The notes under the pieces are model-generated. The model saw nothing but the letters and a program-made list of their open reading frames with translations. It did not search any database and was not told the origin of the DNA. Below are positions 1-64,000 of a DNA stretch of 64,000 nt, one piece after another (the first letter of the stretch is position 1; the number at the start of each line of letters is the position of its first letter). A program made the translations under genes and the position numbers. The DNA is from Aldrovandia affinis (lineage: Eukaryota > Chordata > Actinopteri > Notacanthiformes > Halosauridae): assembly GCA_029706075.1 (NCBI GenBank), contig JAINUG010000196.1, positions 1,025,001-1,089,000 on the forward strand, written 5' to 3'.

Positions 1-315
1 CCGTTTCAAAAATAATTGCCATGTTTTTGTACGGCATGCTCATAATTGGCTGCTGCCTCAACCGAATTTCTTTGCTTTGCAGTCAGCGTTTGCCTTTCTG
101 AAAGAAACAAATGACAATTTTCCTCGTAGAGTGTGGTTGCCTTTCTGTCAGTAGACCTATAACTGTACTGTACTGTATTGTCAGTTATTTTCTAATTTTG
201 TTGACTGAAAATTGTTTATTTTCTAAATGCGTATCAAGATTTAAAGGTGCAGTGTGTTTATGGAGTTGAAATGGAGTTTATGAGGGTGTGCACTAAACTT
301 GCTCTCTACCTCCAG
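1..315 (+). other. Intron sequence upstream of the first visible arhgef12 exon
   Basis: AT-rich DNA without a coding frame that fits the gene. It ends with the polypyrimidine tract and CTCCAG acceptor at 310-315. Confidence 0.7.
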
Positions 316-466
316 GCCTCACGCCCTCCTCCGCCCTCCCCAGGCCAGGCGAGGGCCTGTACTCGGGCGACGCCCTGGACAGCATGCCCCACACGCCCAG
401 CACCCACTTTGACTTCAGCTCCGGCAGCCTGGAGCAGAGGCAAGACGAGGAGCGCGATAGCGACAG
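316..466 (+). CDS. arhgef12: arhgef12 exon: linker upstream of DH domain
   Basis: The acceptor is CTCCAG before 316 and the donor is CAG|GTGAGC after 466. The exon encodes a Ser/Pro-rich, acidic linker (GEGLYSGDALDSMPHTPS, then SSGSLEQRQDEERDSD). It enters in phase with two bases completing a codon and leaves with AG, which joins the G of the next exon as Arg. A second CCCAG inside, ending at 342, could be an alternative acceptor but would shorten the exon by 27 bases. Confidence 0.85.
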
Positions 467-3400
467 GTGAGCTGACCATACCTGGAGTTATTCACTAACA
501 CACCTGACCATACCTGGAGTTATTCACTAACACACCTGACCAAAACAGTGTTGGAGAGTATACAGTGGTGTACTGTGTTGTAGAGTGTACAGTGGTGTAA
601 CAGTGTTGGAGAGTATACAGTGGTGTACTGTGTTGTAGAGTGTACAGTGGTGTAACAGTGTTGTAGAGTGTACAGTGGTGTAACAGTGTTGGAGAGTGTA
701 CAGTGGTGTAACAGTGTTGGAGAGTGTACAGTGGTGTAACAGTGTTGGAGAGTCTACAGAACAGTGGTGTAACAGTGTTGTAGAGTGTACAGTGGTGTAA
801 CAGTGTTGTAGAGTGTACAGTGGTGTAACAGTGTTGGAGAGTGTACAGCGCAGTGGTACAGTGTTGTAGAGTGTACAGTGGTGTAACAGTGTTGTAGAGT
901 GTACAGTGGTGTAACAGTGTTGTAGAGTGTACAGTGGTGTAACAGTGTTGGAGAGTGTACAGTGGTGTAACAGTGTTGGAGAGTGTACAGCGCAGTGGTA
1001 CAGTGTTGTAGAGTGTACAGTGGTGTAACAGTGTTGTAGAGTGTACAGCGCAGTGGTACAGTGTTGTAGAGTGTACAGGGCAGTGGTGTAACAGTGTTGT
1101 AGAGTGTACAGGGCAGTGGTGTAACATTGTTGGAGAGTGTACAGTGGTGTAACAGTGTTGGAGAGTGTACAGCGCAGTGGTACAGTGTTGTAGAGTGTAC
1201 AGTGGTGTAACAGTGTTGTAGAGTGTACAGTGGTGTAACAGTGTTGTAGAGTGTACAGTGGTGTAACAGTGTTGGAGAGTGTACAGTGGTGTAACAGTGT
1301 TGTAGAGTGTACAGTGGTGTAACAGTGTTGGAGAGTGTACAGTGGTGTAACAGTGTTGTAGAGTGTACAGTGGTGTAACAGTGTTGGAGAGTGTACAGTG
1401 GTGTAACAGTGTTGGAGAGTGTACAGTGGTGTAACAGTGTTGTAGAGTGTACAGTGGTGTAACAGTGTTGGAGAGTAACAGTATTGTAGAGTGTACAGTG
1501 GTGTAACAGTGTTGTAGAGTGTACAGTGGTGTAACAGTGTTGAGAGTGTACAGTGGTGTAACAGTGTTGGAGAGTGTACAGTGGTGTAACAGTGTTGGAG
1601 AGTGTACAGTGGTGTAACAGTGTTGTAGAGTGTACAGTGTTGTAACAGTGTTGGAGAGTGTACAGAACAGTGGTGTAACAGTGTTGGAGAGTGTACAGTG
1701 GTGTAACAGTGTTGTAGAGTGTACAGCGCAGTGGTACAGTGTTGGAGAGTGTACAGGGTGGGGCAGTGAACATGAGCCCAGGTGTGAGTGGTGCAGTGAA
1801 TGAACATCCCTGTGTTGTTGTTTTTAGGGCCCAGGAGGGAGGCACACCCAAGCCAGTCAGGAGGCAAGTCTCTCCCTCTCTCTCTTTCTCTCTTCCTCTT
1901 TCATTTTTCAATTTTCCTTGTGGCAGAAAAACAGCAATCACGCAGCTGTTACAATTAGTTATAATGTCTTTAATTATGATATAATTAAATTCTATATGGA
2001 GCCTATAATTATGTTAATTTACTGGGTCTCGGTAATTCTAATTAAATATGTAACAAGTTGGCCCGCTGTGTTTCTCTGTTGTGTTTGTTTTGTATCCTTT
2101 GCCCCTTAAAACTGCTTATTTTTCAGTTTTTCAAAGCGTAATGAAATTTGAATGGCTGCTGAATCTGCAAGCTTTCCCTACCTCTACCTGTCCTGTCCTT
2201 GCGGTGATCACATGACCCCTCTCTCTCTCTCAGGATGGACGCGCTGGGCAGTACGGAGGTCCAGAGCGAGGACGACCAGGGTAACGAGGCAGAGTGGGAG
2301 CAGGACCCACCCAACTGGCAGCAGCTGGTGAGCCGGGAGGTGCTGGCCGGACTCACGCCGCACGAGATCAAGAGACAGGAAGTCATCAATGGTGAGGGGC
2401 CCAGGGGCATTGTGGGTAGGTCTGGTACCTGCTTGCTCGATCCAAGGAAACAGAGTTCTGAAATCATCCTATAGCAGTATATGAAGAATATTCCGGATTT
2501 GGTCAAAGCTGTGGCCTGTGTCTCTTGACCATGGGCTGAGCTATGTGTCGTTACCACGATGACAGGGACGTAACAGAGAGGGAGAGGGACGTGTCTTGAC
2601 GGAAAAGCCGTGTCCGTGTTTTACAGAGCTGTTCTACACCGAGCGCGCTCACCTGCGCATGCTCAAGGTGCTGGACGGCGTGTTCTGTCAGAAGCTCACC
2701 AGAGAAGCCATCCTGCCCGCTGCCGACATTAAGAACATCTTCACCAACCTGGAGGAGATTGTCCAGCTGCACGGTACCCCACGCTGCCTCTTACCACACA
2801 CACCGTGTGTGCACTAGATTGCGCACTGACCACACTCTGGCCATACACTGTCTGTACACCGACACACAGATTGCACACTGACACCCTCGTATAATATAAT
2901 AATATATTCAACGCGACTTACGGTAGTGAATGCATACATTTTTCAGTATATGTGGCCCCAATGGGAATCGAACCCATAATCTGGGAAGTGTTGTCAGTGC
3001 CATGCTCTGCCGACTGCCACCCTCAGACTTTACACAGACACACTTATTTCACACTCACAAACTTTGCACGCCGACACACTCTGCGACTGCGCACTGGAGC
3101 ACACACACACATCACACACTGGCTCGTACCAATCCTCCCAAATGCTCGTTGACCCTCTGACCCTCTGTCGCAGCAGAGCAACACGTCTGTCCGTCTGACC
3201 TCTCCGCGAACATTTGTCCGACAGTCTCTATAACCGACCAGATGAGCGTGATCAGGAAGAAGACCGAAACGTCCGTCATCGACCAGATGGGAGACGACCT
3301 GCTGTCCTGGGTAAGACCGTAAGACCGTCCGTCTCTGAGCAATAATCCTGAGGTCACAAGGCCAGGATTACATTATCCAAGAGTGTGCTGTGGCTGTAGA

Positions 3401-6400
3401 TGTGTCTGTTTGTGGTCAGTCTGTTTGGCATGCTACATTTTCAAGGGGCAGTTGAAAACGTACCTGTTTAGGCAGGCGTTTGGGCACTGAGAGACTTAAC
3501 TGCCGTTTTTGCTCATGTGGCTGTTGCTTGTCCTGTACTGTTTTGTTGCACTTTTTGACAAAAATCATTTTATTGTGAGATTTGAACATGTATTTTAATT
3601 TGATATTTGACATAAGGTTTTATAGTTTTTTTAATGGGTTATTAATGTATTTTAATGCACATTAATGTATTAATGTATTTTAATTCCCAGAGATATTTGA
3701 CATTTTTTTACTTCCTTGACCTTGTTGTGAAGCACTCTTTGCACTTGTGCTGGGAAGGGTGCTATATAAATAAAGTTTGATCTTATCTTATCTTATCTTA
3801 TCTTACTGCACACACCCTATGTCACTTTGATGTTATGTTTGAGCATTGCACATTTTGACCGTTCTGTGTTTTGTTCAGTGTTGTGTGCTCCACAAGTGGG
3901 CAATGCAGTTATGAAGTTCAACCTGTGTTTGGGGCAAAGCTTGTAGGATCAAACATGCACAAGACAAAAATCTCAACGAAAAAAGACGGTATCTGACGCC
4001 CGATCCGTATCCAAAGGCCATTGGATGGCGCTCCTTTACGGTTTATTCAGTCGCTATGACTGCAGAGCCGACATTGACGCTGTTGTTAAGTTGATGTACC
4101 CGCTATTATATTAAGCATGACCAGACCTGCAATCTGCTACCGTTAGAGCGAAGGCATATTTCTCTCAACGACGACAACAGGGGCTTTGTAAATGCACAGC
4201 AATTGAACTAAGTAAAGCATCTGACTGCAGCTGTCAGTGTCCGTTTCACTTAGCCCCCCCCCTGCCGCTTGTGGGTTCTGCAGGAAAAAACTGTCCGTGG
4301 AGATGAGATTCAGTGTGGCGTTGTTGAGGAGCAATGGTGGGAGGAATGCTTTTACGTCATCGTCGTTAAATGCTTGACAGGACCTTTGAAAATGCAAGAC
4401 TCTGTACCCCACTGACTCAGTCAGCATGCCGGTGGCTCAGTGACTCAGTCAGTGACCCCCCAAGACTCAACTCAATGACTGAGTCAGTACTCCTCTTGTG
4501 ACTCACTCAGTACTCCAGTAACTCGGTCAGCATGCCGGAGACTCAGTGACTCAGTCAGTACTCCCCAAGACTCAACTCAATGACATTACATTTTACATTT
4601 TAAGCATTTAGCAGACGCTCTTATCCAGAGCGACTTACAAGATGTGCATTAATACATGGTAGGAACAATCATAGTTTGTGCACAAGGTCAGTGCAGTAAT
4701 ACAGCGATAGACATCATTGTAGGCAGCTGAATATCATACCATACCTGTAATACTGGGAAGGAAAGGGTTAGTGATTTTTTAATTTTATTAAATGAGAAGG
4801 CAGGGATACATATACAAGAAGTGTTGAAGCAAGTAGGCAGTGGTGATGACAATTGGCTAGATGTACAGAATTCAGTGGTAGTGGAGATTGAAAGGGTGGG
4901 TTTTGAGTCCTTTTGCGGAAGATCGCCAGTGATTCTGCCGTCCTGACCGAATGACTGAGTCAGTACTCCTCTTGTGACTCACTCCAGTAACTCGGTCAGC
5001 ATGTTCACGACTCACTGACTCAGTACTGTAGCGTAGCCAGAGCCCCCCCCATCCTGATGTGTGTTGGCCTGGCTTTTCCAGTTCAGCGGCGGCGAGGAGG
5101 AGAAGATCAAGCGAGCGGTCGGCACATTCTGCAGCAACCAGCCCTTCGCCCTGGAGCTCATTAAGACCCGGCAGAAGAAGGACACGCGATTCTCATCCTT
5201 CATGCTGGTAAGGGGGGCCGGGGGCAGACTGAAAAGATTGCGTGCGGAATGCAGACATTTCAGGCCCTCGGGAGAGCGCCGTGGGCTCGGCGACGAGTCC
5301 GTGGCTCACTTTATGGAAACGGTGTGTATAAATGCCATGCGTAGCGGTGAGCTGAGATTTCTCGTTTCCCCCATTACCTCAGCAACATTAAGAGCAGTGT
5401 AATTCAGATTAAACGTTGGTACTAGGGGAAAGTGTGAATTAAATACGACACGTTGAGCCGCAGCGCATTGTAACACATTTCCAATTAAAAGCAGTGCCCC
5501 TGTGTGCTGAAGAGTCTCCTTGGTAGCTGGGAGGCTCGCTTTTGAAAGAGAGATGATGATGACTAGAGGTGTGCGGTGTGATAATACCGCTGGATATCGG
5601 CCTGAGGATGGGGCCTGCCAGAAACATGACATTACATTTACATTTCAAGCATTTAGCATTTAGACTTACAAGATGTGCATGTACATGGTAGGATCAATCA
5701 TAGTTCACGCAAGATCATAGTTCGCGCAAGAAACTTTGGGTTCTGCATTTGGTTTGACGTCACTGTGCTGTTTTGTTTTGCAGGAGGCGGAAAGTAACCG
5801 CCTGTGCCGTAGACTCCAGTTGAAGGACATCATCCCAGCGGAGATGCAGAGGCTCACCAAGTACCCCCTTCTCCTGGAGAATATCGCCAAGTACACAGGT
5901 GCAGTACCCAGCCCCGCCTGCAGGGGCGCCGCTGTATGCGTGTTCAAAAAGGCTGCTTCCTCCAGCCTGGCCCTCGGTTTTGCGAGTCCTTCCACCATAG
6001 TGAGAGTGGAGGGGTTTATCATGCACTTGAATACCTGCTTCTGTTGAGCAGGAGGACAGGGTTATCCTGCGATTCTTTGTGTGGTAGCCCTCGCTGTGGT
6101 GTCGGCGATGCCTGACATTGAAGGCCTCTCGAGGGCAAAGGGATGATGTCACAATCAGTCAACTTCAGTCACAGTCAATAGGCGTTGGTCAATAGTTGTA
6201 GTTACTTGACAAAATCTATTTGAATTCTAATAATACATCTGATTTGGTATTTATAGTATCCTATTTTTCCTATGTATGTTTTTATATCAAACAGAAAGGT
6301 TTTTGTTGTGCTTTTGCCTTATGAGTAAAAATTAAGATATTTTTTATTTTTTTTAGCATCACATTTTTGTAGCATAGGATCACAGTGAAATTGAATCATC

Positions 6401-9400
6401 CTTTATCATTTTGAGCCGCTCTCAAATGCATGATCCAGTGAAAACAGCCTCCGACGTGGGCCAGTGGTTACTGGGGTTCGACTGGCCATGGCAGAGTCGA
6501 TTCCCCATCACGCCGGGAGTGCCACCAGGGCAGGCAATTGGCTGTCCGCCCCAGGGAGGGGGGAGGGAAGCCGACAGGATTTTCACCGCGCACAGGAGTG
6601 GCTCTGGGTTGCCGGAGTTACGGCCGACAGCTTGGCAAGTGCCGTCTCGGAAGAGACGATGCTTCACCTTCGACACTGCCTACGGCAGCAAACTCAAAGT
6701 ACGAGGGGGGTGATTGACATGAAAAATAGCAGGTGTAATTAGATACCAAATTGGGTCAAATAAAAATCTGAAACAAAACTTCCTTGAAAAAAACAAAATT
6801 TTTTTTTTTTTGGTGAGTTGAAAGGAATCATCCCACGTATTACATCCCAACTGGTATGTTCATATATAAATGTTACATTTTTCTGATGATGCCAAGAAGT
6901 TTGGATCCCCGGGCTCGCCGTGTGCAATATGGGGTCAGGTTGGGGCGTTGGATGCTCTCTCTGCGCACATTTGGCCGAGGCGTATTGTAATGGCGATCCT
7001 CAGAGAGCCCTGGCAGCAGGCCAGCGGGCGGGGGAGAGGATAGTGGCTCTGTTCTCTCTCAGTCAGCCCGATGCCATTATTTCTGCCTGCTTTTTAAGAG
7101 GATGATGTGGCTGCTGGCTCGGGATCAGAAGGCTACTTTCAGCTCCGCTATGTATGGGGCCTGATCACCGCTGGAAATAGAGGGTTATCAGTGGCCTGTT
7201 GGTTTGACTGTGTGTGTGTGTGTGTGTGTTTCACAGAGGACACGGAGGAGAAAGATAAGGTGAAGAGGGCAGGAGAATGCTGTCGAAAGATACTCAACTA
7301 TGTCAACCAGGCCGTGAAGGAAGCTGAAAACAAACAGGTTTGCTCACACACACACTGGCACCAACGAGCCCACACGCGCAGACGTACAACACACAGACAC
7401 TCACACGCTCAAAATAGCAGTGGCATTGATGTTCACCTCTTTATGTCCCACAGAGGCTGGAAGACTACCAGCGGAGACTGGACCTGTCCTCGCTGAAACA
7501 GAGCGAGAACCCCATGATCTCTGAGTTTAAGGTGAGTCACTGTCCAATAGGCCTCTCGCGTAGACTACTTCCGTTTTCATGCCCCGTTCGGTTAACCGGT
7601 CAGCACATACTGGAAGTCCCGAGGTTCATATCCCAGAGGGTCTACTGTGTTTGACAAGAACATATTGAGAGAGAGCACCGTGTTCCATACAGTAACTAAT
7701 ATATTTTTATATATAACCAGATTTTAGTACCTGAGATGGGTACATTGTAGCCTCATTATACTCAATGGACATAAAGCATTAAAAACTAATGTTTAATTTA
7801 AATGATGACTTAACCACATAGCAATCTCTCAATGGGGCATTCTAGGGAAGCAATTGGCACTTGAACACACGTCCTCATCAAGCATGAAAATATCTGGGCT
7901 CAGAAGCACATCTGCTTTTATTGAGACGAAGGCAATGTCGAACAGTGATACAGTGGCATCAGGGTTTGCAATTAATTTAGTTTAGGCAGTTTTTAGGCCT
8001 ATCTTGGCTATAAATCGCTGAGGGAATCCCTGGTATGTATGTGGATTATGTTTCCGTGGGGAGGGTGTCCTAGGGCTCACGGCCACATTCTCTGTCCCTC
8101 AGAATCTGGACCTGACCAAGAAGAAGATGGTGCATGAAGGACCTCTCTCCTGGAAGGTCAACAAAGACAAGACAATCGGTACGTAACTGCAACAACAAAG
8201 ACAAGACAATCGATACATAACTGTGACAGCAGACAAGACAATCGGTATGTAACCATAACAACGAAGACAAGATAATGGGAATGTAACCGTAGCAACAAAG
8301 ACAAGAGTATCGCTACGTAACCATTACAAGAGATGTCACTGCATGTACACCGTATGATGAATCAAATTTTAAAAAGCAATGCACTTGGAATGTACCCAAA
8401 ACTGGGGATGTCACTGAATAATGTGTTTACAGTATAGCTGCTTTTAAAAAATGTTATATAAACTTTCAGGGTCCCATGCAGTTTTTAGTTGAGTTATTTG
8501 CAGTAACTTTTTAAATAGACAGTTGTAAACGGCATTGAATGCAAGATGCATTTTATGTTCCTTTTCTGTTTAACAACAGCGATGGTGTAGCCTATACGGG
8601 GGTAACTGCTTTTCCGTTCAGACCAGCAAAGAAGTCAAATGTGTTGTAGGCATAATAAATAAATGTTTGAGCATAGATTTAAGCCCAAAATATTTATGTG
8701 GCTAATAAATATTTTGCTGAACACGTACTCTTTTTACTGCTCGACGTGAGTTGGAATAATTGATTTTTTTAACAAGAAAATGTGTACAGTGTTTGCCAAG
8801 GGGCCTGAGGCGGAGCATCGCTGTTTATTTGTGGCGGTACATCACGCAGCGCATTGGTAATTGCATTGAAAGGAATGTCAGTGACAGTGATTAAATGGCT
8901 TAATGTAAAAACTCAGGCTACAGGGAGCTCGCATCCTCCTTTCTTTACAGAGTTATGTCGACCGAGCAAGTGAGCGAAGCGATTCCTCACCTATTGGCTC
9001 CTGGCTTGCTGGCGATGCACAGCTCCTTTATGAAGGAAATGCGTGGTGCGATAGTAACGCTATACGGTACGGTATAACGTATAAGGTCCGCGTCCAGACC
9101 GTATCAGCGTGTGGGTTATCGGGAAGTTGCGCCACGCTTGAGTTTGTGTTGCGGTTTGTGCAGCGGTGTAACCACGTGAGCACAGACGGCAGCGGTAGGT
9201 GCCCTGGAGCATAGGCTGGATGAGAATGAAGTCAGATTTCCATCTGACCTGCCTTCTACGCAAACAGGCAGTTTCATTCCCCAGTCACATGCCAGTGCTG
9301 TCTTCCACTGCAGCCATGATTTTTCACCTTTGCTGGGCGATCGCCCACTTTGAATGTTGTGAATTTTGCTGCGTCGTTGTCTTTCCTGTGATTCCTGTGT

Positions 9401-12128
9401 CATGAAAAGTCATGTTTATTAAGTGATTGTAGTACAGACGCGGGCAATGTGACGATCGCGGCTGTCATAAAGGAATTGGCTCATGAATCGCGTGGCTGTC
9501 GGTTGATGCGTGCTCTTAGTTCAGTGATGCGTCTGTAGGTCCTTTGTACTGGGAGCCCCATACAGCAATGCGTAGTCGTCGGTCTCAGTTGGTCGGGGTT
9601 TTTCCACCTGCAATGACTAGTCTGGTCGATTGGTCACATGGGGTCTGTTTGCACTGGTTCAGCTGTGACAGTCCTCTGGTGGCTCAACTTGGCTGCTGGA
9701 GTGAAGTGGTCAGGCTGCCGATGCAAGCATTTTGGAGGAAGCACATACTTGTCTGGAGTAGACCTTGGACATTGCAGTTGCAGTTGTGCACTCCAAATGT
9801 ATGTAAAAAGTCTCTTAACAGTGAGGTGGCTAGTGAGTGAAATGCGAGTGAGTGTGTGTGTGCGCGTGTGAGCGTGAGAGAGTTAGTGAGTGACTGAGAA
9901 TGAGTGAGACTTCGTGACAGTCAGTGAGTGTGAGTTAAAGAGTGTGTTATTTAGTTCGATAGTCATCACAGGTGAACTGTGTTTGGGATCTGAGAGAGAG
10001 GCTGTGTGTCTCTCCCCACAGAGCTGTACACGCTGCTCCTGGAGGACATCCTGGTGCTGCTGCAGAAACAGGACGAGCGGCTCGTCCTCAAGTGTCACAG
10101 CAAGAACCTGGCGGGCACGGCAGACACCAAGCACATCTTCAGCCCCATCATCAAGCTCAACACCGTGCTGGTGCGCTCCGTCGCCACAGGTGAGCGCCCC
10201 CCCCCTCCGCCTCGCCCCCACACCTGCGCCAAGCTCCAGGGCCAGTTCAGTATGCAGAGGCAGAAAGGGTTTGATCTGTTACCAGATCATCTCCCAGGGA
10301 GAGAGAGTGGCTATAAGAGCCGTTGAACCCGTCGTTCCTGCGCTTTGGTTGGTTCATTATCTTGTATTATCGATCCCTCGATAACTCAAATGTAGATACA
10401 CTTGGTAAATTGTAATGATTAAATAGAGGCCAATCACTGTTACTTTTATTCATTGTTCAGAGAATAGCCCATTAAGACGTGATTGTTTGTGACAGTCATA
10501 AACCCTGTTTGTGACAGTCATAAACCCTGCTGTCGACAGTGTTCTGATTGGTTCACGCTAAGAGCCAATGGAATTAATCTAACTAGTCATTAGATTCAAT
10601 TGTTTTGTATTAGTGAAAACTCAACTTTCCCCCAGACTGGAGGCAGCTGAGGGTATAACCATTGTGTAACTCCCTCTCTGCTCTGTCCCACCAGACAACA
10701 AATCCTTCTTCGTGCTATCCATGTCCGATAATGGGGCCCAGATCTACGAGCTGATGGCACAGACCGTTTCCGAGCAGAGAACGTGAGTCCATCCAGTGAT
10801 TTGCCATTTAGTCATAAATCTCAGCTCCTCTTCAACCTTGTACAGCTCACAATGTATCTTGCCCTCCATCCACCAGGTGGCAGTGTCTGATCACACAGAG
10901 GGCAGACTCCATGAAGACAAAACCTCATAATGTCATTCCTTTACCTCAGACGGAGTAAGTCTGCTGTGTCCTCGCTCTACATGGATGGGATATCTCTGCT
11001 TTACTTTTTTTGCCTTTTATATTTTCTGTTCTGATTTTCTTTCTGTTAGCCTTGTAACTCGAACTCTTTTCCTTTGTCTATTCTTTTCTTTAGCGGGGAG
11101 CGCGATGCGGTGGAGATTATCGGAGCTGGAGTCAAACTGAACAAAGATCCTGACCGCACCTCCACAGGAAGCATCCAGTCCCCAGGTGTGTAAAATCACA
11201 CCTGACATTACATGCTAACCAAAGCTGAATATGCACTCTACAATATACGCTGTTAGTAGTTCATGTGTAATATATGCTGTTAGTAGTGCATGTGTAATAT
11301 ATGCGGTTAGTAGTGCATGTGTAATCTGTGAAGAGTACCAAATGTGACATCAGGGTCTAAAACCTTTTGGCTCACCAGCCAATGGGTCTGGTATATGAAA
11401 TAATTTACCGCACAGGGGAAAATGACAATTGCATATGGAAGTTCATGTGTTTCCATGACAAGGAAGGACGCTGTCACATATTGGCGTTCAGTGCGGCACA
11501 GGAAAGAATTAGCGAATAGACGTTTTGGACTCTTGTCATACCAGCGGGAAGGGCAGAGCCCATAATCTTTGGTCAAACCTAGAATTTACTGTTGAAAATC
11601 CACTCGCCAGACTGGCGGATGACCCTGTGTAATTTACCCCCCTAAGGGAAATTTTAGCCACATTTCACGTGTGGTCGCTGGTTAGTTTCAGACCCTGTAA
11701 GATGTACTGTGAATAGTGCGTGTATGAAGAGTACCATGTGTAATATATGCTGTGTATGTGTAATGTATGATGTTTACCATGGATATTGTGTGCAGTGAAT
11801 AGTGCGTGTGTACTGTATGGAGGTAATGTGTGTAACATGCTATTACGTTATGTACACAGAGAAGGATGGCAGCACCTCGTCGACGGGGGTAACGCAAACC
11901 CCGCCCCCGGGATCCAACCCGTTCGACGAGATCAAACCAGAGGAGGAAGGAGAAGAGCTGGACCGAGAGGGGCAAGAGGGGCAAGAGGGGCCGTTCCTGG
12001 AACCGGACCTTACCGATAGGCTGCCCTTTTTGCCTCAGAGGTCACGCCAGGGTGTCGCCATTGACGACGACGAAGCGGAACCCTTCACCTTGCCACCCTC
12101 CAGAGCTGAGGAGGCCTTGCGGACCTGT

Positions 12129-12159
<31 letters not shown>

Positions 12160-15100
12160 TTACATTGTTGACTATATCACAGCTCTGTCTGCCACTTTAT
12201 TAATGCCCCATCTGTTACATTTGTTTCACTGTGATTCATCATTTTGGCTACACTGTTACATCACCGCTACACTCTGTTACATCATTTGCAGTCTGTTGCT
12301 GTTACAGGCTGCATCATTCCAACACTGAGCGATACATCTCTCATAGCTGCGGCTGTGTTGCCCTGTCTGTAAGATCGATCCGTCTTGCAGACAAACTGAC
12401 TCTCTCTCCCTCCTCCTCCTCTGTCACAGTGGCCGCTCTCCGGCAGGTCCTGGTGAACCAGATGATGGCCCAGGAGGAGGGCGAGAGGGCCGGGCGAGCT
12501 GGGGGCGGGCGGCTCTTGAGGACCACCTCCCTGCGGGGCCCCATGGAGAGCACGGGGGCCCGGGCCTCCGCCCCACTCCACTCCCCGGAGAATGGTAGCG
12601 GGAGGGAGGAGGCAGGCCACGCGCTGGCCTCCGGGGACACCGGCTTCTTCGAGACATCTGAGGACTGCGGTAAGTGCGTTGTGCCGCTCGCCTCCCCTTT
12701 AACGCGGAGTCCATTTACCCTTCCCCTGCATCGCTCAGTTCAACTCCATTCAGGCGACAGTGTAGTATAATGGTTAGGGAACTGGGCTTGTAACTCAGAG
12801 GTTGCTGGTTCGATTTCCAGGTGGGGGTTGGAAGGTTGTACCCTTGAGCAAGGTACTTAACCTGAATTGCTTCAGTAAAAATATCCAGCTGTATAAATGG
12901 ATAGTATGTAAAGAAATGTAAACTGTGTAATACGGATAAGAGTGTCTGCTAAATGCCTAAAATGTCATGTAAATGTAAAATGCATTCAATTCAAATTGTG
13001 CTTCTTCGGTATCACTGTGCCCCTCCCTCCATCCCCATCTCGTCCCTCCTGGTTGGACACAGGAGCCGGGCAGCTCCGCCAATACTAACTCTTGTCTAAA
13101 GAGAGCCAGAAACAGAGGGAGGAAAATGGAGAGGAGGGGAGAAACAGGAGCGGGGGAGGGAGGGGGAGAGAGAGAGAGTGAAAAAGGAGTCAGTTTTCAC
13201 TATTCCACAGGTGTTGAACGTGGCACAGTGCCACCTAGTGCTCTGTAATGGAGTCCACTGTTAGTTTTACACCATATCACTCTCACAATGTACAGTGCTA
13301 CCAAAGCAAGGTTACTGATTTTGAGTGTATGATGACTAAAATAATGGTGACACTGTGTGGTGTACATTTAAATAAACTGAAAATAAAGGATCATCTTCCC
13401 ACCTCCCCCTACACAAAAATCCAGTTGTTAGTTCGGGATATTTGCTGACTCTCGGGATAGTTTGGGATTTTTGCTGGCTGGTTGTCAGGTCTTCTGTCTG
13501 CTCCCCGTCTCACAAAAGCGTGGGGTTCTTACTGTAGTCCGAGAGGGTGTTAAACCAGGGTATCTGGCCTTCACATTTTTGGGAGTAACCCTCCATGTTT
13601 TTGCATTTTTGTACAGGGTAACAGGAACTCTCTCTGTGTCTTTTCTCTTTCTCAGCAGGTAGCTACATGGTTCTGGAAGGCTACGGGGGCTCGGGGGAGA
13701 GCAATACCGACGACGACCTCCAGGGCGGCGAGAAGGACCTGGGAGCCCGATTGGTCTCTGCGGCGGACTCCGGGATCGACCTGAAGAAGCTGCTCTCCGC
13801 TTCCTCACAGCCAGGGGGCACCCCTAACCTCAGCCGGCAGGTCATGACGCACCTGCGCGTGCTGCAGGCCAACCTGCAATACCTGAAGGTGAGGTCACGT
13901 GACCCCGGCCAGGCGCACCCAGTCAGCACTGGCTAGTCACTACTGCTCCAAATCGCACACAGCCTGAGCCAGGTCTGTCCAAGCCGGCCACCTCAATCAG
14001 GTCATTGTGTCAATAGATGTAGCATATTTCTAGCTGGCTTCTACACATTTGTTGAGGGTTGGGGTTAGGTGGGTGGGCTAGGTTTAGATCAGGTGAAAAT
14101 GTTCATTTTCCAGTCGCAATTGGGTTAGGGAAATGATGTATTAGGGGAACGATTCCCTGAATTAGGGGAATAATTTTAGTTCTGATCGTGCCTCAGATGT
14201 AGCTTTTCCTTGTCTGTTGAAAGATTGGGAATGAATCCCCTGATTAACCTCCTTTAACGGTTTTGGTGGCTTCTTCTGAGTCTTTCCACTGTGCTGATTT
14301 TGTTGCAAGCTGAGTCGATTGCAATTTCTTTTCTTGCAGGATGTGGAGAACAGATATAACCAACTACGCCAAAGCATGGCAGCAGCTACTGACACAGACG
14401 AAAACAAAGGTATTTTAACTCCCTCTTTCATCTGTCCCTCACCTCTTCTTTTGTCTGCCAATACAGCACCAATCCTGCTATATACAACTGTTTATAACCA
14501 AGAGAGACAACAGAGCACTGATTATTAAAAACAATGTACAAGAACAATAACAAAGAACAGATTATCAGATGCATTCCTCTTTAGTCAGTGAGGTTGTACA
14601 CATCTCCCTCCCCCAAACCGCCACCAACAATGCAACTATCTTCCTTCTATAAAATTGGCCAGTCTAGTTTGCATCTGCTAAGGTAGTGTCAACCCACGGA
14701 ATCCACCCCTAAATCACATCATTGTCGTATGAGAAAGTGCTTTTGAACAAACAATCGATGGCTACGGCTACTCACTACTCTGCTTCGCTGCCTTTAGAAG
14801 ACCAGATTGGCTGAAGTGCATTGCTGTAGCCATCGATTGTTCATTTGTTGTCTGGTCGTTTGGAACGCTACTTCCACATACTTTGTCATGCCTCTTGCCC
14901 CGTAACAGTAAACGGACTGTGATCTTTGGTTCATCGTATACAGGTCGCTGGCCTCCTCCCTGAGTGGTTTGTTCCTTTTTGCCATTTGTCACGCCACCTA
15001 CTCATTGATTCTGGAAAAATACACACAATGCAAAAAAAAGGAAGCTCGCAATGTAATTGAACTGAAAGTTCAGATTCAGCAGGCTCTCCTCTGGTAGATT

Positions 15101-16642
15101 GAAATGAGTTTGCTTCAATTCACTGGGGTTTAGACTTTTTGTCAAGGCAGGCGATAGAGAGAGTGATGTAGTGTGAAACGAACAGATGCAGGGTTGCCAA
15201 CCCTCCCGATTTCGCCGGGAGGCTCCTGGAAAATCAGCCCAACTCCCGGGCTTACGGCCATGTGCCGTATCCTCCTGGATTTGGAAATAAAAAGCGTGTT
15301 TTATTTAGTGTTATCATTGTGTATCCTCTAGCACTGGCGAACGAGTGTAGTTTACTGCATGCGGTACATATATGTACATGTGCCCGCTATGGCTAGCGCT
15401 GCAGCTGACGAACAAGTATTTTTCACTGACTTCACCCCAATATACACGCATGCGAATTTGCCGCAACGTACGAGTGTCGTTCAATGTGTAGTAGTCTACA
15501 TTAGTAAGTGCACGTGCGACTTCGTATGTCAGTGAAAATGGCAGAGGATAAACAGAGGAAGACGAAGAAGTGGTCCCAGAAATTTCAATCGGAATACTGT
15601 GCCGAGTGGCCAGGAAATCGCAAAAAGGAATTTATCATGCATTTTGCACGGTATGTAATATAGATATTTCTGTTGAACAAGGTGGTCGGGATGATGATGA
15701 CATTTGTGGTGACTTCTCATCTCATCTCATTGTCTAAGCCGCTTATTCCTGGTCAGGGGCATATTGGCAGTAAATAACACATGGAAATCGCCAAGGCTTG
15801 TTTGGGTTCCAATACTGTGGTGACTTATTTAGCCAAATAAGGTAGCGAAGAAAAGAATGTTACAAGAGCTGAACTGTACTTCATGGGCTTTATTGTGGAA
15901 CATAATTTACCGATAGCAGCATCAGATCACAGGGTTATTCCTCACTCAAATGCATCATGTGAAAGAACTATCAGCGTAGTGCGGAAAAACAAAACTGAAT
16001 TTCAGCTTGTGAAAACTTTGCAGTCACTGTTGATTGAGAAGCTGTTGTAATCAGCTCCTTGCTACTAAAGAGACTATTAAGGATTTGGTCAGAAGCGCAA
16101 AGCAAGCAACCTACAAAGCTTTAAGCAGTGCAAAACAGGAAGCAGGAGGGAGAGAAGCACTCCTCTCCAGCACTAGTAGTAGTCAGTAAGGTGAGAGTTA
16201 AAGTATTTAGCAAATAGTTGTTGTTGTAAAGGATGATCTCTTTATTGCTAAAGAGTAAGAAATGCGTGAAATTGAAATTGCCTTTAAATTCTGCAGTTTT
16301 CCTTTGAAAATTTTCTGAGGATATAGAACTATAGAAGTACATTTTGACGAATGAAAATAACAATTTTGTAACTAAAAAATGTGCACAAGGAGCCCGCTCC
16401 TAAAGGCTTGAAAATAACTCAAACCCAGGAGCTTTCGGGCATTGCCCCTTGACCCCACCAGGGGCCCTAAGGTGGGACCCCACCCAATATTTGCGCCGCT
16501 CGCTTCACTTGCTGCGCTTGACAGATCCTCCCTGATTACAGGATTCCAATGTTGCCATCTCTGCAGGGGGTTCCATTACAGAGCACTAGGTGGCACTGTG
16601 CCATGTTCAACACACCTGTGGAATAGTGAAAATTGACTCTTT

Positions 16643-16701
<59 letters not shown>

Positions 16702-16785
16702 CTCTCTCTCTCTCTCTCCCCCATCTGTCTCCCATCCTCTCAATTTTTCTCCCTCTCTTTCGGTCTCTCTCTAGACAAGAGTTAG
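316..16785 (+). CDS. arhgef12: Rho guanine nucleotide exchange factor 12 (LARG-like), 3' part of gene, 18 coding exons plus one optional
   Basis: The product activates RhoA by swapping GDP for GTP, downstream of G12/13-coupled receptors and plexin-B, at the plasma membrane. Coding exons: 316-466, 2234-2391, 2627-2773, 3225-3310, 5082-5207, 5784-5898, 7237-7337, 7454-7531, 8103-8178, 10022-10189, 10695-10782, 10877-10954, 11094-11185, 11860-12126, 12430-12669, 13656(or 13659)-13888, 14340-14409, 16775-16785. All phases agree and give about 760 residues ending in a stop. The DH domain opens with NWQQLVSREV and EVINELFYTERAH, carries RLQLKDIIPAEMQRLTKYPL, and closes with ILNYVNQAVKEAEN. The PH domain carries ELYTLLLEDILVLLQKQDE and MSDNGAQIYELMAQTVSE. 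These segments resemble my recollection of vertebrate ARHGEF12 more than ARHGEF11, and the tail SYMVLEGY...DKS also fits ARHGEF12. PDZ and RGS-like domains are outside the window. Teleosts may have two copies, so a/b assignment is open. No frame break is seen. Confidence 0.93.
471..538. repeat. Two-copy 33-base tandem repeat at intron start
   Basis: The unit starting CTGACCATACCTGGAGTTAT occurs twice directly after the splice donor, immediately before the larger minisatellite. Confidence 0.85.
545..1757. repeat. 28-base minisatellite, about 43 copies
   Basis: The unit is close to ACAGTGGTGTAACAGTGT plus TGKAGAGTGT, 28 bases long, with G/T variation at one site and shortened or lengthened variants (for example CAGCGCAGTGGTACAG). 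It lies in an intron of arhgef12. Because 28 is not a multiple of 3 and the unit has no antisense stop, all three antisense frames stay open for hundreds of codons. These are repeat artefacts, not genes. Confidence 0.95.
1828..1863 (+). CDS. arhgef12: Possible optional 36-base exon of arhgef12 with a GC donor
   Basis: A T-rich tract ending TTTTTAG precedes 1828, and the 36-base stretch ends AG|GCAAGT, a good match to the minor GC-AG donor class. Exactly 36 bases fit the phase of the flanking exons (466 to 2234) and would add AQEGGTPKPVRR between Asp and Met without a stop. It lies just past the minisatellite. The exon is inferred from splice signals and phase only; skipping it also leaves the gene in frame. 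Confidence 0.4.
2234..2391 (+). CDS. arhgef12: arhgef12 exon: start of DH domain
   Basis: A CT-rich tract and CTCTCAG lead to 2234; the donor is G|GTGAGG. It encodes MDALGSTEVQSEDDQ, an acidic run, then NWQQLVSREVLAGLTPHEIK and RQEVIN, the N-terminal extension and first helix of the DH domain. In LARG this N-terminal extension adds to RhoA activation. Confidence 0.93.
2627..2773 (+). CDS. arhgef12: arhgef12 exon: DH conserved region 1
   Basis: The acceptor is TTTTACAG and the donor is CACG|GTACCC. It encodes ELFYTERAHLRMLKVLDGVF followed by CQKLTREAILPAADIKNIFT and NLEEIVQLH. The conserved Glu of the ELFYTE stretch is the DH residue that contacts switch 1 of Rho in solved DH complexes. Confidence 0.94.
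2890..3026 (-). mobile_element. tRNA-derived SINE, reverse orientation
   Basis: Read on the minus strand it starts with a tRNA-like head (GCAGAGCATGGC) and a B-box-like GGGTTCGATTCCC, followed by a GGCCACATATACTGAAAAAT body. The same body is found at 31221-31372, so these are two copies of one family. Intronic. Confidence 0.8.
3225..3310 (+). CDS. arhgef12: arhgef12 exon: DH domain
   Basis: The acceptor CCGACAG precedes 3225 and the donor TGG|GTAAGA follows 3310. It encodes VSITDQMSVIRKKTETSVID then QMGDDLLSW. Its start is set by phase: G of the previous exon plus TC gives Val. Confidence 0.9.
3425..3806 (+). mobile_element. L2-type LINE 3' end
   Basis: The start encodes a decayed end of a reverse transcriptase ORF (LKTYLFRQAFGH, then stop). 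The end has the typical GTGCTATATAAATAAAGTTT tail followed by five (CTTAT) units. It is a 5'-truncated, dead copy in an intron. Confidence 0.8.
4425..5030. repeat. Degenerate minisatellite (GACTCAGTCAGTACTCC-like) split by a LINE
   Basis: Repeated motifs such as TGACTCAGTCAGTACTCC and AACTCGGTCAGCATGCCG occur at 4425-4584 and again at 4950-5030. The two halves are separated by an inserted L2 fragment flanked by AATGAC on both sides. Confidence 0.8.
4585..4949 (-). mobile_element. L2 LINE 3' fragment, reverse orientation
   Basis: It begins with the reverse complement of an L2 tail (GCAGACGCTCTTATCCAGAG) and continues into the 3' end of the reverse transcriptase ORF. The 6-base direct repeat AATGAC (4579-4584 and 4950-4955) marks the insertion. 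The related copy at 20098-20830 is longer. Confidence 0.85.
5082..5207 (+). CDS. arhgef12: arhgef12 exon: DH domain
   Basis: The acceptor TTTTCCAG precedes 5082 and the donor CTG|GTAAGG follows 5207. It encodes FSGGEEEKIKRAVGTFCSNQ then PFALELIKTRQKKDTRFSSF and ML, matching the LARG FCSNQPFALE segment. Confidence 0.95.
5631..5720 (-). mobile_element. Short L2 LINE tail remnant
   Basis: About 90 bases match the tail-proximal part of the copies at 4585 and 20098 (CTTACAAGATGTGCATGTAC). Heavily decayed. Confidence 0.65.
5784..5898 (+). CDS. arhgef12: arhgef12 exon: DH conserved region 3
   Basis: The acceptor TTTTGCAG precedes 5784; the donor is ACAG|GTGCAG. It encodes EAESNRLCRRLQLKDIIPAE then MQRLTKYPLLLENIAKYT. 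The LKDIIP...QRLTKYPLLL block is the most conserved signature of Dbl-family exchange factors. Confidence 0.96.
6424..6780. repeat. Dispersed GC-rich repeat family, copy 1
   Basis: It contains GGCTGTCCGCCCCAGG and a GGGAGGG block, ending with ATACCAAATTGGG. Related copies occur at 30585-30830, 50272-50400 (end only, reverse) and 62500-62720 (reverse). The family type is not clear; it could be a SINE or a non-autonomous DNA element. Confidence 0.6.
7237..7337 (+). CDS. arhgef12: arhgef12 exon: C-terminal DH helix
   Basis: A TG repeat and TTTCACAG precede 7237. The donor CAG|GTTTGC is weaker than its neighbours. It encodes EDTEEKDKVKRAGECCRKIL then NYVNQAVKEAENKQ, the last DH helix, which in DH structures helps bind Rho switch 2. 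Confidence 0.95.
7454..7531 (+). CDS. arhgef12: arhgef12 exon: DH-PH connector
   Basis: The acceptor CCCACAG precedes 7454 and the donor AAG|GTGAGT follows 7531. It encodes RLEDYQRRLDLSSLKQSENP then MISEFK, the helix linking DH to PH. Confidence 0.95.
7532..8102 (+). other. Intron, no further feature recognised
   Basis: Unremarkable AT-rich intron. A stretch near 7600-7635 (GAGGTTCATATCCCAGAGGG) faintly recalls a SINE B box but has no convincing tail. Confidence 0.5.
8103..8178 (+). CDS. arhgef12: arhgef12 exon: start of PH domain
   Basis: The acceptor TCCCTCAG precedes 8103 and the donor ATCG|GTACGT follows 8178. It encodes NLDLTKKKMVHEGPLSWKVN then KDKTI, the first PH strand. The last 20 or so bases and the donor itself are repeated in tandem downstream (see the repeat at 8158-8320). 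Confidence 0.95.
8158..8320 (+). repeat. Tandem repeat built from an exon end and its splice donor
   Basis: The unit, about 33-37 bases long and starting CAACAAAGACAAGACAATCG, occurs about five times. The first copy is the end of the PH-domain exon plus its donor (GTACGT). Copies 2-5 lie in the intron with ATACAT, GTATGT, GAATGT and CTACGT at the donor position, so only copies 1 and 3 keep GT. Confidence 0.85.
8321..10021 (+). other. Large intron inside the PH domain, no gene seen
   Basis: AT-rich to mixed sequence, with a GT/GAGT-rich stretch at 9840-9945 before the next acceptor. No mobile element is clearly recognisable. Confidence 0.5.
10022..10189 (+). CDS. arhgef12: arhgef12 exon: PH domain core
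   Basis: The acceptor CCCCACAG precedes 10022 and the donor ACAG|GTGAGC follows 10189. It encodes ELYTLLLEDILVLLQKQDER then LVLKCHSKNLAGTADTKHIF and SPIIKLNTVLVRSVAT, matching the PH strands of LARG. Confidence 0.96.
10491..10532. repeat. Two-copy 21-base tandem repeat
   Basis: TTTGTGACAGTCATAAACCC occurs twice in direct tandem within an intron. Confidence 0.7.
10695..10782 (+). CDS. arhgef12: arhgef12 exon: PH domain
   Basis: The acceptor CCACCAG precedes 10695 and the donor AC|GTGAGT follows 10782. It encodes DNKSFFVLSMSDNGAQIYEL then MAQTVSEQRT, including the last PH strand and the start of the C-terminal helix. Confidence 0.95.
10877..10954 (+). CDS. arhgef12: arhgef12 exon: PH C-terminal helix and tail
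   Basis: The intron before it is short (94 bases). The acceptor CCACCAG precedes 10877; the donor GGA|GTAAGT follows 10954. It encodes WQCLITQRADSMKTKPHNVI then PLPQT. The Trp is the conserved PH C-helix residue. Confidence 0.9.
11094..11185 (+). CDS. arhgef12: arhgef12 exon: C-terminal tail
   Basis: The acceptor TTCTTTAG precedes 11094 and the donor CCAG|GTGTGT follows 11185. It encodes DGERDAVEIIGAGVKLNKDP then DRTSTGSIQSP. The motif before the donor (SIQSP) resembles the LARG tail. No known domain. Confidence 0.88.
11860..12126 (+). CDS. arhgef12: arhgef12 exon: acidic C-terminal tail
   Basis: The acceptor GTACACAG precedes 11860 and the donor CCT|GTGAGT follows 12126, leading into a GA repeat. 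It encodes a low-complexity, Glu/Pro-rich stretch (GSNPFDEIKPEEEGEELDRE, two GQE units) and ends EEALRT. Probably disordered. Confidence 0.9.
12430..12669 (+). CDS. arhgef12: arhgef12 exon: C-terminal tail
   Basis: A CT-rich tract and TGTCACAG precede 12430; the donor TGCG|GTAAGT follows 12669. It encodes LAALRQVLVNQMMAQEEGER, like the leucine-rich helix in the LARG tail, followed by a Gly/Arg-rich and Ser-rich stretch. The exon is markedly GC-rich. Confidence 0.9.
12756..12982 (+). mobile_element. tRNA-derived SINE with L2-type tail
   Basis: It has an A-box-like TAGTATAATGGTTAGGGA, a B-box-like GGTTGCTGGTTCGATTTC, and a 3' region ending GATAAGAGTGTCTGCTAAAT, the tail shared with L2 LINEs that mobilise such SINEs. 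It is in the intron between the exons ending at 12669 and starting at 13656, next to the inverted terminal-exon copy. Confidence 0.85.
13017..13254 (-). repeat. Inverted copy of the arhgef12 terminal exon and flanks (arm A)
   Basis: The reverse complement matches 16571-16859: the CCATTACAGAGCACTAGGTG block, a CT-rich tract, TTTAG|ACAAGAGTTAG (the terminal exon with its acceptor, here at 13085-13097), then the first 70 or so bases of the 3'UTR. Outside the CT tract, mismatches are few. It lies in reverse orientation in an intron two exons upstream of its partner. Confidence 0.9.
13656..13888 (+). CDS. arhgef12: arhgef12 exon with tandem CAGCAG acceptor
   Basis: The acceptor reads CTCAGCAG|GTAGC, so splicing after either AG keeps frame. 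Using 13656 adds one Ala, using 13659 omits it. It encodes GSYMVLEGYGGSGESNTDDD, a match to the LARG NYLILDGY segment, then SAADSGIDLKKLL and the coiled stretch MTHLRVLQANLQYLK. The donor is AAG|GTGAGG. Confidence 0.92.
14340..14409 (+). CDS. arhgef12: arhgef12 penultimate exon
   Basis: The acceptor TTCTTGCAG precedes 14340; the donor AAAG|GTATTT follows 14409. It encodes DVENRYNQLRQSMAAATDTD then ENK, continuing the short coiled coil begun in the previous exon. Confidence 0.92.
15190..16500 (+). pseudogene. Decayed, internally deleted hAT-like transposase copy
   Basis: The stretch from 15538 encodes MAEDKQRKTKKWSQKFQSEY then CAEWPGNRKKEFIMHFARYV before a stop. After a gap, 15860-16050 encodes RAELYFMGFIVEHNLPIAAS and CERTISVVRKNKTEFQLVKT. 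These recall the two ends of a BED/hAT-type transposase-derived protein family of fish; the middle is missing. A GGGTTGCCAACCCTCCCG motif at 15192 and a degenerate end near 16440-16490 may be the element ends. Intronic and dead; family assignment is from memory. Confidence 0.5.
16648..16720. repeat. (CT)n microsatellite serving as polypyrimidine tract
   Basis: Long CT run with few interruptions directly upstream of the terminal exon acceptor. Confidence 0.95.
16775..16785 (+). CDS. arhgef12: arhgef12 terminal coding exon (Asp-Lys-Ser-stop)
   Basis: A long CT-rich tract ends CTCTCTAG before 16775. G from the previous exon plus AC gives Asp, then AAG, AGT and the stop TAG. The resulting C-terminus, DENKDKS, agrees with the Asp-Lys-Ser end I recall for mammalian ARHGEF12. 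A second, inverted copy of this exon with its acceptor lies at 13085-13097. Confidence 0.85.
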
Positions 16786-18638
16786 TATTGGCGGAGCTGC
16801 CCAGCCCCTGTATCCAACCAGGAGGGACGAGATGGAGATGGGGATGGAGGGAGGGGCAGCCTCTTGTCTCTATCCTTTGGGATGTCCCATCGCAGCCTGT
16901 GTCCCAGACCCCCCCCCCCGCCCCACCCCCTTACTGCTGAGCCCCTCCCATCACAGACTGAAGAAAGCGAGTGAGAGAGGGAAGGAGGAGGGTCTTCCGA
17001 AAGGCTACTCCCCTTTGTCAGCACAAGGCAATCAGGGAAGACGGACTGCCCTCGCATGCATGCTCTGGCCCCACCTCTACCACCATGACCCCACACCCAA
17101 CTCTACCATCTATGGGTCCACCCCCCCCTTTCTGAACAATCCGAACAAGAACGAACTATACCAAAATGTATAAAGCTTTGTGTTTAGGATATATTAAACA
17201 CAGAAACAAGAAGAAAAAAGAACAAGGAAAATTTTAAATAATGTATTTAGATTTTTTGTTTTGTTTTATACCCCGAGATGTATTTATTTCATTTTTTTCC
17301 TGTCGTTGTCCTTTGTCGTCGTCGTCATGGATGTTGTTCTGAATATTGGGCCCTTATGTCCCCTTGCATGAATTTTGGCCTGTTGGAACCTTCGCCCCTC
17401 GCTCCACAACAGCACCCCACCCTCACTCCCTGACTGTTGGGGGGTCGGAGGACAGAACAGACTGGGCTCTCGTGACACTACACCACCACCAGAGCCATCA
17501 GTCAGTTCCAGCCGCCCACTGCATTCACCCCGTTCTGCTCTGCTCTCGCCCGGCCTCTCCCCTCCAGCGTCTGGTTTCCCCCTCGCCGAGGACCCGCGGC
17601 GTCCCAGAGGTCGGAAGCGTTCGCATCTTCAGGCCCTTTCTGTATTCGCGGGCGCCGATTTAGAACACGAGGGCCCGTCATAAGCCAGGAGAGAAGGCAA
17701 AAGTTAAGTGCAAATTTGGATTTCGGTGACCCCGTTGACCCCCTTTTGCTCAATGAAATGTACTTTTTGTTTATTTTTTTTATTCGGTTAGGGAGGGCCT
17801 TTCTTGTCTTGCTGTTTTTCCTCACCTGGCCGTGGCGAAGTGTTGCCCGAGTGCAAAAGCTCCTCGTAGCGTGCACTGCCAGCTGGTAGCGGCGGCCGCA
17901 CTTTGAGCTGCCGGCCCCCATCGGAGCGGAACGCCGACAGCCTGCCTCTGCCAGACCTGCGCGGTGGGCAGGGGTCGCGGTGATGTCGGCGTGTAAAAAA
18001 AAATCCTGAGATTTCAGTGCCAGTTAAACAAGCTACGAAAGTTTAGCCGCTTTGAGGGACATGGAAATCGGGCCTTTGGAGGGGTCTCAGGAATACGGAG
18101 TGCATTAATGACTACTCGTGTAGGGATTTTATAGTCAGACTCGTCTGTGTCGATTCCGATTTTCAAGGCAAGCAAGGACAGTGTCGTTCACAGCGTAACT
18201 CTGTTGGGATGGGGGGTTGAGACCTGAACTTGATTTTCCTTATGAAGATGTCTCCGTTCTGGGAGGGAGAGAAGAAGACAGCTGTAGGAATATTTCAAAT
18301 AAAAGACTTTGCTGGTGGCTGAAGGAGTGACACTAGAAACCACGCATATTTTCAGATGCTCCGTGTGCTGCCTGTGTTCTCCGTTAGTGGTACTTTGACT
18401 TTGTAATGAATTCACTGCTTTGGAGCCACACGGTGTTGTTATCATCATAACCAAGGCAAAAGAAGACTGCCTGCTATTCACATCATTAACTTCCCCAAAA
18501 TAATGTTGTGTTTATCTTCTTTTTTTTTTCTCCTGAAAGACTGTACCTTCCAGAGTTCTGCATTCCCCCCAGCGCTGAGCTCAAGCCGCTGTGCATTTTC
18601 CCTCTCTTAACTTTTGAATTGTGCGTGTAAGTGTGTAA

Positions 18639-18669
<31 letters not shown>

Positions 18670-19220
18670 CGTGCGCGCGCGCGTGTGTGTGTGTATATGT
18701 ATGTGCACGTGCATTTTTGTGTGTTCATTTTTTTAAACCATGTTACTGTACAACGTCCTGCGGAAACAAGCTACTGAAGACCTTTTCACTTGCAAATGAG
18801 AATACGGGGGAGATTGAGGAGTTTCTGGATTTTAGGGTCAGATTCACAGAGGACTGCAAGACACAAAGACAAATATGCTCCATTTCAGACTTCAACCAAG
18901 CTGTGGGACTCTTGCCTGCAAAGGCTTTACTGGGACACTTGGATTTAAAAAGAAAAAAAAAAAGAGAAAAAAGAAGTAAACTAAAATGCTAAACATAAGA
19001 ATGCAGAAACGTTAAAAAAGGAACTTTGTGGATAATTTTTAATGTAAACATTGTACAATTATGACCAACACTGCATCTCTTAAATAGACAAAGAAACATC
19101 TTCATAATTATTTTTTGTTTGTGTTGTTTTTTCTTGCTTTCTACATCATACAATCATTTATTCTTTTAACAGAAACTACTAAAAAAAGAGGAAGAAATAA
19201 AAAGACTGCAAAGTATCCCT
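16786..19220 (+). other. arhgef12: Probable 3'UTR of arhgef12
   Basis: No supported coding frame follows the stop. The stretch is GC-rich near the stop, then U-rich. Candidate AATAAA signals sit at 18298-18303 and 19196-19201; the second is followed by AT-rich DNA and fits the end of a long 3'UTR. It holds a GT/GC repeat at 18631-18700. The exact end cannot be seen. Confidence 0.5.
18631..18700. repeat. (GT)n/(GC)n microsatellite in 3'UTR
   Basis: Alternating GT then GC then GT run, able to form Z-DNA in principle. Confidence 0.9.
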
Positions 19221-19440
19221 AAAAATATTAATGCAATCTGTATTTTTATTGCTCATTTTGTCTAGATGTTTATGAGGTATATTTTTTATTAATTATTATG
19301 AATATGGTCTTTTGGTTTCCTGTTCAAAACATGACTGATAGATCTTTTAGTTGAAAGATTCTATTAGATTTGAACAAACTGATATATTGTTCGAGACAAA
19401 AGCCAAGATGACAAATTGTGTATTTTTTATTTTATTTTAC

Positions 19441-19540
19441 TTTCGTGTGGGGTGGGGTGGGGTGGGGGGTATGAGAACTGGGGATACAGATTCTCGGCCC
19501 AAAAAAAAAAAAAAAAAAAATACAACAAAAAAAAATTGTT
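19441..19540. repeat. GGGGT run and poly-A stretch
   Basis: Four GGGGT units, then about 20 A bases at 19501. Likely simple sequence just past the arhgef12 3'UTR. Confidence 0.8.
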
Positions 19541-20097
19541 TAAATATCATTAAACATGCTTGGTGGAAACCATGATGGAACTGCATCTTTATTGTACAAT
19601 TAGATTTTTCTGACAGCTTTCAAATAGTTACTACTGAAAGGTAACTCTGTATCAGAGCATTGGTAGAAAGTAGAAAAGCATCAACCAACTGCTCATTGCA
19701 ATGAAGGGCCGAGACTATTTGAATTTGTTGCACACCACAAACAAATACTTCTTATTGGCAAGAAACCTCATGTGACGTGTCTGGGCCAATAAGAAAGGAG
19801 CAGGGGCATACGAAGTAACAACTCGCCTGAGGTAGGCAGAAGGCTCACAGACCTACAATAGCTGGGCTGTACCTCTGCGTTTGGCCTCTTAAATCATATT
19901 TCTTAACATTTGGCCTTGACACCAAACCCGGCATCTTGGTTTTCATCAATTTAATTTCATTCTTCACCAGGGGGCAAATGTTCATCGTTTTCCAAGTGAT
20001 TTGGAAACCCCATCTTGAAGACTGCCAGTGCCTCAGTAATGCCATTCAGAGGCGAGCCGCAGTGTCCTTTTCCCCTGCTCTGTATGTACGCTGAATT

Positions 20098-20830
20098 ACA
20101 TTTACATTTACATTTTAGGCATTTAGCAGACGCTCTTATCCAGAGCGACTTACAAGATGTACATTAATACATGGTAGGAACAATCTTAGTTTGCACACGA
20201 GATCAGTGCAGTAATACAGCGATATACATTGTTGTAGGCAGCTGCATACCATACCTGTAACACTGGGAAGGAAAAGGTTAGTAATTATTTTGTAAAAAAA
20301 TATATAAATATATTATTAAATGAGAAGGCAGGGATACATATACAAGTGTTGAGCAAGTCGGCAGTGATGATGACAATAGGCTAGATGTACAGAATTCAGT
20401 GGTAGTGGAGTCTGAAAAGGTGGGTTTTGAGTCTCTTGCGGAAGATCGCAAGTGATTCCACGCTCCTGACCGATTGCGGAAGGTCGTTCCACCACCGAGG
20501 GGTTAAGAATGGTTTTCTGTTGAATTTGAGGCTTGTTGATGAAAACAGCATGATGTGCCAAAGCAATGCATGTACGTTTGTTAGAGGTTGCCATGGCACT
20601 CCAGCCACAATGTCCTTTTCAGTTGGGGAGAGAGAGAAGTCTGTTGTCCATGTTATGGGGTCATCATACTGCCCAGGATTCACCACACTTTATGAAGTGT
20701 GGATCAGCCTTGTTGCCCATCATACGGTTTGAAGATCACAAAGTCTGCACAGCTCTGCTCAGCGTGATGCTCAGAAACACAGCCTGCCTTTGTTTTTGTG
20801 GTTCGCTAGCAGTGAGCTGAATGGCAGCAT
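20098..20830 (-). mobile_element. L2 LINE 3' end with reverse transcriptase C-terminus
   Basis: Minus-strand frame 20396-20686 encodes PRWWNDLPQSVRSVESLAIF then RKRLKTHLF, the usual C-terminal end of L2-type ORF2. The end at 20098 has the GCAGACGCTCTTATCCAGAG tail. It is 5'-truncated, with frame damage upstream. Confidence 0.85.
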
Positions 20831-21489
20831 CTCCGAAACTCTCGCACAACTTGGGTGGCTTTGGGTTAATGGCCTCCCGCTATGCAACAGGTCACGAAAG
20901 GGATTTTAATCTCAATGGGAATTCAGTTTACAAAAAAACTTGTGCGTGTGTCAAATGCGCTGTGTTTGCACACTTCAATTTGTTCTGTGTTCCTTTTATT
21001 ATTATCAGTGAGTTGCAGGTCTGTCTTTGAAACGCTATCACGCAACTCCACAGTTTTTGAAGGCACCTCTTTGGGTTAATAACCTCTCACTGTGCTATAG
21101 CAAATTATTGTATTTTCCCCAATAATTTCCCTTTCTTTCCTCCCCCTTCCCATTGTGCATAAGGTGCAGAACACTTTCTTGACAGCTTTCTCATGGATGA
21201 TTTGTTGTGGAAGAGAAAACCCTGTCATTTCAAATGAAACCATCTGAGGAGGGTTCTCTGGGCACCGCTTTAAATAACTTCAAATTTAAATCACTACTGT
21301 AGCTACTCTACACAGGAGATTCTATCCATCTGCCTGTCTCTTCTTGTGTCTGTTCCATCTGTCTCCTTCCGAATCTGTCTGTAAAACTTCCTGCATTTAT
21401 TCATATGTCCCTCTTTCTGCTTATGTCTAGGTCTTTCTGTCCATATGTATTTGTCTGTTTCTCTGTCTCTCCTACAAGGTGAAATCCCT

Positions 21490-21640
21490 CTGTGGCTTAA
21501 GGCTCAATTTATGCTTTGAGCCACAAGTGTCGCACGACATGTCGCACGACGTTTCGAGTTGAGCATTTGTGCTTTCTGCGAGTCAGCGACAGCCTCGCGC
21601 CGTGTCTATGGTGACCAGCCTTAGCAAACTGACATTCATT
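21490..21640 (+). mobile_element. Possible end of a Harbinger-like element
   Basis: TTAAGGCTCAATTTATGCTT followed by GTCGCACGACATGTCGCACG and an imperfect ACGT-rich run looks like the terminal part of fish PIF/Harbinger non-autonomous elements. I could not find the matching opposite end. Confidence 0.3.
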
Positions 21641-22984
21641 TATGTCGCCAAAGACGAAGATTGCTAACGAGAGTAAACGGAGAAGGAGATCACTTTACCA
21701 AATCTAGGATTCATTCAAAAAAGATGTTCAGAGTGGACCATAGAGCTGGTTGTCACAGTTCCGTGCTACACCTTTTAGATCTTTCGAACTTTATCGTTGA
21801 GGACAGCGAGAAGAGCCACGTGACCTCTCACGCACATGCACAGAGCCGTTTACTTCATACAGTTAAAAGCCTACCGTTGCATTCCTCACACCTCCTGCGC
21901 CGTCACTGTGGATTTGACGCTTGGAAGGAGGAGGGTCTCGCATGAAGTTGATCGGTAAGGGCCGCTGCATACAGAAATTGGAATTAATCCGTCATCATCC
22001 GTGCCACCTTTTCAGTTCCAGTCAGAGGACCAATGAGTTACACAAGTTACACTGTTTGAAAATGCCTCTCTTTCACCACCTCGGTTGTATAGTAGAAAGT
22101 GTCACGTGGCCTTAAGGCCAGTGGCTTAGGCCTACCTGAGGTTTGGCAGAGCTCCTAAAAGAAAGTAAGCTGTAGCTCTCGGATAAATGATCCTTCTGCT
22201 GATATCGCCGCTGTCCATTAAGCTTCCATCTAATGAGTGGTTGTTGGGCAGTTAGCGCGATACCAGTGAATGCCAATGTTGCCAACTTTGTCCTGAGATG
22301 TGCAGACCTTTACAGTGGTCAAGTGATATTTACCTGGAAAGCAAGATAGATTTTTTTCATATAGATTTTTTTAACTACCTTGCCAGTGCTACAAAATGAA
22401 GGACAAGCGCTACAAATATTAAACAACCTTGGTATAACCTCCAGCCATAACCCCTCGTTATTTCTACTTTTGGAGGGAGAGATGGTGACATTTTGTTCTG
22501 AACGGGTTGATAACGGGTTGAACTGATGTTTAATATTGAATCACTGAATGCTTTGTTTCCATCTGGACTAATGCAGGTCGATAGTGGACTTTAAAGTAAG
22601 TACAGTAAAAAAAAAAAAAATGCAATTACTTCCATTCCGGTGTGTATGCAGGTTTTTTGTTTCTACCAATTACCCTGGCTCAATCAACAAATGAGTTGGA
22701 TACCGCAATGCTGGTTCACTTATAGATTAGACCACAGTAGCATGTTTCATATGGGAACAGTCTTCAGCTGTCATTCATGGGCTTATCAAGAAATGTAGCT
22801 AAAATGTCAAATGGTTGGATTTAATTTAATGGTTGGGCTAATTAAATCATTAAGATTCGCCCTCCCCCTCACCCACCCTTGCTTTAGTAGATAGTCATGT
22901 TAGAAGTCAGCGGAGGTGGGCAGTTGGAAATATTGTTAACTGGTGTCTAGTTTTCTCCTGACGTGTAGGTTAATGTCAGTTCCT

Positions 22985-23215
22985 GCTCTCTGCTCTCTTT
23001 GAGTGTGTGAATGGAACCTTACGCATTCCAACTGTTCCAAATCCTGCTCTTCTCTGCCCCGAGGTGAGTGTGTGAATAGCTCTCCATCTCACTCTCTGCT
23101 CTGAGAAGATTGTCTGAATGGCTGGCTCCTACTGATCCCAATCTTGATCTCACTGCCCTGAGGAGAGTATGAGAATGACTCCTTACGTTTTTCAACTGAT
23201 CCCAGTTACCCGGGG
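22985..23215. repeat. Degenerate tandem repeat (about 45-60 bases, four units)
   Basis: Units share a GAGTGTGTGAATGG-like start, a CTCCTTACG-like middle and a CAACTGATCCCAA-like end, with strong drift and uneven spacing. Confidence 0.5.
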
Positions 23216-25485
23216 AAGGAGTTTTTTTTGTATATTATTGCTCCTGTCGAGCACCACATCTATTCCCTTTCATCTAGGCTGAAGCACATCTGGCTTACCA
23301 TTTTTGGTGATCACGGTCCTTCTCTCTCTGCTCCTGTCCCATCCTCTTTCTGCTCTACATCCCCTGGCAGAGGGTCCCACTCAAATGCCTTCTCCATAAA
23401 ATCTAATATTCCTGTACAACACAGATTTATTTCAGTGGATCAATAAAAATGAAAGGCACACTTTTCTCTTTTTTTTTTTCTTTTCTCTACCTTAACATAC
23501 AAATTCAATTTTCGCTCTTTGGAAAAGCCACTTTCCTGCTAGGAGGTTTTACATTAATATGATTTCGACCTCCTTCTTCTAGGTATTCTGATTGATTCTT
23601 TGCTCTTTTAATTATTGTTGCAAGGACAATCCTTTTCCTGATGGCACTGAACCTGAGCATTTATTTTATAATTATGTAAATTTTTATACTTTATAGTTAT
23701 AGGGCCCCATCTCACTCTTTTATTACTTTACTCTGGACTATCCATTCCCCACACTAACAAGGACCTTGCACCCTCTCCTTTGTCACCACACTGTGTGGTA
23801 GACTGACCATTGCTGGTATGTAACAGTAGCCTTATGTCTTTTAGCACATATTTGTAGCAATTTATCTCAACCAGCTTGTGTGTAGTAAGAAAATCATTCT
23901 CAAATGAGTTTCTATGTTTTTATTCCATCTGTGTCCTGTGATAATTTTGGTCCTGTGCTGCACCAGTAAACAAGTTGACAGTATACAATTGAAAAGACTA
24001 AAAATGTATTGCATTGTTAGATTGATTTTTTTGCTTTGGATTTAACTTAACTTCATGCTCCAAGTCAGGCGAGGGCAGCACCATGCTTCAAGGACCACAG
24101 GGTCTGCTGGTTTTAGCTCCTAATCAAAACCTAGGCTAAATATCAAACTGATGTCACCATTTGGACAGGAAGTGATCCTACCTAGGGTTCAAGGCTAAAC
24201 CCCATCCTAAATTAAAAGTGACAAAAAAAAACCCTGCTTTTTTAAATCAGCTTTACAATTAGATTAGATTGCATTACATACACTATCACATAAAACTACA
24301 ATTATACTGCTCCACTTGCCAATTCAGAAGTATGGCTGTAAGAAACGTAAACACGCAGCCCTCAATGTAACGAGTCAGTAATATTGATATATTTTCCAGT
24401 ATAATCATATCACCTGAATGTAACTGCCTTGATTCCAGGTTTAACATTGTTTGCCTGCAGCTAGGCTAAATAATATCTATTCATTGTCCCATGCCATTGT
24501 CACCTTAATGAAATTATGGCTTATAATAAGCATGATTGACGGTGAGTGATGACACATTGATAGTGTCATAAACTGAAATGGGTTCAATCAGTTAATCAGG
24601 TTTTTGTAAATGAATCTGACAGAAACAGAAGTATTAGCAATTTTCCACACCAAAATATGACCTGAAAATTGAATATGGTAATGTTTGCTTTGTATATTTG
24701 AACTGTTGGGTAAGGCCTCCCCTTAACCATTGTTCTTGAATGTGTATTCATAATTTATTTAACAAGAATATTTCCATTAGTAATAACTCAAATTATAGAA
24801 TAGGCGCCCTGGGTGGAGCAATGGTAAAGGGCCTTGCCCAATTAGTCATCCTCGTAATTGTGAGTAATATATGATAATTTACCTCTCCCATAAAATGCAA
24901 CGTGAAAGTGGTAGTATTCCTTTAAAATCACATGATTTGATAATAAAAACAATCAGTCAAACCTTTCAGCTCTGATATCACTCAATATCAGTATACAGTA
25001 GTTTTGTTCACTCCAAAATATCTGAAACCGTTTGTAGTACTCTTTCATGGGCGTGTCAACATTGTGAAGGTGTTTGGCCTGGTGAGTCAACTGTCTTGGT
25101 GGTGGCTGCTGCTAGCAGGAGGCTAATTAAGTGCTGGGTTTCCCATGGTCAAAAATGCAAAAGATACCAGAACATGTTAGCAATGCTTTTCTAATGTAGC
25201 ACTTGCACTACATATATTTCAGCAATAGATGACTTTCAAGAACATTGTGTTAGTCATTAAGTATCAAGTACATGAAGTATGTATAAAGCCCATATATCCT
25301 ACCTTTTGTATTTGTATTACATTTCAAATTAAATTGTAGCAATATATTAGTTAAATGACTCCAACTGAATCTTATTAGTGGTTTCATTGATCATGTATTA
25401 TTTATTGTTCTCTGTATAAATTGTCTATGCATGACAAGCAACTGGATGTTCAAATTCAGCAGTTTCCATTTGTAGTGTTTCTCTG

Positions 25486-25493
25486 TGTGTGCG

Positions 25494-25525
<32 letters not shown>

Positions 25526-25535
25526 AGTGTGTGTA
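25486..25535. repeat. (GT)n microsatellite
   Basis: Run of GT units with a GA break near the end. Confidence 0.9.
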
Positions 25536-26805
25536 TAGGCATTTTAGAGTATCATCATTTAGCATATGTTGTAAAAGATGGGTTCTCTTTTGCCATGGTA
25601 AGGTCTTTTTACTGCCGAAGATGCTGCAGACATATTGATTTCAAAACAGCCCATTAGGCAAAAGGATTGGCTGTCTGAGGACGCTATAACATTACATTGC
25701 TTTGTTATATGTATGTCATACATTTATCTATAAGGTACAAGGTCCATAAGGAAGACATTTGTAATATATGTACAAATTTATATTTGACACAGATATAGAA
25801 TATTCTATAAAAACTGCAATAAGTAGGCCTGTATATAAATACTGTATATTCCACATGATACAATTATATACCTAAAACTGGCAATAGCTGACATTTACTA
25901 ACTTATAATTGCTATATTTTTACAGATGTATTTAAATACTGTATATTCACTTTATTTAAATTGCCATTTATTACTTTTTTACAGGCATGTTCCTTTTCCT
26001 CTTATATTAGATGCACAAATCGCAATGTTGACTGTGATGCCTCTGTGCCTCTGTCAATGACCGTCAATGACCATATAAAAGCTTATTTGGGTAATGGCTC
26101 ATCCAGAATAGTGGTTTCTCTCTCAATCTTCTGTAAAAGAAACACATCGATAACTCTACCGCCAAAACCCATAGATGCAGCGATCTGATTATGGATGTTC
26201 TCATTGAAAGAGGACAAAAGCTTCCGATTCTGTTTAACCCTCAATGAGGAGCAGTTGCTGTGACTGCTACACACACAAAATAATTTCAACCACCCGTGGG
26301 CAGTAACCTACCAGACTGTTGTCTCACACACAGAATACTATAGCACAGGTTTTGTACTGCGGGAGAGGGTGGAGTGTTTGTTTGGACCCGTGTCTAATGA
26401 ATATCAATCGCCAGTCCAGCCAGGGCCCCCATTTTCCCCCAAGGGGACAGTAAGGGTATGGCCCCAGTTGTGGCTGGATTATGCAAGTCATATCTTCCTG
26501 TGGCACACTTCCTGAGAGCCCAGGCTCACTGTGACAAAGGCCTGCTCTTCCTTGGAGGGCTGCCTATTCAGACAACCTTGAAGCTGCAGCGCGGCTCCAT
26601 GCGTTTCAATTTCCCCCCAGAGGAGCTGTCATGGCAAAATGTGTCCGGGTGCGAAGAATGTGTCCGGGTGACGTCATCGGAATTCTTGGAATGTAGTTGC
26701 TATACCAACATGATGAGCTAGCATTCCTAAAACCCGGAAGTAAGCCTATTCTATGACATAAATTACGCACGTTCATATCTCAACTGTGAATTTTTAAGCT
26801 GTTAT

Positions 26806-27232
26806 GTGTTTTTAAAAAGTAAGCTGCTAACAAGTTGCTACATTCAAACTACAACTGTTGTCGGAATAATTAAACGTCATTACATTACAGCTAGGTGGCT
26901 AGCTACGAATAAGCATTGCTTGCTCAGCTGTACATCTAGCTAGCTGGCTAGCTATGAACATAATATATAAATTGCCTGCAGCTGGCTAGTATTTCTGAAA
27001 TGTAGCTACAGCTAGCTGGCTAGCTATGAACATAATATATTAATTATAATATATAATTATAATTATATAGCCAGCTAGCTACGAAGATAATAATATGCAT
27101 TGTGTGTTTTTAAAAAGTAAGCTGCTAACAAGTTGCTACATTCAAACTACAACTGTTGTCAGAATAATTAAATGTCATTACATTACAGCTAGGTGGCTAG
27201 CTACGAATAAGCATTGCTTGTTCAGCTGTACA
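26806..27232. repeat. Two direct repeats about 300 bases apart inside the outer element
   Basis: The block beginning GTTTTTAAAAAGTAAGCTGC occurs at 26806 and at 27106 and is nearly identical over about 127 bases. The spacer has GCTAGCTGGCTAGCTATGAA repeated twice and an AT-rich tract. Confidence 0.85.
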
Positions 27233-27241
27233 ACTAATTTA

Positions 27242-28892
27242 CAGTTAGGTCCGGAAATATTTGGACAGTGACACAATTTTCATAATTTTGGCCCTGTATG
27301 CTACCACAATGGATTTGAAATGAAATAATCGAGATGCAATTGAAGTGCAGACTTTAAGCTTTAATTTGAGGGTATTTACATCAAAATTGGAGGAAGGGTT
27401 TAGGAATTGCAACAATTTTAATACATAGACCCCTCATTTCAAGGGACCTAAAGTAATTGGACAAATGAATATAATCATAAATAAAATGTTCATTCTTAAT
27501 ACTTTGTTGAGAATCCTTTGCAGGCGATGACTGCCTGAAGTCTGGAACCCATGGACATCACCAAACGCTGGGTTTCCTCCTTTGTGATGCTTTGCCAGGC
27601 CTTGACTGCAGCTGTCTTCAGTTGTTGTTTGTTTGCAGGTCTTTCTGCCTTAAGTCTTGTCTTAAGCAAGTGGAATGCATGCTCGATCGGATTGAGATCA
27701 GGTGATTGACTCGGCCATTGTAGAATATTCCACTTCTTTGCCTTGTAAAACTCCTGGGTTGCTTTCGCAGTATGTTTTGGGTCATTGTCCATCTGTACTG
27801 TGAAGCGCCGTCCAATCAACTTTGCTGAATTTGGCTGAATGTGAGCAGACAGAATGTTCCTATAGACTTCAGAATTCATGCGGCTGCTTCCGTCTTCTGT
27901 CATATCATCAATAAACACTAGTGACCCAGTGCCATTGGAAGCCATGCATGCCCATGCCATCACACTACCTCCACCATGTTTTACAGATGATGTGGTGTGC
28001 TTTGGATCATGAGCCGTTCCAAGCCTTCTCCATACTTTTCTCTTCCCATCATTCTGGTACAGGTTGATCTTAGTTTCATCTGTCCAAAGAATGCTGTTCC
28101 AGAACTGGGCTGGCTTTTCTAGATGTGTTTTGGCGAACTCTAATCTGGCCTTTCTATTCTTGAGGCTTATGAATGGTTTGCACCTTGTGGTGAACCCTCT
28201 GTATTTGCTCTCGTGAAGTCTTCTCTTTATGGTAGACTTGGATAATGATACGCCTACTTCCTGGAGAGTCTTCCTCACTTCACTAGATGTTGTGAAGGGG
28301 TTCTTCTTTACCATGGAAAGGATCCTGCGATCATCAACCGCTGTTGTCTTCCGTGGATGTCCGGGCCTTTTTGTGTTGCCGAGCTCACCAGTGCGTTCCT
28401 TTTTTCTCAGAATGTACAAAACTGTTGATCTGGCCACTCCTACTGTTTCTGCTATCTCTCTGATGGATTTCTTCTTTTTTCGCAGCCTAAGGATGACCTG
28501 TTTCACTTGCATTGAGAGCTCCTTTGACCGCATTTTGTGGATTCGCAGCAACAGCTTCCAAATGAAAATGCCACACCTGAAATCAACTCCAGACCTTTTA
28601 CCTGCTTAATTGATGATGAAATAACGAGGGAATAGCCCACACCTGCGCATGAAACAGCTTTTGAGTCAATTGTCCAATTACTTTAGGTCCCTTGAAATGA
28701 GGGGTCTATGTATGAAAATTGTTGCAATTCCTAAACCCTTCCTCCAATTTTGATGTAAATACCCTCAAATTAAAGCTGAAAGTCTGCACTTCAATTGCAT
28801 CTCGATTATTTCATTTCAAATCTATTGTGGTAGCGTACAGGGCCAAAATTATGAAAATTGTGTCACTGTCCAAATATTTCCGGACCTAACTG
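27242..28892 (-). mobile_element. Tc1/mariner transposon, structurally whole
   Basis: It starts CAGTTAGGTCCGGAAATATT and ends with the reverse complement. It is flanked by TA on both sides (27240-27241 and 28893-28894). The inverted repeats are about 220 bases long and differ at about four sites, so the copy is young. Long repeats of this kind are typical of Tc1 elements of the IR/DR type. Confidence 0.93.
27496..28551 (-). CDS. Tc1-type transposase (DD34E), open frame
   Basis: The enzyme cuts and pastes its element at TA sites. The frame is 351 residues with no stop; family members are usually about 340. The start is probably the second Met (MRSKELSMQ, at about 28533), since the family begins there. 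Domains in order: paired-type helix-turn-helix (SIREIAETVGVARSTVLYIL), a basic GHPRKTT hinge, a second DNA-binding helix set (SKSTIKRRLHE), then the DDE core. Catalytic residues visible are Asp in ILWTDETKIN, Asp in VQMDNDPKHT and Glu in NPIEHAF, with 34 residues between the last two. GGGSVMAWACM is the usual Gly-rich box. It ends FSTKY. Activity cannot be judged from sequence alone. Confidence 0.93.
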   Translation of the reverse strand: MLRIHKMRSKELSMQVKQVILRLRKKKKSIREIAETVGVARSTVLYILRKKERTGELGNTKRPGHPRKTTAVDDRRILSMVKKNPFTTSSEVRKTLQEVGVSLSKSTIKRRLHESKYRGFTTRCKPFISLKNRKARLEFAKTHLEKPAQFWNSILWTDETKINLYQNDGKRKVWRRLGTAHDPKHTTSSVKHGGGSVMAWACMASNGTGSLVFIDDMTEDGSSRMNSEVYRNILSAHIQPNSAKLIGRRFTVQMDNDPKHTAKATQEFYKAKKWNILQWPSQSPDLNPIEHAFHLLKTRLKAERPANKQQLKTAAVKAWQSITKEETQRLVMSMGSRLQAVIACKGFSTKY

Positions 28893-29365
28893 TATGTCAT
28901 AGGATAAAATTTGAAACTCTCTTAGGCTTACTTCCGGGTTTTAGGAATCCTAGCTCGTCATTTTGGTCTAGCAACTACATTCCAAGAATTCCGATGACGT
29001 CACCCGGACACATTCTTCGCACCCGGACACATTTTGCCATGACAGAGCCCCTCCCACACCCACCCTCTCCAGGCAGGGTCTCGCTATCACTTCCATGAGC
29101 ACCACCCACCACTTGCTCACCCGCACAGATTTTATACCCAAAGTAACTATGTGCTGTTGTACACTTGGAGAAAGGAATTCAATTAAAAAACAGCTTCAGT
29201 AAACAGCCAGCTTCATAAATTGATAATATTCATAAAAATGCAAGTTTCCCTAGATAAGGGCATCGCATGTAGATTCTCTGGGGTGTCTGTCATGGTTGCA
29301 GAAACTATGGCAGCTGGGACCACTGTCAACGGAACGCCCTCCAACTGAAGGCTAATTGTAGCTCT

Positions 29366-29510
29366 GGGGCCGTATGTACAAAGATTCTAAGAGTAGGAGT
29401 GCTGATCTAGGATCAGGTTTCCTCTGTCCATATCCTAACTATATCCATTATGAACTAAAAGGCTAAACTGATCCTAGATCAGCACTCCTATTCTAGGTAC
29501 ATATGGCCCC
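29366..29510. mobile_element. Palindromic MITE
   Basis: GGGGCCGTATGTACAAAG...GTGCTGATCTAGGATCAG is mirrored by CTGATCCTAGATCAGCAC...CATATGGCCCC. Arms are about 50 bases with a short spacer, so the whole would fold as one hairpin. Similar palindromes are widespread in fish genomes. Confidence 0.75.
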
Positions 29511-30584
29511 TGATATTCCTCCTATGAGTGGACTGTGTACCTGACTTTTCCCAATGCACCTGCTCTTCACTGGCAGTTTCATAAAAGTCCCTCTGGCTCT
29601 AACTTGAGCATGAAGTCAACATGCTGGTTGTGTACATTCTCTTCTCCTCAGTAGCTCTTTGATGATGTGGTCTCCCTTGCGCTTGCTGGCCCCGCATATC
29701 CTAGCAGCAGAAGAGGATTCCATTACCAAAGGAATGAACGCTGAGCTCATTTCTGATCTCTCCTGCATTAAAGAAAAGGTAAAAAATGTGACACTGTCTG
29801 GTTTGAGTGAGTGTGAACTTTCAATTGATTTAGTCTGCATTCTCTCATCCCTGAAGGATGCACAAATGTTTCCCACCCCTCTTCAGTCGAGGGGTTAGCG
29901 GGGGTGGGATTCATCAATCCGTTGATCTATGGTGCTTTGTCCTTTACTTGGATATGATAAATCGTATTCCTAGATTCATCTGCAACGTCCCTAATCAATT
30001 TGGGAGAGTGCAGACAAACCTATATTCCTGCCAAAACTCAAAACATGTAGATGGGTCATTCATTTAATGCATTACACAATCTAGCATTAAATATAGATTT
30101 CCAAAAATCATATACCTCACTGTCACACGCCACGTGACAAATCCCCAGATGTGAGCCGAGTGGCAGAGGAGTGGGGTTTACCGGTCTCTGGACCGGATCT
30201 TTATTTCAGGCTCTCTTCCTGACCCGGGAGAAAGAAGCAGCGGGAGAGCAGGTTAAATAAAACAAACACAAAACACAAAGTCTTCAGCGTACTCGCCACA
30301 AAGCTTTTGGGGCAAAAACTATTAAAATAAAACTTAAATGAACAAAACTAAATTAATGCCCGCCTCCTTCGAGGTGGGAATCCCCTTCTGGGGAACACAA
30401 ACAAACACAGACAATCAGCAGCTTTCCACCCCACTTCCACACATTCACATCCAATAGGACACCGCGCCTTCCTCATCTGGATTACCTCTAACCCAGACAG
30501 GTACACACATATTCGGTGACTTTTCAAGTGCTTCCCAAACCCATGCACACAGAAACACTAACTTTTCAGTTCGATCGTCAGCCC

Positions 30585-30830
30585 GAGCAGGGGCGGCATT
30601 TGGCTGTCCGCCCCAGGGGGAGGGGGGAGGGAGAGCTGACTCAGGTCCGCTGAGAAGCACGTGGGTGGGTGGGCAAGTTCTGTTTCGGAGGAAAAGCGGA
30701 GGTTGCTGCCCACGGAGAATTGGCTTGCCTCAAGTAGTTGAGTGAAGGACCCATGTGGGGAGGGTTAATCGAAATAAATAGAGGGTGCAATTGGCTACCA
30801 AACTGGAAAAATCAGAAACTAATTTTTAAA
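30585..30830. repeat. Dispersed GC-rich repeat family, copy 2
   Basis: It contains TTGGCTGTCCGCCCCAGG, a GGGAGGGAGAGCTGA stretch and the end GCAATTGGCTACCAAACTGG, shared with the copies at 6424, 50272 and 62500. Confidence 0.65.
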
Positions 30831-31220
30831 TAACTTTTCAGTCCGAGTTCTCTTTCAACACCCATACACAGAGACCCTCGCCACTCTTTCAGTGAGAGTT
30901 CTCGGGCCATCGCCCAGAGACACTCTCCACTGCTTTAATGTGAGTTCTCTTCACAATCTCACAGAGAGAGAGGCACATACACTATTTCAGTGTACCTCTC
31001 TCTCTCTCTTTCTCACACACACAGGAAGCACTCTACTCAGTCACTTTTAACAAACGCACACAGAACTCAACACAGACTCTGCATCCTCCAATGTGGAAAC
31101 CCCCTTCTGGGGAACACACATGAACACTCAACAGTACGTCACAACTCACACTAAACTAACGCTACACGATGCATGCACCCACACATTTGAATGACTAGAC
31201 GAACAAATGATTCCCCAATC

Positions 31221-31372
31221 TCTGTAGCTCTGTGGTAGAGCATGGCGTTGGCAAGGCTTAGGTTGTGGGTTCGTTTCCCATCGGGACCACATATACTGAA
31301 AAATGTATGTGTTCACTACTGTTAAGTGGGTGTGGATAAAAGTGTCTGCTAAATGGCGTATATTATTATTTT
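31221..31372 (+). mobile_element. tRNA-derived SINE
   Basis: A tRNA-like head (TAGCTCTGTGGTAGAGCATG), B-box-like GGTTGTGGGTTCGTTTCCC, the body ACCACATATACTGAAAAATG, and a GTGTCTGCTAAATGG tail. Same family as 2890-3026. Confidence 0.85.
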
Positions 31373-32639
31373 ATCACTCAACACCAAACAATTCACATAT
31401 ACCACACCCACTCACGTTCTCACACAAAAACACAATCAGTCAAGGGAATAATCACTTACCATTCACACCGTTAACACCAATTAAATAATGATCAATTATG
31501 GCCTTTGGAACAACCTTCCGGGCAACAGTTCACATTCTCGCAGTCTCACACCCTGTGAGAGTGCCAAACCTGCCCCCAGAAAGTTCCACTGTTCCGAAGG
31601 CCTCCACAGCCATGCTGTGGCAAAACAAAGGCAACGCTGCCACTCCCCTGTTGCCGAGACCGACGCCTTTCACCTCATGAACAATATGGAATTACAGAGA
31701 ACAGTAAGGCAAAGCTAAAGGTTAGCTATATTAGCTAATTAGACACTAATAGATAATACAAGTCTACCCCCCTTACACAACCCTGCCAACCTTTGCTGAA
31801 AATCCAGCCAACAAAAAAATGCTGGACAGTTCAACATGTTGAGAGCAAAAAACGTAAATGTAAAATGCTAATCAAGGATAACCATGGATGGCTTTTCTCA
31901 TTTCAGTGATGGCAGGGATGATGCTTCACCAGGGGCGATTCTAGGTTTTGACCTTTAGGGGGGCTCAGCCCCCAATGAGAATGTGAGAGGTACACAAATG
32001 TTTTATTCATTTACTGTTACATTCCCCAAAACAGAAACGAATGGTGGTCGCTCTCAAACTGGTGAACTAACAAATAAATACTGACTCTCCAAATGCCAGG
32101 GGGTTTTAAAATATATTAAATATATATTAAAATATAGTATATATGAATGGCCATGTATATGGTGCCAAATACAAACTAAAGGTTGTGAAATCACCACCGC
32201 CCAATCTGCAGCAACTGCGTGATGCCATTGCATCTGCATTGGTTTAACATTGCTGTGTCCGACACATTTATCAGTGTTTGTTCATGCCGCAATTTTGGTT
32301 GACCCCAAATCATTCCGATCAAAAGATGCTGCTTCGCGGCCTGAATATCATGCTCACTCTCTCTGTCTTAACATGTGGCCTCTGTCCTGCTCTCCCTCTC
32401 TCTCTTCATAGGTCTCTCTCTCTCTATCTTCTCCCCCATAGCCTCTCCCTCTTGTTCTCTCTCTCCTTGTACTGTGACAATCACAAACAAACAACACTTC
32501 TACTTAACTAGAAATATATTTTTCAATGTAATGGGTGCCATGATTAGAATGAAACTAACTTTTCTCAATATCCACTAATAAGTGTACTAAGTGTACTTCT
32601 GTAAGAAGTGGAGGAACAAAAAAACAACTAGATGTCCAG

Positions 32640-33935
32640 TTAGCATTTCTGTAATACATGCAAAATTGTATCATGATTGGAATGAATCGGCCAGCAGTCC
32701 CGCAGTCTCCTGGGCCGAGGGCAGTTTAGGCAGGGTAATGAACCGGCAGGCCTTGGAGAAACGGTCCACAACCATGAAGACCGCGGTGTGACCGTGCGAG
32801 GGAGGTAACCCTGTGACAAAGTCCATGGAGATGTGGGAGGACAGAGTAGCCCTTGGGGGCGTGTCCGGGGGTTTTTGTGCTGAGTGCACACGGCGCAGGC
32901 CAGGACGAACAACCGGACCTCCTCCTCCATCTTGAGCCACCAGAACCGTCTACGGAGAAACTCCAGGGTGCGAGACACCCCTGTGTGTCCGGTCAGATGG
33001 GAGGCATGACCCCACTGCAGTATTTGATTCCGAACCGAATGAATCGTTGGGGAACAAATGAGCGGTTAGGCGGGCCATGGTCGCCAGGGTCTGGTTGCCA
33101 TGTTCCTCGTGGAGAAGAAGCCCGACGGACATTGATAGCTTGGGTGTGGAAAGCCCGAATGGCAATGCCCCTGGATGAAGGCGGGGAATGCGCACCAGGT
33201 TGATGCACCGGAGATCCAGCTAGGTGAGGCAGGATGGTACACGGCCACAGACCTCCCTCCTTCTTCCCCACTGGGGCGAGGTGGATGATATGTGCAGTGA
33301 GTGCCTCCCAGGAGCTTCGGGACAATGAAAAGATCCGGGAGGGAGCGTCGGGCTTCTGGTTCTTGGACATGATGGTGACCTAGAGTGGAATGGTCCGGCG
33401 GTCAGCCTCCAGGGCTGTGACTGACAGAGGAGAGTCCAACGCGAGATGGGTTCCTCCTGCTCAGCTAGGGGAGCTTGAGGCGGATTGACCCTCCCGGTGT
33501 GGTAGAAGCGGGGCTTTTCCGCAGTAATGACAGAGCTGGTGATTCCGCTCTTCCTAACTGCAGCCAGAGTGATGTCCGAGGTCAGAGAATGGGGGTGTTG
33601 GTCCGGCGCTCGTGCATGCGTTCCCGGTGGCGATTATCGAGCTGTATGGATAATGCTACTAGTTCCTCCCACTGCTCGATGTGCCCATGAATAACGAATT
33701 CATCCTTAAGCCCCTCACTAAGACCCTGCTGGAACATTGCTATCACCGCCTCGTTATTCCAGCGGCTCTCCGCGACCAGGGTGCGGAACTCGGTGGCGTA
33801 AGCGGCGACCGTCCAGCATCCCTGCTTGATCCGGAGCAGCCGGTTAGCCGCTTCATGACCCTGGACCGGATGGTCGAACACCTTCCTTAACTTGAACATG
33901 AACCGGGAATAGCTGTCGCAGACAAGCCCTTGTTC
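32640..33935 (-). mobile_element. Fossil Ty3/Gypsy LTR retrotransposon, internal part
   Basis: Minus-strand pieces of a gag region (33582-33935) and of an integrase region (32640-33000) are recognisable in the order expected for the family. Protease and reverse transcriptase were not recognised. The element is broken in several places and old. It is joined to an L2 fragment at about 33935. Confidence 0.8.
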
Positions 33936-34845
33936 CTCCCAGATGGCCGTCCGAAATCTGATGCGTGCTGCAATGGGGAGCCAGTGCAGAGAGGAGAGTA
34001 GAGGGGTGACGTGGGTGAACTTGGGTAGCATTCTGGACTAGTTGCAATGGCTTGATGGCACAGGCTAGTAGGCCTGCCAGCAAGGAATTGCAGTAGTCCA
34101 GATGCAAGATCACCAGGGTCTGGACCAGGAGTTGTGTGGCCTCTTAGGTTAGGAATGGTCGGATCCTCCGGATGTTGTGGAGGGTGATCGCTGCTATGTG
34201 GCCCGAGAAGCACAGCTGGTCATCCAGGGTCACTCCAAGACTCCTAGCAGACCGGGATGGAGACACTATAGAGCCTTCCACGGTGATTGAAGCATCGATC
34301 ATTGGTGAGCCCTTCGCTGGGAGGAAGAGCAGCTCAGTCTTCCCCAGGTTCAGCTTCAGGTGGTGGGTGGACATCCAGGCAGAGATGTCAGCCAGGCATG
34401 CAGAGATCTGTGCCGGGACCTGCGTCTCAGATGAAGAGAAGGAGAGAAAGAGTTGTGTCGTCAGCATAACAGTGGTAAGAAAAACCATGAGCAGAGATAA
34501 CAGAACCAAGTGACTTGGTGTACAGGGAAATTAGGACTGGGCCTAGCACTGAGCCCTGCGGGACTCTAGTAGAGAGGGTGTGGGGAGAGGAGAGGAATCC
34601 TCTCCAGGCCACCTGGTAGGACCGGTCAGCTAGGTAGGACTTGAACCATGTCAGTGTAGATCCAGAGATTCCCATCTCAACGAGAACTGAGAGCAGGATC
34701 TGGTGGTCCACGGTATCAAATGCAGCTGACAGGTCGAAGAGGAGGAGGATGGAGCTAAGGGAGGACGGAGCTAAGGGGTTTAGCCTATCTACTCCGCTAC
34801 CACACTCACAGTTTAACTCAAGCAATCCCAAATGAAAGACTGGGA
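33935..34845 (-). mobile_element. L2 LINE reverse transcriptase fragment
   Basis: Minus-strand frames encode FDLSAAFDTVDHQILLSVLV, VPQGSVLGPVL and the catalytic YADDTTL box (34427-34831). Downstream come WMSTHHLKLNLGKTELLFLP, RSLGVTLDDQL and LDYCNSLLAGL in shifted frames. The order is that of L2-type ORF2. Both ends are missing and there are at least two frame changes. Confidence 0.88.
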
Positions 34846-35225
34846 AGGGGAGGGCCTTAAAGATGATAGGGCCCTGTCATGATTGCTCATTGTTTCTTGC
34901 TGTCGCTGTTTTCAGTCAATCTACCAGCCCGACACGTCTTGTTTGAAAGAAATAGAGAAATAATCCTGACATAATGTTGAAGGCAGTCAGGCAGGTGAAG
35001 CTGGAGAACAAATCAATCAGAAGCACAGCAAACGATTTTAATATAAATTACCGAACTTTTTTGTTTGTTTGTTTGGTTTATTTGGTGATTAAAAACGGCA
35101 CATAGGCCAACATACATAACATACAAGAGAAAGTAAAAATAAAAAATCACAGAGGATAAAAACACAATAAAGCCCGAAGGCTTATTTCCATTGTGGTCCT
35201 CACAAAGGTACTCTGACTCGGTATT

Positions 35226-36855
35226 GTGAAAAGGTTACCAGCGAAGAAATTGTCAGTCAGGCAGCCATGCCAACAACAGTGGTTGGCTATAGAAAGCCAC
35301 GGCAGGTATTTCCACCTGATTTGGAGATGCAGCTTGTTCATTATATCGCTAGGTCAGCTGACATTTATTTTGATCTGTCGCCAAGTGAGATCAAAAGACT
35401 TGCCTACCAGTTTGCTGTGGCACACAAGCTGAAGTTCACACCAATGTGGGCAGAAACAGTAAAGGCCAGCTCGGAGTGGTTTACAGCCTTCTTAAAACGG
35501 CACCCAATGCTGGCGCTAAGAAAGCCTGAGGCAACTAGCCTTGCCAGAGCTAGTAGCTTCAACCGAGAAAATGTTAATGCCTTCTTCGACAATTTAGCAA
35601 ATGTGCTAGACAGACATCAATTTGGACCAGGGGACATATGGAATGTCTACGAAACTGGGGTGACCACGGTCCATAAACCTGACAAAGTAGTGGCCAGACG
35701 GGGATTCAAACAAGTAGGGTCACTGTCCTCCGCTGAAAGGGGGACGCTTGTCACACTGGCCTGTGCTGTCTCAGCCACAGGAAATAGTATACCTCCATAT
35801 TTCATATTTCCCCGTGTCAACTTCCGCAACCATTTCGTAATCAACGGACCACCTGGCAGCAAGGGAGCGGCAAATCCCTCGGGGTGGATGAAAGATGTGC
35901 ACTTTGTTGACTTCCTGAAACATTTCATTGAGCATACAAAATGCTCAAAGGAGAAACCATGTTTACTCCTTTTGGACAACCACGAATCTCATATGTCCAT
36001 TGATGGACTCAATTATGCCAAAGAAAACGGCATAATTATGGTGTCATTCCCACCTCACTGCTCTCATCGGCTTCAACCCTTAGACAGGTCTGTCTGTCTA
36101 CGGGCCGCTAAAAAGGCACATCAACACAGCGTGTGATGCATGGATGAGGAACAATCCTGGGAAAACAATGTCAATTTATGACATTCCTGGGATTGTGGTA
36201 ATCGCTTATCCTGTGGCTGCAACCCCCTTGAACATTCAGGCTGGCTTTAGGGTAGCTGGGGTACAGCCTTACAACAGGGATGTATTTTTGGAAACTGAGT
36301 TTGCGCCATCCTATGTTACGGATCGCCCTGCCCCGCCAGGCCCCAGTACCAACCCTGCCCTGCCAGGCACAAGCACAGACGCAGACCCGTTCAGTTCCCA
36401 TGCCAGCTCACCCTTACCCAGCAATGCTAGTGCTGGCAGCAGACTACCAACTCCAGAGGACCTCCGGCCATTTCCAAAAGCTGGTCCCCGAAAACAAACT
36501 AATAATGGAAGAAAGCGGCGCAAAACCGCAATTCTAACAGACACACCCGTGAAGCAAGCACTACAAATGGAAAAATCACAATCTAAAAACAGGCTGTTTC
36601 TGGAGGAAGGGAAGCAAAGTGCAAAATCTGGATCTGCCGAGAACAAAAAGGCAACAGTAAAAAGAGAAAGACGAGTCATCATCAGATGAAGAGGAGTGCT
36701 TCTGCCTAGTCTGCATGGAGCCATTTTCTAACAGCCGCCCAAAAGAGACTTGGGTGCAGTGTGTGAGATGCAAGAAGTGGGCCCATGATGCTTGCACCCC
36801 AGGCCAGGCAATTTATTTGTGCCAGAACTGTGACTCTGAAGATGAGTCTGATTAG
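35226..36855 (+). pseudogene. Pogo/Tigger-type transposase with C-terminal PHD finger, broken
   Basis: The first open stretch (35267-36136) holds a CENP-B-like DNA-binding part ([38 protein letters not shown]) and a DDE core. Asp is seen in [12 protein letters not shown] and in HRLQPLD. The first catalytic Asp is replaced by Tyr (NVYETGV where NVDETG is usual). Frame shifts near 36095 and near 36665 break the frame. The next stretch (36144-36689) is Pro/Ser-rich. The last 36690-36855 encodes a Cys4-His-Cys3 PHD finger (CLVC, CVRC, HDAC, CQNC). The N-terminal psq-type helix-turn-helix was not found. The loss of Asp and the frame shifts argue that it is dead. Confidence 0.85.
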
Positions 36856-36989
36856 AAGTGTTTCGTTGTGCATTACACCACGTCTGTTTTGTTAAGACTA
36901 AGTATTTTGTTCTTTAATGAATGAGTTCTTTAATGAAATGTACTTGGTTTTGAATTTGAAAGTAAAACAATTATATTCACAATTATTTA

Positions 36990-37250
36990 GTTGTATTGTT
37001 ATTTGTTGTTAATCCAATGTGACAACTTACCCCACATACTATGACATAGTGTGACAACTTACCCCCTGATGGACACCCTCTATTTAACTGTCTACAACTC
37101 CATACTGAAATAAGATATGAATATGTAATGAATACAAAATATGTGCCCAAGACTTCCACCTTTCATTTGGTATGACATTTACACCATTGCGGTGTATTGC
37201 GCCCAGTACAGGTAAGACAGAGTGAAAAGTGTGACAACATTTTAAATTTT
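36990..37250 (+). repeat. Probable 3' end region of the pogo-type element
   Basis: GTGTGACAACTTACCCC-like motifs repeat at 37018, 37053 and, partly, 37230. This kind of subterminal repeat fits a transposon end, but no matching left end was found near 35000. Confidence 0.4.
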
Positions 37251-37269
37251 GTATTTATTAAAACAGGGT

Positions 37270-37357
37270 GTGTCATATAGAAAAAACGTTTCGACCAATC
37301 GAAAAAAACGGACGACTGTTGGTCGACCAAGATTTCTTTTAGTCGGGGACAGCCCTA
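37270..37357 (-). mobile_element. End fragment of another hAT-like element
   Basis: The stretch ending GTCGGGGACAGCCCTA with GGTCGACCAAGATTTC recalls the terminal sequence of a common fish hAT family. Only one end is seen. Confidence 0.4.
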
Positions 37358-37999
37358 GTATTTCAGTGTATGTGACGTTATCACCGTCATTGGGTGTGTG
37401 TATGCGTTAAGAATGACCTCCGTGTGATTCCATGCACATATTGTACTTCTCATGTACTACTACACCCTTAATTTTAAATAAAGAAGTAGTACTGCAATGG
37501 AAAAGCAAAATCTCGAGACTTTTAATTCCGTGGCGTCCACCGCTACATTATCATGTTTAAAAACATGTTGGTTGGAAGCTGAGTGCGATGTAGGCGGAGC
37601 CGCTCGTTCAATCGAACGAGTACAACGAACGACTCAATTGAGGAAAGGAATTATTACTCCCGAGTCAGTCAAAATGATCGTTCAACTCGAACCGATCGTT
37701 CGCGAACTGCACATCACTACCGCACGAGAGTCCAAAATGCGAGGGGCTTAAATTAATTTTAGAAAAGAATGACTAAACATTTTCAGGGGGGCTGAGATGA
37801 AAGACGTGGCTGAAGCCCCCCTAAATATTGTCTAAAATAGCCACTACGCTGCACAATTGGGAAATGAAAACTCAATATCATCTTGCATATTGCGTTTTAA
37901 TTGTAATTTTGTCACAAAGTACGTGCTTACAACAAGGACCTGAAATGGCAAACGTAAACTTTTTTTCCTCATTTCTGTTTATGTTGTAATTATGGCAGG

Positions 38000-40200
38000 G
38001 TTATACTGGCAGGACAAAGAAAATGCAATGTCAAATGCATCATTGCATTTTCATTTTCACTTTGTCACACATAATGCACCCTCAAACAAGGAAATTAAAT
38101 TTTGCGAATTTTGCTATTGCAAAAGTTTTAATTTTGGCGGTAATTACGCTCACACAAGAATTAAATGAAATGACTTGGTAAATGGTAGCCTACTGCATTT
38201 TCTTTTTTTCTAACTAGCATTTTATTTTGAGTTTTGGAGAAAAAAAAATCCATACAAGCCCAGTGGCTGTTGAAATCAATGAAAAATAGCTACAGTAATA
38301 TCTAAGAATCAAACCAATGGTAAACACATCTCCACTGATTCCCACATACAGTATATTAGGCTCACGGGTGTGTCATTGCGGTCTGCGCCGCTTTTTTCTT
38401 CCGTTATTTTGAAACTCTAAGAATCAAACCAATTACTGATCCTCCAGTGATTGAGAGGTAAAGATTGTGGAAATGGAACACTTATTTCCCGTTATTCTTC
38501 TGTATAGACTGTCTTGTGGCAATAATATAATATAATATAATAATCTTAACAAAAAATAGATGAGATCTTAGATGTGATCGTCCGCTGCTGCTACTACCGT
38601 GCCACTAATGCTGGGTAAAGCATTATATATACAGTAACAGCTGGAGTTCAAGAATATCAAGAACAGATTGTCTTTTACAGTTTACAACTCACATCCTGTT
38701 AGGATTCTTTCGCTTGTTAGACTGCTCGGCATTGCCAGTTGTTATTTTTTCACTTGGTGCTACAGTTCATCTGCTCTCATTCTCGCCAAGTGTCTCCAAT
38801 AGTAGGCAAAAAAGGTCAGCCAGGCAGCAGATTAAACATTTCGTGAAGAAATTTGTGCAGACAATGAGAAGCGCCAAATGAGGTGATAGGGCTGTATTCC
38901 AATGAGTTCAATTAGTCTTTCCTTCCCAGGGCAAAGACACCCGCAACCTACTGTACACCGACTGTTCGCAATACAGAACGCAGAGCTCTTCTTAAGGGCA
39001 CCGTCGGCAAAGAGATCACAGCGGAATCACTCGGTAAATTGTAGAAAAAGAAAGAAAGAAAAACTTCCACGAGAGCAAATTGGCTCTGGTATTTTGAGGC
39101 GAACATGATTTGCTTTGTTTTAGGAAGAGGGACCAATCAATCGTCAGTACATTCACTTAGAAGCACAGGCACTCTGGCTGGGTAAAAAGGAACGGTTTAG
39201 AGCATGCATCTGACATTGATTCATAAGCGCAGCGCTGCCTGAGTCGCCAAAGGATTGCCAGATACATTGCAAGAGCGGAGGACGATTTTTTTGTACTTAG
39301 AGAATCAGAGGGCTGAATCAAGATCCCACTGTCTTAAGTCGTTCACAAATTACACATTGTTTGATTGCGCAAGGCGTCGATGTCAGCGTGTTGTGTAGTA
39401 GGCTAGACTATTTTAGCGTAAAGTCGGGAATATTGGTATTAGGCTGTTCGCCGATGTGAAATGGCTTGCTGTATTTAACTACAAATTGACAATGTCATAC
39501 TTGAAAACGTATTCATATGTAGGCTATATATGAACATTATTAGTTATTAGCCTACTGTCCATTATTTTATGTCGATGTAAATAATCTTTTAAATACTGAA
39601 TACTTGTGATAACGAAATAATTCCGATGTTATTTAAGTAGCTCTGTTATTCCTTAAATCAGAAACTAATAGTTTAATTTAAGTTCTACTTCATTTTTACT
39701 TCGAGTGTTATTCGTGTATTTATATAGGCTACACGTAACCTACGCCGATATAGGCTACACACTTGCAATCACAGAAACGAGAGGGTCTATCTGTCCAGCA
39801 TGACTTGTTTTTTTAACCAACAAAATCATATTTTTGTCCTATCACTCATCAGGCCTTCACTTCAAGCTTCGAACCCCCAAAATATCACTTGGTTCAAGTG
39901 ATAAATATCTACCTCCCATGCCAACAATTAAACATATACTGTATATATACAACGGATGGCTATACTTTGTAAGTTATACTGACATCTATAATAAATGTGG
40001 CCATGTAAAAAAAAAAATTATAGGTTGTCAATTCCTATATTGCACGCACCTGCTCTGTAGGTGTAGGCTAACTGCGCGTAATGACTGTTGCAGGTTTCAG
40101 ATCTTGACGTATTCGATGCTTGTACCAGCGCACGGAGCCTTCTCTGTACAAAAGTGACTGACTTCAGCAGCGCCTGACCGGCTGCGTTTCGCGGATTCAG
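38000..40200. other. Non-coding DNA upstream of a putative promoter
   Basis: AT-rich sequence without coding frames or recognisable repeats, apart from an AATAT run at 38520. If 40250-40914 is a first exon, this is its upstream flank. Confidence 0.4.
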
Positions 40201-40250
40201 TTTTCTCTCGCTCTCTCTTCCTCTCTATATATTAGACCTGCTATCTGTGC
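40200..40250 (+). promoter_or_regulatory. Possible core promoter (TATA-like) of the downstream gene
   Basis: A CT-rich tract is followed by CTCTATATATTAG at about 40224-40236, about 30 bases before a possible start of transcription near 40260. It precedes a long stretch that ends in a strong splice donor. Weak on its own. Confidence 0.3.
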
Positions 40251-40259
40251 AGAGTAACC

Positions 40260-40914
40260 GTGCCGTTTCTTTATTCCGTCAAAGTAATTTGAATGCTATC
40301 AGTGTGCTGGGCAGACCCGGTCACTAAAGCAGGGACAATTGTACGCTGTATGTAGAAATGCTCCGTGATCTGTCCCTGTTGCTGCGCTAAGCATTTTCAA
40401 TTATACAAGGGCGAGTTGAAACGAAGCATTTTCAAGATAAAGCTACGTCAACATTTGTTCAATTCTACAGTACTTTCACGAAAAAAAGAAAATGAAAAAA
40501 GGTTTTGCCTGGACATGGTATGTCTGCGAACCAGACCTTCAATGGATTTAAGAAAATCATTATTTGTACATCGTCTCTAACTGTTTTGCTGCGGATATTT
40601 TGTAAGAGCGCGCGTTTGCTGGCTTGTCAGGGTATTCAGTAGCCTAATAACTAGCCGTACTCTTCTTTACAACATAGCTACCGTTTGTTGCACCGCTAGC
40701 TACATCACTGCATTTCCCCCTTCAAGATTAAAGACACGCACTTAAAAGCACAGATAAAGGAAGAAGCAGTGGACTGCAATCTGAACATTTCTTATTCCCA
40801 TCTGCGTTTTTTTTTTAGATATTCAAAGAACTTAAAACGAAAATACAGAACAAAAGCAGACCGGCGGAGGCAGGGAACCAAGGAAGGGTTCATAAGCTCA
40901 TGTGGAAAAAACAG
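40260..40914 (+). other. Putative 5' untranslated first exon, possibly of grik4
   Basis: The stretch ends AAACAG|GTAAGA, a near-perfect splice donor at 40914/40915. No long frame is open through it. In vertebrates the kainate receptor subunit gene grik4 commonly follows arhgef12 in the same orientation and has non-coding leader exons and a very long first intron, which fits the empty 41-64 kb. The gene identity is inference from synteny; no grik4 coding exon is in the window. Confidence 0.35.
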
Positions 40915-43290
40915 GTAAGATTAACTGGTCCCAGTGTGTGGCTAACTAAGTTCGATTACAACTGTAGAGGCTGCTACTCATTTATTTCATCAACCCGATT
41001 CAAGAAGACTGTTGTCGACTCTTAATGATATTGGAAGGGTGGTATTTTATATTGGCCAATATTATTTTATTTATGGATTAATCACTGGAATCTGTCGCAC
41101 CAATAAATAATAGTTAATGCATTACAGATACATACGTCTTCTAACCATGTAACTGTCCTGTTCTGTATCGCGGTATGAACAGCTGGTCCCTCTTAACATT
41201 TGCATGGAGTAGGCTGTCGACAAAATGAACGAGGGAACTCTTTTTTTTCTTCTTCTTTTTTTTAACAACCACTTGTTTTATCCAGCCCGAAGACTTATGA
41301 ATCAACCCAGCAGGTACCGTGCTCGCACAGGTTGCCATAGGTCTGTTTTACTGACACGCAGTGAATCAGTCACAGTTCTGACAATCCTGGTTGTTAATCA
41401 ACCCATTGAAGCCCGGCTGAACGCGACTTGCAGTAGCTTACACACTTGCTGAACTGGTGGGAACTAAAGGCCATGAATCATTTTTTAAGCACATATTTAG
41501 ACAAGTATGGAATTTGATGAGCAAACCTGAAAAATGTTCTTGTAGGCTACTTTACATTAAAAGGCTTAAAATGGTAGGCTACAGTTAGTAATATCACTAA
41601 CCTTACAATTACTGCATGTACGTGCAATATCACGAAATCTGTACATTTCCATATTCCTCAAGTTGTTTTCAGGAGCCCTCTAATTCTGTTGGTTTAGTTT
41701 ATTGTTCTGTGCCATTGTTATTTCAGCAATGCTTGCTATTTAATGAGTTTAATTGTGAGAGAGAGGGGAGAGAGGGGAGGGGGGCAGAGAGAGAGAATAT
41801 GATTAGATGTGCTGAAGGCCAAGGCTGGTGATGTTGAAGGTTAATTATCGCCACTCGTCTCCCACACCAGGAGAATGAGGCTGACTGACTGTCACTAGTC
41901 CTTGATGAAGTTGCCTTTTTGAGTGGGCTCCAACGGGTGCCTCTCTCTGCCTGTGCTCAGTGTGTCCAACGTCACTTTCACAAAACACTCCTTCCGCCCA
42001 CTCCCACGGGTTCTCAGGGCCATCATGAGCTCTGGCTTGTGGCCTAAGTAATGATCCCTTAGACTTCACTTGCTGGAGATTTAATCAGTGCGTCACTCAT
42101 GACCCGCCGGGGCTGGATGGCCTCTACCAGTTAGAAGCACTGGGCATCCTCAGGTGGTCCTCCAGTGTACCCCTAGGCTGTGATGTGCTTTGGCCTGCGG
42201 TTCTGATGGTCCATTTAAGGTTTTGTTGCACTCTGTTTAGTGGCATTTACTAAAGGGAACCTATTGGGTGGGAATAAGTGGGAAAACATTAAACCTAGGG
42301 ATAACTGGACATACTGCACTATAAGCATTTATAAATCAGACCATTTACATAGTGCAGGCTTACAATGCTCAACACATGGGGACCAGTTTTATACTCATTC
42401 AGTTGTCCTTGGGAACTTTGATGTCATTCAAATTATTGTCCTAATTATCATAATGTTGTTATATATATATATATAGAGAGAGAGAGAGATGTACAGATAC
42501 AAAATAATGATAATAGTAATAAAAATAATTTTAATTTAAGATTTTTTCACACCCTAAGCAAGTTTAATGAAAAAATATATATATCTGTACTCATGCCACA
42601 TGCAGGTTACTACCAGTTGTTGTTTGACACTACTGTGCCTTTACAAATGCCCCTTGGACCCCTTGAAATGCAGTGATGTTTCAGTGGCTTTGAGTCCCAT
42701 TGATCATGTGTGTTGGACATTAGCCAGTGGAGCAACCACAGTGACATCAGTCCTTGAACTGTTTTTGTTCATCTTTACAAAACAACGGAGGTAGTGATTG
42801 TTCCATTAATCTTATGGGGTCCTGAAATAGAAAGCCATTTGAACTCCTGCTAATTTGACTGAGCTAGGTTTAGCTACAGGGTGGTCTCACCATGAGGTTA
42901 GCCATGGGACACACTGCTTCAGAAAACAAAATGGTCAAGGTACTGGCAAACTATGCAAAAACCATGTTAAAAACCATATTTTTGCATGGTCTCGAACCAT
43001 AGCACACCAATAGCAATGTGCCAAAGTCAGAAAAGGAGTTTGCTCTGCAAGAAGTCGCTAACTTCAAAAACAAGTTCAAGTTGGTGACCACATGAGGTAC
43101 ATCCTTGGACCTCTGCAATGAAAAGTATATTTGGCATGTTTACTTAACAAAGTATTTATAACGATTAAACCATTGTTGACATTAAGTGCAAAATTGTTGA
43201 ATGTTAATAAATATGTCACTAAGGGTTGCCTTAAGGTTGATTGAGAAAATCTCCAACAATGTTACAATATGCACTGCTGACATGGAAATA
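40915..43290. other. Non-coding DNA, probable start of a long intron
   Basis: No coding exon is seen. It includes a GA-rich stretch at 41755-41800 and a TA then GA run at 42460-42490. Confidence 0.45.
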
Positions 43291-43292
43291 TA

Positions 43293-43810
43293 CAGGAAAC
43301 TGTCAAAATAAAGGAAACACCAACATAAAGTGTCTTAATAGGGTGTTGGGCCACCACAAGTTTCCCGAACAGCTTCAGTGCATCTTGGCACAGATGCTAC
43401 ATATCTGGAACTCTATTGGAGGGATGCAGGACCATTCTTCCTCTAGAAATTCCATCATTTGCTGTGTTGTTGATGGTGGTGGAAAATACTGTACCAAGCG
43501 CCACTCCAGAATCTCCCATAAGTGTTAAATTGGGTAGAGATATTGAGACATCCATGGCATATGGTTTACATCGTTTTCATGCTCATCAAACCATTCAGTC
43601 ACCACTCGTTGTCTGTGGATGGGGCATTGTCATCCTGGAAGAGAAGAGACCACTCCTATGAGGATAGAAATGCTTCACCATAGGATGAAGGTGATGACTC
43701 TAAGGGGTTGAGTGGACCAAAACCATGACAGGAAAATGCACCCCACACCATACCAAAACCGTCAGAACCCTTGTTACCATGGATGTACCCTTTATTTTGG
43801 CAGTTGCCTG
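43293..43810 (-). mobile_element. Short Tc1-type element, copy 1
   Basis: Ends CAGGAAACTGTCAAAATAAA and TTTATTTTGGCAGTTGCCTG are inverted repeats flanked by TA. The inside is a decayed minus-strand transposase fragment. It is about 520 bases and matches 54721-55243 in length and sequence. Confidence 0.85.
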
Positions 43811-44989
43811 TATGTTTGGCCGCCATAATGGATGTGACTTAAGATAAATGTTTTGTACACATTTGCAATGAACAATAAATATGCAAAAATGTAGCTGGAT
43901 TGAGCAAATTTTAAATATCTGCAAAAATCATGTTTTGCCATCATATTAGTTATGATTGGGTTTGGTCAGGGACCAAAAGCCATGAAAAGCAGTCTGCACA
44001 CATGTCCTCATGAACTGCCAAATGACAGATTAATGAGTGAATGATGTGAGAAGTTGTATACCTGTGACAAATGGATTTGTCCGGTCGTGGCATTGTATGT
44101 AATGAGACAGAAGGCATTATACTTACATCTGTTGCTAATGAGCACCAGGTGTGCCTGATCTGAGTGAAACTGGACAATGCTGTCAAGAGGTATGCAAGGA
44201 AAAACAACAAGATGAAATAAAAAAGGGAAGAAATGGAACTATTACAGCTTCAAAATATAACTTATAATATAAGTAATGCTGTCTGTACAATAATGGGAAT
44301 ATTGGGGTCTTAACTTTTCCTTGTAGTGCTGGTTTCTGCAATTACGCACCTCAGTCAGTACATTATACAACACCTGCTGAGTGATCCAGACCTTTTAAAC
44401 CACAGGCATGTCTGTGAAAATAATCATCTCCACATGGCCCCCCCAGAATTCTTTATTTAAATATTTGGGTCAGTGTTATTGATGGGGATGAAAGAGTATT
44501 TGTTTTATTCAGAATTTAAACCTTGAGAGTGCTGATTGGCATTTCCTGATGTGTGAAACATTGGGGTGTGAAACATGACAACATGATGAAACGTGATGAG
44601 TTTAGCTTCTTTTCCACCAGTGGCCCTGTAGGAGAGCTTAAGGACCCTGTATAATATAAAAATAACTCTTTACTTGCATAGTTTATTTCCTCAAAATGTG
44701 AATGAATGCAAATCTCACTGCAGAGAGTCTATCTACACTGACTTTTAAAAGTAAAAAAAGGGGAGGGCAGATTTTTTCCAGGTATTCTCCTTGAAGCATC
44801 CATAGATTATTCAGAAGTCAAATCGTCTGAAACGCATGTCCCTACTTGCGGACATCTGACAAGTGCTGACTGTTGACTATGAGCTTTGTAAAATGGGACT
44901 AGCCAGTGTTGAAAGTTCATATTCTTCATCAGGCAAGCAGCCATGTTAAAATGTAAAAACCAAAATGTACAGAATATATTTGTTATGCA

Positions 44990-45108
<119 letters not shown>

Positions 45109-45191
45109 TTTGTAAATCTATGGATGCTTGTATGTATACAGACAGTATATGAGACGTATTGACCATGATGAACATAAATTGTTCACTGTAA

Positions 45192-46030
45192 ACAGTCATG
45201 TCTAAAATTATTGAGACCCTTGATAAAGATGAGCAAAAAAGGCTGTATAAAATAAACAATACAGGTTATAAACTATATTGTATGTATATGTAAAAATTGT
45301 AAAATTATATTATTTTATACTAATACAATTGTTCAGGAAAAATGATTTTCTTGAGCAAGTATTATTTTTAAATAGAAGATATGTCACAATTATTAGCATC
45401 CCTAATAATTATTTTAAGTAAAATCTAACAAAAATACATCTGCACTAACATGTCAACTTCTATAGTGCTTTATGGGATTAGTGAACATATTCATGGGATC
45501 TTTGACCATTCCTCCATATAGAATCTTTCAAGATCCTTCAGTTTGTGCTTGTGTACTGTCTTCTTCAATTCAAATCACAAATTTCCAATTGGGTTGAAGT
45601 CTGGAGACTGAAAACAAAACAGTGTTTTTGTGGTCAGTTAGGTATTTCTAGGTTGATTTTGAGGTATGCTTGGGATAGTTGTCTTGCTGAAAGATCAAGT
45701 TGTGACTAAGTTTCTTCTTCCTGGCAAGGGGGCAACCAGGTTTTTGGCCAAAATGTCTTGGTATTTGCTGGATTTCATGAATCCATTGACCCGAACAAGA
45801 GCCCCAACAGTAGATGCAAAAAAATGAATATCATCAAAGATCCACCACCATATTTCACAACATAAGCATCCTCCTTCTGATGCAAAAACCCACTACTGCA
45901 TGTGCATATGACCAAAAACCTAAATTTCTGTCTCATCTGACCATAACACTTTGTTCCAATTGGAGATCTGCGTTGCATTTTCCATTTACGAGCATGCATG
46001 CTACAGGTAGGAGATCTTAAGGTATATTTC
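45192..46030 (-). pseudogene. Decayed Tc1-type transposon
   Basis: The left part CAGTCATGTCTAAAATTATT fits a Tc1 terminal repeat. Minus-strand frame 45775-46032 retains a shifted transposase piece with KYGGGSLMIF, like the family's GGGS box. Several frame breaks; the right end is unclear. Confidence 0.6.
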
Positions 46031-47239
46031 AATTTTCATTTCTACAGTGTCAGATGTCTGACAAGGCTGTCCTATTGCTACATATTGCATTGAATGAAAA
46101 ATATGCTTCGCTTAGCAAGTCAGCCAGCTACAGTAGGAAATGGGCTTTAATATATGAAAATTCAATCAATATGTCAAAAGTATGCCTGATCATGTATCTG
46201 CCTGTCACATCATTACCTGGACAACAGGCTAGAAATGCTTGTTGTTAGTCAAATTTAACTTGAGCGACATGGTTTTCTCCTCAGAAAGCCTCAGATGTCA
46301 ACTGAAGATGTCATTCAGTCTTTGTATATGGATGCAGCAATGGTTTATGATGTAACTAGCTAGCTAATTGTTGCTTTTTAAACAATTACTAATATTGTGG
46401 ATGTGCCATTTGTCAGAACAGTGAAGTTGGTCTATTCCCTGAATCCAGTAGCCTTAACAGTCAAATGCCCTTGTTTAAAGTTCAGCACTCTGAATACTGA
46501 ACACAAGTAGTATTACGTGTTAAAATCCCTCACTTATCCTACATAATATTTATTTGATTCATTATAATAATTACTACACAGGATACCAATTATCAATTAA
46601 ATCACCGTATTTGTTGATAGGCAGAGCAATCTGATGGATCAACCTTCATCAAAATATACAACTCCAATTAAATTAAAATTAACAGCTGGTTTATTAAGTT
46701 ACTTAATAAATCTGAACATGCAACCCCAAAGCCAACATGATTTTTCAATTTTTGCATTTTTTGTTAAAGTGCACAGTGCTTGTGTGAACGTCAAGCAACG
46801 TGAACTATGCTCCTTCATATGTGTTCCTGTTTCAGGTGCAGATGGGAAGAATGTTTTCTACCCACCAGCACAACAGCTTTGTTTACAAGCATTCTTATTT
46901 GGGTATTTGAGCTGGAAGATCACCATATTCCTTAAAAAATGTGTTTGCTTATTGCCAAATAATTCAAAGAACAACCCCAAGAATGTTTAAAAATGGTAAA
47001 TGTTACCATATCTTCAATATGATTAAGGAAATTTTGCGTTCCATTGAAAATGAATGGCTTAAAAATGGAGATCTGTCCGAGAAGTTGCTTGATTTCAGTT
47101 TCTGCTTTCCCAGTGTATATATGCTTTATTAATGTTGGTTTCTTTAGCAAGACTTTGATTACATGCATGAGAAAATACAGGTGTGACAGGGTGAGAAGTG
47201 GGTTTATTGCATGAAACTCAAGTTCAATGTGTGAGTCAG

Positions 47240-47440
47240 TTGACTGCCCCCTGGTGTCTGGTGCAAGCTAGTTAGTTAAATGGACTGCAGACAGCTTGCT
47301 TACAGGCTATGTACTGGTGATTGGTGCTAGCTAGTAACTAATATATAGCTAGCTATTTAACTTGCTGGCTACCTACTGGTGTCTGGTGCTACCACACAAC
47401 TAATACATAGCTAGCTAGCCAGTTAACTGCAACAGTACAT
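47240..47440. repeat. Degenerate tandem repeat with GCTAGCTAG motifs
   Basis: Three units of about 62-69 bases each carry a CTGGTGTCTGGTGC-like start and an AACTAATACATAGCTAGCTA-like end. Similar GCTAGCTAG-rich DNA recurs to 47945. Confidence 0.6.
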
Positions 47441-47794
47441 ATCTAGCCAGTTGATTAGCTACATATTATATTTAAGAACTAGCTAATTTGTGATAGATAC
47501 ACCATAGCAAACTTGTTTGCTGGCTATCTGATGTTACTGCTAATGTTACTGCTCTGTGTTCTTGCTAGCTAGATTGCGATGTGGCTTGCTGCCGCTCGTC
47601 AATTGCTTAGGTACTTGACTTCCTCACCCTAGCCTCATTTTTGCTCATAAAATTCAAAATGGAGATTAGAGTTAACCCATAGCCAGTTCCAGAAGTGATT
47701 CCAAGTCCCTGCCCCTGCCAACAAAGCAAGCTAGCTACAGAGTACATTTACTGCTGGCTAGCTAAGTAGCATTTCAAAATGTAATATGCTGTCT

Positions 47795-47880
47795 CACCCC
47801 ACTTAGTGGAATGCACTTGTAAGTTGCTCTGGATAAGAGCATCTGGTAAATTACATAATTGTAATTGAAGCCTGCTACAT
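47795..47880 (+). mobile_element. SINE/L2 tail remnant
   Basis: AAGTTGCTCTGGATAAGAGC followed by ATCTGGTAAATTA is the shared tail of L2 LINEs and their SINEs. No head is present. Confidence 0.6.
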
Positions 47881-47954
47881 TTTAGTTAGTAGCTAGCGCC
47901 AAAAACCACTAGGTAGCCAGCAAGCAAGCTAGCTAGCTATACATAAGAATACAT

Positions 47955-49000
47955 AATGTACATCTGGGCTCATCATGTCCTAATCTAAAGAGTATCTAGC
48001 CTGGACTTTAATAGCCCAAATGTTTATGCCTCTACTACCTGACCTGTTCCAGGCATTGACAACTGTGTAAAGAAAAACTTCCTAATATCCATGCAGAATT
48101 TGCCTTTAACTAATTTCCACCTGTAGCCTCTTGTTCTGCTAACAATTTATATTAAACTTATATTAAAAAATATTTGATAGTTCACTTTGTTAATCCATTT
48201 TAAGAATTTAAAAACCTCAATCAAATCCCCCCTAAGTCTCTGTTTGCTAAGCTTAAATAGATTGCCTAAAGTCTATCCTGATAACTTTTACCTTTCATAC
48301 CAGGTACCAATTTAGTTGCCCTTCTTTGAACCTTTTCAAGATCTTCTATATCTTTCTTGTAGTGTGGTGCCCAGAACTATTAAGTGAGGTCTGACATAAG
48401 CATTATATAGCATTAATATAACCTCCTTTGATTTATACTCAATACGTTTTGCTATGTATCCCAGCATCCTGTTGGCCTTTTTCACTGCTGTATCACACTG
48501 CTTAGATGCAGATAGACTTTGATCAATCACAATTCCTAAGTCTTTTTCAAATTGAACAGCTACTAATGTTTCTCCTCCCATAAAATACTCCTGTCTAATG
48601 TTTTTATTTCCCACATGCATTACTTTACATTTAGCAATATTAAATGTCATCTGGCATGTGTCTGCCCATTCTTGGATTTTGTTTAAATCATATGGGATTA
48701 CTTTAGTCGATTCCAAACTGTTTTCTAAACCCCCAAATTTAGTATCATCTGCAAATGTAACTATTTTGCTACTAACATCCCTATCAACATAATTTATGTA
48801 AATAAGGAAGAGCAGAGGTTCCAGCACAGATCCCTGCGGGACTCCACTGCCCACAGCACCTAGGTCAGATACGACCCCACCTACTATTATTCTTTGTATT
48901 CGCCCTTGCAGCCAATTATGAACCCACTCTGAAACCAATCCTGTAAGTTCTACTGAATTCATTTTAACAATGAGCCTCTCATGCTGTACATGCACTCTGT
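47955..49000 (-). pseudogene. CR1-type LINE reverse transcriptase, 5'-truncated
   Basis: Minus-strand frame 48336-48995 is 219 residues and open. It encodes LVSEWVHNWLQGRIQRIIV, VPQGSVLEPLLFLIYINYVD, the FADDTKFGG catalytic box, WADTCQMTFNIAKCKVMHVG and KRIEYKSKEVILMLYNAYVR. Downstream (toward 47955) the frame is lost but RLRGDLIEVFKFL-like residues remain, as at the CR1 C-terminus. The endonuclease domain is missing. Confidence 0.88.
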
Positions 49001-49110
49001 ATGTATGTTCTGAACTTTCTGGGTTATGTCATCATATTTTTGTTACATAGCTATGTTACTGTAACCCTATGGTTCATTTTCAGTCCTGTTATGCTTTGTC
49101 TCCTCTGTGC

Positions 49111-49116
<6 letters not shown>

Positions 49117-49150
<34 letters not shown>
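49117..49150. repeat. (GA)n microsatellite
   Basis: About 16 GA units. Confidence 0.95.
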
Positions 49151-50271
49151 CACACAGTTACAGTGCTACAGATCCATTCAGGACTGTTCAGCTACATAAT
49201 GAATATCCTGCCCATTTCAGACAAATTTCAGTTCACAATGGAGCTGTTACCTAACCTTTCTGATTAAATGTGGCGGCCCAGCCATGACCACGGACAACAC
49301 AATGGAGACATAGTTACATCAAATAATTGTTTTTATTATTATTTAATAACAGTTATTTTGAGCTTTCAATTTGTTTCATATGTTTGTCGGCCCATTTCTG
49401 ATCAGACAAATTAAACAAAGTTGCAATATAAAAAAGAAGTACCAGTGGGTTTTTTTTTCCTATTCAAGCACTGAGCTAGAACATAGGTCCCAAAGTGGGG
49501 TCTGCAAAGGAGTCACAAGGGTCCCAATGAGTCCTCAACAAAATGGAGAAAATATTTTTCTTATATATATACAGGGTTGGGTTGTAACGGAATACATGTA
49601 ATGGCGTTACGTAATCAGAATACAAAAATCAAGTAACTGTATTCAGCTCGCTTTATATTTGAAAAACGAGTAATCTGAATACAGTTACTTTAATAAACCT
49701 GAAGTGAATACATTTTGGAATACTTATTGGAATTCTTGGTGGAAAGTTTTCCTTACAAACATTAATAAGCTGATATTCATTACTAAAGCTACAGCATTAA
49801 ATTCTCACGCCTACATGATTATCATCACACAGCTCATGAAAACTACCGCCGCTGCACAGAACCAAAAAAAAAGCGTAAAAAAAAAAAAAAAAAAAAAACG
49901 CGCCCACACTCAGAGAAACATTGACAGCGACAAGAAAAGTCAGCTTTCAGGTCGTGGCATTATCGACACCATTTCCAGTTTAAACAAGACCAAGAAGACC
50001 ATGGGAAAAATCTGTCGGTCCAGTGTACCTTGTGTCTTCCAGGAATAAAGATGCTGTCGGCATCAAAGGACTCGACTTCGAATCTTAAAAAGCACTTGGA
50101 GTAAGTCAACGTTAGCTAACCTTCAGCTTAATGAACACAGTTCTGTAGTAATTTGCTGTTACCTGACCTTAGCCTACGGTTTGAGGCATCGCAAAAACTG
50201 CTTTGCTAATTTTATACTGCTTTCTTTATTGTTGAAACGATGACATTTTATTTGTATTTTCTTTTCTTTTA

Positions 50272-50400
50272 TTCTTCCCAGTTTTCTCCCTATTTGGTAG
50301 CCAATTGTACCCTACTATACGTCAATTACGTTATGCACTGCCGAGCATTCGCCGCTACACAGCCCGCCAACACTCACTTTTCTAAGCCATATCCCTCACA
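50272..50400 (-). repeat. Dispersed GC-rich repeat family, partial copy 3
   Basis: CTCCCTATTTGGTAGCCAAT matches, in reverse, the end of the copies at 6424 and 30585. It sits inside the hAT-type element. Confidence 0.5.
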
Positions 50401-50689
50401 AGTCGCTGTTATTCCAGTGCCAAAAAAGTTTCAAAAGTTATTACATTGTTTCAGATGTTGTGTTTGAGTTATGCTCATGATGAGCCATTAAAACAGTAAA
50501 ATAACTTGCCTTTCAGTTTCCCATTGGTTTTTATTATGATACATTTTTAATCTGTCCATTCTAATTCCATAACATGTTAATGATGATGACTAAAACAAAA
50601 AATGCAGATACAATGTTGCATATATTTAGCTAAATTGACATCTCAAATGTATTAGTATTTATTATTAAATGAACAGAAGCTGACCTGAC

Positions 50690-50885
50690 CTCTACACAGT
50701 GGAAAGTTGAACATGACATCCTTTTTCAAAGTGTAATGCATAATAACTATTTACATTTATTACTGATAAAATAAAAAAGTGAACATGGCCTGTGCAAAAG
50801 TTTGAACACCCTTTTAGTACTAAGTAGCACCACCTTTGGCTTTATAACAGCTTCCAAATGTCTCCTGTACCCCAAAACATACCCA
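50690..50885 (-). mobile_element. Tc1-like terminal fragment inside the hAT element
   Basis: GCCTGTGCAAAAGTTTGAAC, then ACCACCTTTGGCTTTATAAC and CTTCCAAATGTCTCCTG recall the C-terminal and terminal part of a Tc1-type family. Only a fragment. Confidence 0.4.
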
Positions 50886-51046
50886 TCTGTGATGGAAAAA
50901 GTAAGTATTCCAAAAGTATTCTAAAAGTAATCTGAATATGTTACTTTTTTGAGACATGTAACTGTATTCGTATCTGATTACTTTCAGAGCCGTGTAATCA
51001 GTATTCAGGCACTAATTACATTTACAAAGTAACCCTCCCAACCCTG

Positions 51047-54000
51047 TATATATACATATACTGTATATATATACACACACACCTTCAAATAAAATAAACC
51101 TTTTAGACATGCTTCCTTAAACTAGTGTGTTAAATATCCATTGCACTGCAACATGTAGTGTGTGTTCAATAAAGGTGTCAAGTTTTAACCATTTTGAGAT
51201 TAGCTTCTCAGCAAGAGTTGTTAGTTGTAATTTTAGGGGGCCTTGAGATGGGAACCTGAGAACTATCAGCTTAGTTTGGAGCTTAGCTAAGAGCTACGTT
51301 TGCTACTCCGTTTTCGACTAATCCGATTCAATTTTGGCTGCTATATGCCTTTATAATGAATAACCTAATTAATATATATATACTAAATATAATACTTAAT
51401 ATATCAGTTATTGCCTTTTGTCATACAATCCATGTTTGTGTTTGGTAAAATATATATTTGACAATGTACTCTGTGTACAGTGGACTCTCTATATAACAAC
51501 ATACATCGTAGTTGCATCCTCCTTTTTTATGATAAATGGTCCCACTTAAACCCAACCGACTTTAATAACTTTTGTTTTATGCATACACTAGAGCCCAAGC
51601 ACAAGCAGTTGTCAGGAGTCAGTTTTCACTTTACAATATCTTAAAAATAGGATTATTTGTTAGAACAAATTATGTAATCTATTTAGCTAAAACCTATGTA
51701 AAAAGCATATTTTGACACATTAAACCCATTTAAAAAATACCAAGTGTAAGGGATGTAGATTTAATTTTTTAGAATTATTTGCCATATTTACCTCTGAGAG
51801 CCACTTTTAGAACATTTTCCAGTCCTAAAAATACACCTATGGGGACAAATAATACTTGAGAACCATTTTAAAGCCATTCGTAGGGCCAGGCTTCAGTGAT
51901 GGCCCTTGTATCATAGGGTAATTTAAGTCAATGGGATAAAAGTTTCTCTTTTTGTTCCACCAAATTACACCGTGACATTGGCAAATGTTCCTTTCAGTGT
52001 CTGTGTACTATAATAAGATATTGTGTTTGTGCAGACATTTAACCAATTTTGTGCCAGAGCTATCTAGTTAACGAACCGTGAAGTATGTGTTACTGATGCC
52101 ACTTCCAGCTGTGGCTTTCTTGGGCACTTCCGGGCCAAGAAAAGGGGTGTGTTAAACCTTTCAAGTTTTATGCTTGCAACTTTATTGTAAGGTAATTTGA
52201 TGCATGCCTAAAACTCTGGTATCTGGCCACCAATGTTGTTACTCCTTACTGTGACTTCAAAAAGTGATGAGGTGTACCTAAGAATAAATTACTGGTCTTA
52301 CCATGAGCAGTAAGCAAAACTGCCACTGCCAAAACAAATGATAACGCTGACTGTAACTGACATGATGCCAGACTGCACAGTGATCCGTGAGGAAGCAATG
52401 CTGAAAGCTGAGCTTTGTGCTCTGTTACAGTGGCAACGCCAGCCATTATCTTGAGAGTGCACAGCAATATATGAGCATTCTTTATTTTGTTCATTATCAT
52501 TTTAATGAAGTGATTCAATACTTCATTTTCATGAAGGATTCATATTTGTGTGCAACTATGTAGTATGCTATATTGTTTTAAAATATACTTGTAAATATAC
52601 CTGTAATATTCATTATTCTGTTTTAATTTATATTTGAGACAAAACCATCATTCTTGTGTCCTAGCTGATGCCTCTTAAGGACATATTTTGATTATCAAGT
52701 CTCAAGGTTGGCAAGTATGGTAATGGTATCAAACCCAGTATACAGAGGGCTTTTAATCAATGCTGTGCAGATGCACAGATCACAAAATTATCCCGATGCA
52801 TCATATTGATGGAATCTACCACATCATTCCCTTCAGGTTATTAAAGATCAACAAATCAGCGCATCAAGGATTCCCCTCCCCCCTCGCAAAAAACAAAAGC
52901 AAAACGAAAGAAAGAAAAAGAAGAGGCCCATCAATTCCTCAGATTGAAACCCTCAGCATTGCTGCAGCATTTAAGGCCCCACCAGGATACGGTTGAATGC
53001 ATCAAAGCTGGTGCTCCTCCAGATCTCCTGTGCACACACAGGCACTCCTCTGGTGGAGGAGTACACCTTCCCTCCTCCTTCCCTCCCCTATCCCCAGGGG
53101 ATCAGTAGTTTCGCACACCTGGTCCCGGGCACCAGAGGACCCCACCTGTGCATCGGCATTTCCACCCGCCAACCGCGCAATGGATCTGTCAAATTGCTTT
53201 CACACTGGATGCTTAACCTCTTAACTGTGGCTACATCATGTAACACACTCTTCTTTAAATATCATGGTTAAATTTACTGAAAATATGAACGTGTATTATA
53301 TGCATGGATCAGGTGGAATCTCATCTTTTCAGCAGTGGAGGTCAATTCACGTCAACTAGGATGTTGCAACAAAATTCTGTCCCGATTGAAGGCTGCTCCT
53401 TACCTTTGGTGAAATCTCGAAGTCCCAAAATACGACAGATCATTGATAATGTTGGCATCTTGACCACTGTAATGGTCTAATGAACAAAAGTAGTGAACCT
53501 GTTTTGTCACAAGAGCAGGCCAAATCGACAGAGTTCCAATTCTTTCTCTGTGCTTTATCACCAACAACAGTAAACATGTCATTCTCCTGTGTCTACGAGA
53601 TTTGTGAGTGTGTCACATAGGAGAGTTTTGTATCCTTGTAATGGTAAATCATTGCTACAAAATGAGCCCACTCCCATCATTCTCTGATAAGTACTGGCCA
53701 AACAGCCCCCCTGAATATCCAACCAGTGCCAGAAGGTACTCGTCTTCAATAGCAGCACGATGTGCACAAAAACTCTTTATACTTTTCTCTTAGTTTATTC
53801 AGATGTATTATTGTTTTACAATGCCAAAAGCCCTAAAAGTTTATTTGAAAAGTTGATGATGGCAAATGCCTGTTGGCTACTTTCTTTACCACTGAGAAAA
53901 AAAAACTTCTGTTCTTGATATCCATTTCTTTGGTTTCACTTTGGTGTGTGTGTCTCATAGGCAACAACATGTTGTGTAGTGTGATTCTCAGTGTCACAGA

Positions 54001-54718
54001 AGTGAGTTGGACCACATGGAGACATTAGTAGACACTTTAAGCCATCACATTAGTACCTGTTTTGTAAGCAAAATAATCATACATAATGGTTTGAGTGATA
54101 AAAACAGGTTTTATAATCATCAAAACGTTTTAGTATGTGCGTTTTCCAGTGCCACGGAAGTGAATAAAAATCACTGGGCCAATTTGGCCACCTTGGAAAG
54201 GCTTTGGGACACCACTCACTAAAAGCCCATCAAGAAGGCAATGCTGGCAGGTGCCAACCTAATGCCAGATCTGTGAAAGATGTCCTCTATTCCCTTTTTA
54301 CATAGATTTTTTTCCCTCCAAAAAGCACAGATTTTCTTTTTTGTTTGTTTTGTTTTCTTCATCTTATTGAGGGAGTTTGTATGGCAGCCAGTGGCTGTGC
54401 ATTTTATATGGCAAAAGAGGATGACCCCAAGAGATGAACACCTTTATATTGGCTGTCAACAGTTAAAAATAAAACCGTTAAAACATGGTTTACACATTAT
54501 GAACTTGTAAACTCTACGTTTTTTCTCTCTCTCTCCCTCACATTTCAGAAAACTGAACTGCAGAGGTCCTTTGGGCTAGCATACAATAGAGTTACAGAAT
54601 AAATAGAAAGAAATTAAGTTTGTATAATGTGCAATGCAATGTGAAATGGTACTATTTCTATACCACGACTATACCACTACTAATAGTATCTGTATGTGTC
54701 AAGTAGTACTATGACACA
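51047..54718. other. Non-coding DNA, no feature recognised
   Basis: AT-rich, with only short chance frames. A CT/GC-richer patch at 52990-53190 has two overlapping open frames of no recognised family. Confidence 0.5.
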
Positions 54719-54720
54719 TA

Positions 54721-55243
54721 CAGGTAACTGACAAAATAAAGGAAACACCAACATAAATGGTCTTATTAGATCGTTTGGCCACCATAAGTTGCCAGAACAG
54801 CTTCAATGATCCTTGGCATAGATTCTACAAGTTTCTAGTACTCTGTTGGGGGGATAAAGTCGCATTATTCCACAAGAAATTCCATGATTTTGTGTTTTGT
54901 TGATGGTAGTGGAAAACACTGTTTCAGGCGCTGCTCCAGAATCTCCCATAAGTGTTCAATTGTGTTGAGATCTGGTGAGGGAGACAACATATTGTTTATG
55001 TCATTTTCACACTCACAAACCAGTGACCACGTGTGCCCTGTGGATGGGGCCATTGTCATCCTGGAAGAAATGCTTCACCATAGGATAAAGGTCATCACTA
55101 ATGGCTTTGTATTTATTGGTGTTTACCATGCCTTCTAAGGAGTTGAGTGGACCTAAACCATGCCAGGGAAATGCACCTCACACCATAACCCTTTATTTCA
55201 AAGGGTTATGGTGAAAGTGTTTCCTTTATTTTGGCAGTACCTG
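54721..55243 (-). mobile_element. Short Tc1-type element, copy 2
   Basis: Same family as 43293-43810, same orientation. Ends CAGGTAACTGACAAAATAAA and CCTTTATTTTGGCAGTACCTG, flanked by TA. Minus-strand residues SPDLNTIEHLWEILEQRLKQ (54865-55059 frame) are the Tc1 catalytic Glu region (NTIEHLWE). Non-autonomous. Confidence 0.88.
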
Positions 55244-55299
55244 TAACCATAGTATGACTACTATAACACATGTTAAAAAACCTAATCTTCAATTATTTT

Positions 55300-55686
55300 G
55301 ATAACACCTTACTTAAAATGGGTGTTAAGGTTTTATTAAGTGCTATATTATGAATCATAATTATCTTCATATGTATTCATAACTATTACAATAACATTTT
55401 GAAATGAGTCTTATATTCATAATAAAAGTGCAATAGTGTGTCATAACCATTGCCATAAGCATACAAAAAGATATATTCAGCTTATAACAACTGGTTTTCC
55501 ACAGAACATGTCACATATGACATTATCATATGATATATGATTAGTCTTAGAACACTTGCACCGTGACCTTATGTAAGTTGCTAGAAGATAGTCGTAGTGG
55601 TTATGTATCCATATGACAAGGATTATGACCACTATTTACAGCTGATAAAAATGCTATGAAGACTCAATTCAAGTAAAGTGTTGATC
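55300..55686. mobile_element. Non-autonomous DNA element with TIRs
   Basis: The left end GATAACACCTTACTTAAA and the right end TTCAAGTAAAGTGTTGATC are imperfect inverted repeats. The interior is AT-rich and has no coding capacity. Such AAGTAAAGTGTT-ended elements are common in fish; the superfamily is uncertain. Confidence 0.55.
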
Positions 55687-56884
55687 ATCTTGTATATTGC
55701 AACCTTTCTTTTCTTTTAGCTTGGAACTATACTACTGTAAAGTAGGGTCTATGTGGGAGGTAGGATGCGAGGTGTTTGGGTGTGGCTTTTCAGTTTGGGA
55801 TCATGTGGTGAAAGGGAGGGGTTGTAAGGGCAGAATGCTATAAATATTTGCCAAAAAAAACAAAAAACAATGTTGTCCAAAGGGGGTGGTGGGGGTGTGG
55901 GTGGAATTCAGCACCAAAAAAAGTAGGCTAGATACTGTATATGATAAGCAAGTAAAGAATAGACTATTTATATCATTTAGCTCAGCTCTCATATAGCTTC
56001 TCCAAAGCATACAATCTATGTAATTGTACTAATTGTGTACATGATCAAAAGCCTTCTAGTCAGCGAGCAGTGCACACTAATCAGATTAGAATGGGTATTC
56101 TTCAGAGAGCCAGTAGGCAATTGACTGTTTTCCTTTATGAATCTGTAGTATGAAAATACCTTTCAGACTGATTTAACAAGGCCAGACAAGCTTTGGCAAA
56201 TTGACACGGATACAGATTGATTCAGCACAAGTATTTGGTATTACAAAAGCCAATGTTTTATATCTGTTTATCATTAGCTTTTTAATTAATTATTTTTATC
56301 AAGCACAGAGTACCAATCAACTGTGCTGTACATTTCTTAATGTTGTTGTTTTTTTTTGTAGGAGGGTGAGATTGTTTGTTACAATGGCTGAGTAGAGGTC
56401 ATTTGCTGGATAACTACCCTTACATGCAGATGCGCCTTGTAGGGCTGCTGTGTCAGGGTGAAACCACTGATATATAAGTAATCACATGCAGATCAGTACC
56501 GGAAGCTCAGCCAGTCTCAGGGGCTTGCTCACTCATTTTTTCATCAAACAGGCTTTAACAATTCTTCTCTTCTTCCGCACCCAAAATATTTGCATTACAG
56601 CATGTCATATTTGGTCTTCACCAGCAGTAATTCCCAGAAATATAAAAATGGAAAGTTACCATATAAGTGAAATGAAGCAGGTAAAGACACAGTGATTCAG
56701 AGAGCGAATTTAAAGCACTTTGGTGCTTCATTGGCCACGGGTGTGTCCATGCTAGTGTTGCTACTGTCCTCCACCACTCTTCAGTTATATGCTAAAGCGG
56801 ATTAATCCGTCTGGAGCACAGAGGTTGATCTCCCATTGTGGACACCTTGAGCCACAGGTTATTGAAGTTTTTTTGAGAACGGCT

Positions 56885-57085
56885 ACATTGTGTTCAGATC
56901 AGGTCATGATTGTATGCCGGGGTGCCAAACATGTCTATTTTAGGCTCAGGGTCAGTGTAAGGATTATGAAAATTTGTGGACCTTGATCTGGTCTGAACAC
57001 AATGATGACAACTGAAGAGCGTTTTTCCAAAACTCACTCAGTCCCTTGACCAAAAGGGGACTGAGTGATTTTTGGAAAAACACTC
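56885..57085. repeat. Two neighbouring hairpins
   Basis: Arms 56885-56908 and 56981-57004 are inverted copies around TGTGTTCAGATCAGG. Just after, arms 57017-57045 and 57057-57085 (GAGCGTTTTTCCAAAA...) form a 29-base stem with two mismatches and an 11-base loop. Function unknown; could be a MITE remnant. Confidence 0.7.
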
Positions 57086-57986
57086 TGCAATTGTGTTTGC
57101 ATAAGGTGGCCTGTGGTGTTGGGCCTATGGCTCCAGCTCCAGCCATTATCCCCAGCTCTGCCCTGCAGCCACATCCTTTTCTAGTAAATTGGTGGCGCTG
57201 GCTGCGAACATGCTGAGCGTGGTGACAGGCAATGTGTGGATGTGTCACCTTAAAGTCCCTCCCCCATGCGCTCATGCTGAAGTTCACTGAGGTGCGCTCA
57301 GTGGCTGGCCTCATTAGATGGAAAACAAATTGGTTTCATGTTGGAAAAAAAACAGGAGGTTCACGTCTGTTCAATGCTGTAATAGGACGGATCCCAGCGG
57401 TTATCACATCAGATAGGTACTTGCACTCCATGGCTGTTTTTAGGGATCGGTGTAGAGAGATGGAAACTGCTTACTGAGCAATCTTGTGTGTATATTTGAG
57501 GTAATACATATTTCCACACTGAGCTCACAAATAATGTTTCACATACATTTTTTTATTTTTTTTATTGGAAAGCAGTTGTTCACTATAAATCCTGTCTGAC
57601 TGAAATATTGGCCCCATTGTGTTGGTGGATTAGGAACTGTACAACCCAAAGACCTGTATACAGCTGGCTTATTCTATGATTGTAATGTCACATTTTCAGA
57701 CTCTACATCCTTGTGGATTGCTCTTGCCTGATCAATTGCTCTGCGCTCTGTGTGGACTTCCTCTTGGTTGTGCAGCTTTCTGAGTTTGTCTGCGTTGTGC
57801 TTTTGCTCTTTGTTGTAATTATTGGGATATGAATTTAGTATTTTAACTTCAATCTATAAGAAGGTAAGCAAATTTGCTCTTAAGCCTCTTAATTTGTGTT
57901 GTTGTTGTTGTTGGAGACAGAGAGGGAATTTTCCCATTTTCTTCCTAGCAACGTTAACAGCTAACTGCTTAGCAAATTCGGTACTA

Positions 57987-59246
57987 CAGTGGGTATAAAT
58001 AGTATTCACCCCCTTGGATTTTTTTTTTACACATTTTATTTCCTTTTTTTTTTTTTTATGGAGTCAAAATTGATTCAATTAGGATTTCTTGCTACTGATA
58101 TACAAAATCATAAATAATGTCAAAGTGAGAATAATACTTTACCAATAAAAACAAACAAGAAATAAGTATTTGGTTGGAGTCCATATGTGTACAATTACAA
58201 ATGAAATGCACCTGTCTGTGAGAAGGCCTATGTTTTGTTAGTGCATTTCCAAACAAGAGCTTCATCGTGAAGACCAAAGAACATTCAAAGCGAACAGGTT
58301 CTTCAACAGCACAAATCAGGGGAAGGCTATAAGAAAAATTCAAAGACTTTGAATATCCCCTGGAGCATAATTAAGTCTATCATAAAGAAGGGTATATTGC
58401 ACAACTGTGAATTTTCCTAGAATAGGCTGCCCTCCAAAACTGAGCATTCATGCAAGAAAGGCCTAGAGGCCTATGTCAACTCTGACAGAGTTACAGTCTT
58501 CCATGGCAGAGATGGGAGAAACTGTCCATGGGACAACAATAGCCCAGGCGCTTCACAAATCTGTGCTTCATGGGAGGGTGGCAAAAATAAAACCATTGAA
58601 AACTCACCTGAAACATGGTGGTGGGAGCCTAATACTATGGGGATGCTTTTCTGCTTCAGGGACTGGAAAACTCAAAATAGAGGGCAAAATGGGTGGCTCA
58701 AGATATAGACAAATCTTGGAGGAAAACCTGCTGCAGTCTGCAAGAGACCTGGGACTTGTGAGAAGATTTATATACCAGCAGGACAATGACTCAAAGCATA
58801 CAGCACATTGGAGTAGTTTTAAAACAAAAAAAATCGATGTCCTGGAGTGGCCCAGTTAAAGCCTAGACCACAATCGCATTGAGAATCTATGGAAAGATTT
58901 GAAAATTGCTGTTCACCAATGGTGCCCATCTAACCCGATGGAGCTCAAGCAATTTTGTAAAGAATGGGTGAAAATAGCAGTATCCAGATGCGCAAAGCTG
59001 GTACAGACTTACCCAAATAGACTCACGGGTGTAATTGCAGCTAAAGGTGCTTCTACCAAGTATTAAGTCAAGGGGGTGAATACTTATGGAATCAAATATT
59101 GTCAGTTTTTTATTTGTAATGAATAATAATAAAAATGATTGTAGAGTATTGTGTGTTGACCAGTGGCAAGAAATCCTAATTAAATATATTTTGATTCCAT
59201 GAAGTAAGAAAAGAAAAATGGGGGTGAATACTTTTTATATCCACTA
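57987..59246 (+). mobile_element. Tc1-type transposon, decayed, with terminal repeats
   Basis: Left end CAGTGGGTATAAATAGTATT and right end AATACTTTTTATATCCACTA are inverted, flanked by TA (57985-57986 and 59247-59248). About 1.26 kb. It carries transposase remains at 58473-59070. Confidence 0.85.
58473..59066 (+). pseudogene. Tc1-type transposase remnant
   Basis: The open part (58473-58859) encodes TTIAQALHKSVLHGRVAKIK, LKHGGGSLILWGCFSASGTG and IYQQDNDSKHTAHW, with the second catalytic Asp of the DNDSKHT box. After a stop at 58857 the frame continues LDHNRIENLWKDLKIAVHQW (catalytic Glu region) and ends GVIAAKGASTKY. The N-terminal DNA-binding domain is not recognisable. A stop codon and the missing N-terminus make it dead. 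Confidence 0.85.
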
Positions 59247-59869
59247 TATTAGGCTGACAAAAAATGATAAACAATGTTTTTGTTTTTTTCTGGTTTATCG
59301 CCCTCTCAGGAGGAAATCTAAGAGCAGGAAAATATTAGTTGGCTAGCTAGCTTGCCATTTACTATCCAAAAGCAAACGTTTGTGTGTAATATAACCTGAT
59401 TCTGTGAGCTGTTACAAGCTGCCTTGCTACAAACAACCGGTAGCTAGCTAAGTTAATTATATGGAGGTGTTTTTTTGTCATTTCTGGTTTCTGCTCCTGA
59501 CTATTCGGAACCACCTCGGTGAGGTTTGCAAAATGTATTTGGTTTCTCTGTCTCGGCAGCAATTTAATTAGGTGCAGGGAGAGTTGGGCATATATAGAGG
59601 ACAAATATAGGCCATTGCAGTGCAGATGTTGCAGAATGACTGCATTTCTGGAGGGAACTTACAGGGGGCATCCATCTGTGATCTCGAGAGCAAAATTCTT
59701 GATCTCAAAGTCCAACTTGCTGAACTCGGCTGTGGTACGGTATTGCTGGAGTGCCAGGAACTTATTAGTATGCCCTTTAGAGAGTTTGTTTGCATTCTGA
59801 AGTCACTGCCAGGCCTGGAAGAAGAAATGTAAGTAAGAAAAGTAATACATTGAAGTTCCCTTGTTTAAA

Positions 59870-60400
59870 TGCTAGAAGCATAAAACATACATGGAACAGA
59901 AGACTTTAATGATTAATGGCGTTATGGACATGGTATGGGCATTGGACAGAGAATAATACAATGTAGAGGGGTACAAATTGACCAGGAAGGATGGAACAAA
60001 TAAAAGAAGTGGGGGTTTGGCCCTTTATGAAAGAAAATCTAAATATGCAGGAAATCCAGGAATTAACCCACTCATTCCTTGTGAGGACATCTGGGAGAAT
60101 ATGAGAAGGGCCTTAATATAGGAGTATGCTATAGGCCACCAGCTATATACTAAAATACTATGCTCTATGGAAACATGCAACAAGCTTGTCAAAAAGGAGA
60201 GACATTAATAATGGGTGACTTCAATTACCCCTCTAAATTGGGAAGTTGGTGTCAGGACAGGTTAAATAGGAAGAGGTGTTTTTAGATGTGGTAAATGACT
60301 GTTTTTGGTGCAGTCTGTTAGTCAGCCTATGAGAGGGAAATCAATTCTGGATCTGATTTTGTGTAAACAGAATGACAGAACTTTCAAGGCATTGACTAAC
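59870..60400 (+). pseudogene. CR1-type LINE endonuclease fragment
   Basis: Plus-strand residues GGLALYERKSKYAGNPG, then a YRPPAIY-like and a GDFNYPSKLGSW-like stretch recall the APE-type endonuclease domain of CR1 LINEs. Several stops and frame shifts. It may be an independent fragment from the piece at 47955. Confidence 0.6.
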
Positions 60401-62500
60401 AGCCAGGTTTCTCTGTAGTCCCCATTGCATAGCTGTCTGTAGATGGTTATTCCTGAGAATAAGGCTGTCGTGACATGAACTGAGGTACTTTGCAACAACA
60501 TTTTGTGATGATTTGTTTTGCATCACTGGGACAGCGCCTAGCACCTAGGAGAGCACAATACAAAATGTGGATTGTGAAATGCCTAGGCGATATCAGCACT
60601 AAGCAAAATACTGCTTGCTTTCAGGTATTCTTAAAATTCTCATACGATTTGAGTGTCTGAATTAAGGCATGCTTTAGTAAATCAGACAGAATACTTGGTC
60701 TCATTTACAAAATGTCCACCCTGTTTTAGCACATTCAACCCAGGTATACATATGCATGAACAGTGATGTAACCCCCGTCAATTACAACCTAATTGTGATT
60801 TTACCCATTGCGACCATTTTGTAAATTCACCACAGATCTTGCGACCTTGTAGCGACTGCTTTTGCAATCCTTTAGTAAATCTGGCCCTTAATCTATTCAA
60901 GCTTAGCAAACTTTAGAAGTTCGTACCCTCATCTTAAAAATGCAAAAACTGCTATTTAGGTCTATATATTTTTTTGAGTGAAAGAACATTGATATACTCA
61001 CCCCCGAGTGCAATCAATTTCTATTTAAAATGCCATTTAAAGTTTAAATGACATTGACATATGTTCACATGAAATGCAATTTTCCATCACTGTTGACTTT
61101 CCTTGGCCAAGCAAACAAGGGTGAATTGTTACCTTCATTGGTTCAATTTACTGTTACTCTTTTGGTTCAGTTTTCAGGTCAGGTATGGGCTTCTCTGAAG
61201 AAAGATCCCTTCTCTGAACATTACCCAGGCCCTGTGAATCCCTTTTGTAATTTGAATCTGCATTTAATTCTGTTTCATGAATCAGCATTATATTCTGATT
61301 CACCTGGAGAAAGGTAAGTGTTTGAAGGTGGTGGGGGAGTGTTGATTTCAGGTCCCAAGATTTTCTGTTCATCAAAGTCATTTAGTAAATGTTTTATAAA
61401 CCAATCTTTATCCTCAATTTTTTTTCTTATCTCTCAATTTGGAATGCCCAGTCCTATTCTTAAGTCGTATTTTTATTACTGAAACTTCCCTGTCAATTCG
61501 GAAGAGCAAATTTGGCTCCTCTTCAAAGCACGTGCTGTCTTTTCCCTCAAGTTCATCAGCTGAGCTGTGCGGTCATTGCATCAGAGGAATACACTTCATG
61601 TGCAACTGGTACAGATCCTGCAGGTGCCTCATTGTCCAGAAGAGGCACTCTTGCGTAATGGAACATGGATGGCCCTGATGGCTGAAATTCTTCTTCTCTG
61701 GGTGACACTACAACCAATTATGTGCTGCTGTGCAGTCCACAGTTGACAGTGGCATGGAAAGCATTTGACACTAGATCGTGGGGTGCATCACTACTCTGAA
61801 AACCAGTGCTTTAGCAGGACTTGCCACTCAGCACCCGTAAATCTAACATGTTCCATCTGGTTCTTCTTGGCTCTGGTTCTAGGTCTGATGCCACCTCCCA
61901 TATTGGACCCCTGGTAGAATCCCCCCTCCATGCTGGCAGATGTGGAGAGAGGGAGAATGTTGGCGGCGGGTGAATATCTCGCCCAGCTCCCTGCACGCTC
62001 TGCTTCAGCCGAGATTGTGATATGCATCTGAGACCAATTACCATGTATACTTTTCTAATGTGGTTCTAAGCAGCGCCTGTGACTTGCCTCATGATTTATT
62101 GGGACAGGGAGAACCTCTCTCACTCTCACTGCAGCAAGCTGTACCAGAGCAGCCTGCCACTCAACAGCTAAGGTGACTCACCGACTTCAAGGTGGGTGTG
62201 GATTGGCCTGGGGCATTAGCAAAAAAAAAAAAACTGAAGAAAGAAAATACAAAAATGAGAAAAGAGCATACCACCCTCACTGTCACATTTAAAATTTTGT
62301 ATAAACAATATGGAATATATTTTGGGGGGGTGTGGGGGGCATTGTATGAAGCTCAGGCAGTCTGTAGGCATAATCCAACACAGCATTCAGTCATATATAG
62401 CCAGCTGTGGCTCAGGCCTGGTCAACCTGGTTCCAGCTCTACAGTGAGAAAGGGGCAGAATGAGGCAGCCTGGTTCCAGCTGTGTGTTTTAAATGGGTAA
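60400..62500. other. Non-coding DNA, no confident feature
   Basis: No recognised exon. Minus-strand frames at 61791-62044 are short and of no known family. A poly-A-like run is at 62220. Confidence 0.45.
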
Positions 62501-62720
62501 AATTGTTCCAGTTCTTTTTTTAATTTTTATTTCTGTACCTGATTTTTTCCCTGTTTTTCTCATCACTTGAGCTCGAGGTTGCCCTCAAAAGGGGAGCTCA
62601 TGCCAGCTCTCCCTCCCCCCTCCCCCTGGGGCGGACAGCCAAACGCTGCGCCCAATTGGGGCTCCCCACCAGGGCTGGTCTGATATTGTCAGGTTTTGAC
62701 CAAGACCATGATAGGCAGCT
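62500..62720 (-). repeat. Dispersed GC-rich repeat family, copy 4
   Basis: CCTGGGGCGGACAGCCAAAC and AGCTCTCCCTCCCCCCTC are the reverse complement of the core of the copies at 6424 and 30585. Confidence 0.65.
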
Positions 62721-63428
62721 CAGACTCATAAAGGACCAGCTAATATGGGTGCGTTAGACCGCGGTTCCGGTTCAACAGTGGGAAAGGGGTAAAAGAGGTA
62801 GGACCTGCATAATTCATAGAAGGTTGTAGTGCTCACACAGTGCTGTTACCAAATGGAGCTAATGGACATCTTGAATTAGCCTAACGAGTTTGGCTTTCTC
62901 TTCCCAGAATTGAGTGTGATAGTGATTTAAGGAGTTGAGTTGCCCTGCCGCCTACAAACCTTCAGCAGCACAAACCTTGAAACATCAAAATCAAAAAAGT
63001 TGCCTTGAGTGAGCTTGTCCACTTTCTTTTCATAAGACATTGGAGGACATAAAATAGTCCAAAGGGAAGCACTGACTGACAGTTTTCTGAACAGTAACAG
63101 CTCACTTGGGGAATTACAAAGTGAATTATACTGACATTTTTTGAGAGACGGAACACCTTCACCCTTCCGCATAAAAATCCACACAGGAGTGTCATTCTGT
63201 AGGTGGCAAGGGCTTTAAAAAACCTGTGGGCACACCTGCATGATCTTTCAAACTTCTGCAAAGATAGCCAGGCAGGATAAGGGGAAAAGGGTGATATATT
63301 TGATGAATGTACTGGTAAGAATCAGAACTCAGAACTGCACTTTGGGAAATGACCACATGATGATTGGAAGCCCTTAACTTTATGTGAGTAACATTCAGTG
63401 TTCCCAGTTCCCAGAGTTCCAAGTTTTA

Positions 63429-63961
63429 GGCTGGCGTTAGGCTACAGGATGCAACTTTTACTCAACTTTGGTTGCATCAACTAGTTGCGTGTGATGCCAT
63501 TAACGTTAGCAGTCATTACCATACACAAACACATTACCATACACACAAGGTCCTACCACTATCAACAAAGTTTGCCAGTATGATACTTTAGCAACCTAAA
63601 AAATGTCAGCTAGTTATCGATTTGGCTACCATTAAAACTTTGATATAGGCTATTTTATAATTCTCTTGTCCTTCTGTCCCTTATTATATAGTTATACAAA
63701 TCTTGATAAAACTCAATTAAGATAATTTATTTTTCTTGAGCCCATATAGGATTTTCTCTCCATTTCACTAACGTTATATCAATGTATAACTTAATGTCCA
63801 GCTCGCTTGTGAAAGAATGGAAATCCAGGCAGCGCTTGGGATGACACACATGATCAATATCTGCATGTTGATTGGTTGTTGCGTGAAGTTGGTTGCATGA
63901 ATTTGAACATCTCATCTTGTCGCAGCTAAGTGTGTTAAAGTTGCATTGTGTAACGCCAGCC
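63429..63961. mobile_element. Harbinger-like MITE
   Basis: Ends GGCTGGCGTTA and TAACGCCAGCC are perfect inverted repeats flanked by TTA on both sides (63426-63428 and 63962-63964), the 3-base target preference of PIF/Harbinger. Subterminal GGATGCAAC and GTTGCATTG also mirror each other. No transposase inside. Confidence 0.8.
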
Positions 63962-64000
63962 TTAGGTACTGAGTTGCAAGTTTGAAGTCCCAGATAAGGC

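Follow-up and report, generated by a model that had tools for sequence, protein, structure and literature searches.

An inverted copy of the terminal exon inside the arhgef12 gene of Aldrovandia affinis: a probable local duplication later split by a transposon

In the template-switching type of inverted dispersed duplication, for which the names FoSTeS and MMBIR are in use, a short local copy comes to lie in opposite orientation near its source. In plants, the microRNA hairpin that arises from an inverted duplication targets its parent gene. Inverted repeats in introns, such as inverted Alu pairs, have complementary arms that flank circularised exons and are able to pair in the pre-mRNA. According to a review, a reverse-complementary flank of 30–40 nt was shown to be sufficient for circles, and circle levels rose upon ADAR knock-down (PMC6965350). 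A human circle, hsa_circ_0002100, derives from ARHGEF12 (PMC8298711).

The window analyzed here, a stretch of 64,000 nucleotides from Aldrovandia affinis, contains a locus in arhgef12 that has something in common with each of these systems: complementary arms flank exons and could pair in the pre-mRNA; a short local copy lies in opposite orientation near its source; and, as when plant microRNA genes arise by inverted duplication (PMC3237417), the inverted copy of a transcribed gene part would produce a hairpin that matches the gene it came from. A literature search found no papers combining inverted duplication, intron, circular RNA, and terminal exon, and no mention of the present locus was noticed in the accessible parts of PMC6965350, PMC8268770, PMC6401160, and PMC3237417. 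We consider it probable that the locus arose by a local inverted duplication, itself probably the product of template switching, which was later split by a transposon, and that its hairpin is intronic and without demonstrated function.

The two arms and the exons between them

The first arm (arm A, 13018-13285, minus strand) duplicates the terminal-exon region of arhgef12 in inverted orientation and lies within the intron two before the last (12670-13658, plus strand; donor GTAAG at 12670, acceptor AG at 13657-13658). The second (arm B) is on the plus strand and consists of a 5' piece (15158-15188), separated by an insertion from a 3' piece (16564-16858) with the end of the last intron, a CT-rich tract (16641-16727; 44 bases longer than in arm A), the acceptor, the DKS-stop codons, and the start of the 3'UTR. 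Today, arm A measures 268 bp and arm B 326 bp. A blastn comparison of the window with itself aligned 13018-13260 with 16858-16564 in opposite orientation (214 bits, E 1.5e-55), which bears out the original prediction that 13017-13254 is an inverted copy of 16571-16859. The shared piece was also said to include the terminal exon with its acceptor; indeed, the acceptor AG (16773-16774), the exon start (16775), and D-K-S-stop (16775-16785, plus strand), an ending also found in a probable paralogue, are all inside it. Arm A is intronic, whereas arm B is partly exon.

Among 243 aligned bases, 218 are identical and 25 mismatched; of the 52 additional gap bases, the CT tract accounts for 44, the intron part for 2, and the 3'UTR part for 6. 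Outside the CT tract, where few mismatches had been claimed, the arms differ at 18/219 aligned bases (about 8%, or about 4% per arm), a count that leaves out 16564-16572, the bases beside the insertion. Left of the insertion the arms align again, 13258-13284 with 15159-15185, at 23/27 identical bases (23/28 if one base is added); none of 20,000 dinucleotide shuffles and none of 3,179 other 60-mers of the plus strand of the window reached this score. In other words, the inverted pair is present as predicted, whereas arm B is longer than had been noted and is interrupted by an element at 15189-16563.

The arms enclose two exons, again as predicted, both on the plus strand and both with their GT/AG sites kept. 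The first (GSYMVLEG...QYLK) most likely occupies 13659-13888; the start at 13656 given originally corresponds to the other acceptor choice in a CAGCAG tandem acceptor. The second (DVENRYNQLRQ...NK) occupies 14340-14409, and beyond 14409 the reading frame stays open as far as 14525.

Predicted pairing and its possible effects on splicing

The RNA duplex between arm A and arm B is predicted to be highly stable, at -420.0 kcal/mol, against an average of -133 for shuffles, and other predicted duplex partners in 1-26000 are far weaker. In the minimum-energy fold of 12701-17300, 249/268 bases of arm A are paired, all 249 of them with arm B. The suggestion that the arms could fold the pre-mRNA around two exons is thus upheld, as far as pairing potential is concerned, by both the duplex and this 4.6-kb fold. 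In the same fold, positions 13096-13097 of arm A are the pairing partners of the acceptor AG at 16773-16774, and 13085-13087 are those of the stop codon. Folding without the arm A intron still left the terminal acceptor paired in the prediction, so the fact that this acceptor is paired cannot on its own be read as a sign of a special effect; the paired bases of arm B numbered 228/295 with that intron and 190/295 without it.

The substitutions between the arms give a further view of this pairing. Outside the CT tract, six transitions keep a pair (as wobble) and five break one; with the tract included, the numbers are 11 and 5. By segment, the ratio of keeping to breaking transitions is 3:0 in the unique intron, 0:3 in the 3'UTR part, and 5:0 in the CT tract. 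On these small numbers, the pattern outside the tract is that expected of neutral decay, with no sign of selection for pairing. Because the counts per segment are small, there may still be weak selection on the intronic pairing.

The predicted fold could lead to circular RNA, to editing, or to a change in how the last exon is used. A two-exon circle of 300 nt (13659-13888 plus 14340-14409) is formally possible, since the pairing would place the acceptor at 13659 close to the donor that follows 14409. That the inverted pair actually drives such a circle seems to us rather unlikely. The arms do flank two exons with GT/AG sites, as do flanking repeats that promote circular RNA (arm B, however, being partly exon), and the predicted duplex is strong. 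On the other side, 2.15 kb separate the donor from the main piece of arm B downstream of it, that piece is partly exonic, the arm A intron may be spliced out before arm B is transcribed, the substitutions give no clear sign of preserved pairing, and a survey of circles in zebrafish does not name arhgef12 in its main text (PMC6401160).

Arm A might instead act as an antisense decoy, pairing with the terminal acceptor and the CT tract and lowering use of the last exon, so that some transcripts would shift to read-through or to intronic polyadenylation after 14409. The pairing of the acceptor AG and the stop codon with arm A in the 4.6-kb fold and the open frame from 14409 to 14525 are consistent with such a decoy, but the acceptor is predicted to be paired even without the arm A intron, and the order of transcription would favour earlier removal of that intron; we therefore find a decoy improbable. 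Slightly more improbable still is a scheme in which the antisense copy is a cis-acting switch that hides the last acceptor, and in which transcription speed or the level of ADAR or helicase sets the product: the complete protein ending in DKS, one with a read-through end beyond 14409, or the two-exon circle. It should be mentioned that the circle and the decoy are compatible with each other and with a local inverted duplication, an account that concerns origin and selection.

Source of the copy and order of events

Genome searches were carried out with both arms, by a method that passes over simple repeats and words of very high frequency. With 16571-16859 there were at least 79 matches (40 of 88 first-look candidates scored), all of which except the pair itself fell within query positions 63-206, that is, the CT-rich part with a few adjoining bases. 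With 13017-13300 there were 43 matches (32 of 32 candidates scored), again all except the pair within query positions 101-203, the CT-rich part and its edge. Thus, no third genomic copy of either arm outside the CT-rich part was found among the scored candidates. A probable paralogue (C2566:1196738) has a terminal exon ATAAGAGTTAG with DKS-stop in sense orientation (arm B match, E 1e-4), and in the 20 kb read around it arm B has no minus-strand match with an E-value of 1 or less. Because this probable paralogue shares the terminal exon and shows no inverted copy within those 20 kb, we take arm B to be the source. A single-copy source with an inverted partial copy nearby, as in a local inverted duplication, is what was found.

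The insertion in arm B (15189-16563, plus strand, 1,375 bp) is a dispersed, transposon-like element with the ends CAGGGTTGCCAA and TTGCCATCTCTG, which presumably resemble those of a hAT DNA transposon. The target-site duplication of hAT elements is about 8 bp. The element is flanked by an imperfect 6-bp duplication, CAGATG and CAGGGG, where arm A has CAGTGG. A genome search with the element gave at least 88 matches including itself (40 of 1,194 first-look candidates scored); both ends were present in 13 of 16 fetched copies, and five of these 13 had perfect flank duplications of 6, 8, 6, 6, and 7 bp, as read by eye. Three short ORF pieces of the element (51, 61, and 69 aa) matched no Pfam family at E up to 1. 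Since the arm homology runs on across a dispersed element with shared ends, the duplication preceded the insertion; arm A, without the insert, is an uninterrupted copy of the site that is split in arm B.

Set against the majority sequence of 21 other copies, the element differs at 34/986 to 66/1,258 columns (3.5-5.3%, depending on the threshold), an age based on a few copies and one that subfamilies may raise. A first count, 65/1,272 columns (5.1%), seemingly made the element as old as or older than the arm segments, and gene conversion between the arms was considered for that reason; it was dropped as unneeded, since 18/219 does not conflict with an expectation of 10% (P = 0.23 for 18 or fewer, binomial).

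Assembly artefacts are known to include inverted local copies, and a fold-back chimaeric read could have produced one here; the divergence of the arms outside the tract, their indels, and an insertion present in arm B and absent from arm A make this very improbable. Hardly credible is that the arms are two oppositely oriented copies of one transposable element, as many intronic inverted repeats are and as an inverted pair in the paralogue region may suggest (one arm SINE-like by eye), because outside the CT-rich part each arm matches only the other, no multicopy family being detected at the sensitivity of the searches, and a conserved coding exon end sits in arm B.

We thus return to a local inverted duplication. 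A stretch running from the end of the last intron through the terminal exon into the first part of the 3'UTR would have been duplicated, with its orientation reversed, about 1.9 kb upstream of its source, in the intron that now holds arm A; template switching while DNA was being replicated or repaired is the most likely mechanism. The DNA-transposon-like element later entered the source arm, as the uninterrupted copy in arm A shows, and moved the main arms to about 3.3 kb apart; the arms have drifted to about 8% difference. Both the age of the duplication and the site before it are inferred. In the pre-mRNA, the arms are predicted to pair as a long hairpin enclosing two exons, which in part of the transcripts is probably an ADAR substrate and might permit some back-splicing.

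Significance and comparison with known systems

By bit score, the arhgef12 arms are the second-strongest inverted pair of the window; the strongest (391 bits) is 27240-27468/28666-28894. Five inverted pairs of at least 100 bp, the arhgef12 pair included, were found in 33 of 48 sequences (201,922 bases), a small and biased sample, with several sequences overlapping the window and one another, that gives no proper rate. Two of the other four belong to one structure, 26626-29045.

As an example of an intronic inverted repeat built from the single-copy terminal exon of its own gene, the locus is a clean one, and the order of events can be read inside it, from the transposon in arm B and the empty site kept in arm A. 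If the hairpin affects splicing, it would show how regulation by circular RNA or through the last exon can arise from a chance local duplication, with no repeat family involved; if it does not, the locus offers a natural way to test the amount of intramolecular double-stranded RNA that a pre-mRNA tolerates.

Unlike the plant microRNA genes, the hairpin has a kilobase loop and lies in an animal gene, and 12670-17400 contains no Rfam match at the gathering threshold. Compared with template-switching duplications, this one is old, diverged, and intragenic. In contrast to inverted Alu pairs that flank circularised exons, the arms, from which a circle might form, are single-copy gene sequence, one of them containing the terminal exon.

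The arhgef12 terminal exon and its inverted copy

The window is a piece of 64 kb from contig C1068 in a 1.22-Gb assembly, and its exons upstream of the inverted pair, when translated, have ARHGEF12 as their best match in the DH and PH domains (1TXD; 117.8 and 138.1 bits), the scores for ARHGEF11 with the same translations being lower (84.4 and 99.3 bits). The third coding exon from the end lies at 13659-13888, the penultimate one at 14340-14409, and the terminal exon, which starts at 16775, adds D-K-S and the stop. A probable arhgef12 paralogue on another contig, C2566 (66% identity to a 100-residue query over residues 2-77), has a last exon that starts at C2566:1196738 with ATAAGAGTTAG, just after a short CT tract. 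Because this exon gives the same ending as the window gene, the exon at 16775 is the conserved one; by eye, the paralogue 3'UTR has further stretches in common with the window. It should be added that a CAGCAG tandem acceptor (13653-13658) precedes exon 13659, giving two candidate starts 3 bases apart (plus or minus one codon), and that ORF translations of 684-1800, probably in an arhgef12 intron, contain a short tandem repeat array (QWCNSVGECT-like).

The original prediction, an inverted copy of the terminal-exon region at 13017-13254, is borne out by blastn (13018-13260 against 16858-16564, in opposite orientation) and by gapped alignment, and the copy is larger than first noted. Arm A spans 13018-13285 on the minus strand, within the intron 12670-13658; arm B, on the plus strand, consists of 15158-15188 and 16564-16858. 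In the gapped alignment, 218 of 243 aligned bases are identical, and 44 of the 52 gap bases fall in the CT tract (16641-16727). Leaving out 16564-16572, which adjoins the insertion in arm B, mismatches number 5/28 left of the insertion, 3/66 in the unique intron, 9/43 inside the CT tract, 7/58 from the polypyrimidine stretch through the stop codon and 3/67 in the 3'UTR part (18/219 outside the CT tract). Assembly searches returned at least 79 matches for 16571-16859 (40 of 88 candidates scored) and 43 for 13017-13300, and within this scope neither search found a third copy of the arms beyond the CT-rich part and its edges.

The paralogue's terminal exon is matched in sense orientation by arm B (58 bases, 76%, E 1e-4) and somewhat more weakly by reversed arm A (score 30 versus 38); on the minus strand, the 20 kb of the paralogue region that were read gave no match to arm B up to E = 1. 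A single-copy terminal-exon segment was duplicated as an inverted copy two introns further upstream, and was split afterwards by an element.

Several other repeats were seen. SINE-like sequence adjoins arm A (12780-12978, the start being a guess); its part 12934-12978 reappears inverted at 20096-20141 and partly at 4595-4626, and similar sequence was seen by eye in the paralogue's last intron. The paralogue region has its own inverted pair (L028:2235-2458 and 8471-8688 in the fetched sequence; 89% over 227 bp, 6 kb apart), one arm of which, SINE-like by eye, lies in that intron. Another inverted pair in the window, 26626-29045, has arms 96.7-97.8% identical (27240-27468/28666-28894 and 26626-26748/28923-29045), the left being about 460 bp longer between its two pieces; it may be a transposon of young age that carries long terminal repeats, or else an inverted duplication of recent date.

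The element within arm B and the age of the duplication

The block 15189-16563, missed in the original prediction, is a dispersed element with at least 88 matches in the assembly, including itself (40 of 1,194 first-look candidates scored); among the matches listed, one other copy is near end-to-end with it (query 3-1380 of 1382). Both ends were seen in 13 of 16 fetched copies, of which 7 start with CAGGG, 11 end with CATCTCTG and 5 have, by eye, a perfect 6-8 bp flank duplication. Three short ORF pieces of the element, searched for a transposase domain, gave no Pfam family at E up to 1. Homology to arm A resumes left of the element (23 of 27 bases identical, a score reached by 0 of 20,000 shuffles and 0 of 3,179 other window 60-mers), and arm B is therefore one piece split by the element. 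The window copy is flanked by CAGATG on the left and CAGGGG on the right, and arm A at that place reads CAGTGG with no insertion; the empty site is preserved there, and the duplication is older than the insertion.

That the pair is an assembly artefact is argued against by the divergence of the arms and by the presence of the insertion in one arm only. This divergence is about 8%, i.e., 4% per arm; compared with the majority of 21 further copies, the element has differences in 34/986, 51/1,184 or 66/1,258 columns, depending on the strictness of the majority. To within the uncertainty of these counts, the insertion came soon after the duplication.

Predicted pairing of the arms and its possible consequences

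The predicted duplex of arm A with 16564-16858 has an energy of -420.0 kcal/mol, against a mean of -133.1 (SD 8.3, best -153.1) for 100 composition-keeping shuffles and -102.9 and -76.1 for the arms folded singly. When 1-26000 was scanned in steps of 150 for rival partners, the best for arm A apart from windows over arm B reached -184.6, and the best for arm B apart from windows over arm A reached -145.9, in a window that overlies arm B itself, followed by -142.0. When 12701-17300 is folded to minimum energy, arm A has 249 of its 268 bases paired, every one of them with arm B, and the terminal acceptor and stop codon lie inside the duplex. Minimum-energy folds of kilobase RNAs take no account of transcription order or proteins.

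It had been proposed that such pairing could hide the terminal acceptor or yield a two-exon circle, and this interpretation is partly supported: strong pairing is predicted, but the acceptor is predicted to be paired even without the arm A intron, as are 190 of 295 arm B bases (228 with it), and therefore the fold alone is no proof that arm A hides the acceptor.

Outside the CT tract, 6 of 11 transitions between the arms retain a G-U pair and 5 break it, the remaining mismatches being 7 transversions; this pattern would be expected from neutral decay. Segment by segment, the pattern speaks against that reading, the pair being retained in all 3 unique-intron and all 5 CT-tract transitions and broken in all 3 of the 3'UTR part; these counts are too small to decide.

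In a pre-mRNA still holding the arm A intron, a strong hairpin is predicted to form around the two exons once arm B is transcribed; this hairpin may lead to a degree of editing and perhaps to a small number of circles, and its influence on the last exon would be mild at most. According to a review (PMC6965350), a reverse-complementary flank of 30-40 nt can be enough for circularisation, and circles increase on ADAR knock-down; on that basis, the hairpin and circle proposal appears reasonable.
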